Shown one piece after another: positions 1 to 64,000 of a stretch of DNA of 64,000 nt; position 1 is the first letter of the stretch, and the number at the start of each line of letters is the position of its first letter. The notes under the pieces are model-generated. The model did no database searches. It saw nothing but the letters and a program-made list of their open reading frames with translations, and was not told where the DNA came from. The stretch is from Ceratodon purpureus. Lineage: Eukaryota > Streptophyta > Bryopsida > Pseudoditrichales > Ditrichaceae. The position numbers were made by a program, and so were the translations under genes. The stretch is taken from assembly GCA_014871385.1 (NCBI GenBank), contig CM026433.1, positions 15,131,985 through 15,195,984 on the forward strand, given 5' to 3'.

Positions 1-189
1 TGCGTTTCAGAAAAAGGATCACAACATCGAACATCAAAGCTTTTCCATATTTAGATCCATTCCTCATAAGGACTGATACACCGTATGCCAATGAATTAAG
101 TTCCAATATCCCTAAACTGCTCATTTAATATCCCAACGGCTCTCCTGCAAAGGTACCCGTAAGCGATTCAAACCCAAAACGAAACGTAC

Positions 190-531
190 CTGAAAGACAA
201 ATCTGTAGTTCCCGACATTGACAGGACCAACAAGCACACTCTCCAATATCTGGTCATACTTCTCGTCCTCCGCTGATCCAACATAGATCAGCTTCCACTC
301 CAGATCTGCAACAAACGGAACGGACATATTAGCCTCAACCCAAAAATACCGCCCTAAACTTCACCCTAACCAAAATCAGCACACAATCACCACCAAAACA
401 GAGCCTATCCTGACCAACTCACCGTGCTCAAGCGGAACAAGGCACTCGTACGAAATCTCGAACTGGAAAGGGTTCTTGAACATGGACGGGTTGTCGAGCA
501 CCGCAACATTGGTCACATTCACAGCCGACAT
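190..531 (-). CDS. ASF1: ASF1 histone H3-H4 chaperone, copy A (5' two exons; 3' part outside window)
   Basis: ASF1 binds the H3-H4 dimer and hands it to CAF-1 and HIRA during chromatin assembly in the nucleus. Two exons are visible on the minus strand. Exon 1 (531-423) encodes 36 residues from [15 protein letters not shown] and ends in phase 1 at a GTGAG donor. Exon 2 (305-190) encodes [19 protein letters not shown] to NYRFVFQ and ends at a GTACG donor. These are the first strands of the ASF1 immunoglobulin-like fold. The third exon, by analogy with copy B, should lie left of position 1, so the gene is cut by the window and not necessarily broken. Exon boundaries and phases are identical to copy B at 8390, which lies in the opposite orientation. 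The ATG is preceded by a GC-rich promoter-like region. Family assignment is firm. Confidence 0.9.
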
Positions 532-1075
532 GGTGATAAAGCAGAAACTCCAACAAAAAACTACGTCTCACTCTATAACCTCCCAGAGACTGAATACTGA
601 ACGGGAGAAGCCGAGTGAGTGCTCAACGCGCAGCTACAAAGGTAACCTATCCAACAAAACCGATCACGAAGCTAGAGCTCAATCGACGATACCAGAATTC
701 TATGCAGAGTGCGCGGAGGTGAGAGAGAGAGAGCGAACTGAAGCTTGAATTGCGAGTGTGAGATCGTTCGCGCCATTGCTCCCTTTTGAAGGCGACTTCA
801 GACCGCGGGAAACGGATCCATTCGGTTACCCGGTGAGTCCCCGTTGGCAGAGGGGAGTGCTGACATGGACTGTGATGTGGAGGCGGGTATGTCAGTGGTA
901 TTGGAGGTGTTTTGGACGGTATCTGACGGGTATTAGAGGGGTAGGGGGAGGGAGGCGCGGGAGCGAGGTCGCGGGAAGGGAAGTGATTTGAACGGAAGGG
1001 GGTGGGGAACGCAGCGAGGAGCGCGGGAAGGGGCTGACGTGGCTGGAACGGGCAAGATTGGCCAGGGTGTGTTAA
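532..1075 (-). promoter_or_regulatory. GC-rich upstream region of ASF1 copy A
   Basis: This stretch has no convincing coding sequence. It is G-rich on the plus strand (760-1050) and has a short GA run near 722-732. It lies directly upstream of the minus-strand ASF1 start codon, so it is probably the 5' UTR and promoter. No TATA box was assigned. Confidence 0.4.
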
Positions 1076-1099
1076 TTTATTTCTTTTTTGGAGTGTGGC

Positions 1100-4000
1100 A
1101 ACGGCTTGCTGCTTATATTGCTTGTAGCTATGGGTAGGTGTTTGCTTCCAACGGCCATTGCTGTGAATATGATTTTGTCCTATCAGTCATTAAAGGCTGA
1201 GTTGATACTAATACGTGGGATTAATATCTACATGAGAACGTTTGATTTTTGGATTTCGGAGTTGATTGTCACTAATAACAGTGAGGTGAATATTTTATCA
1301 GAGTCTACCCTCTCCAGATTTTATCACTTTCAAGTCAAAAGATAACGCTAAAGAAAAGAAAAGGCAAAACATTTGTTTTCAAAAAGCTCCATTGACTCTT
1401 CCATGTTCATACATCCATTCCCTTACGTACATTTCCAATGGGCATTTTTGAAGCATAGGACCACAGCTTATCTAGTTATAATAGATCTTGCCCTTATCTT
1501 AATGACAACATCAAATCTCTTTGAACTGTATGGGCCCTTCTCCCACTTATTTTTTGATTAAGGAGGCTTGTAGTACTAATTTAGGAATTCTCAAAAATTA
1601 GAAATTGATGAGGTTCACCAATGTTTTGTGTCAACACTTCACTATTGCAATCATCCATGTCAAAAACAAATTCATACATATTATTGTGATTCTTATAAAT
1701 GATAAAGACTTATCATCAATACATAAAAAATTCAAGTTAAAAAGTATAATGAGTTGGTACATAAAAATGCATAAGCTTTTGTTACACAAACAAATAAATA
1801 CAATCCCAAAAATATATAAGAAGATAACAAACTTCCAAACATAAGAATTACTATATAGTGCATGTGTTATATTTATAAGTATTTTTTTATTTTCAAATAT
1901 ATTTGTATTTTTATCATAGATGTGTTAATAGTTACACAATTTCAAGATGAAGAATTATTCTTATTAATTAGTATGAACAGTTATTATTATTATTCTTTCT
2001 AATAGATGTTTGTTGTAATTCTTAAAACCTTCAGCTTCAAAATTCAAAAGCTTGTTCTTATAGATTTCCTAATTTTGACAACCCCACGACTACTTTTTCG
2101 TTGTGTGGACTTCGAAGGATTAAACCTTTAGCCTTGCAGCAAACCAAGTCCTGAAACCAATTTTTATGTTAGAAGAATTACATTAAGTGGAGCTATAGAA
2201 TCATTCAATTTGTATAGTGATCACATATAGAAAGTTTACCATTAGCAAAATAAATTTGCTTTTGATGACAACACAAGTGATAAGACCATTTTCTTTCTAA
2301 GTATCATTAATAATAGCATTTTGTGAGGTGGAAATTCGCTAAACACACCCAAGCCTAATAAAATCTAGATTCGTTCTATGGGAGGGTCAAGTTCGTCTAA
2401 GTTTGGTGTATGTCTAAGGTTGAGTAGGTAGATAAAGGTTTTTAAGGCTAAATGTCTTAAGGATAACTCTTATCTTTAAGTTTGTGTGGCATTCTGCCAA
2501 TTAGGTCTTAAGGTACCAACCCCAACAAATCATACTAAGCCTTAAGCTTCAAGTGATACAAGTCTACGGTCCTTGACCATTTAAGTAGACTTTATCATTG
2601 CCATTTTGGCTATGGAGTTCCTCCATATAACTTCCTTCTTTACTTCTTATCTATTCATTAAATAACTTGAATTATCAACACACAAGTTACTTCAAGCAAA
2701 GATGATACTTCAATCTCCTTTACTCCAAGCCATTCCTTCTTTAACTTAAGAAAATACACTTAAGTTAGTAAATAATGTATTGATGATACAATTGAATTAA
2801 AGCTTCTATCACAATTGAATTACATGAATGCTTTATACAACCATTAATTCAATATTCAATGCTTTTATCTTATTCAATTTACACAATATAAGAATTCACT
2901 CAATTCTCATTACAGATCTTTAATTCCTTCACACACTAAGTACTTCTTGACTTCCAATTTCAACTCAAGTACTTAAAATCACTCTTTCAACTTACAATCT
3001 TATTACAATTCAATAATTTGCCAACACTCTTTAAACAATTAAGGTAATTCCTTAATTCACATGAAGCACTATTTAATTTTTAAGTAATACAATGCTAAAA
3101 CATTACTTCTCTCAAGTCAATGTTCCAACCATTTAACTCACAAAACACACATTCATCATTTTCTACACAATTCCTTATACAATCTTTAAAGAATTCACTC
3201 ATTCTTTTATTGCAAAAGACTAGCTCCAAGCTAGGACACACATAATTCACAATGTGGTGATCTCCTCTTTGGAGAAGATGGTGTTATGCTTGAATCCTTA
3301 AGGGGTGCACCCTTTCCCAATGGATGTGCCTTAAGGTAACATCTATTCTTAAGGTCGTGACTCTCTATAAAGGTGCACTCCTTAACATCTCTTAGCTAGG
3401 GGTGTGTCTCTTACTACATTCACACCTAACCTTTCTCCTTAAGGTTTATTCTTTAACTATTTGCTTATTTTAATGTGAACTAGGTTTCTTTTAAGACCTT
3501 TTCACATTCTAATGATTCTATCCTACTTAAAGCACTTGATTTCTTATTTTTTAAAGTTTCTATTGCTCTTTTTTCTTATTTTAAAGAATTTGGGCTTAAA
3601 TCTAAAAAGTAGCTCTACACATTTATACCTAATTATATAACAAGGCCCATTATGATAAGATATTTTATTATAACTCATTTCAATGGAAAGAAGTATTTTT
3701 TTTAAACAAAACATTTTATGTTCATTCCACAATGTGGCACTTGTAAAATACTTCTATGCTAGTACAATTCCAATTCAAAATATTTTAGAGTAAAATAATA
3801 ATAACTTGGTCAATGATGCACATTAAAGTAATCATTTTCATAAAACAATATATTTATTTGAAATTTGTTTGTTTGCTTTAGAAAGTAGTTGAGTGATTCA
3901 AATTGCTTGCAATGAAGTATGTGTATTATCAAAGTAATTGAAATAATATTGCATTAAGCATGAGCTTCAATCTTCCACACCTACATTCATTATATAAATA

Positions 4001-5980
4001 TTGCAATTAAAAGCTTGAACTTCTTTTACATTAACAAAAAAAGAAAATCTATATGTTTTGATTTTAAGGACAAAGTCCACACCTTGTTTTTTGATAAAAA
4101 GGCCTATAATACCAATTTAGAAACTTTGAGTTTATCTTTGTAATTTAAAATCTAAAGTGAATTTACAAAGTTGTAATTTGAAAATTTTAGAGAACTTCAT
4201 CATTTTTTATAACTTCTAATGTTTTAAAATCAACAATAAGAAAATCAGGGGCTCATTCCTCCACCATTGAATACTCACATTCCATTGTCTAAATAAGCAG
4301 GGCAAAGTTTACCACGACAACATTCTTTCTTCCTAAGCTTCTCTTGGTCAAATGAAATGCCATTGTTATTTAAAATATGAAGTTGATCACGACACTCTTT
4401 AAGGATAAAATAATATTTAAAAAGTGTTCTAATCATGTTTAAAACACTAAATTCTCTTAATTGAATCTATTATTTAGTAGTGCATGCACATCTATAGAAG
4501 AAAAACCAAATATGTACCAAGTCAAATTGGATTTGAGCCTTGTATTTGGAAATCAAATCGATACTCCACCCAAAATGAAGGTTGATTGAGAAACCACATA
4601 AAATACTTTTAAGATACAAAAATGTATAGAAATAAACATTCAAGATAGTTTTGTGTCTTTAAAACCATTTAAAACCGTATTGTACCTACTATGTTTTAAA
4701 GCATGTATGAAAACATGACCTATAATATGTTAAAAAATAATGTCCATAAAACAAATTTTAATCAAATAAAAGTAAATGTTATAATAACCAAAGGCAAGCA
4801 TAAACTTAGTTTGAAGCTTTTTGTACAACTTTACTATACCACCACAAGTCTATAAACGCCAAGTAGTTAGCAAAGTGAGTAGTTTATTAACACTTGCCAC
4901 CAACACACAAATATTATGTTAATGAAATTACCACAAACATTGGCTTTAACTATCCATCGATATTGCAACTTGGATATAAACAACGAATAATTTCATAATT
5001 ACCTATACCACCTATCCATGGCTGATGGTGATTAGAATATGAAATTCATATAAAATGTTATTCAATAATATATTTTTTATATCATTGGATTATAATATTG
5101 AAATATATTTAGTTATTGATTAATATTTTTTACGTGTCTTTTAATCTGTCTCTAAATGCATCTTATAGAATGTCTTTAAAATTATGTCAGAATAATTATC
5201 TTGATTTGAATAGTTATAATCAAGACACAATTTTAGGCATTTCAATGTCTATATAATGTTTAAAGAATTTCAAATTTCAAAAACGAACTATATGTTACTA
5301 AGATGTTTTAAAACTAATATCCAATTTTTTTTATAATGGTATCTTAAATCATATCTTTAAACACCTTCTTCTTCAATTGTATAGAGACTTGAGGAAGGTT
5401 CTTTTAACCTCGAACCGCACTTCTTGATATCACCATCTTAGCCCAAATTCTCACATAGCACTTCATCTATAGCGCAAGTTTACAGAGAGAGGAATATGTC
5501 ATTAATGAAATCTTGTCCACTACATAATTATTTGAAGTAAATTTGGAATGCTAAACAATTGGCATTTGGAAAGATGATACTAAATTTAGCAATGGACGTT
5601 AAAATTATCCAAAAGTGCATTTAAGATTGTAAAAAGATAATTGAGTAAAAGGTAAATATCATGTGAATAATAGAGTATAAAAGATGTAATTTAATAAAAT
5701 TGGAGTTTCTTCAAGAGCGAGTTTTATGCTGAAAGCTTTGAAACCATCTACAAAACTTGAATTTTGATAAATTCACCATATAAAAACTACCACTGCATTA
5801 ATAACCATATGATTTTTTCATCCATAGTAAAAGTGCATCACCAAAGATGTACTGGGCATAACATAAACCCTGACTAAAGAAGAATCTAATTTTTGATCGA
5901 CCATGTTGCTTATTTCACGTAGATTTTTTCATTGACATGGCCCACCTTTCTACTCTAAACCAATCTTTGATTTGCTCCAA
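1100..5980. other. AT-rich gene-free block
   Basis: About 4.9 kb of strongly AT-rich DNA. Open frames are short, low-complexity and lack splice-linked continuation. The 2340-3480 part is rich in CTTAAG/TTAAGG-type words and may be an old, decayed transposable element, but no terminal repeats or protein remnants could be recognised. It separates the two ASF1 copies. Confidence 0.6.
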
Positions 5981-5989
5981 ACTCCATCC

Positions 5990-6160
5990 GTTCCCTGAAA
6001 GTTCTCATCTGTTTCCCACAAGTCCTACAAGTCCATTCTCTACAAGTTTCCATTCAGTCCCATTTGCACCCTAAAAGTTCTCACCTTTTCTTCACAAGTT
6101 CCCATCCGCACCTTAAAAATATTCACCCCTTCTTTACAAGTCCCCACCCGTAAACCCCTT
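5990..6160. repeat. Degenerate copy of the C-rich 21-bp repeat
   Basis: Several diverged units of the form 'cacaagtcc..cacccg' occur here (for example tcccacaagtcctacaagtc and acaagtccccacccg). They resemble the regular tandem array at 6968-7093 and look like a decayed outlier of the same repeat. Confidence 0.45.
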
Positions 6161-6414
6161 TGGAAATTTTCCCCATTCATTCCAACGCACCTTCCGCGAA
6201 GTAATTGCCCACGACAATTCGCCTCCTAAATTTTTGGGCGGAAAGCCCGCCACGCCCAAAAGCATGTGAGGCAAGAAAACCCGGACATAATGAAAATATT
6301 TTTCGAGAATGGGCAGCCAGTGTCGAAGAAGCTGTAAACTTCCATGGTCGAGGTTTCTAGATTTGAACCCGCTTAGCACCCCGCGATTGAATTGCGACGC
6401 AACATACATTTCAA

Positions 6415-6500
6415 TGATCAGCCATGGGGTTTGAACCCGAGACCTCGTGGCTGCGATCTCAATGCTCAAGCTAAGGCTTGCACAAGCCGACATTTAATTC
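6415..6500 (-). repeat. tRNA-derived SINE-like fragment
   Basis: On the minus strand an A-box-like stretch (TAGCTTGAGCATTGAG) is followed about 30 nt later by a B-box-like GGTTCAAACCC. The spacing resembles the internal RNA polymerase III promoter of tRNAs and plant Au-type SINEs. No full cloverleaf can be folded, so this is not called a tRNA gene. Confidence 0.35.
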
Positions 6501-6967
6501 TCCACCGGGGTTAGTTTTGGAAAAAGTGAACAAAGCCAAAAGGCCGGGAGCATGAAACGAGCGAAGAGATAGTGACCCATAGCAACAATCCAAAGGATTG
6601 TAAGAGAGAAACTAAGGACGTGAAGGATGAAAAAACCATTTGGAAGCAAGACAAGTAACACAAACAAAGTACCATAGAGTCCAAAACCATGAAATCCTAT
6701 CTAAGAGTACAAAGCCAAAGCAATGTTAGAATTCAACAATGGAACCCGAGTTTCAGAGCTAACAACCTGACGATGATGCTCTAAGAAGAGTCAATAAAAA
6801 ATTAAATTACGGGTAGTCGGGCCACGGAGGTTACGCATGGTGAGTCCCTCTTGGCGGGCCTCCCGCGATGGGAGGTCCCCCTTACACACAGGTCGCGCTA
6901 TGCCCTACCCCTTTGCGACGGGGACCTTCCATTGCGTGAGCCCCTCCCGGAAGGGGCTTACCCTATA

Positions 6968-7093
6968 CGTTCCCCACAAGTCCCCACCCGTTCCCCACAA
7001 GTCCCAACCCGTTCCCCACAAGTCCCCACCCGTTCCCCACAAGTCCCCACCCGTTCCCCACAAGTCCCTACTCGTTCCCCACGAGTCCCCATC
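6968..7093. repeat. Tandem repeat, 21 bp x 6
   Basis: Six head-to-tail copies of a 21-bp unit beginning cgttccccacaagtcccc, with occasional substitutions in the later units. Because 21 is a multiple of 3, all frames stay open, which creates long spurious frames on both strands (for example 6837-7700) with a seven-residue period. It lies 1.3 kb upstream of ASF1 copy B. Confidence 0.85.
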
Positions 7094-7099
7094 CGTTCT

Positions 7100-8389
7100 T
7101 TCACGTTCCCAAAAAACCATTTCCGTCCAACTCCACGTTCCCAAACCCTTCCAGCATGTTCCCAACGTCCGCGCTTCTTTCAGCGCGGGAGCGCAGCCAT
7201 TCTCCCTCCCCTTCCCCCCAGTTCGTTCCCACAAGCTCCCGCCCCTCCCGTACATCCCAATCCGTCCCCACCACGTTCCCAAGAGTGCCCTCAAGAGTTC
7301 CCGTGGGGTTCCCGGCGTGCTCCCGGCGGGGGAAGGGCGGGAGCAGACTGCAAAGCACTACGGAGGCGACGTCGCCACTCTCGCGGACTCAGTTTCGCTC
7401 GCTCGCTCGCTCGCTGCCTGTTGCAGCTCGCTCACCGGAAGCTCATGCGCCAATTCGATCCCTCCCATCCGCCTCTCCGTCTCCGCACCGCCCTCTCTCC
7501 CGTCCCCTCCCCCGGCGCCATCGCTCGCCCCCACCATCGTCCTCTCATTCCCCTCTTTCCAGCGACGTCCTACACTTGTCCCTTCTCTCACTGCGCCTCA
7601 TTCCGTCCTCTGGCCCTCTGGTCCGCTCCGCGGTTGCATTTCGAGGCGTGGCGGTCACTTCAGCTGCGTCGTGCGTTTCGTTTCGGGAGCAGGAGTTTGA
7701 CTGGCGTATTGTGCGTTGATTGGTTGTTAGGGGGTGGAGTTGGATTGGAGTGGGGAGTGGGAGGGAGTGTGTGGAGTTTGAGGAATTAGGGTTTGAAGTG
7801 GGGAGGGTTGTGGCGTGGTGATGCGTGTGGAGGTGATTCGAGGCGATTTTATTCCACGGCGGTGGGGGTTCGGAGAATTTTGCGTTCGGGGTTAGTGTCC
7901 GTGGTTTTGGGTTCAGGGGATTGAAGTTTGAGCTCGTCGGGAGTTTCGTTCTTGGTGTGGTTTTGGGGGATTGGCATTTGCGACTGGGGTTTGCTATTCG
8001 GGATCGGTGGAGGACGGGCTGGAGAATTGGTGGCAGGTTGGGTCGTCGGATTTGAGCTTATCGCCGTCTCGATCAATGTGCCGTAGAGATTGACGGGCTG
8101 TTCTCTGCATTTTGGCTCCCGATTTCTCGCTGCGGATCATAATTACGGGCGGGAAGTTGCGTGTGGTTGAAGCTAAGGGGGTGGAAGGGGCTGTTGAGGA
8201 GGAGCAGATGCGTATATATAGAGCTCTTCACATTGCGTGACTGCAGTTGTTCTTGATGGATGCGAGTAGTGTGCAGTGAGAGCGTTACGCGAGGGTTGTT
8301 GTTTTCTGGAGTCGTATGTTAGGGCACTTCTGCATTTTTTCTCTGGTGAATTTGCACGAAGACCTGTAGTTTTTTAGTGGTCTTTGACA
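7100..8389 (+). promoter_or_regulatory. GC-rich promoter and 5' UTR region of ASF1 copy B, with TATA box at 8213-8221
   Basis: C-rich then G-rich sequence with no supported gene. A good TATA motif (gcgtatatatagagc, about 8211-8224) lies about 170 bp before the ASF1 start codon, suggesting a transcription start near 8245. Long open frames in 6837-7790 result from base composition and the 21-bp array. Confidence 0.5.
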
Positions 8390-9410
8390 ATGAGTGCCGT
8401 AAATGTGACGAACGTGACTGTGCTGGACAATCCGTCCATGTTTCAAAACCCCTTCCAATTTGAGATCTCGTACGAATGTCTTGTTCCGCTCAAAGACGGT
8501 GAGTCTTTTTCTTGTGTACAACGTGAGCTGTCGAAAATTTCCTGTTTTCGCATTTTGGGCGTCAAGTAATGTGTTGATTTCGTTGTATAAGCACTGCAGA
8601 AGCACGGGTTCTCCAGATAGGCAGCAGTGCAGCTGTAGTTCTCGCAAAGTTTTGATTTTCTTTGGTGTATTTCTTATGCACGTCTTCTGGTGCAGATCTT
8701 GAATGGAAGCTTATATACGTTGGGTCTGCGGAGGACGAGAAGTATGATCAAGTGCTGGAAAGCGTACTTGTTGGTCCTGTTAATGTCGGGAACTACAGAT
8801 TTGTCTTCCAGGTGCGTGACACTCTAACCATTCTCAAAATCGGGAAGGTTCAATTCAAGCTGTGTAGTTTTATGACCCAGTTTTCTTTTTCCCAAAATGA
8901 TTTCAAGAATGAAACCCGCTTGTCTCAAGTACGTTCAAGATCTTAGCACATCGAACTAGAACACAGCCGCGTCAGTCGTTTGCATTGTGCTGATGTTGCT
9001 GTGGATTTCTGCAGGCCGATCCTCCCGAGCCATCAAAGATTCCGGAGGAAGACATCATTGGGGTTACAGTACTGTTGTTGACATGTTCATACATGGGGCA
9101 GGAGTTCCTCAGGGTTGGCTACTATGTCAGCAATGAGTATGTCGATGAGGCACTTCGTGAAGAGCCACCGGCGAAGGTTATCATCGACAGGGTGCAGCGG
9201 AACATTCTTGCTGACAAACCCCGCGTGACTAAATTTCCAATTGTCTTCAATGCTACACCTCCTCCTACAAACCAAGCGGCCGATAATACACCTGCCAACA
9301 ACTTTCCCATGGTCTTCGATGCGCCACCTCCAAGTGAAGTGACTGATGCTGAACTAGACGACGGTGTCAGACCGATGGAAATTTCATCAGCTTACCCGCA
9401 ACCCGAGTAG
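8390..9410 (+). CDS. ASF1: ASF1 histone H3-H4 chaperone, copy B (complete, 3 exons)
   Basis: Complete gene with exons 8390-8498, 8696-8811 and 9015-9410, giving 206 residues, close to plant ASF1 proteins. All introns are GT-AG and phases join exactly (1 then 0). Recognisable ASF1 core pieces are [84 protein letters not shown] and GYYVSNEY. The C-terminal tail is acidic and proline-rich, as in other plant ASF1 proteins. It should act in the nucleus as chaperone for H3-H4 in replication-coupled and replication-independent nucleosome assembly. It is a paralog of the minus-strand copy at 190-531; many synonymous positions in exon 1 differ, so this pair is older than the eL14 pair. Confidence 0.95.
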
Positions 9411-10790
9411 GTTTGTGGCAAGTGATTTTGTACATCTGCACAGTCTCACATGTAAAACATGAGGTATCAAGACGAAACCCTCATTTGAACACTTCACTTT
9501 AGAGATAGAAATAGGTCCGGGATCAGTGCTTTACATTTAGATTCTGGTGAGTTTTCTTTTTGGGAGGGCCGGGGCTTACTGTAGATTTCTGTTGGAACAC
9601 CCCAGGATAAGTGTGATACTTGTTTTGAAACGTTCTAGGTACACATCGAAGTAGAGTGCAGCACCCATAGCGTCGGTGGACCTTCTGATATGTGCCGATT
9701 TGGTGGCATATACGAGGATCCTGAGTAAAGACCAAATGCTAGTTGGCCTTTTTCACGCTTTTGATCCTGCTGTCCAGACTGTCTGCATATTCGTTCATGA
9801 GCTGTCACCCGAATTGATGAACGTCTATATCTTTTTTGTGTCTTTTCTAAATCTAAGCGCTGGGGATTTCTCGATCTTATGGCGATTTGCTCTACGAGAT
9901 TTGTTTACAATCTGCCTGACCCCTGCACCCTGCCTGACCCCTGCACCCTGCCTGGTGAACTTCAAGGAAAACAATTATATTCCTGGTCACATCTTCGGAC
10001 GTTGTAATTTGTTTCATTTTGGTTTAAAGGTACTACCGAATCTTATAATTCCACCGAAATTATTGCAACTCAAACGTGAAAGGCTTCAGATTTACCGCAC
10101 TCACATACTTTTGATCTCTACCTTATGAAATCACTAGCAAGATACACGACAGTGTCCTTAAAGTGATGCGCTTCCTCCCCACAATATTAAATAGTGTCAC
10201 ATTAGACATCTGGAACTTGTTGTGTCCTGCCAACAGTTGTCGCAGAAACCTCCATGCCTGCGACGGCATAGATGATGTGACGATCAATTTTCCAATCTTC
10301 CTCGCTTGGAAACCAGTCGGCATTGACATAGATGTTCACTTCTCGGAAAATTGTATCATTGTGCAATTTCAAGAACTTCATACTTGAATGTCCAAGGACA
10401 CGTGTACGGGGAGAGTATCATTAAGATCTCTAAATAAATTCCCCTATGAGGTGTCAAAACTAGGTGATGGAAAAAATGAAACATGTCATTGTAACACACA
10501 ATGAGGTTTCTACACTCATGACCCGCACTTACGTATAACGTTCTCTTCCAAAGGTCCCATCAAAAAACATCCAGAAGTCTGTGTAATATAGAAATATTAA
10601 TGCAACATCTCTTCATACTTGGATTAACTCCAACTATAGGAAGATATGACAAATAAAAATCCAACAACTCGAACTATTCCTATAATTAATGCCGCTTGCT
10701 ATCTAAATAGTGAAATGAGTGACCAGCACTGACCTATAATTACAATTTGTATATGCAAGTTCCGGCCTGATTCATTTGTAGAACCCGACG
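9411..10790. other. Intergenic region downstream of ASF1 copy B
   Basis: Probable 3' UTR followed by sequence without a recognisable gene. The open frame at 9676-10128 spans a short tandem repeat and has no family resemblance. An 18-bp unit (ctgcctgacccctgcacc) is repeated 2.4 times at 9912-9954. Confidence 0.5.
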
Positions 10791-10794
10791 ATGC

Positions 10795-10893
10795 CTGAGC
10801 AACGACTTGGTCAGTTTCCCCTGTTGAGTCAAATTAAGCCGCAGGCTTGCCCTTCGGTCAATTCCTTGAAGTTTCAGATTTGCAACCATACTC

Positions 10894-10932
<39 letters not shown>

Positions 10933-10945
10933 AGCCGGGGTCACG
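10795..10945 (-). pseudogene. Fragment of nuclear 18S rRNA (pseudo-rDNA)
   Basis: Read on the minus strand this contains hallmark 18S segments: CTTATGAGAAATCAAAG, GGGGGGAGTATGGTTGC, GGAATTGACCGAAGGGCA, GCCTGCGGCTTAATTTGA and CTCAACAGGGGAAACT. The conserved piece between GGGCA and GCCTGCGG, normally about 15 nt, is missing and there are further substitutions. Only about 150 nt of 18S is present, so this is a decayed insertion and not a working rRNA gene. Confidence 0.85.
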
Positions 10946-10949
10946 GCAC

Positions 10950-11022
10950 CAGGCATCAGCAGGGTAAAACTAACCTGTCACACGCCGTTATAAACCCAGC
11001 TCACGTTTCCTATTAGTTTAAA
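10950..11022 (-). pseudogene. Fragment of nuclear 28S (26S) rRNA joined to the 18S fragment
   Basis: On the minus strand the words AACGTGAGCTGGGTTTA and GACAGGTTAGTTTTACCCTG belong to a conserved late part of eukaryotic 26S/28S rRNA. The stretch sits a few bases from the 18S fragment, although tens of hundreds of bases (rest of 18S, ITS, 5.8S, most of 28S) separate these parts in real rDNA. Substitutions in otherwise invariant positions show that it is non-functional. Confidence 0.8.
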
Positions 11023-11180
11023 TCTAAGGACAGATTGACTGATCGAATGCAGCTTCGATTGCATGAAAAATCCATTGTCCTAACCTACACATTGCCATGA
11101 TGCAAATATAAAACATGGTTTGCAAGACCACAAAAAAATCAAAATGCCAAATCCGTGCACAATCGAACTACAAATTAACT

Positions 11181-11308
11181 TCGCCAAAAAAGTGCATCAC
11201 AGGAACAATAAATTGCTAGACTCATCATCACGATCTGATCCTTTCGCCAAAAAAGTGCATCACAGGAACAATAAATTGCTAGACTCATCATCACGATCTG
11301 ATCCTTTC
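11181..11308. repeat. Direct tandem duplication, 63 bp x 2
   Basis: Two essentially identical copies of a 63-bp unit beginning tcgccaaaaaagtgcatcac start at 11181 and 11244. The duplication appears recent and lies in non-coding DNA downstream of eL14 copy A. Confidence 0.9.
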
Positions 11309-11309
11309 G

Positions 11310-12090
11310 CTGAAGGGGGTAACGTGTCCACGTCAAATAAAGTTTATAAGTAAGAAAGTTCGAACAAGGCTTCGGCTTCTCAGCCTCACAACTTATCGCA
11401 TTAGCAGCGTCAAAGAACACCACTTTCACCATCCAGAAAACAGCTATCGGTACATTTAAAAGAGCATCCTGCCACACCACAAAAAGAAGATGTCAGCTGG
11501 TACAAATCACGGAAAAGAAATAAGGATTTCCAGTAGTATGATCTAGAGTATTGCAACGACAAACCAAGCACTGATCAACTTCGGCTCGTCGTCGCCACTA
11601 CGTGACTTCCTCAGCCACACAATCCTTACTTTGAAATGCCAATGCGGGAGAATTAAGGAACTGTAGCTCTTGACAGATATATGAAGTACCATCGCAGCTC
11701 AATTTATAGAGATTCAGACCCTGGTATCTAGCAACAAAACCATCCGCAAAATACCAGCAGCATTGACAATTATGCCCTAATAGAAGATAAGCCTAAAAAC
11801 CCTACTGCGCCATTTGCTTGTCCGCGAAACAGATGCTAAGAGCATCAACTGACCAGAAACCTTGTAAATATAAACCAAAACACTCGACCAAATAGCCCAT
11901 AGAGATTCCGTTCGCCTTGATGACCAGCCAATGCGCCACCTATTACTAAACCCTCTAACCCTAATAATGACTGCCTCCGGGATGGAACACCAAATCGTGG
12001 AAAATCTGGTAAACCAAGCTGCTGAACACCGAATTCAAAAAAACAGCAACCGCAATGCCCACTCCCTCGTACCAGTAGGGTCTTCAGTCG
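11310..12090. other. 3' flank of eL14 copy A
   Basis: No gene is supported here. Part of it is probably the 3' UTR of the minus-strand eL14 gene. Its sequence shows no resemblance to the 3' flank of eL14 copy B, although the coding parts are almost identical. Confidence 0.5.
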
Positions 12091-12095
12091 TCGCA

Positions 12096-12500
12096 TTACG
12101 CCTTCTCCCTCCTGAGCTTGCCGAGCTCGCGGCGCACGATGGAGCTCCGCTTCACGCGCGCCACCATTACCTTGAACCGGTCGAAGTCCGTCATCGCCGC
12201 CCGCCGGGTGCGCACCGCCAGCTTCTTCCCCCACGCGCTGCTCGCCCACTTCTGCTCCACCTCCGCGTCCTCGTACGCCTTCCGCAGCACCTTCTTGGGC
12301 GCCGCGCGCGGCAGCTCCGGGATGGTGATGTCCGTCAGCGACAGCCGCTTGAAGTTGATCTGCGTCCGCACCATGTCGGGCGAGTCCACGAGCGCGCGGT
12401 TCTGGTCGATGACGTCCACAATCACCACCAGCTTGCCGTAGTCGGGCCCGTAGTTCACGAGCGCCACCCGTCCAATCTCAACGAAGCGACGGAACACCAT
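12096..12500 (-). CDS. RPL14: 60S ribosomal protein eL14, copy A
   Basis: Intronless frame of 134 residues, the usual plant length for eL14, a component of the cytosolic 60S subunit. It starts [18 protein letters not shown] and contains [19 protein letters not shown], the KOW-like RNA-binding part, [10 protein letters not shown], and a basic C-terminus rich in RR and KR. The start ATG has a favourable context (gccaccATGGTG). The protein is identical to copy B at 16970-17374. The coding DNA differs only at one ATC/ATT isoleucine codon and at the final alanine codon plus stop (GCG TAA against GCC TAG). The codons are very GC-rich. A telo-box (12631-12638) and a 22-codon upstream frame precede it. 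Confidence 0.95.
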
Positions 12501-12548
12501 GGTGGCAGCCGTGCAATGGTGGTGCAGGAGCTCTGAGGTGGAGCTGGG

Positions 12549-12617
12549 CTATGGCGCACTTGGAACGGCGCTTCGCTGCGAAAGAGACCTCACCCTGCGC
12601 TTCGTCTCCGTCTTCAT
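12549..12617 (-). CDS. Short upstream ORF of eL14 copy A
   Basis: An ATG 117 nt upstream of the eL14 start opens a 22-codon frame (MKTETKRRVRSLSQ..., ending SAP-stop). Copy B has a frame of exactly the same length at 16853-16921 with three amino-acid differences. Whether the transcript start lies upstream of this ATG is not known, so it may not be translated. Confidence 0.35.
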   Translation of the reverse strand: MKTETKRRVRSLSQRSAVPSAP

Positions 12618-12630
12618 GGCCCCCGGCTCC

Positions 12631-12640
12631 AAACCCTAAT
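12631..12640 (-). promoter_or_regulatory. telo-box of eL14 copy A
   Basis: The word aaaccctaat matches the plant telo-box AAACCCTA, typical of promoters of ribosomal protein and translation genes. The equivalent word occurs at 16818-16827 in front of copy B. Confidence 0.6.
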
Positions 12641-12699
12641 CCCACGGCCTATTCCACATCCCAAACCGGAATTTGGGACTTGGGATTTGGGAGTCCTGA

Positions 12700-13660
12700 G
12701 ATTACCTGTGCAGAGAACGGGTCTGAGGGTGGTATTACGATAACTTACGCCTTGTTTTCATAATATTCCTCAACCTTATTCAAAGGCCTTGCATCAACAG
12801 TAGCATTATAGCAGGTTCACTACCTGCCGCACGAGTATGTGTGTTTTTTTTGAAGAAATAAGATATATTTTTCAAAGATTTAGTTTCTTGATTTTCATTT
12901 CTTAGCAAAACAGTCACCGAAATTGACCTCAAATGCCTAATAAATAAAAACGCAGAGCGACACAATTAGTTGCTCCAACCATCATGGCACGAATACAACA
13001 CGTTGCAACAAGTAACAATTATGTTTGTGTTCAAGTTTTACTCAACTCAATTTTCAGGCAGTTTTCCAGAATATCCATGGGTAGTAAAGAGTAGAAGTGG
13101 CGCCAGGTACCTGATGTACCAGTATCTGAGCTCATGGAATATTGTTTCACAATGTTTTTAAATTATGCAAGCCACGGTTCATGTTTTGCTCATTTACTTT
13201 GTTAAGTGAAAAGATAAACACCATCAAATGCAAATCTATCATTTCTCGATGCTGAAAGTGGGACTAACAGGATAAGAGATACATGAAGAATATTGATCAG
13301 GGAATTGGCAATCCAAGAGAAAACTGCTCACACTAAAGCAAATAGAGTTTAGTAGAAAGAATCACAAGTCAGATATACTGAAATTCCATTCCATATATGC
13401 CCTTGAAGCCTGACAATAGGAGAAGACACTCGTCTGAAAATTAAAAGAGACAGATTCCGTGTATTTCATCAACTCGGGAATACCGTACTCCTTAACAACC
13501 CCGCACACGCAGATGCTTGCTAGTCACTAGAAAGTTTTGGATCAAACAATAGATGTCTTAGCTTCAGTCTATTCCTTGCTTCCACTTGAAATCTTCAATC
13601 CTTTTCCTTTCCACCTATACAGGAATACCACGTTTCCTCGATCAGAAATAAAGCGAGATA
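12700..13660. other. Intergenic region without recognised gene
   Basis: Moderately AT-rich sequence between the eL14 promoter and the putative exons at 13664-14004. Open frames are short and nothing recognisable is seen. Confidence 0.5.
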
Positions 13661-13663
13661 GTA

Positions 13664-14004
13664 TCAGATAACTGCCTGAGACTGGCACAACAACAGCCCC
13701 GGTAACTTTATCCATGGAGCAGCCTGAAGCTTAGCCGCTTGATGCTTGCAAATCAAACATTTCTCTAGCTCCTGTTGCAAGAGACAACATCCAACTTAGA
13801 AACCAAGAAAACATGAGCGACGAATTTCATAGATTGTCTAAAATTACCGTATTGAGCGTACCTAGAGATGAGGCTTCGTGAGGGAAAAATTAACATTTAA
13901 AAGACATGTCATCAAGAGTACATACATACCAGCACTCGATTGGGCAGCTCGCCGAACTTGCCAGCACTTATGGGGCCACGAGTCTTAGCACCTTCCATCC
14001 CTCC
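13664..14004 (-). other. Two possible terminal coding exons of an unidentified gene
   Basis: On the minus strand a 75-nt GC-rich stretch (14004-13930) has a good acceptor (CTTTTACTTTCAG) and donor (GTATGT). It reads in phase 0 as GGMEGAKTRGPISAGKFGE followed by LPNRVL. A second stretch (13771-13664), after acceptor TTGCAACAG, continues in phase 0 as ELEKCLICKHQAAKLQA and so on for 35 residues to a TGA stop. Matching phase, splice sites and composition suggest real coding exons or their remnant. Upstream (14080-14260) coding-like words such as DLVDVADAAARKAAG and REFERAKAYAIGDG appear in different frames, as in a decayed gene. The family is not recognised. Confidence 0.3.
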
Positions 14005-14545
14005 CTGAAAGTAAAAGAGAGTAAGCTGAAGTAGTTGCCAACAATATTAGGGTGGAGACCATCACCAATTGCATAAGCTTTAGCACGCTCAAACTCTCGT
14101 GATCGTCATTCCATCCCTGCGGCTTTTCGAGCTGCAGCATCTGCTACATCCACCAAATCTGCCAAAGTGTGTCACGGACAGATTCGATACTTCCAGCTCG
14201 CCTCCTCCAGAATCATCCACGTATTTCAGTGGTAATAGTAGCATTCTTCTCATTGAATTCGAAACTGAATCATAGCAAAAATTGCATCAGAACAAAGTCA
14301 TTTCTGAACCAGCAAATCATGGTGTAGCTCCTCATCCACTTCATCACTGTAGCAAACAAAGATTGGTTTCACCATCCCACACATACGAAAAACAAGAGAA
14401 TTTAATGTGATCAAACAACGGATCTAGCAAACCAATATTCGTCAATGTCGGATGCATCACTACACACCTGGGCTGCTAACACAACTCCTCTGCTGTGCCA
14501 TCCAAACCTTCTCGTCCAGCCAACCATCTCACGGAAACCTAAATT

Positions 14546-15238
14546 TCAAGAAAACGAAGGGGGCTCCATGTCAACAACTGCTGCAAATCCGAACTGCTTC
14601 GCCAAGCACTGAATCAGCTGCTCGGTGACCTCCTCCACGTCTGGCACAACCGGCGAAACCTCCTTCCGCAGAGACGTCACCTCCTTGTCTCGAATCCCGC
14701 ACGGCACAATGTGATCAAAGTGGGCCAGATTAGGGTCGACGTTGAATGCCAGTCCATGGGAAGTGATGCTCCCAGACGAAACCCGAACCCCAATTGCACC
14801 AATCTTCCGCAACCCCTGGACCCACACGCCCGTCTCCTTCTCCATCCGCCCGCGGGCGTCCACCCCATGCATCTTGCAAACCTCCACCATCACGTCCTCC
14901 AGTCCTTCAACATAAGCCCGCACCCCGACTCGCATCTCGCGTAGCCCGAGGATCGGGTACAGCACGGGCTGCCCCGGGCCATGGTACGTGATGTCGCCGC
15001 CGCGCTCTGTCATGTGGAGTTCGGCTCCGATGGCGTGGAGCTCCTGCGGCGACGCCAACATGTTGTGCACCGTGCGGCGCTTGCCCACTGTGAAGGTGGG
15101 CGGGTGCTGCAACGAGAGCAGCACGTCCGCGCCACCCCGGCGCCGGCGCTCCACGAGCTGGCTCTGTAGATGGAGCGCCTCGGCGTAATTGATCAGCTCG
15201 CGCATCCTCCACACCTCTAGCCTCCGCAACCCCGCCAT
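14546..15238 (-). CDS. LIP2: Mitochondrial octanoyltransferase (LipB/LIP2 family)
   Basis: Intronless frame of 230 residues. LIP2 transfers octanoyl from octanoyl-ACP to lipoyl domains such as the H protein of glycine decarboxylase; LIP1 then inserts sulfur. The LipB signature RGGDITYHGPGQ is at residues 79-90. The catalytic lysine is K145 in GLRKIGAIGVRVSSGSITSH and the catalytic cysteine is C180 in HIVPCGIRDKEVTSLR. Length and collinearity match Arabidopsis LIP2 (about 235 residues). As in that protein there is no long obvious presequence; the basic N-terminus (MAGLRRLEVWRMRELINYAE) may direct mitochondrial import. The first ATG of the frame is used. The 5' two thirds is GC-rich, like the neighbouring eL14 genes. 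Confidence 0.95.
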   Translation of the reverse strand: MAGLRRLEVWRMRELINYAEALHLQSQLVERRRRGGADVLLSLQHPPTFTVGKRRTVHNMLASPQELHAIGAELHMTERGGDITYHGPGQPVLYPILGLREMRVGVRAYVEGLEDVMVEVCKMHGVDARGRMEKETGVWVQGLRKIGAIGVRVSSGSITSHGLAFNVDPNLAHFDHIVPCGIRDKEVTSLRKEVSPVVPDVEEVTEQLIQCLAKQFGFAAVVDMEPPSFS

Positions 15239-16790
15239 CGCTCCTCCAGCCCGTGCGTCACTATGTGGCCGTCAGGCCGCGATTCGAAGCTGGTAATGAA
15301 ATCAGCGTGCGCAATTCCTTCGAGTGAACTCGATTCCTAGTGATTCTTTGAGAGAGATTGATGTGATCTCTAAATGCTCATGAGTTTCTTTCCACTTCAC
15401 CGCCAGTTGGATCTCCACTCCGCATCGCCCTCTCTAAGGACAGCTCCCATCCGCCTGCCCACATATGATTGTCATTCAAGCGCAACCCTTCTGTAGCACA
15501 AGCAAGACAGACATCAGAAAACCATAACAGCGCTGCCAACTTCAGAAACGATGAGCATTAGCATTCAATTACAGAGATACGTCATTACCAGAAGCACTGA
15601 GCTGATTGTAAGGTTCGAACCTACACAAGCCTTCTGCTCATTCCGAGGCTCACACACCAGGAAACAGAGAACATATTTGGAAGACGAGAACCTCAACTAC
15701 GGCCTGCATATCGAAAACTCTGCCATAGTCTACTCGCGTGATCAAAACCAGAAATCAGCATCTCGCCGGTCAATAAATTTTCCCTAGAGACATATTAAGG
15801 CACAAAATTTTCGAACTACTTTAAACCGAAAAATCTTGTACCCAGCTGTTAAATATTAGGTTTCGGGCTCCTCTCAGAATAAAATTTAAAATGAGCCAAC
15901 GAGCTGCGATTACTGATGGGGATGCTTAAAAGCTCAAAATGATATTAAAACTCAGAAAATGAAATTCTAAACAAAATACTACCAACGAAGCGTGACATAG
16001 AGGGTGAAGGTAACGGCAATGCTAAGCTCGCAGCATTGTTCTCCTGTGCGCTTCACTTACAATCACAATCCCGACCCTGAAGAACCCCGAAAACGACCCA
16101 AAACTGTTAACAATTCTCAACCCTCACCAAGCCGCAACAGAAAGTCGCATTCCCGAGTAAGATCACAAATCCTAGCTAACATGAAAACCTAAATGCCACA
16201 ATACAACAAAACTGCATAATCGTTCAAGCACACAAAGTGTCCACAAACGCTCGCGAGCACCCGTGGCGCAATCAATCCTAGGCTTAAATCAGACCAGGTA
16301 GTGACCGAAAGCCCAGCGAGCGAGTGAACCCACCTCAAGATGAGCCCCAAAAAACAGAAAGCAAAGCACGATTGAAAGGTCGCACACCACTACAAGCAGA
16401 GAATGGACCCCGGAGAAGCCGATGACTAAGAAATCTCTACATCTCACAGGTTTCTACACAGCATTTGCTACCCGGAATGCCACAGAGAGGGGCGAAATGC
16501 GAACTCAGCGAGTGACGCTCGTGTGAGTGCCACCCATCTGCGGGACGAGGAGGTGCCTGCCTGCCCAATTATGCAACCTAGTTAAAGTTGCAGGAACGGT
16601 GCTCTTTGTTCTCCCCGAAAAACAGATAAGGTACAGAACACCACAGTATTCTCGTTATTATCATAGTCAAGCAACCCATCCATAAATGAATTGGAAGATC
16701 GGTTTTCCCGTGTAAGAAATAATCTTATGTCAGAAAAATGATTTTAAGATTTGGAAGACCCATCGTCTGGATGAAACGAATTTAGAAAAA
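15239..16790. other. Intergenic region between LIP2 and eL14 copy B
   Basis: Contains the promoter and 5' UTR of minus-strand LIP2 and the distal promoter of eL14 copy B. Nothing else is supported. An isolated tRNA T-arm-like palindrome near 15610-15620 has no matching cloverleaf. Confidence 0.5.
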
Positions 16791-16817
16791 TAATAATATG
16801 TGGATTGAGTGGATGGA

Positions 16818-16827
16818 ATTAGGGTTT
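16818..16827 (+). promoter_or_regulatory. telo-box of eL14 copy B
   Basis: attagggttt is the reverse complement of AAACCCTAAT, the plant telo-box found in ribosomal protein promoters. It corresponds to the element at 12631-12640 of copy A. Confidence 0.6.
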
Positions 16828-16852
16828 AGCAGGGGTTTTGGAAGCGGGGGCC

Positions 16853-16921
16853 ATGAAGACGGAGACGAAGCACAGGACGAGGCCTCTTTCGCAGCGAAGC
16901 GCCGTGCCGAGTGCGCCATAG
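16853..16921 (+). CDS. Short upstream ORF of eL14 copy B
   Basis: A 22-codon frame (MKTETKHRTRPLSQ..., ending SAP-stop) lies 117 nt before the main ATG, the same length and position as at copy A. This lies in the part of the 5' region that is nearly identical between the copies, so conservation may reflect recent conversion and not selection. Confidence 0.35.
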   Translation: MKTETKHRTRPLSQRSAVPSAP

Positions 16922-16969
16922 CCCAGCTCCACCTCAGAGCTCCTGCACCACCATTGCACGGCTGCCACC

Positions 16970-17374
16970 ATGGTGTTCCGTCGCTTCGTTGAGATTGGAC
17001 GGGTGGCGCTCGTGAACTACGGGCCCGACTACGGCAAGCTGGTGGTGATTGTGGACGTCATCGACCAGAACCGCGCGCTCGTGGACTCGCCCGACATGGT
17101 GCGGACGCAGATCAACTTCAAGCGGCTGTCGCTGACGGACATCACCATCCCGGAGCTGCCGCGCGCGGCGCCCAAGAAGGTGCTGCGGAAGGCGTACGAG
17201 GACGCGGAGGTGGAGCAGAAGTGGGCGAGCAGCGCGTGGGGGAAGAAGCTGGCGGTGCGCACCCGGCGGGCGGCGATGACGGACTTCGACCGGTTCAAGG
17301 TAATGGTGGCGCGCGTGAAGCGGAGCTCCATTGTGCGCCGCGAGCTCGGCAAGCTCAGGAGGGAGAAGGCCTAG
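16970..17374 (+). CDS. RPL14: 60S ribosomal protein eL14, copy B
   Basis: Intronless frame encoding exactly the same 134-residue eL14 as the minus-strand gene at 12096-12500: [18 protein letters not shown] at the start, [16 protein letters not shown] in the middle, and a basic C-terminus ending KLRREKA. The near identity covers the coding region and roughly 100 bp upstream (to about 16850) and stops abruptly at the stop codon. The two copies are head-to-head, about 4.5 kb apart, with LIP2 between them. The pattern points to recent gene conversion of an inverted duplicate. The product is a cytosolic 60S subunit protein. Confidence 0.95.
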
Positions 17375-19050
17375 GCTTCATGGGGCGAGAACGACCACGC
17401 TCAATGGTACGACTGGGAAATTGGGGCATTGCGATTGCATTTGGAGTGTTAGGGGCCTTGCTGCGCAAAGAGATGGCTTCGTATTGTCAGCTCATTCTAG
17501 TATGTGGTCTTCTATTGCTCTTCGTGGTGTATATCACATGAGGAGCAATTAAGTCATTTCTGTCGGGGTAATGCGCTTGTGTGCTGCTTCCCTGTGAAGA
17601 ATTCTTTATCCGTCGGGCGGGTTCTTTTTGTTCCTTTTCAATTGGCAGGCCTTTAATTGGTTGTGAATGAGCATTTGCGGGATTTTTAACATGCGCAGCA
17701 ACATTTAGCCTACGTGCATTTTTTTACTTTGAGTAGGGTTTAGGTTAAATTCTATCTGGAGTGATGGAATTTTTCAAGTACTGGATCTTGGCTCTCCTAC
17801 TGACCATTGACATTCTTGGCCGGTTTCGATTGATCAAGAACACGACTTGAAATTAGGGTTTAAGCATGAGTGAATATTCTCGGTCGATTATATGAATCGA
17901 TGGGGTTGTAGTGCGAGTGTTATGTGTGACCATCCGATTCGGTTGGGTTTAGTAGAATCTACTTACACTAGGGTTGATACTTTTGATGCTACCGTCTTCG
18001 TTGTGCTGACTTAGATGTAAACGGTGTTTTTAAGGTTTGTTATCGTATTTGGGATTGTACTTTGAGATCCCTAGGTTTTCATGATTTACTCACTAGCATG
18101 TAGAATTAAGCGGTATGCGGATGGGAATGATTCACGTTGGAGACGACGAACCAAGGTTGATCAGCTGATAGTTTTCTATTCCAGTTAACTCCAGTAGTCA
18201 GCTCAGCATGATGCTCTATATTTTTGAATTTGTATATGGCACTGCCTAACGTCTTGTCTTTGTGGTCCGTGGCAGGATGCTCTTGATAGTGGAGCCATGG
18301 CTGATTTCTGGTTGGTAGCGAGAGTGTCATTAGACTCTGCTGCCCCGAGTAGCTGTGGGATCGAGAAGCAGAAGAATGTTGTTCCAGTTTTTCTGCTTAT
18401 AAATTTTTGTTCATTTGGACACGTTATTGCCTTTAGGGAAAGGCTTCGACCATGGTGCGGATATTTCATTTCATGATTTTTGTGCTATCTGATTTCCTTT
18501 CTAGCTTGTCAGGACGTTGTGGGTGGTGAGCAGGAATATGGCATATTTGTGTGGCGGTACACATTATATGGTTGTGTACTTCTGGGTCTGCGATATCCAA
18601 GATTGGTAGTTTTAATTTTTAAAAGTGTTGCGAACGTATTAATACTGATTGTTGATAGAAGCACTTAAAGTGCATCATGCACAGCACTGAGCTTCAGTAC
18701 AGAAGCATACGATATAGATCAGAAGAGAAATGTCACGAACATACAATGAGACTCCTAATGGTGCCCAAAATGTACACTCGGATCAACAATTGCTGCAAAT
18801 TCTCAGGTGAAACAATGTAAACTTCTTATCAGAAGATATTTATTTATAGAAGATCAGGGGAGAAATACTTAAAAGCGACATCGCTCCACCTGAAACCTAG
18901 AGCGGGTGCCCTTTAGGGGGGTAACACCAGGACTCTAGTAGGACAGAAGTACACAGCGTGCTATTCTCAAAGAGGAGACAAGCCTAGTCAGAGAGTGGAA
19001 TCAAAATCGTTCAGACTACAATGCTTTCCAACCTGCAAGATGCTGGAAAC
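17375..19050. other. Intergenic region after eL14 copy B
   Basis: 3' UTR of eL14 copy B and then sequence with no recognised gene. The rightmost few hundred bases (about 18660-19053) may be the 3' UTR of the minus-strand membrane protein gene. Confidence 0.5.
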
Positions 19051-19053
19051 CAC

Positions 19054-19398
19054 CTAAGACCCCGACTTAAACCCAAGAAGGCCCAAAATTTTAGCGCCGA
19101 GGCTCTGGGAAGAAGCGGAACTGGTATGCTCGTCACCTCTTGGGATCATTTTAACCACGTTGCCCTCGTTAATTTTGATTTCTTTGCTGCCAATGCAGTC
19201 GTCTGAAGTGAACGTAATCGGAGAATCCTTCACGACTCCCACCCAATACTCCCGGTACGTGGCATTAGGTTCGGTTTTTATGAGATAGTACTGGCCTTTC
19301 TTAAGCTTTTCTATGTCGAGATACGCACCTGCATTGTTGAGCTGCAGCGTAACTTCGCTACTACTTTCGTTGATCACCTTCGTCTCCAACTGAGTCAT
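19054..19398 (-). CDS. C-terminal soluble domain associated with the three-helix membrane protein
   Basis: A 114-residue frame from ATG at 19398 (MTQLETKVINESSSEV... ending LGLLGFKSGS). It looks like a small beta-rich domain (VTLQLNNAG, YYLIKTEPNATYREYWV, PITFTSDDC, IKINEGNVVKMIPRG) with a Ser/Gly-rich tail. The frame is open further upstream to the stop at 19451 and includes DPHFDLKFTLILLHFK, which repeats the end of the preceding frame. It is most simply the last part of the gene at 19451-20274, cut off by a 34-bp frameshifting duplication, or joined by an intron I could not place. Function unknown. Confidence 0.5.
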   Translation of the reverse strand: MTQLETKVINESSSEVTLQLNNAGAYLDIEKLKKGQYYLIKTEPNATYREYWVGVVKDSPITFTSDDCIGSKEIKINEGNVVKMIPRGDEHTSSASSQSLGAKILGLLGFKSGS

Positions 19399-19450
19399 CT
19401 TGAAGTGGAGCAATATCAACGTGAACTTCAAGTCAAAGTGCGGATCAGGT

Positions 19451-20274
19451 TCACTTTAGAACTGAGTCAAAGTGCGGATCGTTCCAGTTGATACTACCTT
19501 CACAACCTTGGCTCTTAGTGAAACAGAGGATATGAAGAAAGGATCCCACAATCACTACCGACGAAGCCAGGAGAGTTAGTATCAAGCTAAGCCTCGTTGT
19601 GCTCTGTTTATCCTGCTCCTGATCCAGCTTCTTTAACGTCTTCAAATTTTCCACCTTCGTGTCCCTGCGAAAATCGAATTGGTGTCGCTTGGCTTTCAAT
19701 TTCCCAAGGTTAGATAAATGAACCTGTAATGTTTGGGCAAACAACCCACAAAGAGGTCATTGAGCTGACTTCCACTCAAAATATTAAAAAAAGAAAAAGA
19801 AAAAACTAATTCAATGAAGTTGATCAGCTAGTAACTCACATGGCGAGAGATCTCATCAACGGCAATCTCTTTGCGAGTTTTGCGAATGTTTTCCAGTTTA
19901 TTCCCAGCGACATGCACAATGATGAAACAGGGAAGCAAACAGAGGACGACGGGACTCCAGACGTGCTGGCACTGCACCCGATCTGCTTGCACGGCAGTGA
20001 ACACGACTCCCACGAACACGCTGTACAGACCCACTAACTGGTAGACCTCGTTCGTCAAGGAGTCCACCCGCTTCGTCCTCCGCGAAATCTTCCCCTCCAG
20101 CACCTTCACCTGGTCCGACCACTCTGTCAAAGCCACCAGCGCCACAAGATTTCGCCTCTTCTCAGGGTCCTCGCACTCCTCCTTCAGATCAACAAGATAA
20201 TGCAACTGATCGGCCTGCGCGCATATCGGCAGAGCCTCATCAGGGACTACCTCGGCGGACGTCGAAGCTGCCAT
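19451..20274 (-). CDS. Unidentified three-helix membrane protein (2 exons visible)
   Basis: Exon 1 (20274-19840) encodes 145 residues from MAASTSAEVVPDE and ends at a GTGAGT donor. Exon 2 (19723-19451), after acceptor TTACAG, adds 90 residues in phase 0. Membrane segments are at about residues 79-97 (QLVGLYSVFVGVVFTAV), 105-124 (VWSPVVLCLLPCFIIVHVAG) and 190-213 (LSLILTLLASSVVIVGSFL). The first 75 residues are charged and helical, and a basic coiled stretch (about 146-185) lies between helices 2 and 3. The stop at 19451 follows NDPHFDSVLK. Just downstream NDPHFD recurs out of frame as DPHFDLKF, leading into the 114-residue frame at 19054-19398. I do not recognise the family. Confidence 0.65.
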
Positions 20275-22330
20275 AAATTCTAGGATTGATCAACAAGCTC
20301 TTCAGACTACCAATGAACTAATCCTCAAACAGAAAGACAAGCTCACACAATAGAAACTGCATCAAGGGAAGGGGGCCTAGTAGAGCTTACCAGACGAGAG
20401 AGACTAGTTGCACAGACAATGACCTGGTTCGGTCTTCCAGCTCTCCCATTAAGACTAGCCGCGTTGGGCCCATTTTTTATGATTTTTGTGCAACCTAGGG
20501 GCCGAGTCGGTTCTAGAAGTCACGACACTGCTACCATGCAAGAAAGAATCATACTGTAGATGAGTGGATCGTCAGACTTCGGCGCCCTTTAAATTAACGT
20601 CTACAGTGAGCGTCATGACACTGGATCCTGCGATGGGATCAATAAATTCAATTCAATTCAATTCAGTTCAATTTAACTTGCAGACTTATCGGTAACCACC
20701 TCCCGGACCTGGGTAGCTTGGCGGGCAAAGGCATACAATCGGGTCCCTCTAATGCTACCGATTGCCATCGATCATGTGCAGTGCAGGGGTTCTAGAGATT
20801 CCCGCACGCACTTTCAGACACTACGTCTTGACTTCTGGTGGCCTTCATTCATTGTTTACATGCAAGAATCTGGGCTCGAGACATGTGTCTGTCTGACAAT
20901 TTACAGACAGTATATACAGTCGACTACTGTTGAGGTACTCAGATCGATATCAATCCAAAAAAATCTAACCCGAAAAGAAGGGAAGCATCAGTATCGTCGG
21001 CATCGAGGCCTAGTGTGACTTGTTACGAGGTGTTAGGGCCGGTTCAGACTGGACCAAGTTCGAGAGAAGAAGCATCACTTTCCTGGCCCAAACTATGTCG
21101 AGAGGAGCCTTTGGGCTGAAAATGTATATTAAATAATCCACTTGAAATCTTTGGCCAACCTTTGGCTGGTCATAGTGTGAAAGCTTGAAGTCCAAGTCCA
21201 AAGGACAAGACATGTAATCCGAATATCTAAACATTAATAAAAAATTTAAAAAAAATTAAATTTTTTTGAAAAAGTAGAGAAGGTGTAAAAACTAATGAAG
21301 AATGTGTCGAAAAAAATTCAGCAAAATATACATTGTTATGACAAAGTTATGAGTAATTGACATTCAACTTATTTTTGGACCAACACTGGTGTAGTGCTAA
21401 TGATTGTCAAAAAGTTCATTAATAAAGCATGACAAGGCATGTGGAAGCATGACAAGGCATGTGGAAGCATGACAAGGCATGTGGAAGCATGACAAGGCTT
21501 GTTTGAAGACATGTGCATAACCCTAGCAAATTCAATGGAAAACCAGATCTGTGTGTAACAATTTTAACTCTCAATTTTAACTCTCAGAACGTGTCGTGAA
21601 GATGCAAGCAACATCGGATTCATTTGACGTCAAACGAATAGAGCTAGATACTCAGCCTCCAACTAAAAGACTGATTCAGAGAAATGATTACATCGCATGG
21701 AACCAAATTTGGCCTGTACGTGCTCAAGGGCCATTTCCTGTGAGAAAAACATGTGCGCTCGAGCTTCCCATCCCTACCGACTGCACAAATATGCAACCGA
21801 CAATCTCTAATGCCCTTCATCTTCACCGGAAATAACCATTATCAGGCTTTCTACCCAGAACTACATCTCTTCACTTCTGCTTGATGCACCTTTCACGACA
21901 ACGATACTCCAGAAAACCACATTGGAACGGAGACAGCACTGCTCGGAAGACATACCTCCAATCAGGCAAGCAAACGAGCTAAAGGAATCCCACAGGCTAC
22001 ACATCCTATCCAGGAAATACGCAAATCAATGCACGTGAAAACCCAGAAACAACAGTGAACTGCCAGACTTGAAAATGAAGTAATTTAAACCTAGCTTGTA
22101 AACTGCAAGGCTGTTTTCTTTTCACCTCGAGTACCTTTGATCGGACCGAAGAAAAGACATTCTCTATTATCAGAATGGCAGCAACTGTATCCATCCCAAG
22201 AATCCAAGAAAAAGTCTGGTTTCGAGGTTGTAAATTGTTGGAGAACGAATTAACTAGAATGATACACCAAAGTTTTGTCTGAGTTGAAAGAATTACAAGA
22301 ATGATACACCCCAGTGGTGCCCTTACTCTG
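20275..22330. other. Intergenic region with small repeats
   Basis: No gene is supported. It contains the promoter of the minus-strand membrane protein gene, a pentanucleotide AATTC microsatellite near 20646-20670 and a 20-bp tandem repeat at 21427-21500. Confidence 0.5.
21427..21500. repeat. Tandem repeat, 20 bp x 3.7
   Basis: Copies of gcatgacaaggcatgtggaa start at 21427, 21447 and 21467, with a diverged partial copy at 21487. It lies in non-coding DNA. Confidence 0.9.
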
Positions 22331-22337
22331 CTAGAGC

Positions 22338-25228
22338 TTAGGCTTGCAGCACTTGGCAGTGCACTATGTGCGATTTCAGCCGGTTCCGGCCTGCGAGGTT
22401 GGACCAGAGATTGGTCACAAATGACTTGAATTGCCCTTTACCAGAGATGGTTTCCCACAGTTGTCCCTGCTTTTCAGGTATCTCCGCACTGGCTACATCG
22501 ACAAGAGTTATACTCATGTTGTTCCGGATTATGCAAAGCTTCCCTCCCAAGGGCACCAAGGCAACAGCCTCCATAGCCCGAGAGCCTCCGAGATGGAGTC
22601 GGCTATCAACAGAGCGGCTCCATGCATCGCTTTCTCGATCATACATTCGCAACTTGCACCCATCCCGACAGTCCAAAGCATATAAATTACCATGAATCTC
22701 GACACAAGGGTTTCGCCAGCCAGCAACCATGCCATCCATGATCGGAGACCAGTGGTTTGTTGCTGGAACATAGACCTCGCTCATCACCTGTCTGTGAGGT
22801 CCTAGGCCCTTGAGAAACCACCTGCACGTTCACAACATCATCCAAGCACATCGTAGATCAGGGGTTGTTCGAAATGCAGACACAGTTAAATTGAGTGCTA
22901 GCATGACGCCTGCCTTAAGCATCACCCATAGAGATGTTATTGTGCGTAGCGTCCATGACATAAAGATGACATCTGTACAGTACAGAAAGTGTTTTCACGA
23001 AAACAGGAGTAACAGAAAATAATGCTGATAAGGACATAGAACTAACCTTCCACCATATACCACCCCGATAAAGGGAACCATGGCTGTGCTCATATCAGAG
23101 ATGGAACACCACTTGTTCCTATTTGGATCGTACATTTCCGCAGATCTTAGAGATCTTTGAACTCCCTCACATTCTCCTCCAGCCACGTACAAGCAGTTGT
23201 TTATGACACAGAAACCAAAGAAATGTCGTTTCCTCTGCATATTTGGTGCACGATGCCATTTGTTTGTTCGTGCACTGTAATAGACAACGCGACGCATGGA
23301 CCCCTTCAAAGGGTCCTTTCCTCCAAAAAGGTATAAGTGGCATCCACTCAAAACAGCACATCCGAAACCAAGTGCTTCTGAGTACTCAACTGGGACAGGT
23401 GGCAAAGGTTGCCACAGCTGGTGCCTGCAGCATCCAATGCAAACCTTCAGAAGGACTAATAAGTACATGCTGGAAGCAACACTAAGTCACAAGCTTCCAG
23501 CACATCATATGTAACAGACCTTAGGTACAAACGTACATATCACCGTAGAAAACATCTGCATAAGCAAAAAATTGAATAACAGCTCCTAGATATGATCATA
23601 GCAAGACATGAGCACCTGCATAGAAATCAAGGCTATCAACTGCGAGGCGCATGAAATGTTTTCCTAACAACGAAAGATTAAACATGTTCAGGCGTAGATA
23701 AAATTTCAACAAAACTAAGGTTCATAAAGCTACCTCTCTGGCAGATGTGTACCTGGGATCAAAAGCATGCCACGAGATACGGCCATCGCGATCTCGTTTT
23801 ATAACATAGACCCATTCCTCTGCCATCCCAAGCCGCCGCCGAAGAGAGTAGAAGAAATTGCCAGCAAGAAGACGATCCCATCGTTTACAGACAACACGTA
23901 ATTTTCGGTGGTAAAATCTGGGCACTCGGATGAGGCAAGCGATTGCAAGGTCGTCTGGAAGGCCTGGTAGTAATTCAGAAGGAATTCGTCTCTCGCCTCG
24001 TGTGGGTTTCTTTGGCAGGGTAATAGTAGGTTTGATATCTGGTCTAACACAATGGCCTACAGTCCGCCCTGGTACAAATCTTCTTCCACCGACTGACAAG
24101 CCTGCATCTACTCCTCCACAGTAACATGCGGCAGTCTCAACCTGTAATATCAAATTCAGTAATAATCTTGTGAGAATCGGTCATACCACAAAGGCAAATA
24201 ACTTAATAGAGCGTGAGTACTCCTCTCTACACGTCAATATGATTTAGCATTTCTCACAGTGGATGTAAATACCTCACAGAACACCCCCCGTGACGGACAT
24301 CAAGCTGATGGACAATGAACTACATTATTAAATGGTGCTCCAAAATGCTGATTTAGCACAAATTTCAGGGCATGCGATGTCAGGCATCAAAATCACTATC
24401 ATGTATCATCCATCACTACAAGAACACAAAAACTAGGTACTGAGGGCTTGAACCATAAATATCCGTCCATCGTCGGGATAAGTAATAGTTTGCGTAAATT
24501 TCAACAAATCTAGATTCATACAGCTTTCTCTCAACAAATCCAAAAATATTATGTCTCAGGCAAAGCCCCCCGTATAATAATTAGATTCATTGATTTACAG
24601 CTCAACTCAAGCTCTAATGCGAGCTGCTAGATTCCCCTAGTTTCAGAGAATTTTCATGAGTTCAGGGTATGTGCGGGGCCTCAAAACCCATCAGTGACAT
24701 TAAGAAGAGCCAAACTGATGCTCTCTAGATATTTCACGCGGAAACACTTGCAGATGAGGTCCACAACTAAGGTGAGCAAAATGATATTAGGTTTCCGTTG
24801 GTCAAATCGAAAACCGGAAAGGATCGGGTTCCTGATTGCCTCCATGTTACAGGAATTAAAAGCAATGAACATGAGCATACTGCCGTGACACATGCTCAAC
24901 GGGAACGGAATAGTATCACAATTTTGCTTCTCCATCCTCCGCAACAAAGGGAAGAAACACTCTTAACTAACGAAGCAACTAATCGAGCTCATAGAGGCTC
25001 AACTGCCAAAGCACGGACACAAGCCGAGCACCTCATCGATATCTTTCCAATCAACGCATTCCACAAATGGTGAAACACTCCGGGCTATTCATACGATAAA
25101 GATGCACAAACGTCTTCTAATCAAATGTATTGGTAAGCAGAGATACACATTCCAGGAATTACAGCACCATAAAATTTAGGCTCCCAGGAGCTTCTCACCT
25201 GAGGAACGGGATGGATACCCCGGTGCAT
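22338..25228 (-). CDS. SAGL1: F-box/kelch-repeat protein, SAGL1 (At1g55270) type
   Basis: Four exons on the minus strand: 25228-25199, 24141-23753, 23424-23047 and 22821-22338. Together they encode 426 residues (Arabidopsis homolog about 434). Exon 1 is only ten codons (MHRGIHPVPQ) and about 1 kb upstream; it was found because the family begins with a short lead into VETAACYC..DAGL. The F-box is at about 68-105 (LLPGLPDDLAIACLIRVPRF, LRVVCKRW). Kelch blades follow, with LYLFGGKDPLKGSMRRV, NNCLYVAGGECEG and MVAGWRNPC, and the tail is LKSHIVHCQVLQA. Members act as substrate receptors of SCF ubiquitin ligases; SAGL1 is known to target phenylalanine ammonia-lyase and the wax enzyme CER3. The moss target is unknown. 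All junctions are GT-AG and keep frame. Confidence 0.93.
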
Positions 25229-26030
25229 TGCGAAAGAAGTGGCAAGCTTCGTCAAGCAGCATACTTCCTCGATTCCACATCAACCTCACTCAATGCACAG
25301 CCTACTCATTGCTTCACGTTTCCCGCTCCTCAACAATCCGCAGGATCCAGCAGCTTCGACACCATCGCCATTCAAAACCTCATCTCCATATCCCCGGAAA
25401 CCTCATTCCATACCTAACGCCATCTGAGCTCCTCCTACACTTCCAGCCCTTCCTGCGGCTCAAAAAAAACGGCGAGATCCTCTTCAATCCCTGCACAATC
25501 AAGACTCTCGGCGCCGCAAACTCCTCCTCGCGAAAATTCTTTCAACACCAGAAAATCCACATTGAAGTTCTCAACCTAGTACAACCCGCAGTTCTGGACG
25601 GTTTCGCGAGCGGAGAGGCTCCCTAGAAAAGAATTTCGAAGCTGGTCCTGGCATGCGCGCGGCACAATGATGCGGCATTACAAGTGCGCCGTCCGCACCC
25701 GCAGAAAGCACATCGCCCTGCGCAAGCCCTCTGCAGGCACTGCCATAGCCACCCTTCCGTGCTCAAGTTCTCTTGTCTCTCTCTCTCTCCCCTCTTCGCA
25801 TTCCCAAACCCGTCATAGAGCCCCAAAACCACTTCTTTCTAACCCCTTTGTACACTGTAAGCATAGTCATCTAGGAAACGGTAATTACTTGTTTGATTTT
25901 AGTATCATTGCGGTTTTGTGTATCCTCTCTATGACAGTCGCTCAGTCGTACTCGAGAAACCGTCATTCAACACAAAAACGAATTCTTCGTGATTGTTCAT
26001 TTTACGGGAGTATATTCAGGATTTTATAGA
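25229..26030 (-). promoter_or_regulatory. Upstream region of the F-box/kelch gene
   Basis: Mixed-composition sequence directly upstream of the 10-codon first exon, with a C/T-rich stretch at 25760-25800. The open frames here have no recognisable product. It is probably 5' UTR and promoter. Confidence 0.4.
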
Positions 26031-26039
26031 TGGTATTGG

Positions 26040-28190
26040 CTTTGGATATGGCGACGGTTTTGGGTGAGTGTTTTGAAATCGTGGATATATGTGCGTTGCG
26101 ACTTTGGAGGTGGGAGCTAAATGTCTTCACGTACGATATTTTTTATTTCTTTCTAAATCTTATAAATCTTTAAAAATTAGAAGATATTTTGAATTTTATA
26201 TTTTAGTATATATACAATTTGAACCTAAAACTAAAATAGTAAATGCAAAAAGAAATTGGCACATCAAAAAAACTTATGTATTTTTGTGTAGATTTTGTAT
26301 TATGTGATGTACATTTTAATAAGCATTCATCTTCTTTTCTTAATCATTGAAATATTTAAAAAATTTAAATACTTTGTTTATATATATATATATTTTTGTC
26401 CATTGCTTATGTACAATTATATGTTTAAAAGTGATCAGCCTCACAAACAAGATACAAGTTTAAGAAACTTTAAAATACTTGAATTTGAAATTATTAATAT
26501 GATTTTTGGAGAATTCACATTTTAAATTGTGTTTATATGTATATACTTTGATTCTTTAACTGGTCAATTTTACTATCAAGCTTGGAATAAGTAGTGTTCT
26601 TATTTAAAGGCCTCTATATTCAACCCTAAATTAAAATGACTAATTTTTATTCTATACTTTGCTAATAGAATTTCATTGATGTAGAAGAAATACTTTTCAA
26701 ATTCGGATTTTCTCAAAATTTATACATACTAATTCTTTCATTGTACTTCAATTTTTATTTTTTTAATAAATATCAATGTAAGTACTGCAATTGTTTTTTG
26801 ATTATAACTAGCGCCATATTAAAAACAATATCCATTCAATTTATTTTTCAACAACCATAATTGGTCCAGAATAGTCATACCATCATTGTATTTTTTGCAT
26901 TTTCACCTTTAACACGCCCAAAGATTCCTGATTATTATAACATCTTCTCGATAGTTTTTTCAATCCATTAAACTTTTTTCTAGATTTATGTTGTAGTATG
27001 AAATTAAACCAATTTGAAAAAATATATCATTGAAAAAACACTAAGTTCAGCATATTTTATTCTTGTTTCTTGGCTCCGTAAATTATCAATATAATGATAA
27101 TAAAATTCAGTATTGAATTTGGATGAATTTTTTTCTTTCAAATTTTAATACTATTGCCCTATCAATATTATTGTTACTAACTTGGCTATTGCTTGAAAAT
27201 GATAAAGTACTATAGCATCATAACATTTTCCTACAAAATAATTCTAAAAAAAAAAAAGCAAAAATTATAAATTATGATGACCAAAAAAAAGGAAAGAAAA
27301 TAAATTATTTTTTGTAACATTTTAGTGATTTTTGACAAGGAAAAACTAGAAAGTTCATTTTTTGAGAGGTGAAGTATGTTTACTTAAAAAGAAATAAATA
27401 TACGTGCAACAAGTGGCAAATTTGCTATGGTAATATAGTACCAAAATTTGATAACATTGTCTTAATATGGAATCAACATTCTTATTCTAGTCATGCTAAA
27501 GTTTTTTTTTTTAAACATCACTAAACGAGCATAATTGGAGAAGTGGGCTGTAGATCTATACAATTCTTATTGTTATATGTAAATAGAATTTTTTTTAATT
27601 TTTATTATAAAATAGAATAAAAACTATTTATAATTTTCAAAACCTCTTTATTGATTTTATAGAAAGATATAATTTCTAAAGCTGACCAACAACCAAGACA
27701 ATTCACAAAATTGCTTTGGATAGCTTTTTAGAGATGAAAAAACCCCAATTTTCATAAGGGGACTTCTTTGCCTATGATTTCCGTTTCCAATAAATACTTG
27801 TAATTGCGAAGAACACATTCATTGACTACCTGATTCTAGTCAATGATAACAATGAATACAAAAGTGGTGGTTGTGGACTAAAATTTTGATGCAAGTGGAA
27901 TGAGATAGTCGTTGTAACGCAAATAGAATTAATGCTTTTAATTATTCATAAAAATCATGTGGTGTTAATAAGTTTGGTATATGGTGGTCTTTAATTAAAC
28001 TTAAGTTGATTTTGCACATAATGATAAGTGATGGTTGAATGTTGATCAAGTAGATAATGGGCTACTCTAATGACATTCATTCCAAAAAATTCTTCCAAAA
28101 ATTCACAATTAATTTAAATTTTACCAAAATATTATGACTGCAACTACATTGACCTTCAAATCTTATTTTTCTCAATAAGTAACATCAAAT
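26040..28190. other. AT-rich gene-free block
   Basis: About 2.1 kb of very AT-rich DNA with poly-A/T runs and a short TA microsatellite near 26382-26393. No gene or recognisable transposon protein remnant is seen. Confidence 0.6.
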
Positions 28191-28199
28191 ACTTCACAC

Positions 28200-29636
28200 A
28201 ATACTTGCAAACGATTGCATCCCTTACTATGGTGGTCACAATTGGTCTTGTCTCAATGTCCCTGTCCGGTGGGCACCGGGTCATTGACATTACGACCGGA
28301 CACTTTATTCACGCCGATATTTCTATCTATCTGGTGGTCACACCTCATGGACTGTTACAACATGCACCCGAAACTCATGCAAGGTAGCAAAGCGCACACA
28401 ATCCACACCAGCAGAAAACCCACACAAAACAACAAACAACAATAGAAGAGAAGAGTAACGCCATGTCCCCAGCACCACCAGTGTCTGTACTGTGTACCCT
28501 CCCCTCCCCAAATAAAACCCCCCCAGAACAAGGAGTATGGAAGCATGGGGCCTTGCGCTGGAGCCCCCCAAACCCCCCATTCCCCTCCCCACTGGCACTC
28601 CCACATCAGCCCCCCCGCCCCCTCTGCACCTCCCATTCCCCCCTAGGCTCCCCCTTGTCTCTTCCCCCCTCCCCCCCTCTCGGATTCTCCGTCATCTCAT
28701 ACTCCTCCAATACCACGGTAATACCTAGCCAATACACGGGCAGAAGCTGGCTAATATGGCCTCCTCACTGACCTCCTCTCAGTAATCACGTCTTTCTCCA
28801 CTGCGCATGTCATATGCATCAGATACCATGGTTATACCATGATAATACCATGATAATACCATTGTGATACCTAGTCGATACACGGGGGATACTAGCTCCG
28901 GACATGGGGGTTACTTGAGAGTTTTTTGGTTAACTGTGGCGATGTTTTGCATTGATTTCCGTCGCTGCAGAGCGTCTACTGATTGCGAAGTCGCAGAGGA
29001 TCTCTCTCTCGGTGGTGATTGTGAGTCCACTTCCACATCATGGACCATCAGTTTGCACGATCGTAGCGCATTATCGGAGGTCGTTCTTTCATGTATCTGT
29101 TGGAAGCCATCTGCGTGGGAGTTTCATGAGTGGGAGAGTTTTTTTGCAGTGACTGGGATTGGGATTCACTTTGATGTGATCTGGTTCAAGTTGTTGTTTT
29201 TTTCACATAAGCTGGGACATGTGGGGTGCCAGCCTTTCGGCGTAGGATTGTGAGCTGGGCGACTGGACAACTCGGAGAGCTAATTTTGCTCATCTGGTGG
29301 TAGCGGCCCTAGTTCTGAAGCTATCTGGGTTGGAGTGTGGAGTTTGGAGTTTGGTTTTTTGGTGCAGATCAGAGGTGGGTTTCGCTTTCTGGAGGTTTCG
29401 TTTCGTGGTTTGGAAGTCAGGTTTGGTGGTGAGGGAGTGGCTTTGTTTGTTGAGTGCAGTGTGGGGGCGTGTTGGAGACGTTATGGAGGATGAGTGGTGA
29501 ATTTGGGATGGATCGGAGTGGTGTTGTGTGGTATTGAGGTGGATTGAGGGAGTGGTTTTTAGGTTTTTGGGGGTTTATGGGAGTGAGTTGAGTGTGTGTG
29601 TGTGTGGGTGGAATTTGGGGTGGGCAGGTGGAGGAG
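28200..29636 (+). promoter_or_regulatory. Upstream region of the sugar transporter, with C-rich tract and short repeats
   Basis: A cytosine-rich tract (about 28495-28690) could form G-quadruplex-prone strands. It is followed by imperfect 'gataatacc' repeats (28817-28872) and a G-rich leader ending in a TG microsatellite (29593-29606) just before the transporter start. It is probably promoter plus 5' UTR. Open frames here are composition artefacts. Confidence 0.45.
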
Positions 29637-32600
29637 ATGGTTCAGGAGGATTTGAGTGGGATGGAGGCAGGGGATGATCGGCCAGTGGCGGTTGGGAGTG
29701 GGAGTCATGATTTGGAGAAGCCGTTGCTGGGGAAGAACGAAGGGTCGAGTAAGCCCAGGAGTTCGCACCACCGGAGGCATTCGTTACGGTCGAGGAGGGA
29801 TGCGGTGTTGCCGAATTCGGCATATGCTGTTTTTTCGACTCTCGTGGTCGCCCTTGGGCCTCTGTCGTTAGGATTCGCGGTAAGGAGGCTCCTTTTAATT
29901 TTAATTTTTATCGTCGGGTAGGGTTTCAGAAGGTTGATTTCTGCTCGGAGTGTCTTTTACAATTACGCACGAGCCGCCCTGGGGAATGACTAGAATGCTG
30001 ATTTTTGTGTTTGCGTTTGATTTCCAGCTTGGTTATACGTCTCCAACTCAGGCTTCAATCATTGAGGATCTTAATTTCACAATTGCCCAGGTGAGCAATG
30101 CCGCATTGCAATTCTGTTATTCATTCTGGTCTATGCTGGAATCAACTGGGAATACATGAGCGTTTTACACCGATCAGCTCAAGTTTCCATAGTCCGCTCA
30201 AGTTGATTCATCTTCCTTCTTCTTTATTTGGTACAAGATTGTGACTTGGAAGCCCTTGTTCTTGGTCTTGTTGATGCAGTTTTCGACATTTGGATCGATC
30301 CTCAATGTGGGTTGTATGATCGGTGCAATTATAAGTGGTCGCTTAGCTGACTACTTGGGGCGAAGACGAGTAAGTTACTCAGAATTTGGGCCTATGAAAC
30401 ATGCTTTTCCCTTGGCTGTTTGTTTTATCGTCAATGACGCTGTCATCCTGGAGGGTCTTTTCGCAACTAAAAGGCATTGCTTGTCCTGCTGATTCAACAG
30501 GCCCTGTTACTGGCTGTTATCCCCTTGCTGGCAGGATGGAGTCTCATTGTGATAGGCAAGGTGAGTATTCGTGAATCGTTCACGTTGTTTACAACTTTAC
30601 CAGTCGAAGTATTCTAGTTGAGCGTTGTAGCACCTGGATTGCTAATTGTCTACATGGACAGGCGGTGTTTCCATCGGCGCCAATGCTTGTAGACTTGTAA
30701 TTTAACTTGCGACAAAGCTTTCTGAATAATTCTCTGTAGCTTTTTAAGTCTGCTTGGAGTGATCAGCTTGCAAAGGGCCATGTAGATTGTTTGCAAGCCT
30801 TTGTTGTTTAGAAATGCTAGTTGCTAAAAACTTTGGTTCTGTGATTTAGTATATAATACTTACAAAACTATCTACTTGCAGTCTGCAATTCCTTTAATTT
30901 TAGCGAGGACCCTTATTGGCTTTGGAGGGGGCATCATCTCTTTTACTGTAATTTCTCAAACCTCTCTGCTTTTATTGTTCATCTTATTTGTCTAGAGCAG
31001 CACAATGGGTACGTTGATTTTGTCAATTAATCACAATGCTCCTTTATTCTTCTGAAGATATGTTTGTCATTAGTCATGGCTGCCTTTGCTTGGGGAATCC
31101 TGGAGTACTTCGCATGCTAAGATTCGTTTTATAGTTTTTGTTTCATTCCCGTTACTTTTTTTTGGGCCAGGTACCAATGTATATCGGAGAGATCTCACCA
31201 AAGCACCTGAGGGGTACCCTTGGGACAATGAATCAGGTACGGGTTCTTTGCACTTATCAGTTTAATAAACTTGCTGCTTATTAACAACAGTGATTGGAAA
31301 TGCTTTGAGACGGGTGTTGTTCGTTGCTTTTGTTAAGTATTAACATGATTCTATAGTCATTGAACTTTACTATGCCTTGCCTCAATGCTCTTGTAATGTT
31401 GGCGGGATCCACAATCCACAATGGAGCTGACTTTTGTTTTCTCTTTCTTCTTTTGTTGAAACATGGTCCAGCTTGCCATAACAATCGGCATCACCCTTTC
31501 ATACATCTGTGGCATGTTCTTCAAGTGGCGTTTTCTTGCTTTACTTGGTATGTCTCAGAATTATCTACTGTTTTCTTTTAGAAAAGTGAGGCTCCAGAGC
31601 AAGCTGTTCGTTTTAGGAAGTGGAATTGATCAATTGACTTAATGATTTATTCAAAGGGTCAGCCTTTGAACTGCAGAAGTGTGTAGTCCAGGATTGATTA
31701 CAGTGTTAGTTTCCATGGTCCATGTATGTGATTTCACCTTTACTACAATTGTAGACTATGACCATATACAGAAACTGGAGTTTGCAAGTCTTCTCTAGAT
31801 AGAAGATTGATGTCAAGCAATTATGCAGGGGTCAAACATTTGCAACACATTGCTAATTAATTCAGGTGTTTTTGGCAGGTGGTGTACCCGAGATCGCGCT
31901 GATTGTTGGGCTCCTATTTGTTCCTGAGAGTCCTCGCTGGCTGGTATGCTCACTGTATGCTATGCTGTCATCTTGCAAATTGTACTGGAGTAAATTGTTG
32001 TCTAGCTAGCAGTCTTTGTGTCGTGATGTACATCTCTGTACCTCATGCTCAATATGAGCGATGCAAGGTTTATGAATTGGGATCCTGATCAACTTTCTGG
32101 TTGCTGAAATTTGGGTTAGAACATTTGGGGACTCAAAGTTTAGAATTTGGTTTCTCTCGTGGACAGGCCAAGGCGGGCAAGAAAGAGGAGCTTTCTTCGT
32201 GTTTGCAAAAGCTGCGAGGAGCAGATTATAATATTGCTAATGAAATTGCAGACATTCAGGTATATATTTGCTTTACTGATTGTAGATATCTACGTTTTTG
32301 TTATTATGAGAATTTTGCGGTAATAATTTATGTGATCCTGTGTATACGTATGCAGGCGGCTATGGAAGCCTCAAATGCTCTGCCGAGTGTTAAGTTGAGC
32401 GACCTGAAACAACGCAAACTTTACCGTCCACTTATTGTGAGTTCTCGGCCTTGACCATGTTAATATGGCATGTGTTCCACACATTATTTTTTGTGTGTTC
32501 CTACTTTGATTTTCTACTTAAATACTTTTAGTGGATACTGAGCTACGTGTTTCTTGAGTGAAGGCTGGAATAGGATTGATGGTTCTTCAACAATTCTCTG

Positions 32601-34475
32601 GCATCAACGCGGTCATGTTCTTTTCTAAATCAATCTTTGCTACAGCTGGTAAGTTGTAGATCCTACAAATATTTTAAATTCAGTTTCATCCATCTGCTTT
32701 GTCGTATGGGAACGTGCTACTAGAATTCTACCGAGCTTTAAGATGTCTTAGATCTTCTGTGACCTAATCATAAGATGCATCTAAGCGCCATTGTATTTTA
32801 CCTTGTAATTGAATGGTGCCTGCCTTAACGAACTGAATGGATTCCTTGAGTATGAGTCTCATCGCCACGTCAATATGTCGCAGGTGTTTCCAATCCAGAC
32901 ATAGCCTCTGTTGCTTTGGGTACTCTACAGGTGTGAACCTATCCTTTTTGTTCAAACCTATTCTTCTTGCTGTGCGAATCTATTCTTCTTGTTGACATCT
33001 GTTTAGACCAAAGAGTACACAAAATCTACTTAATCGGGACAGAAGTAAGGGTTACTAAACTCTTTTTATCACTTTTTTGCAGGTCTTTATGACTCTTGCT
33101 GCAGCTGGACTGATGGATAAAGCAGGAAGGCGTATTTTGCTCATGGTAATCTGACACCAAGTTTGAAGAGTTCATACGCCTATTGGTTTGAATATACGAA
33201 TTGTAGATTGGATTTGACAATGTAAAGACTACTGGAATTAACTTGCGGGTGGCGATTCTAGAGCTCATCACTCATGGTTTATGTCGTAGATATTGAGTAT
33301 TGTAGTTCAAAAAGGCGTATGGTGCAAAGTGCGCGTTGAGGTTGGAGAAATTATATGTGCACCTGGAGGTGTGTATCTATGAATTTCCTGCTGACTCAAA
33401 TTTGTGCTTGCAGGTTTCTGCAGGGGGCATGGCCCTCAGCCTCTTCCTCGTTGGATTTTCCTTCTACTTGCGGGTCAGCCTCGATTCCCCGAAATCTCAC
33501 TTAGCCTGTGACTTTGAGTTCCTTGTTGCATCTGAAAAGTCTATTTAATGATTATATTTGCGTCTTTCTAACCGTGGAAAGATTGTATATACAGTTTCTG
33601 ATATGTACTGTTCAAATTCTACAGACTTTGCAACCAGAGAAAATGACAGATGCTTTGAACACATTCATTTGCGAGCTGGCACTTGTTAGCCTTCTGGTGA
33701 GTTATAGATTCCATTTTATGCTTGACCATCTGCAAAATACTGTCTGCACTTTGTATTCCGGTATAATCAATGCGCAACTTGGGAGCCTTAGTTCAAGCGC
33801 AGTTTACCTCATTCCTTGCTAGCCATGGTTTTAGAAATATGGTGCCAGTTTGTTTGTTCAAACTGCTTCATTGGTTCGTGTTTTTTTTGTGCAGGTTTAT
33901 ATTGCAACATTCTCTCTGGGGATAGGTGCTATTCCATGGATTATTATGTCCGAGGTGAGTTCATGATCTTGATCCTTCTGAATAACAACTTCCGGTTTTT
34001 AAAGGAGATGCAAGGCAGTTGCATTTCTGAAGTTTTCTAAAATTAATAATCGTCTTGACGTTCGTTACTGTTGTTTGTACAGATCTTTCCTGCGCATGTG
34101 AAAGGAGTAGCTGGAAGTGTTGCTACTCTGATCAATTGGTTCTGCTCGTATGCTGTCACCATGATTTTCAATTACATGCTTCTATGGAGCTCAACAGGTA
34201 ATAACATGGAAATACACCTGTGTTGTATAATTGTCTTGTCATGGAACTAACTGCCATGTTATTTGAGAGGGATGACGTAAGGAAATGCAGAAACGTATAT
34301 TTTGCCTGGTTTGAATCGTGAATTGTCTAATAATCGTGCTCCGAAACCTCGTGTGTGTGCAGGTTCCTTTTGGATATTTGCTGCTGAATGTGTGGGCACA
34401 GTTGTGTTCGTTGCTATGTTTGTACCGGAAACCCGTGGTCGAACGCTGGAACAGATTGAAGCTTCGTTCAAGTGA
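29637..34475 (+). CDS. ERD6-like sugar transporter (major facilitator), 18 exons, complete
   Basis: Spliced length is 1518 nt, 505 residues. Exons: 29637-29879, 30028-30090, 30280-30369, 30501-30560, 30882-30947, 31171-31236, 31472-31547, 31879-31943, 32167-32259, 32356-32436, 32564-32648, 32884-32930, 33083-33145, 33414-33473, 33625-33696, 33895-33954, 34083-34197, 34363-34475. All are GT-AG and frame is kept. Family marks: [11 protein letters not shown] (122-132), [22 protein letters not shown] (237-243), [13 protein letters not shown] (from 310) and [11 protein letters not shown] (from 490). A hydrophilic N-terminus with LEKPLLG, a dileucine-like vacuolar sorting motif, fits the tonoplast ERD6-like monosaccharide exporters. 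The 18-exon structure resembles that of Arabidopsis ERD6-like genes. The start at 29637 was chosen as the first family-like ATG after the TG repeat. Substrate is probably glucose or another hexose. Confidence 0.93.
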
Positions 34476-37400
34476 GATCTCTGCATGAGGATTTTGCAAT
34501 TGCCCTGAAAACTAGGCCTAAGCCACTGTGGGGATTGCTTTGGCATCAAATTTACCAGCTTGAAGAAAAGGTAGGAGGCGCTTCCAGCTTCCAAAGGAGA
34601 AGCGGGCAGTTTGGTGTGAGGTAGACGTGAGTACGGGATTCATGTATATCTGTCGTGCCTGTGATAGCTTCTACACATTCTGTAGTGTTGTCCAAGATGG
34701 AAGGCAGCTGCACATGTTGGAGTAGAGAAAAATTCTTTGGCTCTTGATTTATCATTGAACTGCCTATTTTTTAGGTGCTATGTGGCCATCGTTTCTAGTA
34801 TCCCTGATTACTCAACTCCTTCAGCTTGGGTTCTTTCTGAACAAAGCATTGTAGAGTGGAAGTGGGCAGGAGGTTATCAGTGAGTGTAATATTTTATTGC
34901 TATGGTAACCAGTCAAACTGGCAAGCCTACATTTTGGATTTTCTGAAACAATACATTCTCTGTCTCATACGACGCTGTGCAGATGCCATGTTGCTCGCTT
35001 AGATCTCATCAGTTTTGCAAACTGAAGTTTTGTAAAGTTTTGTAAATGTCGAACTTTGACTGAGGTAGAAACACCTCAAGGATCCACTTATGTAGCAGCC
35101 TGCACAGGTTCCCAATGTGGTGTCCCATACCAGCAGAGATTTCGCTGATGCATTCAAAACTTATTCCAATTTGTCTCAAACTTGCAGAATGGAACAAGAC
35201 CCATGTTTTATAATTTAAGACCTTAGGGTTTAAAAGATTGTCAATTTTAAAAAGAATTATGTATTTATAAGAAAAAAATCTCAAAGTGAAATGAAAGGTG
35301 TAACAAATGTTTTCAAGCAATCTTTTCAAACTATAATTTTGAATAATATTATTTTTCTTATAAAGGGTAGATATTGTACAAGGAAGTGGTATAATATGTA
35401 AAAATAATATGAAATATAATGAGAATTTGAATTATTACAAAGAAATTAAAAAATGAAATGAATAAAATAAAACAAAATAAAATGACTGAAAAAAGATGGA
35501 AATGTTAGAAGAATGAAGTGGTGAGATAAAGAGTTATGATGATTATTGTGTTGTAGGTTATTCATAATATTAAAATTATGATGAAGGCTACAATTTTTGT
35601 GAAAGAATTAAGTGATTTGGATTTTTGATGAAGAAAATATGGACAATTAAAGTTAGGGTTTTAAAATTATACCTATGGTCACTTATTTGGAATTCTGGCT
35701 CTAAACAAAGAAAAGAAAACTAATGGAAGTTAGTGCTTCTAAATTCAAGTTTGTGAATTGATTTATTTACAGAGGTGAAGGTTAAAACCTTTTCTTGCAT
35801 TTTAGGATAGATCTTTAATACAAACATTCTAGAAAGTAGATGCTAATAACAACATATGATTAATAACATTGTATTTAAATCTTCCACTAGTACTTCATAT
35901 AATTTAGAGATTAGGGTTTTCGGTTTTGATATTTGAATGTACAGTCTCTTGTACCTTTATCATCTCTTTGACCAATAAAGTAAAGCTCAAGCTTGTTAAT
36001 ACAAAACAATCATAGATTTCATGATTGCAAGGTGTTGATTTTGTAGGGTACACTCATATATGTAGAGTGAAGTTCAAGATTCGACATGAGGTGCCTAGAG
36101 CAAGGTGATGACAATTCGCAATTTGCTGCGCAAGTATGAATGTCATGTAGAGCATTGACATCGATGAAGATGAGGACGACATATGGAAGTGACTTGATTG
36201 AAGGAACAATGAACTCTCAAGGTTCAACAAGGTTGACAAGAGTAGGGATAATGAATCAGATTACTAGTTTGAGGGCAACAAACATGAGATTGATTTCATG
36301 AAAGAGAATGTGGAGGGGTGGAAAATGTTTACAGTGCAAGGTGGTGAAACTTCCAGTGTAAATGTCCATGACGGTGAGCTTTCTTCTCGCTGAAAGTAGA
36401 TTAGTGTGCACTACGTCAAGGGTCCCTTCAATCAATGGATGCTGCGGGCCGGGTAGGTGCTGTAGGTATCGACCGGTGAAGCGACAAGTTGCATTGCCTT
36501 AGGGTGCAATGAATCAAAGTGCTGCACTGGTTGATAATGTTGATGGTGCCAACGACATTGATGCAAGGGACAATGACCAACCACAGACATGGAATACTCA
36601 ATGAGAAGAGAGAGGAGGGGGTCCAACTTCTTTTGAATTTGAACTAGAGTAATGTATTGCTTTGTGTTTCCTTGACTGCAAACAAAATAAGCATATCAAT
36701 GAACGGCGCTATGACTATCCATGACATTTGTAGGGCCTTTCTATACGCACACTTGACAGGATAAGTGTTAGCCTGGGTTATTTCATGGAGTTGTATGAGG
36801 TGAGGAGCAGTGAGAACAGGGAAGGGGGTCACAGTAGGTCTTGTAGTAATAGAGGGACTGGTCAGGCCACGGTCATAGGTCGAGGAATTCCAAGGGTTAG
36901 GACTCAGAGACCGTTAGGGTAGTCCATGGGTCCCTGAACCTTAGAGGCGAAGCAGCCCGTGAGACACCAAGGGTTTGGGCTATGGCCGAGACACCATGTT
37001 TGCTAAGCTACCAAAGGAACCAGGGAATCCGAGAGCATGGAGTTAGGAAGGGCGCAAAAGCAGTCTGAGAACCCAAGAGGCAGCTACCGTTACTTAGAGA
37101 TACACAATAGAGCAATAGAACTGCAGGACCAGGCAAGCAAGATGAAGGAGAGCACACAGATTAGAAGGAAAGCACGGAGAGTAGCAAAGGAGAGAATGTA
37201 TTATCCGAGTACCCCAAGGGTTGCCATGAGCATCGAGGCTCAGGCGTATACAAGGTAGAGCAACTGTTCTGTAACCAAGACTCGACTCTAACAAGGAAAA
37301 ATGAAGAGTGTGGATACTACTCTGACTACCCTGTTTATACTTACTAACTGCGACTACTCCTTGCTGTAACTGCTAGTTCCACCGCCCTAGACTGTCCCTG

Positions 37401-38100
37401 CTGTCCACGCTTGTAGCTAGTAACAATAAGCTCTACCTAGGAAGTGAGGGGCGACGCTTGTATTAATGCAAAGGAAGAAGAACAATTGGTGGTCTTGTAA
37501 ATCTCCACCAAAGTTAAATGAAATGAAAGAAATATGACAGCAAGGGCCAGGGGTAGGAAACCAAGGAAACCAACGAAAGCCAGAAACCTGCAGTAGGCAA
37601 CCCAAAGGGTTGGAAATGAAAACTAAAGACAAGACAAAATAAAAAACATCCGGAGCGGAGCCATGTTCGGAGGAGGTCAACAACGTAGCCAACGATCTCT
37701 GAAAGTCATAAACTATTTACACAATTTAACCCAAATCAAAGTCATCTGAAAACAATAACAAAGTTCAAGTATTATACAATAGTAACAAAGTTCAAATTAA
37801 TTTTAGAATAGGTCTTTTTGTTGTCATATTGAAGGAGGCTCTTATCACGCAAGACATGGACACACCATTCACAAATGAAGTACCCAGACTAGGTTAACTA
37901 AGATGATTTTGGAGGAGGCACTTGGTTCTAACAATGTGCTTTGCTCAAGGCTTGGACATCAATCGCGCGATGAGTATGTGTGCAACAAATGTAAACACCT
38001 TCTACAAGATCCTAGGGCTTGTATAAGAAGCATCGGTACCCTCCATGGTGGATCTAGTTCTGCGATAATTTTGGATTGCAAGTTAGTTGGAATGGAGGTT
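34476..38100. other. Intergenic region, partly AT-rich
   Basis: 3' UTR of the transporter, then AT-rich sequence (about 35200-36050) and a mixed region (36050-37850) whose short open frames have no recognisable product. The 36840-37260 part has coding-like composition and could be old transposon debris, but no motif is identifiable. Confidence 0.5.
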
Positions 38101-38119
38101 TGCACCTCTTGGCACCAAG

Positions 38120-39075
38120 TCATTCTACATGAAAGATGATGTTTTAGAAGATGTGTAAGAGGATGTTTAGAAGGATGTTTAAGATGACGTTTTAGACGAT
38201 GTTTGGGAGGATTTTATTGCATAGTTGTCACAGAAAACATTCCAACATCTTGTATACCGTATCTTACAAGACATCCATTGCTATACCTAGACGTCTCTTG
38301 AAGCATGCTCCACTCACCATTCAAACATGCATTGTGACACCGCAAGTGACCATCAAAACATCCCCACGTCTAGTTCTAGACGTTTTATCATACAACTCAC
38401 ATAACATTTAGTGCCCTCACAGAAACATACAGACATCACATTACACAATGTTCAAAATGTTACACAATGTTCAAACTTTCCACAAGATTGTTCAAAATGT
38501 CCACAAGACAGATGGCTGCTTGTAAAGAGTACGTATTTGAGTTGGATATTCATAATATGTGGTCACATCACAAATAAGTTGTCATAATTATATTGTTTGT
38601 GACCTCAAAAAACAAAAACAGTGTGTCAGAGAAATACTTTTATCAACAATAGTGATGTATTATGCACCCACAACTTTAAGTCCCTCCATTGCCATGGTTG
38701 GCTATCGCTACTTCAATATGGTCATCCACATGTCCAACGCTACATGTTCAACGAGCCAACAATGCATGCAATTCAACTAAGGATTCAGGAAAAAAAAAGG
38801 AAATTGCTTTAATCCATGTTGGTGGGACGACCTATATATGCATGGTTTACTTCCCAACATCCATAAACTGTTAGCCCTAATTACAACACTATGTGAATGT
38901 TCAAACATGCCCGACAAAGTGCAATACGAGCTGCATCATGTGACAATACGTCTTTTGGGATGTTCTAGCACATATCTTAGACGCTCATAGAAATGTCAAC
39001 GCGTTTGACCAGACGTCTTGGAAAAGGTCTTCTAAATTTTCCGTATTGTTCATACGTCCTGACTCCTGCACTTAG
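38120..39075 (+). repeat. Dispersed ~1-kb repeat, copy 1
   Basis: This segment matches, in reverse orientation, the segment at about 56690-57560. Shared features are an initial array of 'gaggatgttt' words, a middle part that translates in both as VTSQISC.NYIVCDLK, and a final part sharing long words such as aacatccataaa.tgttag and ttgttcatac. Identity by eye is roughly three quarters. Subterminal short-word arrays are typical of CACTA-type DNA transposons, but no transposase is present. Confidence 0.6.
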
Positions 39076-39533
39076 CACACTTGAATTTCTTTTCAGAAAT
39101 TTTTCCTCAATGCTACATTTAGTGCACAAGAAACCAACATCATGGTAAATAAAAAGTTAGACCTTATATAGTGCATAAATTGGTCACCAAGTATAGTCAA
39201 ACTCTACTAATCCTATTTAGATAAAAAATAACAATTTTATCTACATAAAATTCTACAATCATCCAATCCACAGACTCAAATTTGTTGAAGTTTCTATGCA
39301 TCACCTTTTGGTAGGCTTAGGCAAGATATCACGCTTAGAATGCAAAGAAATCTTTTTCTTTTGTTCCTTCATTCTTTGCTTCAAAAATGGCAGATTTGAG
39401 TTTTTTTCTGGGGGTGTGAAATGGTCAATGAATTTTAGGGATTTAATTACCTTCAACACAATATACACCCTTGGTGCCAACATGGTGGGACCAAGGCAAA
39501 ATAAGAAAACCTGCATACTAATCCATTTCTACC

Positions 39534-42500
39534 TTATACTAATTCCTTCCCATCAACTGCCAATCGTATTTGCTGCAGCCTTTCACAAATGGTAGAGAAG
39601 GTGGGCCTTTTCGCCGGGTCTGCAGCCCAACACTCCTCTATCAGACGCCTCAAGCTTATATCTAGATCAGAAGGCAGCGCCGGCCTCAACCCTTCAATGA
39701 CCTTCAACCTTACTACTTCAAGGCCCTCCTCCCTAACATGGTCCTGCATTGGAACTTTTCCTGTGACGACCTCGTAGCATGTCATGGCAAAACTATAGAC
39801 ATCTGCTGCATTCAGGTCGGAAAATCCTACACCTGGCGCATCTTTAATCCCCGGACGCTTCCATGCAGAAACTTCCGGTGCCATCCAGAAACCAGTGCCC
39901 ACGCCTAACCTTGAACGTTTCTTATCAACGAGCTGCGCCACACCAAAGTCGGCGATCTTAACATCCAAGCACCCGAGAAGATCAGGAACCAAGACATTGG
40001 TTGCCTTCAAGTCTCGATGAGCCACGCCCCTTGAATGTAAATATAACATACCGACTGCGATTCTATTACTGATGTGCAAAACTTCATGGATGTCAAAAGG
40101 CCCATCACGGAATAGCAGTGGCCGTAATTGTTCAGCACTCGCCACTGACCCAACTTTGTTCTGTGACCTCCACGAATTCAGGGGACGCTTTAGTTCCTGA
40201 GCACTAATTATCGATCCCACTGTCTTGCTCATTTTGAGCGCCTCACGCGAAGAAGAAACAATTACTGACCCTACTGTCTTCTTCAATTTGCGAGACTCAC
40301 TCAAATAACGAGCCATCACTGATGTCATGTTCAATTTACGCAACTCACTGTGCTGTACCAAATTGTGAACACTCATCACCGCGCCTTCTGTCTTGTTCCA
40401 GGAGTCGAGTGTCTTCACCCCCTCATGAAGTATTGGTTTTGGCTCTGCGTTCCTTATTCGCACTTTCCGCATGCGGTAGCCAATGAGGCATCGCAAATCG
40501 TAACCCATAAGTTCCATCACAATCGAGCACTGACGATCTGTGTGAACTGCCAAGCCAATCAGTTGCACAATACAAGGATGGCGAAGTTTAACCAAGAGAT
40601 TCACTTCTGCCTGCATTTCACTTGGTGAAGAGCTCGGGAATTCCTTCACGGCGAAATTGCAACCTAACCATGTTGCCTCGTAGACCTTCGCAAAGGAGCC
40701 CTCTCCAATGAGGCGCACTTTTTTCAGGCTCGCGGGGTCAACTCTCACAAACTCGGGTAACCTAACGGCATTGGCAGCCCCCGGATCACTGTCCACTTGA
40801 ATTCCGTCATCAACATTGATCTGCCTTAATATGCTTGCCGGCCGAGTAGCATTCATTTCTTCACTATCTGCAAACCGGCCCAAGATCTTCCGATCCCACC
40901 TTATAAGACGCTGCAGTTTTTGGCAAATGCTGGAGAAGGTGGGCCTCTCCTCAGGCTTTCCGCTCCAACACTCCTCGATGAGCAGTTTCAGGTCTGAATT
41001 TAGATCAGAGGGCAGCGTCGGTCGAAGCCCTTCAACCACTTTCAGTCTCAATTCTGAGGGAGTTAACTCCTTGATTTCGTCTTCCAGCGGCACCCCTCCC
41101 GTCACAACCTCGTAGCATGTCATGGCAAAACTATAGACATCTGCTGCCTTCAGGTCGCAGCTCAGTGACTGATGATCTCCAACAGCGTCACTCCCGCCAG
41201 CTGATGGTCGAGGAAAGATTTCAGGTGCCCGCCAGAAGGTAGTGCCCACACCTAGCGAAGGTTTTTGACTCCCGGAAGAATCAATGAGCTGCGACACACC
41301 GAAGTCTGTAATCTTCACATCAATATTAGAGCCAGCTGAATGCTCAGGAACCAGGACATTGTCCGCCTTCAAGTCCCTGTGTATCACATCCCTGGAGTGC
41401 AGATATCTCATACCCAAAGCAATTTTGGTGATGATGAACACAGCTTCACGGAACTCGAAGGGCACCACATCGACTGGCTCTATCTGACCTGACTTCCTTT
41501 TTCGCTTCTGGGAGTCTATTAGGTTTCGCAAACTACAACCCATGAATTCCATCACAATCGAGCACTGACGATCTGAGTGGACTGCTAAGCCCATCAGTCG
41601 CACAATGGAAGGATGACGAAGCTCAACCAAGAACTTCACTTCTCTCTGTAAATCAATCGGTGAGACAGACATGAAAGTCTTCACCGCGTATTTGCAACCT
41701 AACCATGTTGCCTCGTAGACCTTCGCAAAGGTGCCCTCTCCAATGAGGCGCACTTTTTTCAGGTTCGCGGGATCGATTCTCACAAACTCGGGTAACCGAA
41801 CGGCATTGGCAGCCCCCGGATCACTGTCCACTTGGATTCCATCTTCAACATCGATCTGCCCCCATGTGCTTGCAGGAGTAGCATTCTTTTCTTCTCTATC
41901 TGCAATCAGGCTCAAGAACTTCGGAATCCACCTTATAAGACGCTGCACATAATCTTTCCCAGAGGACTTGGTCGTAACGGCAAGCTGTGAAGATCTGGCA
42001 TCGTTCAGCAAGTGGCAGATCACCTCGAACGTTGGCCGTTTGTTTGGGTCACGCTCCCAACAAGATTCTATCAGTCCTCTCAATTTAGGATCCAACTCGT
42101 CAGGCAGTTCCTGCTTGAGATCCCCTTTCTCAATCCGACTCTTCAACTCATCGTCAAATATATCTTGGAAGGGTAGTTTTCCGGTCACGACCTCATAACA
42201 GACCATTCCAAAACCATAGACATCGGTCTTCTTCAACAACTCATGTGTAGGCTCAACCTCACCGTACTTCTGAACCTCAGGTGCAGTCCATCGCGGCCGC
42301 CTCCTCTTACTTCTTTCCCTGAACAACACAGGATCCCAAATTCCAAGTTTCTGGGAGCTTCGGAGGTCAGAAATTTTGACATCAATATAGCCGCCAATCT
42401 GCTTGACGAGAATGTTGGAGCACTTGAGCTCTCCATGCACGTATTGTTGCTCATGCAAGTAATACATGCCTTTCGCTATTTGGGTTATGATATCCAGCTC

Positions 42501-44000
42501 TTGGACCCGTGTGAAGGGGCGTTTTCCTTGAGGTGAGCGCTGATTCATGAAGTGCCGCAGATCAGTATCCATCAGTTCCATCAGGATTAAGCATTGCTTT
42601 TCATCTTGCGCAAACCCCATAAGCTGCACGACATGAGGGTGGTGGAGTTCCATGAGAGAGCAAACCTCTTTCAACAGCTCACTCTTGTTCCAAACCCTAT
42701 CAACAGACTTGAAAATCTTGAGAGCACATTTGCAACCGAGCCAGCTACCATAATGCACAAGGGCCCAACCGTAAGTATCAATATTTGACTCATGCCTGCT
42801 CTTTCTCTCCGGCTCCCATACAGGACCCATAATCTCCACACTGGCGATATCAATCTCTAGGTAGGCTGGCAAGTTACTTAGCTCTTGGATAATTTCCTCC
42901 AACTTACTTTGCTCTTGCAGGATAATTTCCTGCAACCTATTGCGAATATAAGAGAAGGTGGGCCTGCGTTCGGGATTACTATCCCAGCATGACGATATTA
43001 GAGATTTCAATGTTTCCGGACATTCAGAAGGCAGTTTCGGCCTTAAGCCACAACTTGATATCTGCCTCCGAAGTTTAGTCGGGCCCAATTTGGCATCCCA
43101 CATTTGTCCACCAAGAATACATGCGCAAGTCAAAGCGAAGCTATAACTGTCGGCCTTTGTTATCAAGATTTCCGGGCAATCATCGATGTTTGCTGTAATA
43201 GACGCACCTGTATCTGATCCTGTCGGCGATTCTGTCCACAGATAGTCCAAGTCTTCACTGTGAGAACAAAAATAATCTTCAAACAATTCTGGTGCGCTCC
43301 ATTCAATCATCCGAAAGCAGAGAGCGCGCTGCGAAATTAAAGTTGACCTCCTCTTGGTCTCGACGAGACCAAAATCAGCCACCTTCACCAACAACCGACC
43401 TTTCTTTCCAGGAACAATCAAAACGTTGTTTGGCTTCAGATCACCATGGGTGACACCGTTATCATGCAGGTACTCCACACCAACGGCAATCTGCAACGCA
43501 ATGTCCATAGCTTCATGCAGTTGGAATATGGCCAAATTACTAGTACCAACCCCTGGTTGGTTAGCCTTCCCCTTCTGCGCCTCCTTTTTCCTTCGCATGA
43601 TGCTCGAAAGATCATCTCTCACATATTCCATAACGAGAGAACAACTTCTTTTGTCAACTGTCCAACCCAAGGTCTTCACAACATTTGGATGATTACTAAC
43701 TTCAAATAAACGAATAACTTCTCTTTCAAAGATATCACCCTTTACTCCTGGAAAGTCTTTTCGTGCAAGCTTCACAGTGCTATCCTGTGAGCGTGACCAA
43801 GTTGTCTCATAGAATATTCCAGAGCAACCTTGTCCTAAGAAATGTCCTGTTGCCAAATCCTTTGACTTCATTCTGCCCTTGTGGCTAGCACCATCTCGAA
43901 CCCACTGCATCAAATATCCAAGTGAAGACGTCATTGAGTAGTAGAAAATGCCAGAACATTCAACAGGATCCCTGCTCGAAACAACAGTCATATTCTCCAT
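39534..44000 (-). CDS. Four-kinase-domain protein (tandem kinase protein, 1488 residues, single exon)
   Basis: One uninterrupted frame from ATG at 44000. Domain 1 (about 50-360): glycine loop GQGCSG at 56, HGDLKPNN 185-192, DFG 209-211. Domain 2 (about 388-680): no glycine loop, HGELK 522-526 and DLR at 545 in place of DFG, so probably a pseudokinase. Domain 3 (about 745-1075): GEGTFAKVYEATW at 754, HRDLKADN at 874, DFG at 899. Domain 4 (about 1090-1480): GEGSFAKVYEATW at 1099, HRDLKATN at 1328, DFG at 1351, with an insertion of about 130 residues before helix E. Each domain ends with a C..RPTF motif. No signal peptide or membrane helix is seen. The domains resemble TKL-type kinases. Cereal tandem kinase proteins with two or more domains confer rust resistance; a similar immune role here is inference. 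It is transcribed away from the kinase gene at 47021. Confidence 0.92.
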   Translation of the reverse strand: MENMTVVSSRDPVECSGIFYYSMTSSLGYLMQWVRDGASHKGRMKSKDLATGHFLGQGCSGIFYETTWSRSQDSTVKLARKDFPGVKGDIFEREVIRLFEVSNHPNVVKTLGWTVDKRSCSLVMEYVRDDLSSIMRRKKEAQKGKANQPGVGTSNLAIFQLHEAMDIALQIAVGVEYLHDNGVTHGDLKPNNVLIVPGKKGRLLVKVADFGLVETKRRSTLISQRALCFRMIEWSAPELFEDYFCSHSEDLDYLWTESPTGSDTGASITANIDDCPEILITKADSYSFALTCACILGGQMWDAKLGPTKLRRQISSCGLRPKLPSECPETLKSLISSCWDSNPERRPTFSYIRNRLQEIILQEQSKLEEIIQELSNLPAYLEIDIASVEIMGPVWEPERKSRHESNIDTYGWALVHYGSWLGCKCALKIFKSVDRVWNKSELLKEVCSLMELHHPHVVQLMGFAQDEKQCLILMELMDTDLRHFMNQRSPQGKRPFTRVQELDIITQIAKGMYYLHEQQYVHGELKCSNILVKQIGGYIDVKISDLRSSQKLGIWDPVLFRERSKRRRPRWTAPEVQKYGEVEPTHELLKKTDVYGFGMVCYEVVTGKLPFQDIFDDELKSRIEKGDLKQELPDELDPKLRGLIESCWERDPNKRPTFEVICHLLNDARSSQLAVTTKSSGKDYVQRLIRWIPKFLSLIADREEKNATPASTWGQIDVEDGIQVDSDPGAANAVRLPEFVRIDPANLKKVRLIGEGTFAKVYEATWLGCKYAVKTFMSVSPIDLQREVKFLVELRHPSIVRLMGLAVHSDRQCSIVMEFMGCSLRNLIDSQKRKRKSGQIEPVDVVPFEFREAVFIITKIALGMRYLHSRDVIHRDLKADNVLVPEHSAGSNIDVKITDFGVSQLIDSSGSQKPSLGVGTTFWRAPEIFPRPSAGGSDAVGDHQSLSCDLKAADVYSFAMTCYEVVTGGVPLEDEIKELTPSELRLKVVEGLRPTLPSDLNSDLKLLIEECWSGKPEERPTFSSICQKLQRLIRWDRKILGRFADSEEMNATRPASILRQINVDDGIQVDSDPGAANAVRLPEFVRVDPASLKKVRLIGEGSFAKVYEATWLGCNFAVKEFPSSSPSEMQAEVNLLVKLRHPCIVQLIGLAVHTDRQCSIVMELMGYDLRCLIGYRMRKVRIRNAEPKPILHEGVKTLDSWNKTEGAVMSVHNLVQHSELRKLNMTSVMARYLSESRKLKKTVGSVIVSSSREALKMSKTVGSIISAQELKRPLNSWRSQNKVGSVASAEQLRPLLFRDGPFDIHEVLHISNRIAVGMLYLHSRGVAHRDLKATNVLVPDLLGCLDVKIADFGVAQLVDKKRSRLGVGTGFWMAPEVSAWKRPGIKDAPGVGFSDLNAADVYSFAMTCYEVVTGKVPMQDHVREEGLEVVRLKVIEGLRPALPSDLDISLRRLIEECWAADPAKRPTFSTICERLQQIRLAVDGKELV

Positions 44001-47000
44001 TTGAAACCCTCAAAATAGAAGAAAACTGACGCTAAATCCAAGCGACTATGAGTTCCCTTCTCGAGCTGAAAATTACACCATGAGTTATCCAGAGGGAAAG
44101 TCTAGCTTCAAACTGTAAGGAAAGAGCTCAAACAACGGGATTGGTTACAAGAACGGCAGGCCTAGACAAAAAATCTTCAAATGTTAAAATGATGTACGAC
44201 TCACATACGAAGAGCAAACCTAAGCTTTACGGACAACATGATCAATAAACTGAGTGCAACTAGCCATCAAAGTGAGGTAATGCAAGTATAAGTTAAGAGA
44301 TCTTTCAGTGCTCATGAAATCTTTGTAGAGGAACACCTACATAAATTTTTTAAGCTGAAGACACTGTCGGGACATGTTCCTTACTCGTGAGGAAGTTTCA
44401 CTTACCAGGAAGATTTTATAAAATAAGACGACGAAATTGTGAAGGAAACTAAAGAAGTGCACGAACAGAGACAGTGGCCTTCGATCGTCCACTGCCTCTA
44501 CAGCTTCTTCACTCGGATCCATGGCTAGCAGTTAAGGTTTGCTGCAAGGACAACCATAAGAGAAAGCTTCAGAAGATTGGAGCCCATATGCTGCATTTCC
44601 TAGTTTGGCCACTCGCTGGTTCTAGGGTATCCGTGAAACTAGGTGCCATATTCTGATTTGTTACAAGATCACTATACTCGTGACGAGCGTCTGACTCGAT
44701 TCGATTCGCTTCAAGAAAAACAAAAAGTTGCACAAATAGTTCAAACATCTAGAAGAATCAATTTTGCCATGATCAGGGTTCAATAGATAGACATCACCTT
44801 GTTCAACCATATCTACAGGCTGTAAGATGCGAATCGCAGAAGAGTGCAAGAATTCCAACTAAAGAACAGCGGATTAGAATCAACTGCAGTGGATCGATGA
44901 GCTGAGCGAAGACGTGCACTCGAATCGGGGCGTTTGGGGGAGGTGTACAGAAGCTAGCGCGAGAGGGCGCGTTGGCACGGAGAAAGTAGGAAGCTTGGCA
45001 CTCTAGTAATCAAGGCACCTAATTAATAACCGAACTGTTGAACTAACGACCACTGTATCATTGCGCAATCGAGCACAGTGAGATCATCCTCGTGGACTCT
45101 AGCGCACTGTACAGAACAGTAACTCTAAGAACATCTAATTTTATTTGGCACTTGTTGGGGACATGTTAGTCAGTGGAGAAGCTTGGACGACAACTTAAGT
45201 TAGTCCGAGAAGGTTTGCAAGGGGGCAATCGGGCCGGTGAGAGTCACTGTCCTACTCCTTTAGTGTTTTCTAGAGAGCAATATTGCAGTAGAAAACAAAC
45301 TCGGATCATAGAGCCGATGGAGAATTGGAACTCGGTCTATGCAGGATTCAGGAAGACAGTTTGTGCAGCTCAAGTTCATTTTCTACACAAGTATTGTTTA
45401 GCCCTAATTGTTTTGGGGGATCTGATGGTACACAAGTTTAACGGCTCACTGCCTGGAGTTGCTGGTTCACGTGCTCTTTTGTCAGATCTTTGCACTTGGT
45501 TGTTACTTAGGTTCTTCTTCGAAGGAGAGTTGGGGGTTGATGAGACGATTCTATGATGTAGACCATTTCTGTGCAGAAGTTACTGCTTCAAGGGTTCTCC
45601 AGGACTTTCGGCATGCTGGCCCAGTGCCCTGGTAAATCATCAGATCACCACTTGTTGAAATTTGTTTAATCAGGAGTGTGTCGTTTGTAACCATATTTCT
45701 TGTGTACCTAAGTCTGTTCAGAGCTCTAACATTGGTGATCTGCGCTCACCGTGGCACGCAGTGTCCTGTGGTCATGGCCTAGAGCTCCATTAATTAGTCA
45801 GACTGTAAATTTTTGGGTGCAACTTCAAAATTCTACTGTTAAGACTTAATCAAGGGGTGTTATGCAAAAAATTAAGGACGTTCAAAATTACCTTCTCTAA
45901 ATTAATCCCTTTATCTTGGTCAGTCGCCATGGGTACGTGGTTTCTGAGAGGAGCCAGGGCACCGGGGATGATTTGCCATCCTATCTGACCATGATCCAGC
46001 CGTTGTAGAAATCTTCGTTGGATATTTGTGGGTACATTGCTGAAAGTGTTTAACTTAGTTGGTGTTGTAGTTAGCAGTCGTGGCGTTAGTTTATCGGATT
46101 TGAGCGCTTTCGCAATCCGTTGTTGGAGAAATTTCAAGAGAATTTAAGACTGAACTTATTCCCCAGCTGACCGTTACTTTATGACCACTGATGTATTCCT
46201 CCATACCTAGAATTGAGGACGGTGATTTCGAACTTCTTGTCATTCTTTCTCCACCTGAGAAACATGACTTTGAATTTCCCATAGTTATGCTTGGTTAACA
46301 AACTTTTCCAAAGAGCTATGGAACAGTCAAACATGCAAGATCATTCTTGATCTTTGAAGGGCTTACCTAAAATCTTCTGAGCAGAGGGTCAGTGCTCAAC
46401 GAATTTGATGGTGGCTTAATTTTCCTGTGTTGGTAGGATGAACCAAAAGGTCAATTCTGCTTCAGCGTGCAAACTGACGATCCTAACCTTTCTTACTAGC
46501 ATTTTAAAGTTTTAGATGGACTCTTTGCTGACTTTGACGATTGTCTGACACTACGGTGTCAAGATTTCATTCTCTGAAACTACCCACTCCAGATTGATCC
46601 TTTAACAGAACTTTGAAGTTACCAACCTTTAGATATTGTCTGTTTCATTAGTGATCTAAGGATTACCAGTTTGCTACCATAAAACTTGGACTGAGTATTC
46701 TTAGGGCTTCAAATTTCACAGTTTTACATAGTCCTAAATTTCTGATTTGTTACTCACCTCTTTCATAATCGGCATGCAGCTTGCTCTATGTTTCACGCAA
46801 CATCACTCTGAATCTGCGAGGTAGAAGTCGTCGACGCGTGGACCGCAGCTTGAGATTCACGTCGCTGACATTACAAATCCGTAAGTCTCTCGTCTCAGCA
46901 TTTCGGTTTCATTTTGCTCTCTCAATTACTGTGCGACCGCAGCTTGCATTTCTTGAAATATCTCCTCGCCATATTCTAAAGCAATTTTTTTTATCATGCA

Positions 47001-47020
47001 GTAGTCGTCCACTGAAATCG
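44001..47020. promoter_or_regulatory. Divergent intergenic region between the two kinase genes
   Basis: About 3 kb separates the divergent starts at 44000 (minus) and 47021 (plus). No other gene is supported; frames such as 45173-45556 lack family features. A likely 5' UTR intron acceptor (atcatgcag) ends at about 47001, shortly before the plus-strand start, so an untranslated first exon probably lies further left. Confidence 0.45.
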
Positions 47021-49575
47021 ATGGAGTCGATGGACTTGGTAGAGCCTATTCCTCAAGTTTCTGAAGCCATAACAGTTATTGAGGATGTTACCGAGGTTTC
47101 CAGTAAATTTTTGGTTAACAAGCGTCAATGCGAGCGTCTGGCATCTCGCTTTGGTTCCATCGGTGAGAAATTGAATGAGTTGGCAAAAGGATTTGTCTGT
47201 ACCACATCCGCAGATGCAGGCAACCACGCCGTGGAATATCCTGCTTTTGACCTCCTCCTCATAGTTCTGAAGAAAGGGAAGGCTTTGCTGTCAAAATATG
47301 TAGAATCAGAAGCCAGCATCCCTAGTGTGCTAACCCGGACAGAGAACCGAAAGGCATTCGAGGAGATACATGCGGACCTGGACATCATGAATTCGTTGTT
47401 TCACTTTGAGGACTTCGAGCACACCTCAGAAAGCATGAAGATTGTCACATTAACTGAGGATGCTGATAAGGATCTGATGGAGATGACTGATAGTTTGGAC
47501 GAATTGGTACACAGTGAGTCAGGCCGGCATGCGGCAGAAGCAGCAGCTATGTTGCTGAAGAATGTCGAAAATGTGAAGACGGTGCAAGATCCTGTCACAC
47601 TTTCGCAGAGAATGTGCAGGGAGCTTAATGAAAGATTTCCTGAATTTACTGGAAAGCAACTGGAGCTAGTGTTGTATCTCTGCCTCATTGCCTATGGTTC
47701 TGAGATTTACGATGGCGTGTGTGAGGATTCATGGCTGAGAACGATCATCAAGTTGAAGAACCACCTCCCCGAGGAAGACAGAGAAGACGAAGAATTCCAG
47801 GTAATGACTGGAATCTCCAACGTTCCTGTACCATGTCGAGTGTGTTGGAATTGGCTGCAGGAACACGAATATTCTATTGCCATCTCGAAGATCGAAATTC
47901 GCAGTAATATTCTGCCATGCAAAGCCTATCTGAAAAGACTTCGGGAGATACAGGAGTCGAACGTATCTGGAGACAAGAGCGTAGTTCTCGATGCGGAGGA
48001 TGACCACTGCTGCATTAGCAAAAGGGAACTGTATCCCATCACCAGCATCAATCAAGCACGTCTGGAGGCGAGGATCAGGAACGGACGGAAATGTGACCTA
48101 ACAATTCATTTACGACCCAATAGTATCCAGCAGACAGAACGAGTTCCACCGATAGACCCTAGTAATCTTCTGCCTCTCCGGAAGATAGATCGTGATGGTG
48201 TAGTGTCGATGGAGAATGGCAAACTTGGACGAGGCAGTTCAGCTAAAGTTTACAAGGTCACATGGCATAAAGGCACCTACGCCTTGAAATCATATAAGCA
48301 TGGATGGTCTTTCACAGCGAACGAACGCGAGTACATTGAGTCGAAGATTTTGCATCCACACATAGTCCACTGCTTTGGCTATTATCAGGAGGATGAAAAA
48401 TATCGGCTACTCATGGAACTACTAGATAATAATCTGACACGTTATGGAGTCGAGGCCGTGCGAGCGGATTCTCCACTTGTGAAACCGCTCTCGTCACGTG
48501 CGGAGGATATCTTTGATGTGTTACTGCAAATTGCAAGTGCTATGGAACACTTGCATCTCAAAGAGGTGGTACATGGGGATCTGAAGTCCGATAATATTCT
48601 CTTGGATTTCTTCGAGGTCTTAGGAAGTGGACGACATTTCCTTGCCAAAGTGACTGATTTTGGTGACTCCAAAGTCATCGAACCAGGAGTTGCCTTCAGA
48701 CCAGCTGGAGATGGAACCAATAAATATGCAGCACCTGAACTTCTGGATTGGCGAAAAAATCGAGAGGAAATTAGGCTTGATCATCCCAAGAAGATTGACG
48801 TGTATGCTTTCGGTGTCGTTGCTTACATGATACTGACAGGGTATGAGGTCTATCAGGACATTAATGACGCTTTCAAGACGGAATTAGTCATTTCAGGCAC
48901 AATGAAACCAAGTGGATGCAAATCTTGGCGAATCCTGAAATGGAGTATGCGCTTCAAAATATGGTGGGTTTTGGGGCTCAAAGAAAGATTTCCAGATGAG
49001 TTGATGGAACTTGTGGAGAGGTGTTGGGAGTTTCATCCTGCGGACAGACCGGATTTCTCTGAAATTTGTGCTGAACTTGAGAAGTTCAAGTCTCCAAAAC
49101 AAAGCAAGGTGAGCAATCGTTCCTTCTGCTCTTTCATTAGAAGTTTGAGTTTTGATTCGTATGTACAAAACCTTTTGGGACTGTGAAAAATGATGTTGCA
49201 CATTTCGGTAATGTTAACGTGTGGAAAGAAATCTTAGTGAATAGTGCAATCTGGAGGGTATTGAGCACGATTCGACTGTAGCACTACAAGAAGTGATTAG
49301 GAATTCAATCAGGTCGGATCTCCAAAAATTAAGTTGACATACTCATTTTCATCGTCACAATTAGACTGTGAAGCTCATGTTCTCATTATACCAACTTAAA
49401 TGGTTTTATACTACTACCGGACAGGTCAATACCGCGATATCTATCCTAAAGCCCTGACATGCTGTAGCAGGATCATGGAGCGGACGATTGGTCGAAGTTC
49501 ATTGCAGTTATGTTTTTGCTTTCCTTTGTCATCTGTTTTCTTGCTTTCCTTATCAAGGTCGTGCTAAATCTGTAG
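47021..49575 (+). CDS. Tail-anchored kinase with HeLo/DUF1221-like N-terminal domain
   Basis: Exon 1 (47021-49108, ending AAG before GTGAGC) and exon 2 (49471-49575, after GTAGCAG) join in phase 0 to give 730 residues. Residues 1-130 are helical, with VNKRQCERLASRFGSI, then LLLIVLKKGKALL. This resembles the RQC-containing helical N-terminus of plant MLKL-type proteins (Pfam DUF1221). Residues 130-390 are mostly helical. The kinase domain is at about 398-680: LGRGSSAKVYKVTW near 402, ALKSY lysine, HGDLKSDN 518-525, DFG 546-548, KYAAPELL. Exon 2 encodes a hydrophobic segment (FIAVMFLLSFVICFLAFLI) ending KVVLNL, a predicted C-terminal membrane anchor. The ATG at 47021 is chosen because the upstream frame lacks ATG and crosses a splice-acceptor-like site. 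Unspliced, the frame would end at 49186 without the anchor. Confidence 0.82.
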
Positions 49576-51545
49576 ACGCTGTTTATTATCGACCGTCAGA
49601 TTCGTGAGTTTAGAGGCCGTGTGTTTAGTTTAGTTTGTACAGTTTAGCACCCAAAAGAGATGGAGAAATCTATGACAACGAGGTCAAAAACCTTCATCTC
49701 CTGGATTTGTAATGTAGTACAGGTCCTTGAGTTCTTGGTTGCATAAGAGTCGTGGTAAAATGATTTACATGGATTAGTTTCTTCCTCTGTAAATATTTGG
49801 TGATTACTAAGTGTCTCTTTTCATGTTTCAACATATAGTACCTTCATGTTTATCACTCTCAATTAGTTCGTGTTGAAGATCAATAAAATATCTATTCTAT
49901 CAACATCCTATCCTTGTGTAGCATGGGAGGAGTGATCGAGTTATCAGCTTCAAGTTAATTGCAATGAACCTTATCGAATCTCCGGATTTTTTCTAATTAT
50001 CAAGTTCTGTCATTTTTCTTGTTTCGAGTCAGGTGTAGGATTCGTTTCTTTGACTTTGCTGTGAGCTGATACTTATTACAACCGAAACGGTCACGATGGA
50101 TGTAGCTAGTCATACTGGCAATCCATACAAGATAGTATTCCTCAGGAGATTTATATATGATTAGAACTAATTCCCGTGTATTTGTCTTCATGATTAACTG
50201 GTTGGCCTTTGATCTGTTACAAAACTCGTACGTCTACAAAAGTTCCGACTCTTTGATTTCCTTGCTCCATTCAGTTGTAGTCTAGTGTCACCTCCGGGAT
50301 CAATCAGGTTCATCCACGAGGTTCCCTACATTCCCCTAAGCTCCCGGCAACTACTTTATTTATTCCCAATCCCAACTACCAAACGGGATTAAGACATAAC
50401 TACTTATTTAATGTGCAATCTCTTTTACTGCGTAGCCTTTATGTGCTGCAGCTGAACGCTGAAGTATATAAGCTTGGACCACAGACGGTCCAACCTCTTT
50501 TTTACAATTTTCAGCTTTGTCTCTATGTCTCTGTTTACTGTCTCCTAACACAAAGGACCAAAGTTTGTGTTAATGCTCACCTGATAGTCTTTCAAATAGA
50601 CAGGCCGTATCCGCAAATGGAATTCATGACTTGAAACAAGAGCCTCTTGATTCACGTCGGAGTTCTTATGATGCAAACTATCTCTTATGATACACTTGTC
50701 TTTGTCATGCCTCTATAGTTTTACTTGTGAAGTAGGAGTGCTCCAGAGTGTGTGATCTTTTATCAAAGTTTATCGCGGATGATGTAGTGTGGAAAGTTTC
50801 TGACTGCGTTGCTTGTCCATATCTGGGGCCCAATTTTTGCCGCTCCAGTTCACATTGTAGTATGACAGTTGAATTTCAATTCGCTTCATCTGCTTTTCAG
50901 GTCCCCAACAATTGAGAAATAAAGAAAGTATTTGAGAAAAAACAGTAAGCTGAATGCGTGATCCAGGACTCCAGTGTAATACCGTCCATGTCGTAGAAAC
51001 ATTTGTACTCATGTATAATGCAATCCAATTGTACGATGGTGTAGCGGATAAATACAATTCCATTTTACAAGAATTATGTTTCTAATCGACCTTTGAAGCT
51101 GGAATTGAGAAGCACATGTAGTATGTCACAAGTTCCATGATCAGGTTTAGGAATAAAATGCCAGATGCCTGTACAGTATATAATGAAATGCCCTTAACTG
51201 GCTGTGTTCGATGCACACGAAAACGACCAATAAATGGCAATGATCTCTGCTATGTTGAAAACCTTGAAGTTATACACTTTCAAAAAGGGAGAAATTCCCT
51301 TGAAGTATGATACTCATCTCAATAGACTCTTTGACTGGACTTCGATGCATACCACTCTATCTGGGGACTAGACGTCCTTCCAGGTCAGATACCCTTGCAC
51401 ATTGATACTGCACTCTGCTTGTCACAGAACATTTGGCTGCATTACTAGGACACAATTCCTGAGCTTGACCAAAATGCTACATCAATCCAAGTAAAGTAAA
51501 TATCAGACTCGTAGCCCTTTCCACTATTGTCTCAGGAGTAAAGAG
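49576..51545. other. Intergenic region downstream of the tail-anchored kinase
   Basis: Probable 3' UTR followed by sequence without a recognised gene or repeat up to the inverted-repeat element at 51551. Confidence 0.5.
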
Positions 51546-51550
51546 AACCT

Positions 51551-51888
51551 CATTAGGGGAAAAATGGGGTCTCCAACGGGCCTTGTAAGACAGCCCGAAG
51601 GTAGGTGAATTGCTGCCCGCTGACACCTCTCTGCGAAATCTCATTGGTGGATATCCTGCCCGCTGACAACAAAATTCGCCCCGCTGACAACAGAATCCGC
51701 TACTGTCCAATGGGGTGACAGCAGTGGGCAATGCCTTCGCTGCAAGCGATTGGTTGGACCCCCCAAACGCCAATTTGGCGACCTGCTGGCACCATTGGTG
51801 GCAGCAGGTAAAGTGCACGGGCATTGCCAAATTTTGAGGCACGGATTCCAACCAAAGGCCCGTTGGAGACCCTATTTTTCCCCTAATG
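51551..51888. mobile_element. 338-bp MITE with 34-bp terminal inverted repeats
   Basis: The left end (51551-51584, cattaggggaaaaatggggt...) is the inverse of the right end (51855-51888) with one clear mismatch over the core. The interior is moderately GC-rich, contains repeated 'gctgaca' words (51623-51720) and has no transposase. No clear target-site duplication is visible outside cattagggg/cccctaatg, so the superfamily is undetermined. Confidence 0.8.
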
Positions 51889-51899
51889 TGAATTCCCAA

Positions 51900-53400
51900 T
51901 GTATAGTGAGTCCCAGGCACTTCGGTAACAGATACGGCTTGACCGATACATTGAGATTGGAAGCCAAATGATAAATCCTTGAAGTTGGATTTTTAGATAA
52001 TGTTTCTTTTAATAAGAGTACCACTTAATTGTTGGAGTTCATGTAGAGATCTATATTGCAGGTAAAAACAAGTCATTTACTGCAATGAATTGCATTCTCA
52101 ATTTTATTGTTGTTCACAATACACAATAATCTTGCATAAGTTTTTCTATGAGTCATTATGGGCTTATTCATTTCTTGTGATTATTTATGCATCCTTGTCC
52201 AATCTAAATATGTAATTATATTCTAAATAATTAACATGTAATTTGTATTCTTGCTAAGTTACTTAGAAGGATCCCTATTAAGATCTAAAATGTCATTTAA
52301 GGAATATTGAGAGTGGTGAAGAGTAATTATGTATTCGTGGTGGTAATTGTTCCAAGATCTTTATTTATTTATGATATTACATATTTTATATCCATATAAT
52401 TCTTTTCATCAAATATCATTTTATTTATTTTTTGGTTTTTGAAGAAGCAATAGTCTATTGGCTATAGTTGAGAAGAATTTTAAATAGCAAGTTACTGTGG
52501 TTATAGGATAATAATTAAGATTTTGTGGTTTTGAAGAAACTTGATTGATAATGTAATGAAGTACAGACTAGACACACAGGCAAATGTTGTGATTTTAGTG
52601 GAGAGAAGGAAAAATGATATTTGTTTCTTAGTAATGCAATTCTTTATTTGATTGACAAGTATTGGGAAGTAATCTATATATACATTTGTTGTAGATTAAA
52701 TAATTATAATAAAGAATGTATTTTTTAGTATCATTAATATTTGATTTTTTTTAAAAAAATTCTCAATGATGAGAATAAATATGGATACCAATTTCTATAA
52801 TAAATTGTAGAACAACTACAATGAAGGTGAACATAATCAATTCTTTACATGTTAAGTATCAACATATCCTTTTATAGATGTTTCTTCATAGAATGGAGAT
52901 TTGAAATATTTAGAATAGCAGAACATGTAATGGAGGTATTATTACATGAAACATATGACATTCAAAAATAGTATCAACTATTTGTTGTACTTGTTGATTT
53001 CTATGCAATTGAAATTTCATCATCGTATTAGTACCTAAAGGACAATCTTCTACAATTGGGCTTTTTAGAATTTGGGCATCTGTCTGTCACTTTAATTTAA
53101 GCTGAGATCTTTTGAAACTTTTTGTGAATGTTTGCCCTAATAAGGACTTTGTAGATTTTTTGATTTTTTTTTTCAATTAGACATTTAAAAATATAGTCAT
53201 GGCACTTAAAGTGAAATTTTGTGTTTGGTGGGCACTTCGGGCAGCGGTGCTTAATGCATTTGTCATCTTTGAGATATTTTCTATAAATACTTGATGTTGT
53301 CATCTTTGAGATTTCCTAAAAAAAAAAAATTAGTACAAAATATTGACTACACAAAATATCAAAGTTTTCTCACCACTTCAGACAGTATACCTTTTTATGG
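51900..53400. other. AT-rich gene-free block
   Basis: Very AT-rich DNA with poly-T/A runs. No gene, terminal repeat or RNA was recognised. Confidence 0.55.
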
Positions 53401-53416
53401 GACCTTAAGGAAGCGC

Positions 53417-53442
53417 CTACGCTCCCAACATTGGGAACGTAG
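53417..53442. repeat. Short near-perfect hairpin
   Basis: ctacgctcccaa and ttgggaacgtag flank a 2-nt loop (ca), giving a 12-bp stem with one mismatch. It lies about 80 bp upstream of a tRNA-like SINE fragment. Confidence 0.6.
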
Positions 53443-53524
53443 ACGCTCCCAAAGATCCCAATCAAAGTTACACGTTCTCAAAAGAAATACTCGCTGGTTA
53501 ATCTGTCTCACGAGATGTCCAGCA

Positions 53525-53620
53525 GCGGGAAGGAGCGCTTAGTTGCGCGCTTGGAGGTCGGGGGTTCGAACCCCATAGAAGACTGGATTTTTGAGTAGGA
53601 TGGAGCTTTCTCATGTCGAC
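53525..53620 (+). repeat. tRNA-derived SINE-like fragment
   Basis: An A-box-like gcgcttagttgcgcgcttgg is followed by a perfect B-box palindrome (gggttcgaacccc, about 53561-53573), as in tRNA-derived plant SINEs. The acceptor stem and anticodon arm cannot be completed, so this is not a tRNA gene. Confidence 0.45.
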
Positions 53621-53629
53621 TGATAGGTC

Positions 53630-56600
53630 TTCTTTCTTGGTAATAATTTTAGATCCAGTTTTCCTTTTACTGGAAGTTCTAGAAAATTATTAGTTCACCT
53701 CTGCTTTTAATGTTTTGTGAGGATGGAGGCTTTGATATATCTTAATGTTGCTGGTTCTTGATACTTAGTGTGACCTCTCCAAGCTTGACTCTGCCCCGGA
53801 TGATTTTCATCCTTTCTGGTCACGATTCTTTTCTTTCAATCCTGGGGATTGACTTTCTGTGGATTTTCCAGCTATTGTTGGTTGCCTGCTCCCGGCCCTC
53901 GTGGTCTTTGTTTCTTTTTTCACAATTTAACTCCGGTGGGGAATTACAAGACTCAATTTTGAGTTAGAACTTACATTTCAGTTTTTTTGTATTCAAGCGT
54001 GTCAAATTTAAACATCAAAATTGCAATTAATTTTGGTGTCAAAAGTTATGTTCGGGGCTGCGACTTGGAGACAGGGACATTTTATTTGTAAGATCAAGTG
54101 GAATCGGTTTGAAATGTCAATACCCTGATATGATTATTCGTAAAAGAATTTTATTGTCATATTTATTTTATATAAAATCTTGCATTTATATGATTTATTT
54201 GAATTATTTGAATTAAAAAAATTAAGATCTATTTCACATGTAGGTTTATCTGTTGGGGTTTACGAGAACTCAAATGTCTGTGTCTGCGGTGAGTTATAGT
54301 GAAATAGTGGGATCTCATGGAGAGATTGTAAGTCATTTTGGCATTGAATCAAACGTGATGAGATTGTTGCACAATAATCCTAGCATTAGAACAAGTTTCA
54401 TCTCTTGCACATGCTGTATTTTAAGTATTTAGTCTAGTTTGAAGGAAATTTTATTATTGTGACTCTGTTTTTAGTGACAAACTGAGTGATTGTAGGCTTA
54501 ATACGGAGCTCGATGTAAACCTTTGAAGGAATTGTTTTTTTTTTCTTTCCACAATCGCGTCCTAATGCCACGTTTACTTTGCTCTCGGGATTCTTGTGAA
54601 CTCTTCTCTCACAATTATTTTGATGTACTTATGTGGCATCAACATGCCCAATGTTGGACAAAGATGTTGTTTATATTGCTATTTTTACTTAGAATTGGTA
54701 TATTCAACTTTAATTGGTAACTTTGTTATTGAACGAAGGATTGTGAGATCTGTAACATGGATCTTTTAAATTTACTTGTAACACAATTACCTTTTGGTCT
54801 TTTACTGTGGGGAAGCAACTTTAGCAGTATAACTCCAACTCCTTCAAGAATTCAAGAATGCACATAATATCAAATAAAGAAAAGAAGCAAATGAGATAAG
54901 AAAATATTTCTAATTATAAAAATTACAAGGGTTTAGAATAGGAGTATAAGCAGATACAAGTAGAGAAAGAAGTGCATCAAGCCAACATCAAATAGAGGCA
55001 AAATCATGTAGCATAGTCAATTGAAGCAAAGCAATAGATTTGTGTTTAAAGAATTAGAAGCTATTACATCACAAGGTAGAAATTACACACCACAAATCAC
55101 AAATGCAAAATTGTTTACAAAATTGATCAATGAAGTTTGATCAGAACATACTCTTGGAACATTTATCACTTGTCTGAATCTAATGTCTAGATCTTTTAGA
55201 ACGAGGTTGAAAATTTTGAAGTTCTTTTAGTTAATAAGATGAACTTGTTGCAGTGGGAATTAGTATAGTTTCTTGCTCCGATGATATAGTGTTTGAGTCG
55301 TCCATTTCTTTAAGAAGAAGTTGGGCATGCTCAAAAGATAATTCATTCCATTCTTCATCTTTTTAGACGTACAACATTTTAAATTGGTAGGCTTGATAAG
55401 CTTATAGTTCACCAGAAATTTTAGACTTAATCCAAAACAAGAAAAAACTTCATACATTAGATTCTTTTGACATCTATTTCATTAGAATTTTTGATCACTG
55501 TGTGATTTATACCATCTAACTATTTAATTTTTAATCAACTAGATTAATTACTTACAGATAATATTTAAATGAAGAAAAAGATTGAAATTGATTGATATTC
55601 TTTGCATCTCTACTAAACTCTTGGGGAGATGCATCTTCATTGAAAAAAAATTCAAAAAAATTAGATGCAAAATTGGCATCATAGGCACCTATCCAAATTC
55701 TTAAATGTCTTCTACATTGAATATAGTACATTCACTTCATTGATCAAATGGTTTTATTAGAAATGAATTTTATCAAGCACAATTCCAAAATGTACATTAA
55801 TTTTTGGAAGTTCAAATGTTGCAACTTCTAAGGTTACTATGGAAGCTTTTTACTAACTAGAAATTCACTATCAAGTGCACAAGGCATATTGGAAGGTTAA
55901 GCTTCTACTCTTGGTTTTCAAGATAAAATAGACACCCACACTAAAACTTGATGAAATATCCCAAATGCGTTTTGATTATTGAATTTGAACCTTATGAAAT
56001 TATTGTAGAATTGATTGTACAATAACCCTAAATATTTGGGAAAAGCCAAACCACTGGATACAAATTCCAGTGACGATGTAAGTTGGAGCTGATTTAGCAT
56101 GCATAGGATGGTCATTTGTCGTCATGACAGTTCCATTTTGTCTTGTCACCACCACTGTTTTAGACTACTTAAAGGACAATTCTAAGCCGCATTGAGGTGA
56201 TTCTTCATGGTAAATCGCAATGGATTGCAGTTAATTGCAGTTAATCCTGGTGATTGTATCCAGCGCACGGTATTCTTTAGTAAAAGACGAAATAATAGTT
56301 TGCTATGTGTTGAGCACGCGATTGCGTGGAGAGAATGGAATGAGCGGGAGTTTCTATACGCAAGGAGCGACGTTTGCTATGCAATCCCTATAGGATATGT
56401 GTATCTTGAGTTGAATGTCTGATCATATGTCTGGCATTTCATGGTTGAGGATGGGAAGTTTGCTGAGAAGGAACGATAACGAGAAAGGCTTGGAACTTTC
56501 GTTCAGGTCTAGTGGGTGATGTTTGGTGCTATGAGGTATGCGTTGCAAATTTGTGTATTCTGCTATTTGTTTACATGTTTTTTTCTATTTTCCGGGTTTA

Positions 56601-56680
56601 GAGTGTAGAGGTAGCAAAGAAGAAATGAAGAAAGAGGCGTGCAAGTAGATTAGTGATTGCACAATGTAGTGCTGGCCCAA
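53630..56680. other. AT-rich intergenic region
   Basis: No gene is supported in about 3 kb of AT-rich sequence. Open frames are short and low in complexity. Confidence 0.5.
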
Positions 56681-56689
56681 ATGAGGCTT

Positions 56690-58128
56690 AGGTGAGCCAC
56701 TGCACGATGTATGAACAACACGAGAAATTTGGAAGACGGCTGATCAAACACGTCAATGTTTCCATAAACGTTTGAGATGTCTGTTAGAACATCCTAGGAG
56801 ACATCCTATCACATATAGTAGCTTGTATTCTACTTTGTGGAGCATGTTGAATGTTCACATAGTGGCATGATTAGGACTAACAATTTATGGATGTTTGGAA
56901 GTAAACGATGTATATAGAGGTAGTCCTACTAACGGGATTTATAACAATTTTCTTCTTATCTTAATCCTTTATTTAACCGAATGCTCTATTGGCTTGTTGA
57001 AGATGTGCAATATTGGACATGCGCTAGACTATATGGGAGTAGTGACATCCAGTGGTGACAAAGGAGCAATTTAAAGTAGTAGGTGCCTAGTACATCGCCG
57101 ATGTAGATAGAAGAATTTTTTTGATGCGATGTTCTTTTTAGGTCACAAACAATATAGTTTTGACAACTAATTTGTGACGTGACCTCGTATGCAATGCAAA
57201 TACTTTCTCTAAACAAACAGCCATCAATATTGTGGACATTTTCAACAGTGCATATTGCGACGTCTATATATGTCTTTGAAAGTTATGTGAGATGTATTGG
57301 AAGACATCTGGAACAGGAAGGGAAGACATTCTCATGGTCACTTGCAATATTACAGTGGATGTTTAATCGTCACAAATCTTTTCTAGGACGTTTGTGCAAT
57401 GACGTCCTTTCAAACATCTTTTCAAACATCATCTCCAACATCCTTGCAAACATCTTCTCATATGACATAGCAAACATCATCTTGAACATTCTCTCGAACA
57501 TCCTTCCAACATCCGCTAAGACATCCTCTAAAACATCCTCCACTACATCACAGGAGCAGTACCATGTCTCAAGCGATGTCTCGGCAGACACTGCTTTAGT
57601 TCAAAAGACATTATTTGAGAAATCCTTGAATTCATCAAAGATGTCTGCCTCCACATCTCAGATATCTTCTATGATGTTTATCATGAACATATTTTGACTA
57701 TAAAAACCCCAAAACGATGCTGACGTGGCATGCCAGGTCATTTCCTGGGTCTATGTTGGATTTTCCTCCCTCCTACGTTTTGCCACGTTGGATTTTCCGG
57801 GTGCGACATCGGATTTTGGCGCCGCCACGTCATTGTTGTGGAACCACGGAAAAGTCCACATCATAATGAAATTCATTGCAATGTGGCACTGCCCCTTCAC
57901 TTGGCGCTCATGTGTCTTTGACGTGGCTCCCACGTTGCTCACACTTTATCCTTCCAAAATTATCTCTAGACATCTTAGACAGAGGAATGTCTTCATGTCG
58001 TCCGAGATATCTTCTTAGATATCTGCCCTGTCTAAGATGTCTTCACGCTTGCAAGACATCATCGTAAATGTCTTTGCGTTTTAAAAGACATTTATCTAGA
58101 TATGACAAAAATAGGTTTTTCTACAGTG
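56690..58128 (-). mobile_element. Dispersed repeat copy 2, possibly a non-autonomous CACTA-like element
   Basis: The left two thirds match the repeat at 38120-39075 in inverse orientation. A dense array of 'aacatc'/'gacatc' words fills 57390-57670 and more follow to 58090. The right end reads gttttt ctacagtg, i.e. CACTGTAGAAAAAC on the minus strand, resembling the start of CACTA-family terminal repeats. A matching inverted end on the left was not found, so boundaries and class are uncertain. The open frame at 57179-57697 is built from the repeat array. Confidence 0.5.
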
Positions 58129-58129
58129 C

Positions 58130-58690
58130 AAGTTTTTGATTTTGATTTAAAGATGGTAGTTGGAGCATCTTTACAAGAATAATATACAAGGTAATTACAA
58201 ATTGGAGTTGATATGATACAAAGTTTCACATCAATTTCATGTTTGATATCGTGAATTCCATAACTACACTTAAAGAAGCTAAAGTGTTGTATATATAAGT
58301 AAAGTGTTGCATTTCTTTTTTTACTTATATATGCTCTTACTCCTGCCTTGAACCCTATACTTTAGTTTTGACTTTCTTCGAGTTTTGTATTTGTAGGGAA
58401 CCTTGAGGTCCCCCACGTCTTGTTCCTGTATAAAAGTTAAAAAATTTAGTTTTTTAGGTTTTTTTGTAAAGGATGGACATCAATCTCTAATTTGACCATT
58501 TGGATTGGGATTTAATAACATGATGGAATCGCTAGGAAAGAAATATGAATTCACAATTTTTTGTATTCAACTTAATAGAAATTTATCAAGAAGGTGGATG
58601 ATTATCTCATTGACTGATGAATAATCAACAAGCAATTCATCCACAAGCATGCTAAATTTTTGATCTGATCCGATCAAAAATTTCAGCACA
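58130..58690. other. Intergenic sequence 3' of the TNL gene
   Basis: AT-rich, with probable 3' UTR of the minus-strand TNL gene at its right end. Nothing else is seen. Confidence 0.45.
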
Positions 58691-58693
58691 GCA

Positions 58694-61600
58694 TCAAGGA
58701 GGCGCGAAATCTCCTGTGGCCCAGGCCTCAACAGTTCCACATGAAATTGGCAGCTCACCCAGATCCCTCTCCTCCCCCTGCTTCTCATACCCCCAGATCC
58801 TCTCACTTTTCAGCACCTTCCGTCGCTTGACGTCCACCCTGAACTTTGAGTAGCACCTTCCGTCGTTTGACTCACCCACATACACGGGGTTCAACCTTGG
58901 CAAGGAGGCCAGCACGCGCACGTCTTCCTCTCCAAGCTCCACATCGCTGCCGTCCACATGGAGTTCCTCCAGGTTTGTCAGACAACCCAAGTCCGTCAAC
59001 CTCAGATTCCGAAAAACAGGGAGATTTCGTAGGTAAAGACTTCCTAAACCCACCAATTGATCTAACCCTGGAATTCCATCCAAGCTGTCGCAGCCATTCA
59101 CTGTGAGGGTTTCTAGCGTCACCGCTGATGCGCTCAGCCCCTCAAGAGTGCGTAGCCCTTCAACTTCTTCAAGCTCAACGACACGCAGAGATTTGCAATT
59201 TCTCAGATCCAGGCTCTCGGCACGACAGATACGCAGGATTAGCTTACTCAACTTGGTGCAACGGGCAAACACATCCGACCTCAGAGAAACTTTCTCGTCG
59301 ATTTCCAGAACTTGCAGTAACGCTGGCAACTGACACTGCAACCCAAAATATAATTCTTCCTCAAAAAAGAATTGGTCGGCCAAATGTTTCCAACGGAAAT
59401 AGGTGAGCTTGCTCAGGTTTTGAAGACCGTCAAGGCTCAGCTCTCGTTGAAGACCCAAAAGCTCTAAGCTCTCCAGAGCTGAACAATTTCTAACATCCAA
59501 ATTCCCAGCACCACAGTTTCTCAGCTCCAGCTTGGCCAAGTTAGAGCACAAATCAAAAATACCCGAACCCAAGGAAATCTCTTTTCCGTGCAGAATTAGA
59601 ACCTTGAGCGACGCTGGCAGTTTTCCTAAGAACACCTCGATCGAACCCCCTGACCAATCCCACTTGAAATAAACGAGATGTTTCAGGTATTGAAGCCCAT
59701 CAAGCGTATTTTGAGGATAAAAACCGACCAATTCCAAGCTCTTCAAGCACCTAAGGCCCTTCAAGTCCGAATCTCCAATCTGCGCACCAAACGAATCACA
59801 TAGTTTCAATACCACAACATTAGAGAGACTCGACCATTCGATCCCTTCCAGGCTTAATGTACGCTCTTCATTCTCCCAATCATCTACGATACCAACTCGA
59901 GTCAAATTCTGCCAACATCCGCGGGATGGCATCATCTCAAGTAATTCTGTTGGATAAGAGTTTTTATAATACGCCCACTTCCGCTTCTCAAAATGTAAGT
60001 CCTCCAGTTTCCCACTCGCTTCCAGATTTGCAAACTCGCGGAACAGATTCTGCACGTGCACTTGTTGGGCACCCATATCCACAACCTCCACCAGGCTTCT
60101 CCTTTTCAATTGCTGCAGCTACATTCCGCGCAATACAAGCCCGACAAGCATGTTAGGAAGTAGACATTAGGAATGTGTCACTTTTTCTTATAAATGATTT
60201 GTTCCATTACATAGAAGAAAGTCGAACGAAATTAGAAAATACTGCTCACTTGAATTGTGGGACGGTGACCAGGCAAGCGTGATGAAATAGCCTTACCCTG
60301 TTTCCAATTTCTTGTAAACTCTGATTGTGCACAAGAGCAAGCCACTCCACAAGACCAACAGACAGGGGATCTCCATCATCATATAAACCTGAGAATACTA
60401 AACACGAGATTCTCTTTATCTTGTAGATGATTGAAATCGGGCCTCACTTCTTTCAGAGCCTTCACCCACTCAGAAGGTCTTTTATCAAAAGAACCAAGTC
60501 GTGACCCCAGAGCCTTCAAAGCCAGAGGAAGGTAATGACCAATATCGTTCCATTTGTCCTCGCTAAAATAGCTAAGTCGAATACATTCTCTGATGGCCTG
60601 CTTATCATTGTCATTGAGAACTTGATCGCCTGAAGTCGCATAGTACAAGAATAAATTCGTGGCATCCTCTTCTTCAAGGCTCGGCATTGCCAAGCAGTCT
60701 TCTTTTCTCACACCCAAGGATGTGAGTGTTTCTAGACCTCGACTTGTTACAATAACTACACTCTCTTCATGTACTTCTTTGCCCAATTTGAGGTACTTCT
60801 TTGCCTCCTCAAGTGACTTAGAATCTGGGCAAACATTGTCGATAGCCAAAAATATTTTCTGTTTGCATGAATTTTTCAGCAAATTCCAACACTGCAAATA
60901 AAAACCAAAAATAAAGGTTGTAACATACAAATGTAAGAAATGAAAAATATAGATGGTTTTGATACCTAGAAAGTCAAGACTATTCTGGTAAACAAGACAA
61001 TAAGTAATATATTTCCAAGCCTTTCAAGTTTTCCAAAAAATTAAAAATAATATTCTACTCTTAAAATCTAAATATTAATAACATGACATGACCTTAAAAT
61101 AAAACCTTAACAATTAAAAGAATTACTTTTCAACCTCAATAAAGCATGCTGTATACATCAAAGACCAAGTGACAAACTACAAACACTCAAATGCAAAACA
61201 ACAAGTAAAAACAATGTGCTCATTCAAATACCTTTCCTTCATCTAGTCCCTTAACAAAGTCTTGGTCTATATTTGTCAAGTCCTTTAAGACTTTCTTCAA
61301 CAACTCCCAAGAGCTTTTACTCCCTAGTTCAACATGGCTTGACTTCACATCAGACTTTTCGCAGAATTTATTACACAAAAGCTTGCATAAAGTCGTCTTC
61401 CCCATGCCACCAATTCCATAAACTCCAACCACACGGACTCCATATTGCTCTGAAGGTTCTGTACCGGAAATTGCATCTTCAATCACCTTCATCCAAGACA
61501 CAACATATACAAAATTAGCTCTGCTGGCTCAACTTTCCATTGCATACCAGCCTAACAATACGCACGTTTCAGACACAGTCACTCCATGGAACATTATTCA

Positions 61601-62252
61601 AACCATCACCAACAAAAATGAATACCACCAGAGAGCTTATAACCTGACACAGGTTTGAACCCCCTTGAACATGTGAATCATCCCACTTCACATCTGGTGG
61701 AACCTCCTTGCAAATCTGCTTCACGATCTCTTCCCGAAACACCTTGAGATCCGTAGTGCGTGGCTTAAATTCAATACCGTTAAATCTTATTAATTCCCCG
61801 AAGGAAACCTTCCAGCTACTGATATCAATTCCCTTATCATTCTTGGCGAAGACTTCCCACTGCTTGTACCATTTTGATATATTCTCCGGGTTCTCGAGAT
61901 CCTCCAATGAAAGTCCATAGAATAGAGGGACGATCTTTAACATGGTCTCTGACTTTTGCTTCTCTTCCTTTAACCGTCTTTGCACAAAGCCATCAAGCTC
62001 GATCATGGGCCACTCCGACATGAAGAACTCATCGGATACGACGACTACCGCCATTTGACATTGCTGTATAGCGGTGCGGATCAGTTCGGGAAAGCTGTCT
62101 CCCTTAGGTAAGCTTGCAGGACGCTTGTCGAAAAAGGGAAATCGATCATATCTCTCCAAGTCTTCACACAGAATTTCGACGAAATGATCCTTCTGAGCTC
62201 CACTGTGGCTTAGAAAGATCCGGTGCTCGGGTTTTAATATTGGATCATCCAT
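58694..62252 (-). CDS. TIR-NB-ARC-LRR immune receptor gene, probably broken in NB-ARC
   Basis: Minus-strand exons. The TIR exon (62252-61644) starts MDDPILKPEHRIFLSHSG and has FFDKRPASLPKGDSFPELI and SEWPMIELDGF, which includes the candidate catalytic Glu. The P-loop exon (about 61515-61232) has VYGIGGMGKTTL and its donor is in phase 0 with the next exon (60891 onward). That exon has KIFLAIDNV (kinase 2), VVIVTSR and HYLPLALKALGSRLG (GLPL). After ENLVFSILR the frame stops. Coding resumes out of frame as GLYDDGDPLSVGLVEWLA to a GTAAGG donor at 60298, then the LRR exon (60118-58694) with LQQLKRRSLVEV and repeats such as LRNCKSLRVVELEEVEG. Winged-helix and MHD parts are missing at the break. The TIR/P-loop junction could not be phased with confidence. 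Moss TNLs are predicted intracellular immune receptors; this copy may be a pseudogene or need an unrecognised splice. Confidence 0.75.
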
Positions 62253-62345
62253 GCCTCCGTCCGATCTGCTCCAAAGCCATACCATGCAAGCAAAGTAGAT
62301 GCCCGTATCAAGAACAAAGCATGATAACACCCAGGCTGGGATTAA

Positions 62346-64000
62346 ACTGCATCTTCGGAATAAACACCACCATGTATGCATGAATTATTTGAAATGGCAA
62401 TATCACTGAACATTAGAGATTACTTATCTCTCTGCCAAGAAAAGCAACAGCACCAGGATCTCACCTGTATTGTACATCCCTGACCCTCGAGCTTTCAGGG
62501 ATCTGTACGAGCATTGAATCAGATGTACGAACGAACAAAAGAATAAAGTCAGTCAGTTCAATTGCGTTATTCTCAAAAGCTTAAGTGGTCCAGCAGAATC
62601 CAAAAAGTCCAACAATAATTCCGGACTAGGTACTTTAACGTGTAGAAAAACAAACCATTCCAATTTCGAAACCACTTTATTCTCGTTGACATGGTGTTCT
62701 AATACTTAATTTCATCACAATTCAATATAATGTTAGGCAGAATCCTCTTAGACTAGTAATCACTTACGTCACCAGGGCCATCGTCTTCTGGTCCCCGAGG
62801 CCGTTTCATTTCGGGCTGTTGGTCTTCTACGAGTCTGCAAGATTCAGATTCAAGCTTCAAGTTCCAACCGTGCAGCCATTCAGCGTCAAACTCTGGATTG
62901 CAACGCTTAGAGCTGGGCGAGCCCCCACTGGGATCTGGACTTCTACGTAACCTACTTTATCCGCCATGATGTGCTCACGAACCTCATGATATCCCCCATG
63001 ACAATTATGCGAACTCTCACGTAACTTCCAGGAATGGAGATTTTTGGTCGGTCGCATCAAGAAAAACACCCATCACATGCTCTAGAAACCCTAGATGACA
63101 TAAACGCAAAGGAAAATTCCCCGCATCTAAGTGAGCGCTATTCCAAACTTACACAGTCGTCCAATTCTCAAATCATGTCTAACCTTGGCTGAGAAGTGCC
63201 TCGGTTGCCCCATGGGCACTCCCAATCAGCGGGCAGTCAAGCCACCAACACGGCCATTCCCACGCTAACTACTGGGAAATTTGATAGAAAGCACGACTAT
63301 TAGCTTAAAGCATAATTTCTTTTCTATGATGTGGTATACCTGAAGTTGGCAGAAGGACCGGCATCGTCCGGTCTTGAATCTGTTTGAATCTCCTTGGATA
63401 TTTCGAGTTCCTCTATACGGGTAAGAGCACGGAGGGTGCTTTCAAATATCGGTTGTATATAGCCCGACTCCAAAGCCTTTCCCTTTCTCAACACATCAGG
63501 ATCAGGAACAAGGTGAGCTATGTTGCTGCTGTTTGGTTCAAAGGGTTCGGAAATTGGAAAGTTCGGCTCCATCGGTGCCACCAGCTTCAATGAATTATCA
63601 GCTGAAGTAAAAACAGCATAAAACTCTGCTCAACTCAAGTTTGCGACAAACGTTACGCTAGCAAAACTGAGCAGTTTCTATACCATCGAGAATTGGTGAA
63701 AAGCTCGTAAGAGTCCCTCCAGAATGGCATTTTTTAAAATCTATTTGCCACAAGTCCCATATTCATTAAATTAGGTTTAAGACATGCGTATGCTGAAATC
63801 TACAACTGCCCAATCCAAAGGAGCTCCAACTTGGAAACAAGCAATTTGAAGTTGGCGCCTTCGTAGAAAAATATGGGACTAAACAGGGACACGATAATGA
63901 CAAAGAATATGCAAGTTCCAGGCACGTTACACAATGATTCTTGAAATTAACGACTTCATATTCAAATATTGTACCTTTCTCCAACTGCTCCCGTTTCTGC
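62346..64000 (-). CDS. Unidentified exons upstream of the TIR, possibly an N-terminal extension (continues outside window)
   Basis: Four minus-strand exons join in phase. 64000-63975 reads QKREQLEK; 63601-63340 reads ADNSLKLVAPMEPNFPISEP and onward to SANFR; 62834-62768 reads LVEDQQPEMKRPRGPEDDGP and ends GD; 62502-62465 reads IPESSRVRDVQY. All have GT-AG borders. The last ends in phase 2, and the next acceptor (GATGCAG, exon start 62346) restores exactly the TIR frame through a hydrophobic segment (WVLSCFVLDTGIYFACMVWL) before MDDP. This may be one fusion transcript, or a separate gene whose last exon I could not see. The sequence is acidic with a basic patch (MKRPR). No family is recognised. 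Confidence 0.45.

Follow-up and report, generated by a model that had tools for sequence, protein, structure and literature searches.

Does the moss Ceratodon purpureus encode four kinase domains in one protein chain, and if so, how was this chain assembled and what might it work with? The question arises from the window analysed here, a stretch of 64,000 nucleotides of contig CM026433.1, in which the first-pass annotation had noticed an uninterrupted frame of 1488 codons at 39534..44000. This frame proved exact; it lies on the minus strand, which had gone unstated, and reads from an ATG at 44000 to a stop at 39534, and frame 1 of the plus strand contains many stops over the same interval. The translation matched the Pfam family PK_Tyr_Ser-Thr with 566.5 bits (E 7.9e-171). 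When the claim of four kinase domains was submitted to an HMM check, each domain matched this family on its own (K1 4.9e-27, K2 1.1e-46, K3 4.6e-45, K4 2.4e-41); a local kinase HMM also recovered four near-complete domains, a partly circular result since the model had been trained on K1-K4 together with K5, the kinase of the neighbouring gene.

All four domains are read from the minus strand. K1 (42924..43898) shows an ARK beta-3 motif, HGDLKPNN, DFG and APE; K2 (42003..42830) is devoid of a Gly loop and carries HGE in place of HRD and DLR in place of DFG; K3 (40908..41849) carries HRDLKADN and DFG, and K4 (39567..40817) HRDLKATN and DFG. The expected lysine in every domain was borne out by the alignment, where the beta-3 lysine and the Asn following HxD are present in K1, K2, K3 and K4, and the APE motifs previously listed (WSAPELF, WTAPEVQ, FWRAPEI and FWMAPEV) were all found in the translation. 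From their sequences, K1 classes as an intact non-RD kinase (HGD/DFG), K2 as a pseudokinase (HGE/DLR), and K3 and K4 as RD kinases (both HRD/DFG), in the order that had been proposed. The frame thereby shows two features of tandem kinase proteins (TKPs), namely at least two kinase domains, here four in one open frame (a putative single polypeptide), and a mix of pseudokinase (K2) and domains retaining Lys, Asp, Asn and DFG (K1, K3 and K4). No match to MLKL_N was obtained in the 1488-aa frame (Pfam, E 0.01), in which about 34 residues precede K1.

Elsewhere in the 362-Mb genome, at most two kinase domains per frame were found among the frames read, from which two large ones were left out (1049 aa at C10:5941337 and 1007 aa at C13:6876295), and four were found only here. 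These searches covered six frames without introns and scored only the best candidates, so that counts are lower bounds and an intron-broken four-kinase gene would be invisible to them. The four-kinase frame exceeds chance expectation, and a collapse of identical copies does not account for it, because K3 and K4 differ by a dS of 0.23 over their 5' part and of 1.23 over the rest.

The frame had also been described as a single exon, and here the outcome was mixed: it is indeed uninterrupted, but a further exon upstream is likely. The K1 paralogue L010 possesses a hydrophobic exon that ends in ...LLLLCIFL followed by GTAAGTG. The window holds a counterpart at 44406-44522, minus strand, with the hydrophobic stretch LSLFVHFFSFLHNFVVLFY, which ends in ...FVVLFYKIFL followed by GTAAGTG; it would comprise 39 codons with a phase 0 donor. 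Since this exon resembles that of L010 and its donor phase is identical, the four-kinase gene probably has an additional 5' coding exon, the alternative being a start at the ATG at 44000. Splicing of the candidate intron (43905..44405, minus strand, GTAAGTG ... GATGCAG) would take out the ORF's initial 32 codons, which are not clearly non-coding, and the acceptor needed to join the 5' exon in frame differs from the one predicted by L010.

We compared the individual domains with the rest of the genome. K1 belongs to a single-kinase family, in which the closest members among the matches listed are C12:5812772 (59%) and C13:3219670 (51%), and its relatives L009, L010, L017, L018 and L020 each carry one kinase domain in the frames read. 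The K2-linker-K3 block (40911..42824, minus strand) aligned without gaps over 1914 bp, at 97.7% DNA identity and a dS of 0.050, with C13:15207571-15209484. This locus, L002, lies about 31 kb from the window frame and is a gene encoding an MLKL-like four-helix bundle (4HB), a pseudokinase and a kinase. In nine aligned paralogues the K2 position reads HGE or HEE in seven and HGD in the other two, L008 and L013; one relative, L012, bears an added Myb/SANT domain. On these alignments the four-kinase frame is a mosaic, in which a K1-type gene is fused to the kinase portion of a gene of 4HB-pseudokinase-kinase type. That K1 is instead transcribed and terminated on its own, with K2-K4 as a separate unit and the common frame incidental, would agree with the one-domain K1 relatives; we hold it to be very improbable, given that the joint between K1 and K2 contains no stop and that the sequence typical of the family ahead of K2 is preserved in its linker, which is about 30 residues long (NLPAYLEID, compared with DLPSYLTID in L002).

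Distances to K3 suggest a longer history for the last domain. DNA identity between K4 and K3 is 84% in the 5' part (linker and N-lobe) and 67% in the C-lobe, so K4 is, by these values and the corresponding dS, an older paralogue of K3 that is closer to it in its 5' part. No K4 relics were found 3' of L002, where the matches within about 11.5 kb downstream were adjacent K5- and K1-type kinases. Ahead of helix E, K4 contains an insert of about 110 aa with VGS-type repeats (40113..40439, minus strand), which was not covered by any genome protein match among those listed. A structure model of K4 built from five window sequences had a mean pLDDT of 65.0, with a core mostly at about 70-95 and values below 50 in the insert and in residues 292-307 and 320-331; the top Foldseek matches of this model were kinases. 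A retained intron was considered for the insert and disfavoured, its codon preference being best in the ORF frame out of six and its G+C being 0.476 vs 0.495 in the flanks.

Such a mosaic could also be a young chimera that is non-functional or barely used, produced by unequal exchange and gene conversion within a kinase cluster and still open because the event is recent. Three observations lean that way: the low dS between K2-K3 and L002, internal stops in some relatives (2/45 among the matches listed), and the changes placed on the window branch of K2-K3, 6 nonsynonymous and 2 synonymous, which are about neutral and leave no constraint evident on the fused copy. Nevertheless, K1 (59% identical to its nearest paralogue) and the C-terminal part of K4 (dS of 1.23 from K3) are much older, and both domains have retained intact frames and catalytic residues despite their age; in the K4 insert, moreover, codon preference is better for the ORF frame than for the other five. 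We therefore rate the young chimera as unlikely, while taking it seriously.

The other half of the L002-type gene was found beside the frame. A divergent gene on the plus strand (47021..49186, 721 aa; Pfam, genome search and HMM) combines an MLKL-like 4HB, an N-terminal region of the K5 family and the K5 non-RD kinase (HGD). Its 4HB segment (47021..47584, plus strand) shares 92% protein identity with the L002 counterpart, at a dS of 0.077. The preceding DNA (46023..47020, plus strand) is homologous to the L002 upstream DNA: apart from gap columns, the two agree at 894 of 977 aligned bases, and BLAST of 46023-46913 gave 86% identity over 945 columns. The dS values of the two halves, 0.050 for K2-K3 and 0.077 for the 4HB, did not differ significantly (Fisher p 0.26, rounded counts); their similar divergence from L002 agrees with one event. 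The divergent kinase pair appears to have split a 4HB-pseudokinase-kinase protein. Downstream of the K5 gene, a flank at 50745..51529 (plus strand) had its other genome BLAST matches only beside the neighbouring K1/K5 pair and L002 (C13:15205228-15207219); a dispersed repeat was unsupported there, the sole match being this second K1/K5 neighbourhood. The first-pass annotation had overlooked both the neighbouring gene and the paralogue about 31 kb away, which account for most of the architecture.

The 4HB was assigned by sequence. With the E limit set at 1, Pfam MLKL_N matched all nine members of the family; the best value was 1.5e-11, and the window segment itself matched at E 1.7e-5 with 24.8 bits, beneath the Pfam cut-off of 27. 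A profile search of the PDB with an E limit of 10 listed 10 sequences, of which 7 were named MLKL (best 4btf, E 1.2e-4), with an unrelated TAL effector chain (3ugm, E 8.1e-4) ranking amid them, and the Arabidopsis entries 6lba and 6ka4 were not among these listed matches. A single-sequence structure model of the window 4HB reached a pLDDT of 40.6, too poor for use. On sequence grounds, the partner and the L002 family have an N-terminal 4HB followed by a kinase-like domain.

The genome holds repeated divergent pairs of K1-type and K5-type genes, the same two families being adjacent and divergent again and again, on five contigs. A K5-type gene lies within 12 kb in 16 of 20 K1-type genes, and 15 of these 16 pairs are head to head. 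In the remaining four, two K5-type genes stand at 30-34 kb (divergent), one at 2.45 Mb and none on the contig in the last case. Besides the window gene, the set of 20 K1-type genes comprises 19 loci hand-chosen among the matches listed, of 203; the 19 K5-type genes were hand-chosen of 59 matches. We excluded the C9:8062992 fragment (46%), which has no listed K5-type gene nearby (16/21 if included), and kept C7:11033834 as K5-type despite its weaker score owing to a family-like N-terminus (14/15 divergent without that pair). All catalytic loops of K1- and K5-type members that were read are non-RD (HGD, rarely HCD). The identity matrices of the two families across the 16 pairs correlated with r = 0.82, a value reached in 0 of 5000 permutations, and nearest neighbours agreed in just 9 of the 16 pairs; because the family lists are hand-picked and the pairs share common descent, the pairing and correlation statistics are too strong.

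According to the first-pass annotation, such a frame would be a distinct architecture. It is the sole such frame among those read, but it is not stand-alone, being a fusion inside a recurrent head-to-head pair. We had considered a stand-alone single-gene receptor ourselves and abandoned it after the donor halves and the recurrent pairs came to light. In its wheat-type form, the protein would depend on a helper NLR for signalling, a role that the TIR-NB-LRR-like gene nearby might fill, and the K5 gene would be irrelevant. Its kinase-pseudokinase composition fits, and at 58.7-62.4 kb we found TIR, NB-ARC-like and LRR-like frames, the latter two beneath their Pfam cut-offs; the TKPs Sr62 and RWT4 need a helper NLR according to the available part of the source (PMC12830362). 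Against the K1/K5 pairs on five contigs with correlated divergence, and with nothing linking the TIR gene, we consider this form quite improbable.

We see about an even chance that the locus is instead a paired kinase module, in which a 4HB tandem kinase was divided between the two members of a sensor/executor couple. The donor family has 4HB, pseudokinase and kinase in one chain. In the window pair, an L002-type donor is divided, its pseudokinase-kinase part lying 3' of K1 and followed by the older, K3-like K4, and its 4HB part with upstream DNA opening the K5 gene. A single inversion does not easily give this split from the usual order of the pairs, as it requires a prior K1/K5 tandem, an arrangement seen once and in reverse order (C12:5810617, C12:5812772). 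MLKL and plant 4HB proteins disturb membranes and trigger cell death. The four-kinase protein and its 4HB-K5 partner might act as sensor and executor as follows: the K1-K4 chain, perhaps membrane-held via the hydrophobic 5' exon, would present K2 to a pathogen protein, either as bait or as a regulatory clamp; a change in K2 would be relayed to the RD kinases K3 and K4 and lead to phosphorylation of the partner, whose 4HB would then perturb membranes and cause cell death. Whether head-to-head non-RD kinase pairs serve some plants as kinase-only immune receptors comparable to paired NLRs is a more tentative idea that we would not favour at present; in this pair, a necroptosis-like device that had combined 4HB executor, pseudokinase and kinase in a single chain would have been split into a pseudokinase-kinase protein and a partner with the membrane-killing bundle.

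Plant immunity has been linked to tandem kinases as well as to MLKL-like proteins, the cited cases being from cereals and Arabidopsis, and both kinds are united here in one family of 4HB-pseudokinase-kinase type. If the pair acts jointly, linked two-gene sensor/executor receptors could be built from kinases alone, and the donor, the split pair and the unfused pairs would provide natural parts for probing how pseudokinase and kinase control a plant 4HB death domain.

Among known systems, RPS4/RRS1 and RGA4/RGA5 are head-to-head NLR pairs with integrated domains. The window pair is similarly divergent, held together through duplication and endowed with extra domains in a member, but consists only of kinases, with no Pfam match to NB-ARC or LRR in either member at E 0.01. 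Among the entries listed in literature searches, neither four-kinase moss proteins nor head-to-head kinase pairs were the subject of any title or abstract opening. Bryophyte Pkn-NLRs, as presented in the available part of PMC11218826, also place kinase domains in immune-type genes; the window kinases differ in having no attached NB-ARC. With TKPs such as Yr15/WTK1, Rpg1, Sr62, Pm24 and Pm36/WTK7-TM, the window frame shares at least two kinase domains, the kinase-pseudokinase mix, and descent through fusion and duplication, the route put forward for TKPs in the accessible text of PMC11153570. Unlike them, it has four domains rather than two and a head-to-head kinase partner, and its relatives would be of MLKL type, as distinct from the DLSV, CR4L, WAK and RLCK-VIII subfamilies given for Sr62, Rpg1, Pm24, Sr60 and Yr15 in the published description, as far as the available portion goes (PMC8956640). 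Against the PDB, the window kinase domains ranked 6lba and 6ka4 high, which we take to be Arabidopsis AtMLKL2 and AtMLKL3, and the top match was an EGFR entry. As in plant MLKLs and wheat Pm13 (MLKL_NTD-kinase), an MLKL-like 4HB precedes the kinase in the window partner and the donor family. In contrast to these proteins, the four-kinase protein carries no 4HB, and in the donor family the 4HB is followed by both a pseudokinase and a kinase, compared with the single kinase domain of Pm13 in the part of the report available (PMC10951266).

An open reading frame of 1488 codons, stop-free up to its end, runs on the minus strand at 44000..39534, and Pfam together with a local kinase HMM, which was trained on its own domains K1-K4 and on K5 (the non-RD kinase of the divergent neighbour gene), recovered four kinase domains in its translation. 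The first-pass annotation had claimed a kinase, a pseudokinase and two RD kinases in this order, which the motifs bore out at the sequence level: K1 (residues ~35-359) carries ARK, HGDLKPNN and DFG, K2 (residues 391-666) is without a glycine loop and carries HGE and DLR, and K3 (residues 718-1031) and K4 (residues 1062-1478) each carry GEGxFAKVYEATW, HRD and DFG. The observation itself was right; its interpretation was incomplete, as it missed both the gene-pair context and the donor with an MLKL-like four-helix bundle (4HB).

The assembly (362 Mb, 151 contigs; window at C13:15131985-15195984) was searched with the whole protein, yielding 45 matches, among which the window gene alone covered all four domains and the second-longest frame had 974 aa. 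This one-of-a-kind status refers to the frames read, and frames of 1049 aa and 1007 aa from other searches lie outside it. Among the loci fetched, four kinase domains were present in the window gene only, and two per frame in 11 distinct loci besides it, the second domain being incomplete in two of these (L012 and L015).

Window positions 40911-42824 (K2-linker-K3) were 97.7% identical, over 1914 bp without gaps, to C13:15207571-15209484 in L002, a gene of 863 aa counted from its ATG with the order 4HB-pseudokinase-kinase. When eight further paralogues were aligned, this order was common to L003-L008 and L012, the latter with most of the second kinase's N-lobe absent; L013 is a more diverged version whose first kinase has DFG. 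The counterpart of K2 reads HGD in two of the nine paralogues, L008 and L013, and HGE or HEE in the other 7. The 4HB-kinase-kinase frame of L012 (C10:16175586-16178507) also has, at its C-terminus, a Myb/SANT-like domain (Pfam E 3.8e-9) that resembles an integrated domain, and in L011/L015 (C3:6819362-6821914) a frame with a 4HB and two kinases is broken by a single in-frame TGA.

The donor's upstream DNA and 4HB are matched by window 46023-47584 (+), with 894/977 upstream bases identical (gap columns excluded) and 92% identity in the 4HB protein. The divergent gene at 47021-49186 (+) opens with this L002-type 4HB and is otherwise K5-type, including the K5-type N-terminal region; since K2-K3 lies in the K1 gene, the donor's 5' and 3' halves are divided between the pair members. 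Their dS to L002 (4HB 0.077, K2-K3 0.050) did not differ significantly (p 0.26), which would suit a single split event.

Pfam MLKL_N matched 9/9 4HB members with E values no higher than 1, the strongest being 1.5e-11; the 4HB from the window reached E 1.7e-5, which falls short of the curated cut-off. A nine-member 4HB profile placed MLKL entries on top of the PDB (4btf, E 1.2e-4), and 7/10 sequences listed are named MLKL, the others being a TAL effector (E 8.1e-4) and two pilus proteins (E 0.33 and 0.87). Entries 6lba and 6ka4, which we take to be Arabidopsis AtMLKL2/3, were found by kinase-domain searches only; there an EGFR entry ranked first, and animal kinases stood ahead of these two or alongside them. 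A single-sequence structure model of the 4HB was discarded for poor quality.

The nearest relatives of K4 among the matches listed were K3 of the window gene and of L002. Because its dS to K3 is 0.23 in the linker and N-lobe vs 1.23 in the C-lobe, K4 is, judged by these distances, a mosaic. In the genome search, no match listed for the K4 query covered the body of its insert. The insert (40113-40439) contains a loose tandem repeat (KTVGSV..., KTVGSI..., NKVGSV...).

The first 32 codons score near zero in codon preference, yet highest in the ORF frame, so ATG44000 is a possible start. In L010, a paralogous locus, the kinase frame has no ATG ahead of the P-loop and an upstream exon ends LLLLCIFL|GTAAGTG; its window counterpart is LFYKIFL|GTAAGTG at 44406, in a frame supported by codon preference. 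An in-phase splice to CAG|TGG at 43905/43904 would yield a protein of 1495 aa whose N-terminus includes a hydrophobic stretch (19 residues averaging 1.67 on the Kyte-Doolittle scale). The L010 acceptor, CAG|GAACCA, sits farther from the kinase and the corresponding window site is out of phase, so the spliced model is not clean. Between window and L002, K2-K3 showed dN/dS 0.31 (Fisher p 0.0002). Codon changes polarised by L003 gave 2 synonymous and 6 nonsynonymous on the window branch and 6 and 3 on that of L002, with 22 unpolarised, so this constraint is not assignable to the fused copy.

The closest relatives of K1 among the matches listed were single-kinase frames at C12:5812772 (59%) and C13:3219670 (51%). 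K1-query and K5-query matches were compared using gene lists chosen by hand: a K5-type gene lay within 12 kb of a K1-type gene in 16/20 cases, 15 of these 16 pairs being divergent and one, on C12, tandem. The binomial value for divergence (1.1e-8) is overstated, as the pairs are related by descent and the lists hand-chosen. Across all 16 pairs, the tandem one included, the K1 and K5 identity matrices correlated (r 0.82; 0/5000 permutations as high), and nearest neighbours were concordant in only 9/16. The catalytic loop of the K1 and K5 frames examined reads HGD, or HCD in L021 and L043. L021 (C13:15196177-15204128), right beyond the window end, is a second divergent pair, K1(-)/K5(+); after it come the flank that also lies downstream of the window's K5 gene and, beyond this, the donor gene L002. 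The pairs L017 (C13:3183 kb) and L018 (C13:1946 kb) lie ~1.2 Mb apart in opposite orientation, with K1 100% and K5 99% identical; on these identities, they are a recent duplication of the entire pair. In the K1-type frame L020 (C13:3197076-3198638), a C2H2 zinc finger matched weakly ahead of the kinase, short of the cut-off (E 0.0048).

The interval 58697-62381 (-), which lies ~10 kb away from the two paired kinase genes, holds, in order, TIR (TIR_2, E 1.1e-11), weak NB-ARC (E 0.002) and LRR_EndoS (4.7e-5) frames, the last two under cut-off; this is probably a TIR-NB-LRR gene interrupted by introns. A lipoyl ligase A/B catalytic domain frame lies at 14549-15238 (-) (Pfam E 2.4e-41).

From the published behaviour of plant tandem kinase proteins (TKPs) and MLKLs, the pseudokinase K2 might serve as bait or clamp, the RD kinases would act upon the product of the divergent partner gene, and the 4HB could be the executor. 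Plant tandem kinases are described as binding effectors, Sr62 and RWT4 depending on a helper NLR (PMC12830362), and HeLo/4HB domains as triggering cell death (PMC10951266). TKP origin has been ascribed to fusion or duplication (PMC11153570), bryophyte kinase-NLRs have been described (PMC11218826), and Klymiuk 2018 reports 92 TKPs, with one Physcomitrella TKP among the selected sequences (PMC6170490). The four-kinase frame is a novel variant of this tandem-kinase kind, and its greater interest lies in the pair context and the 4HB donor rather than in the domain number four.
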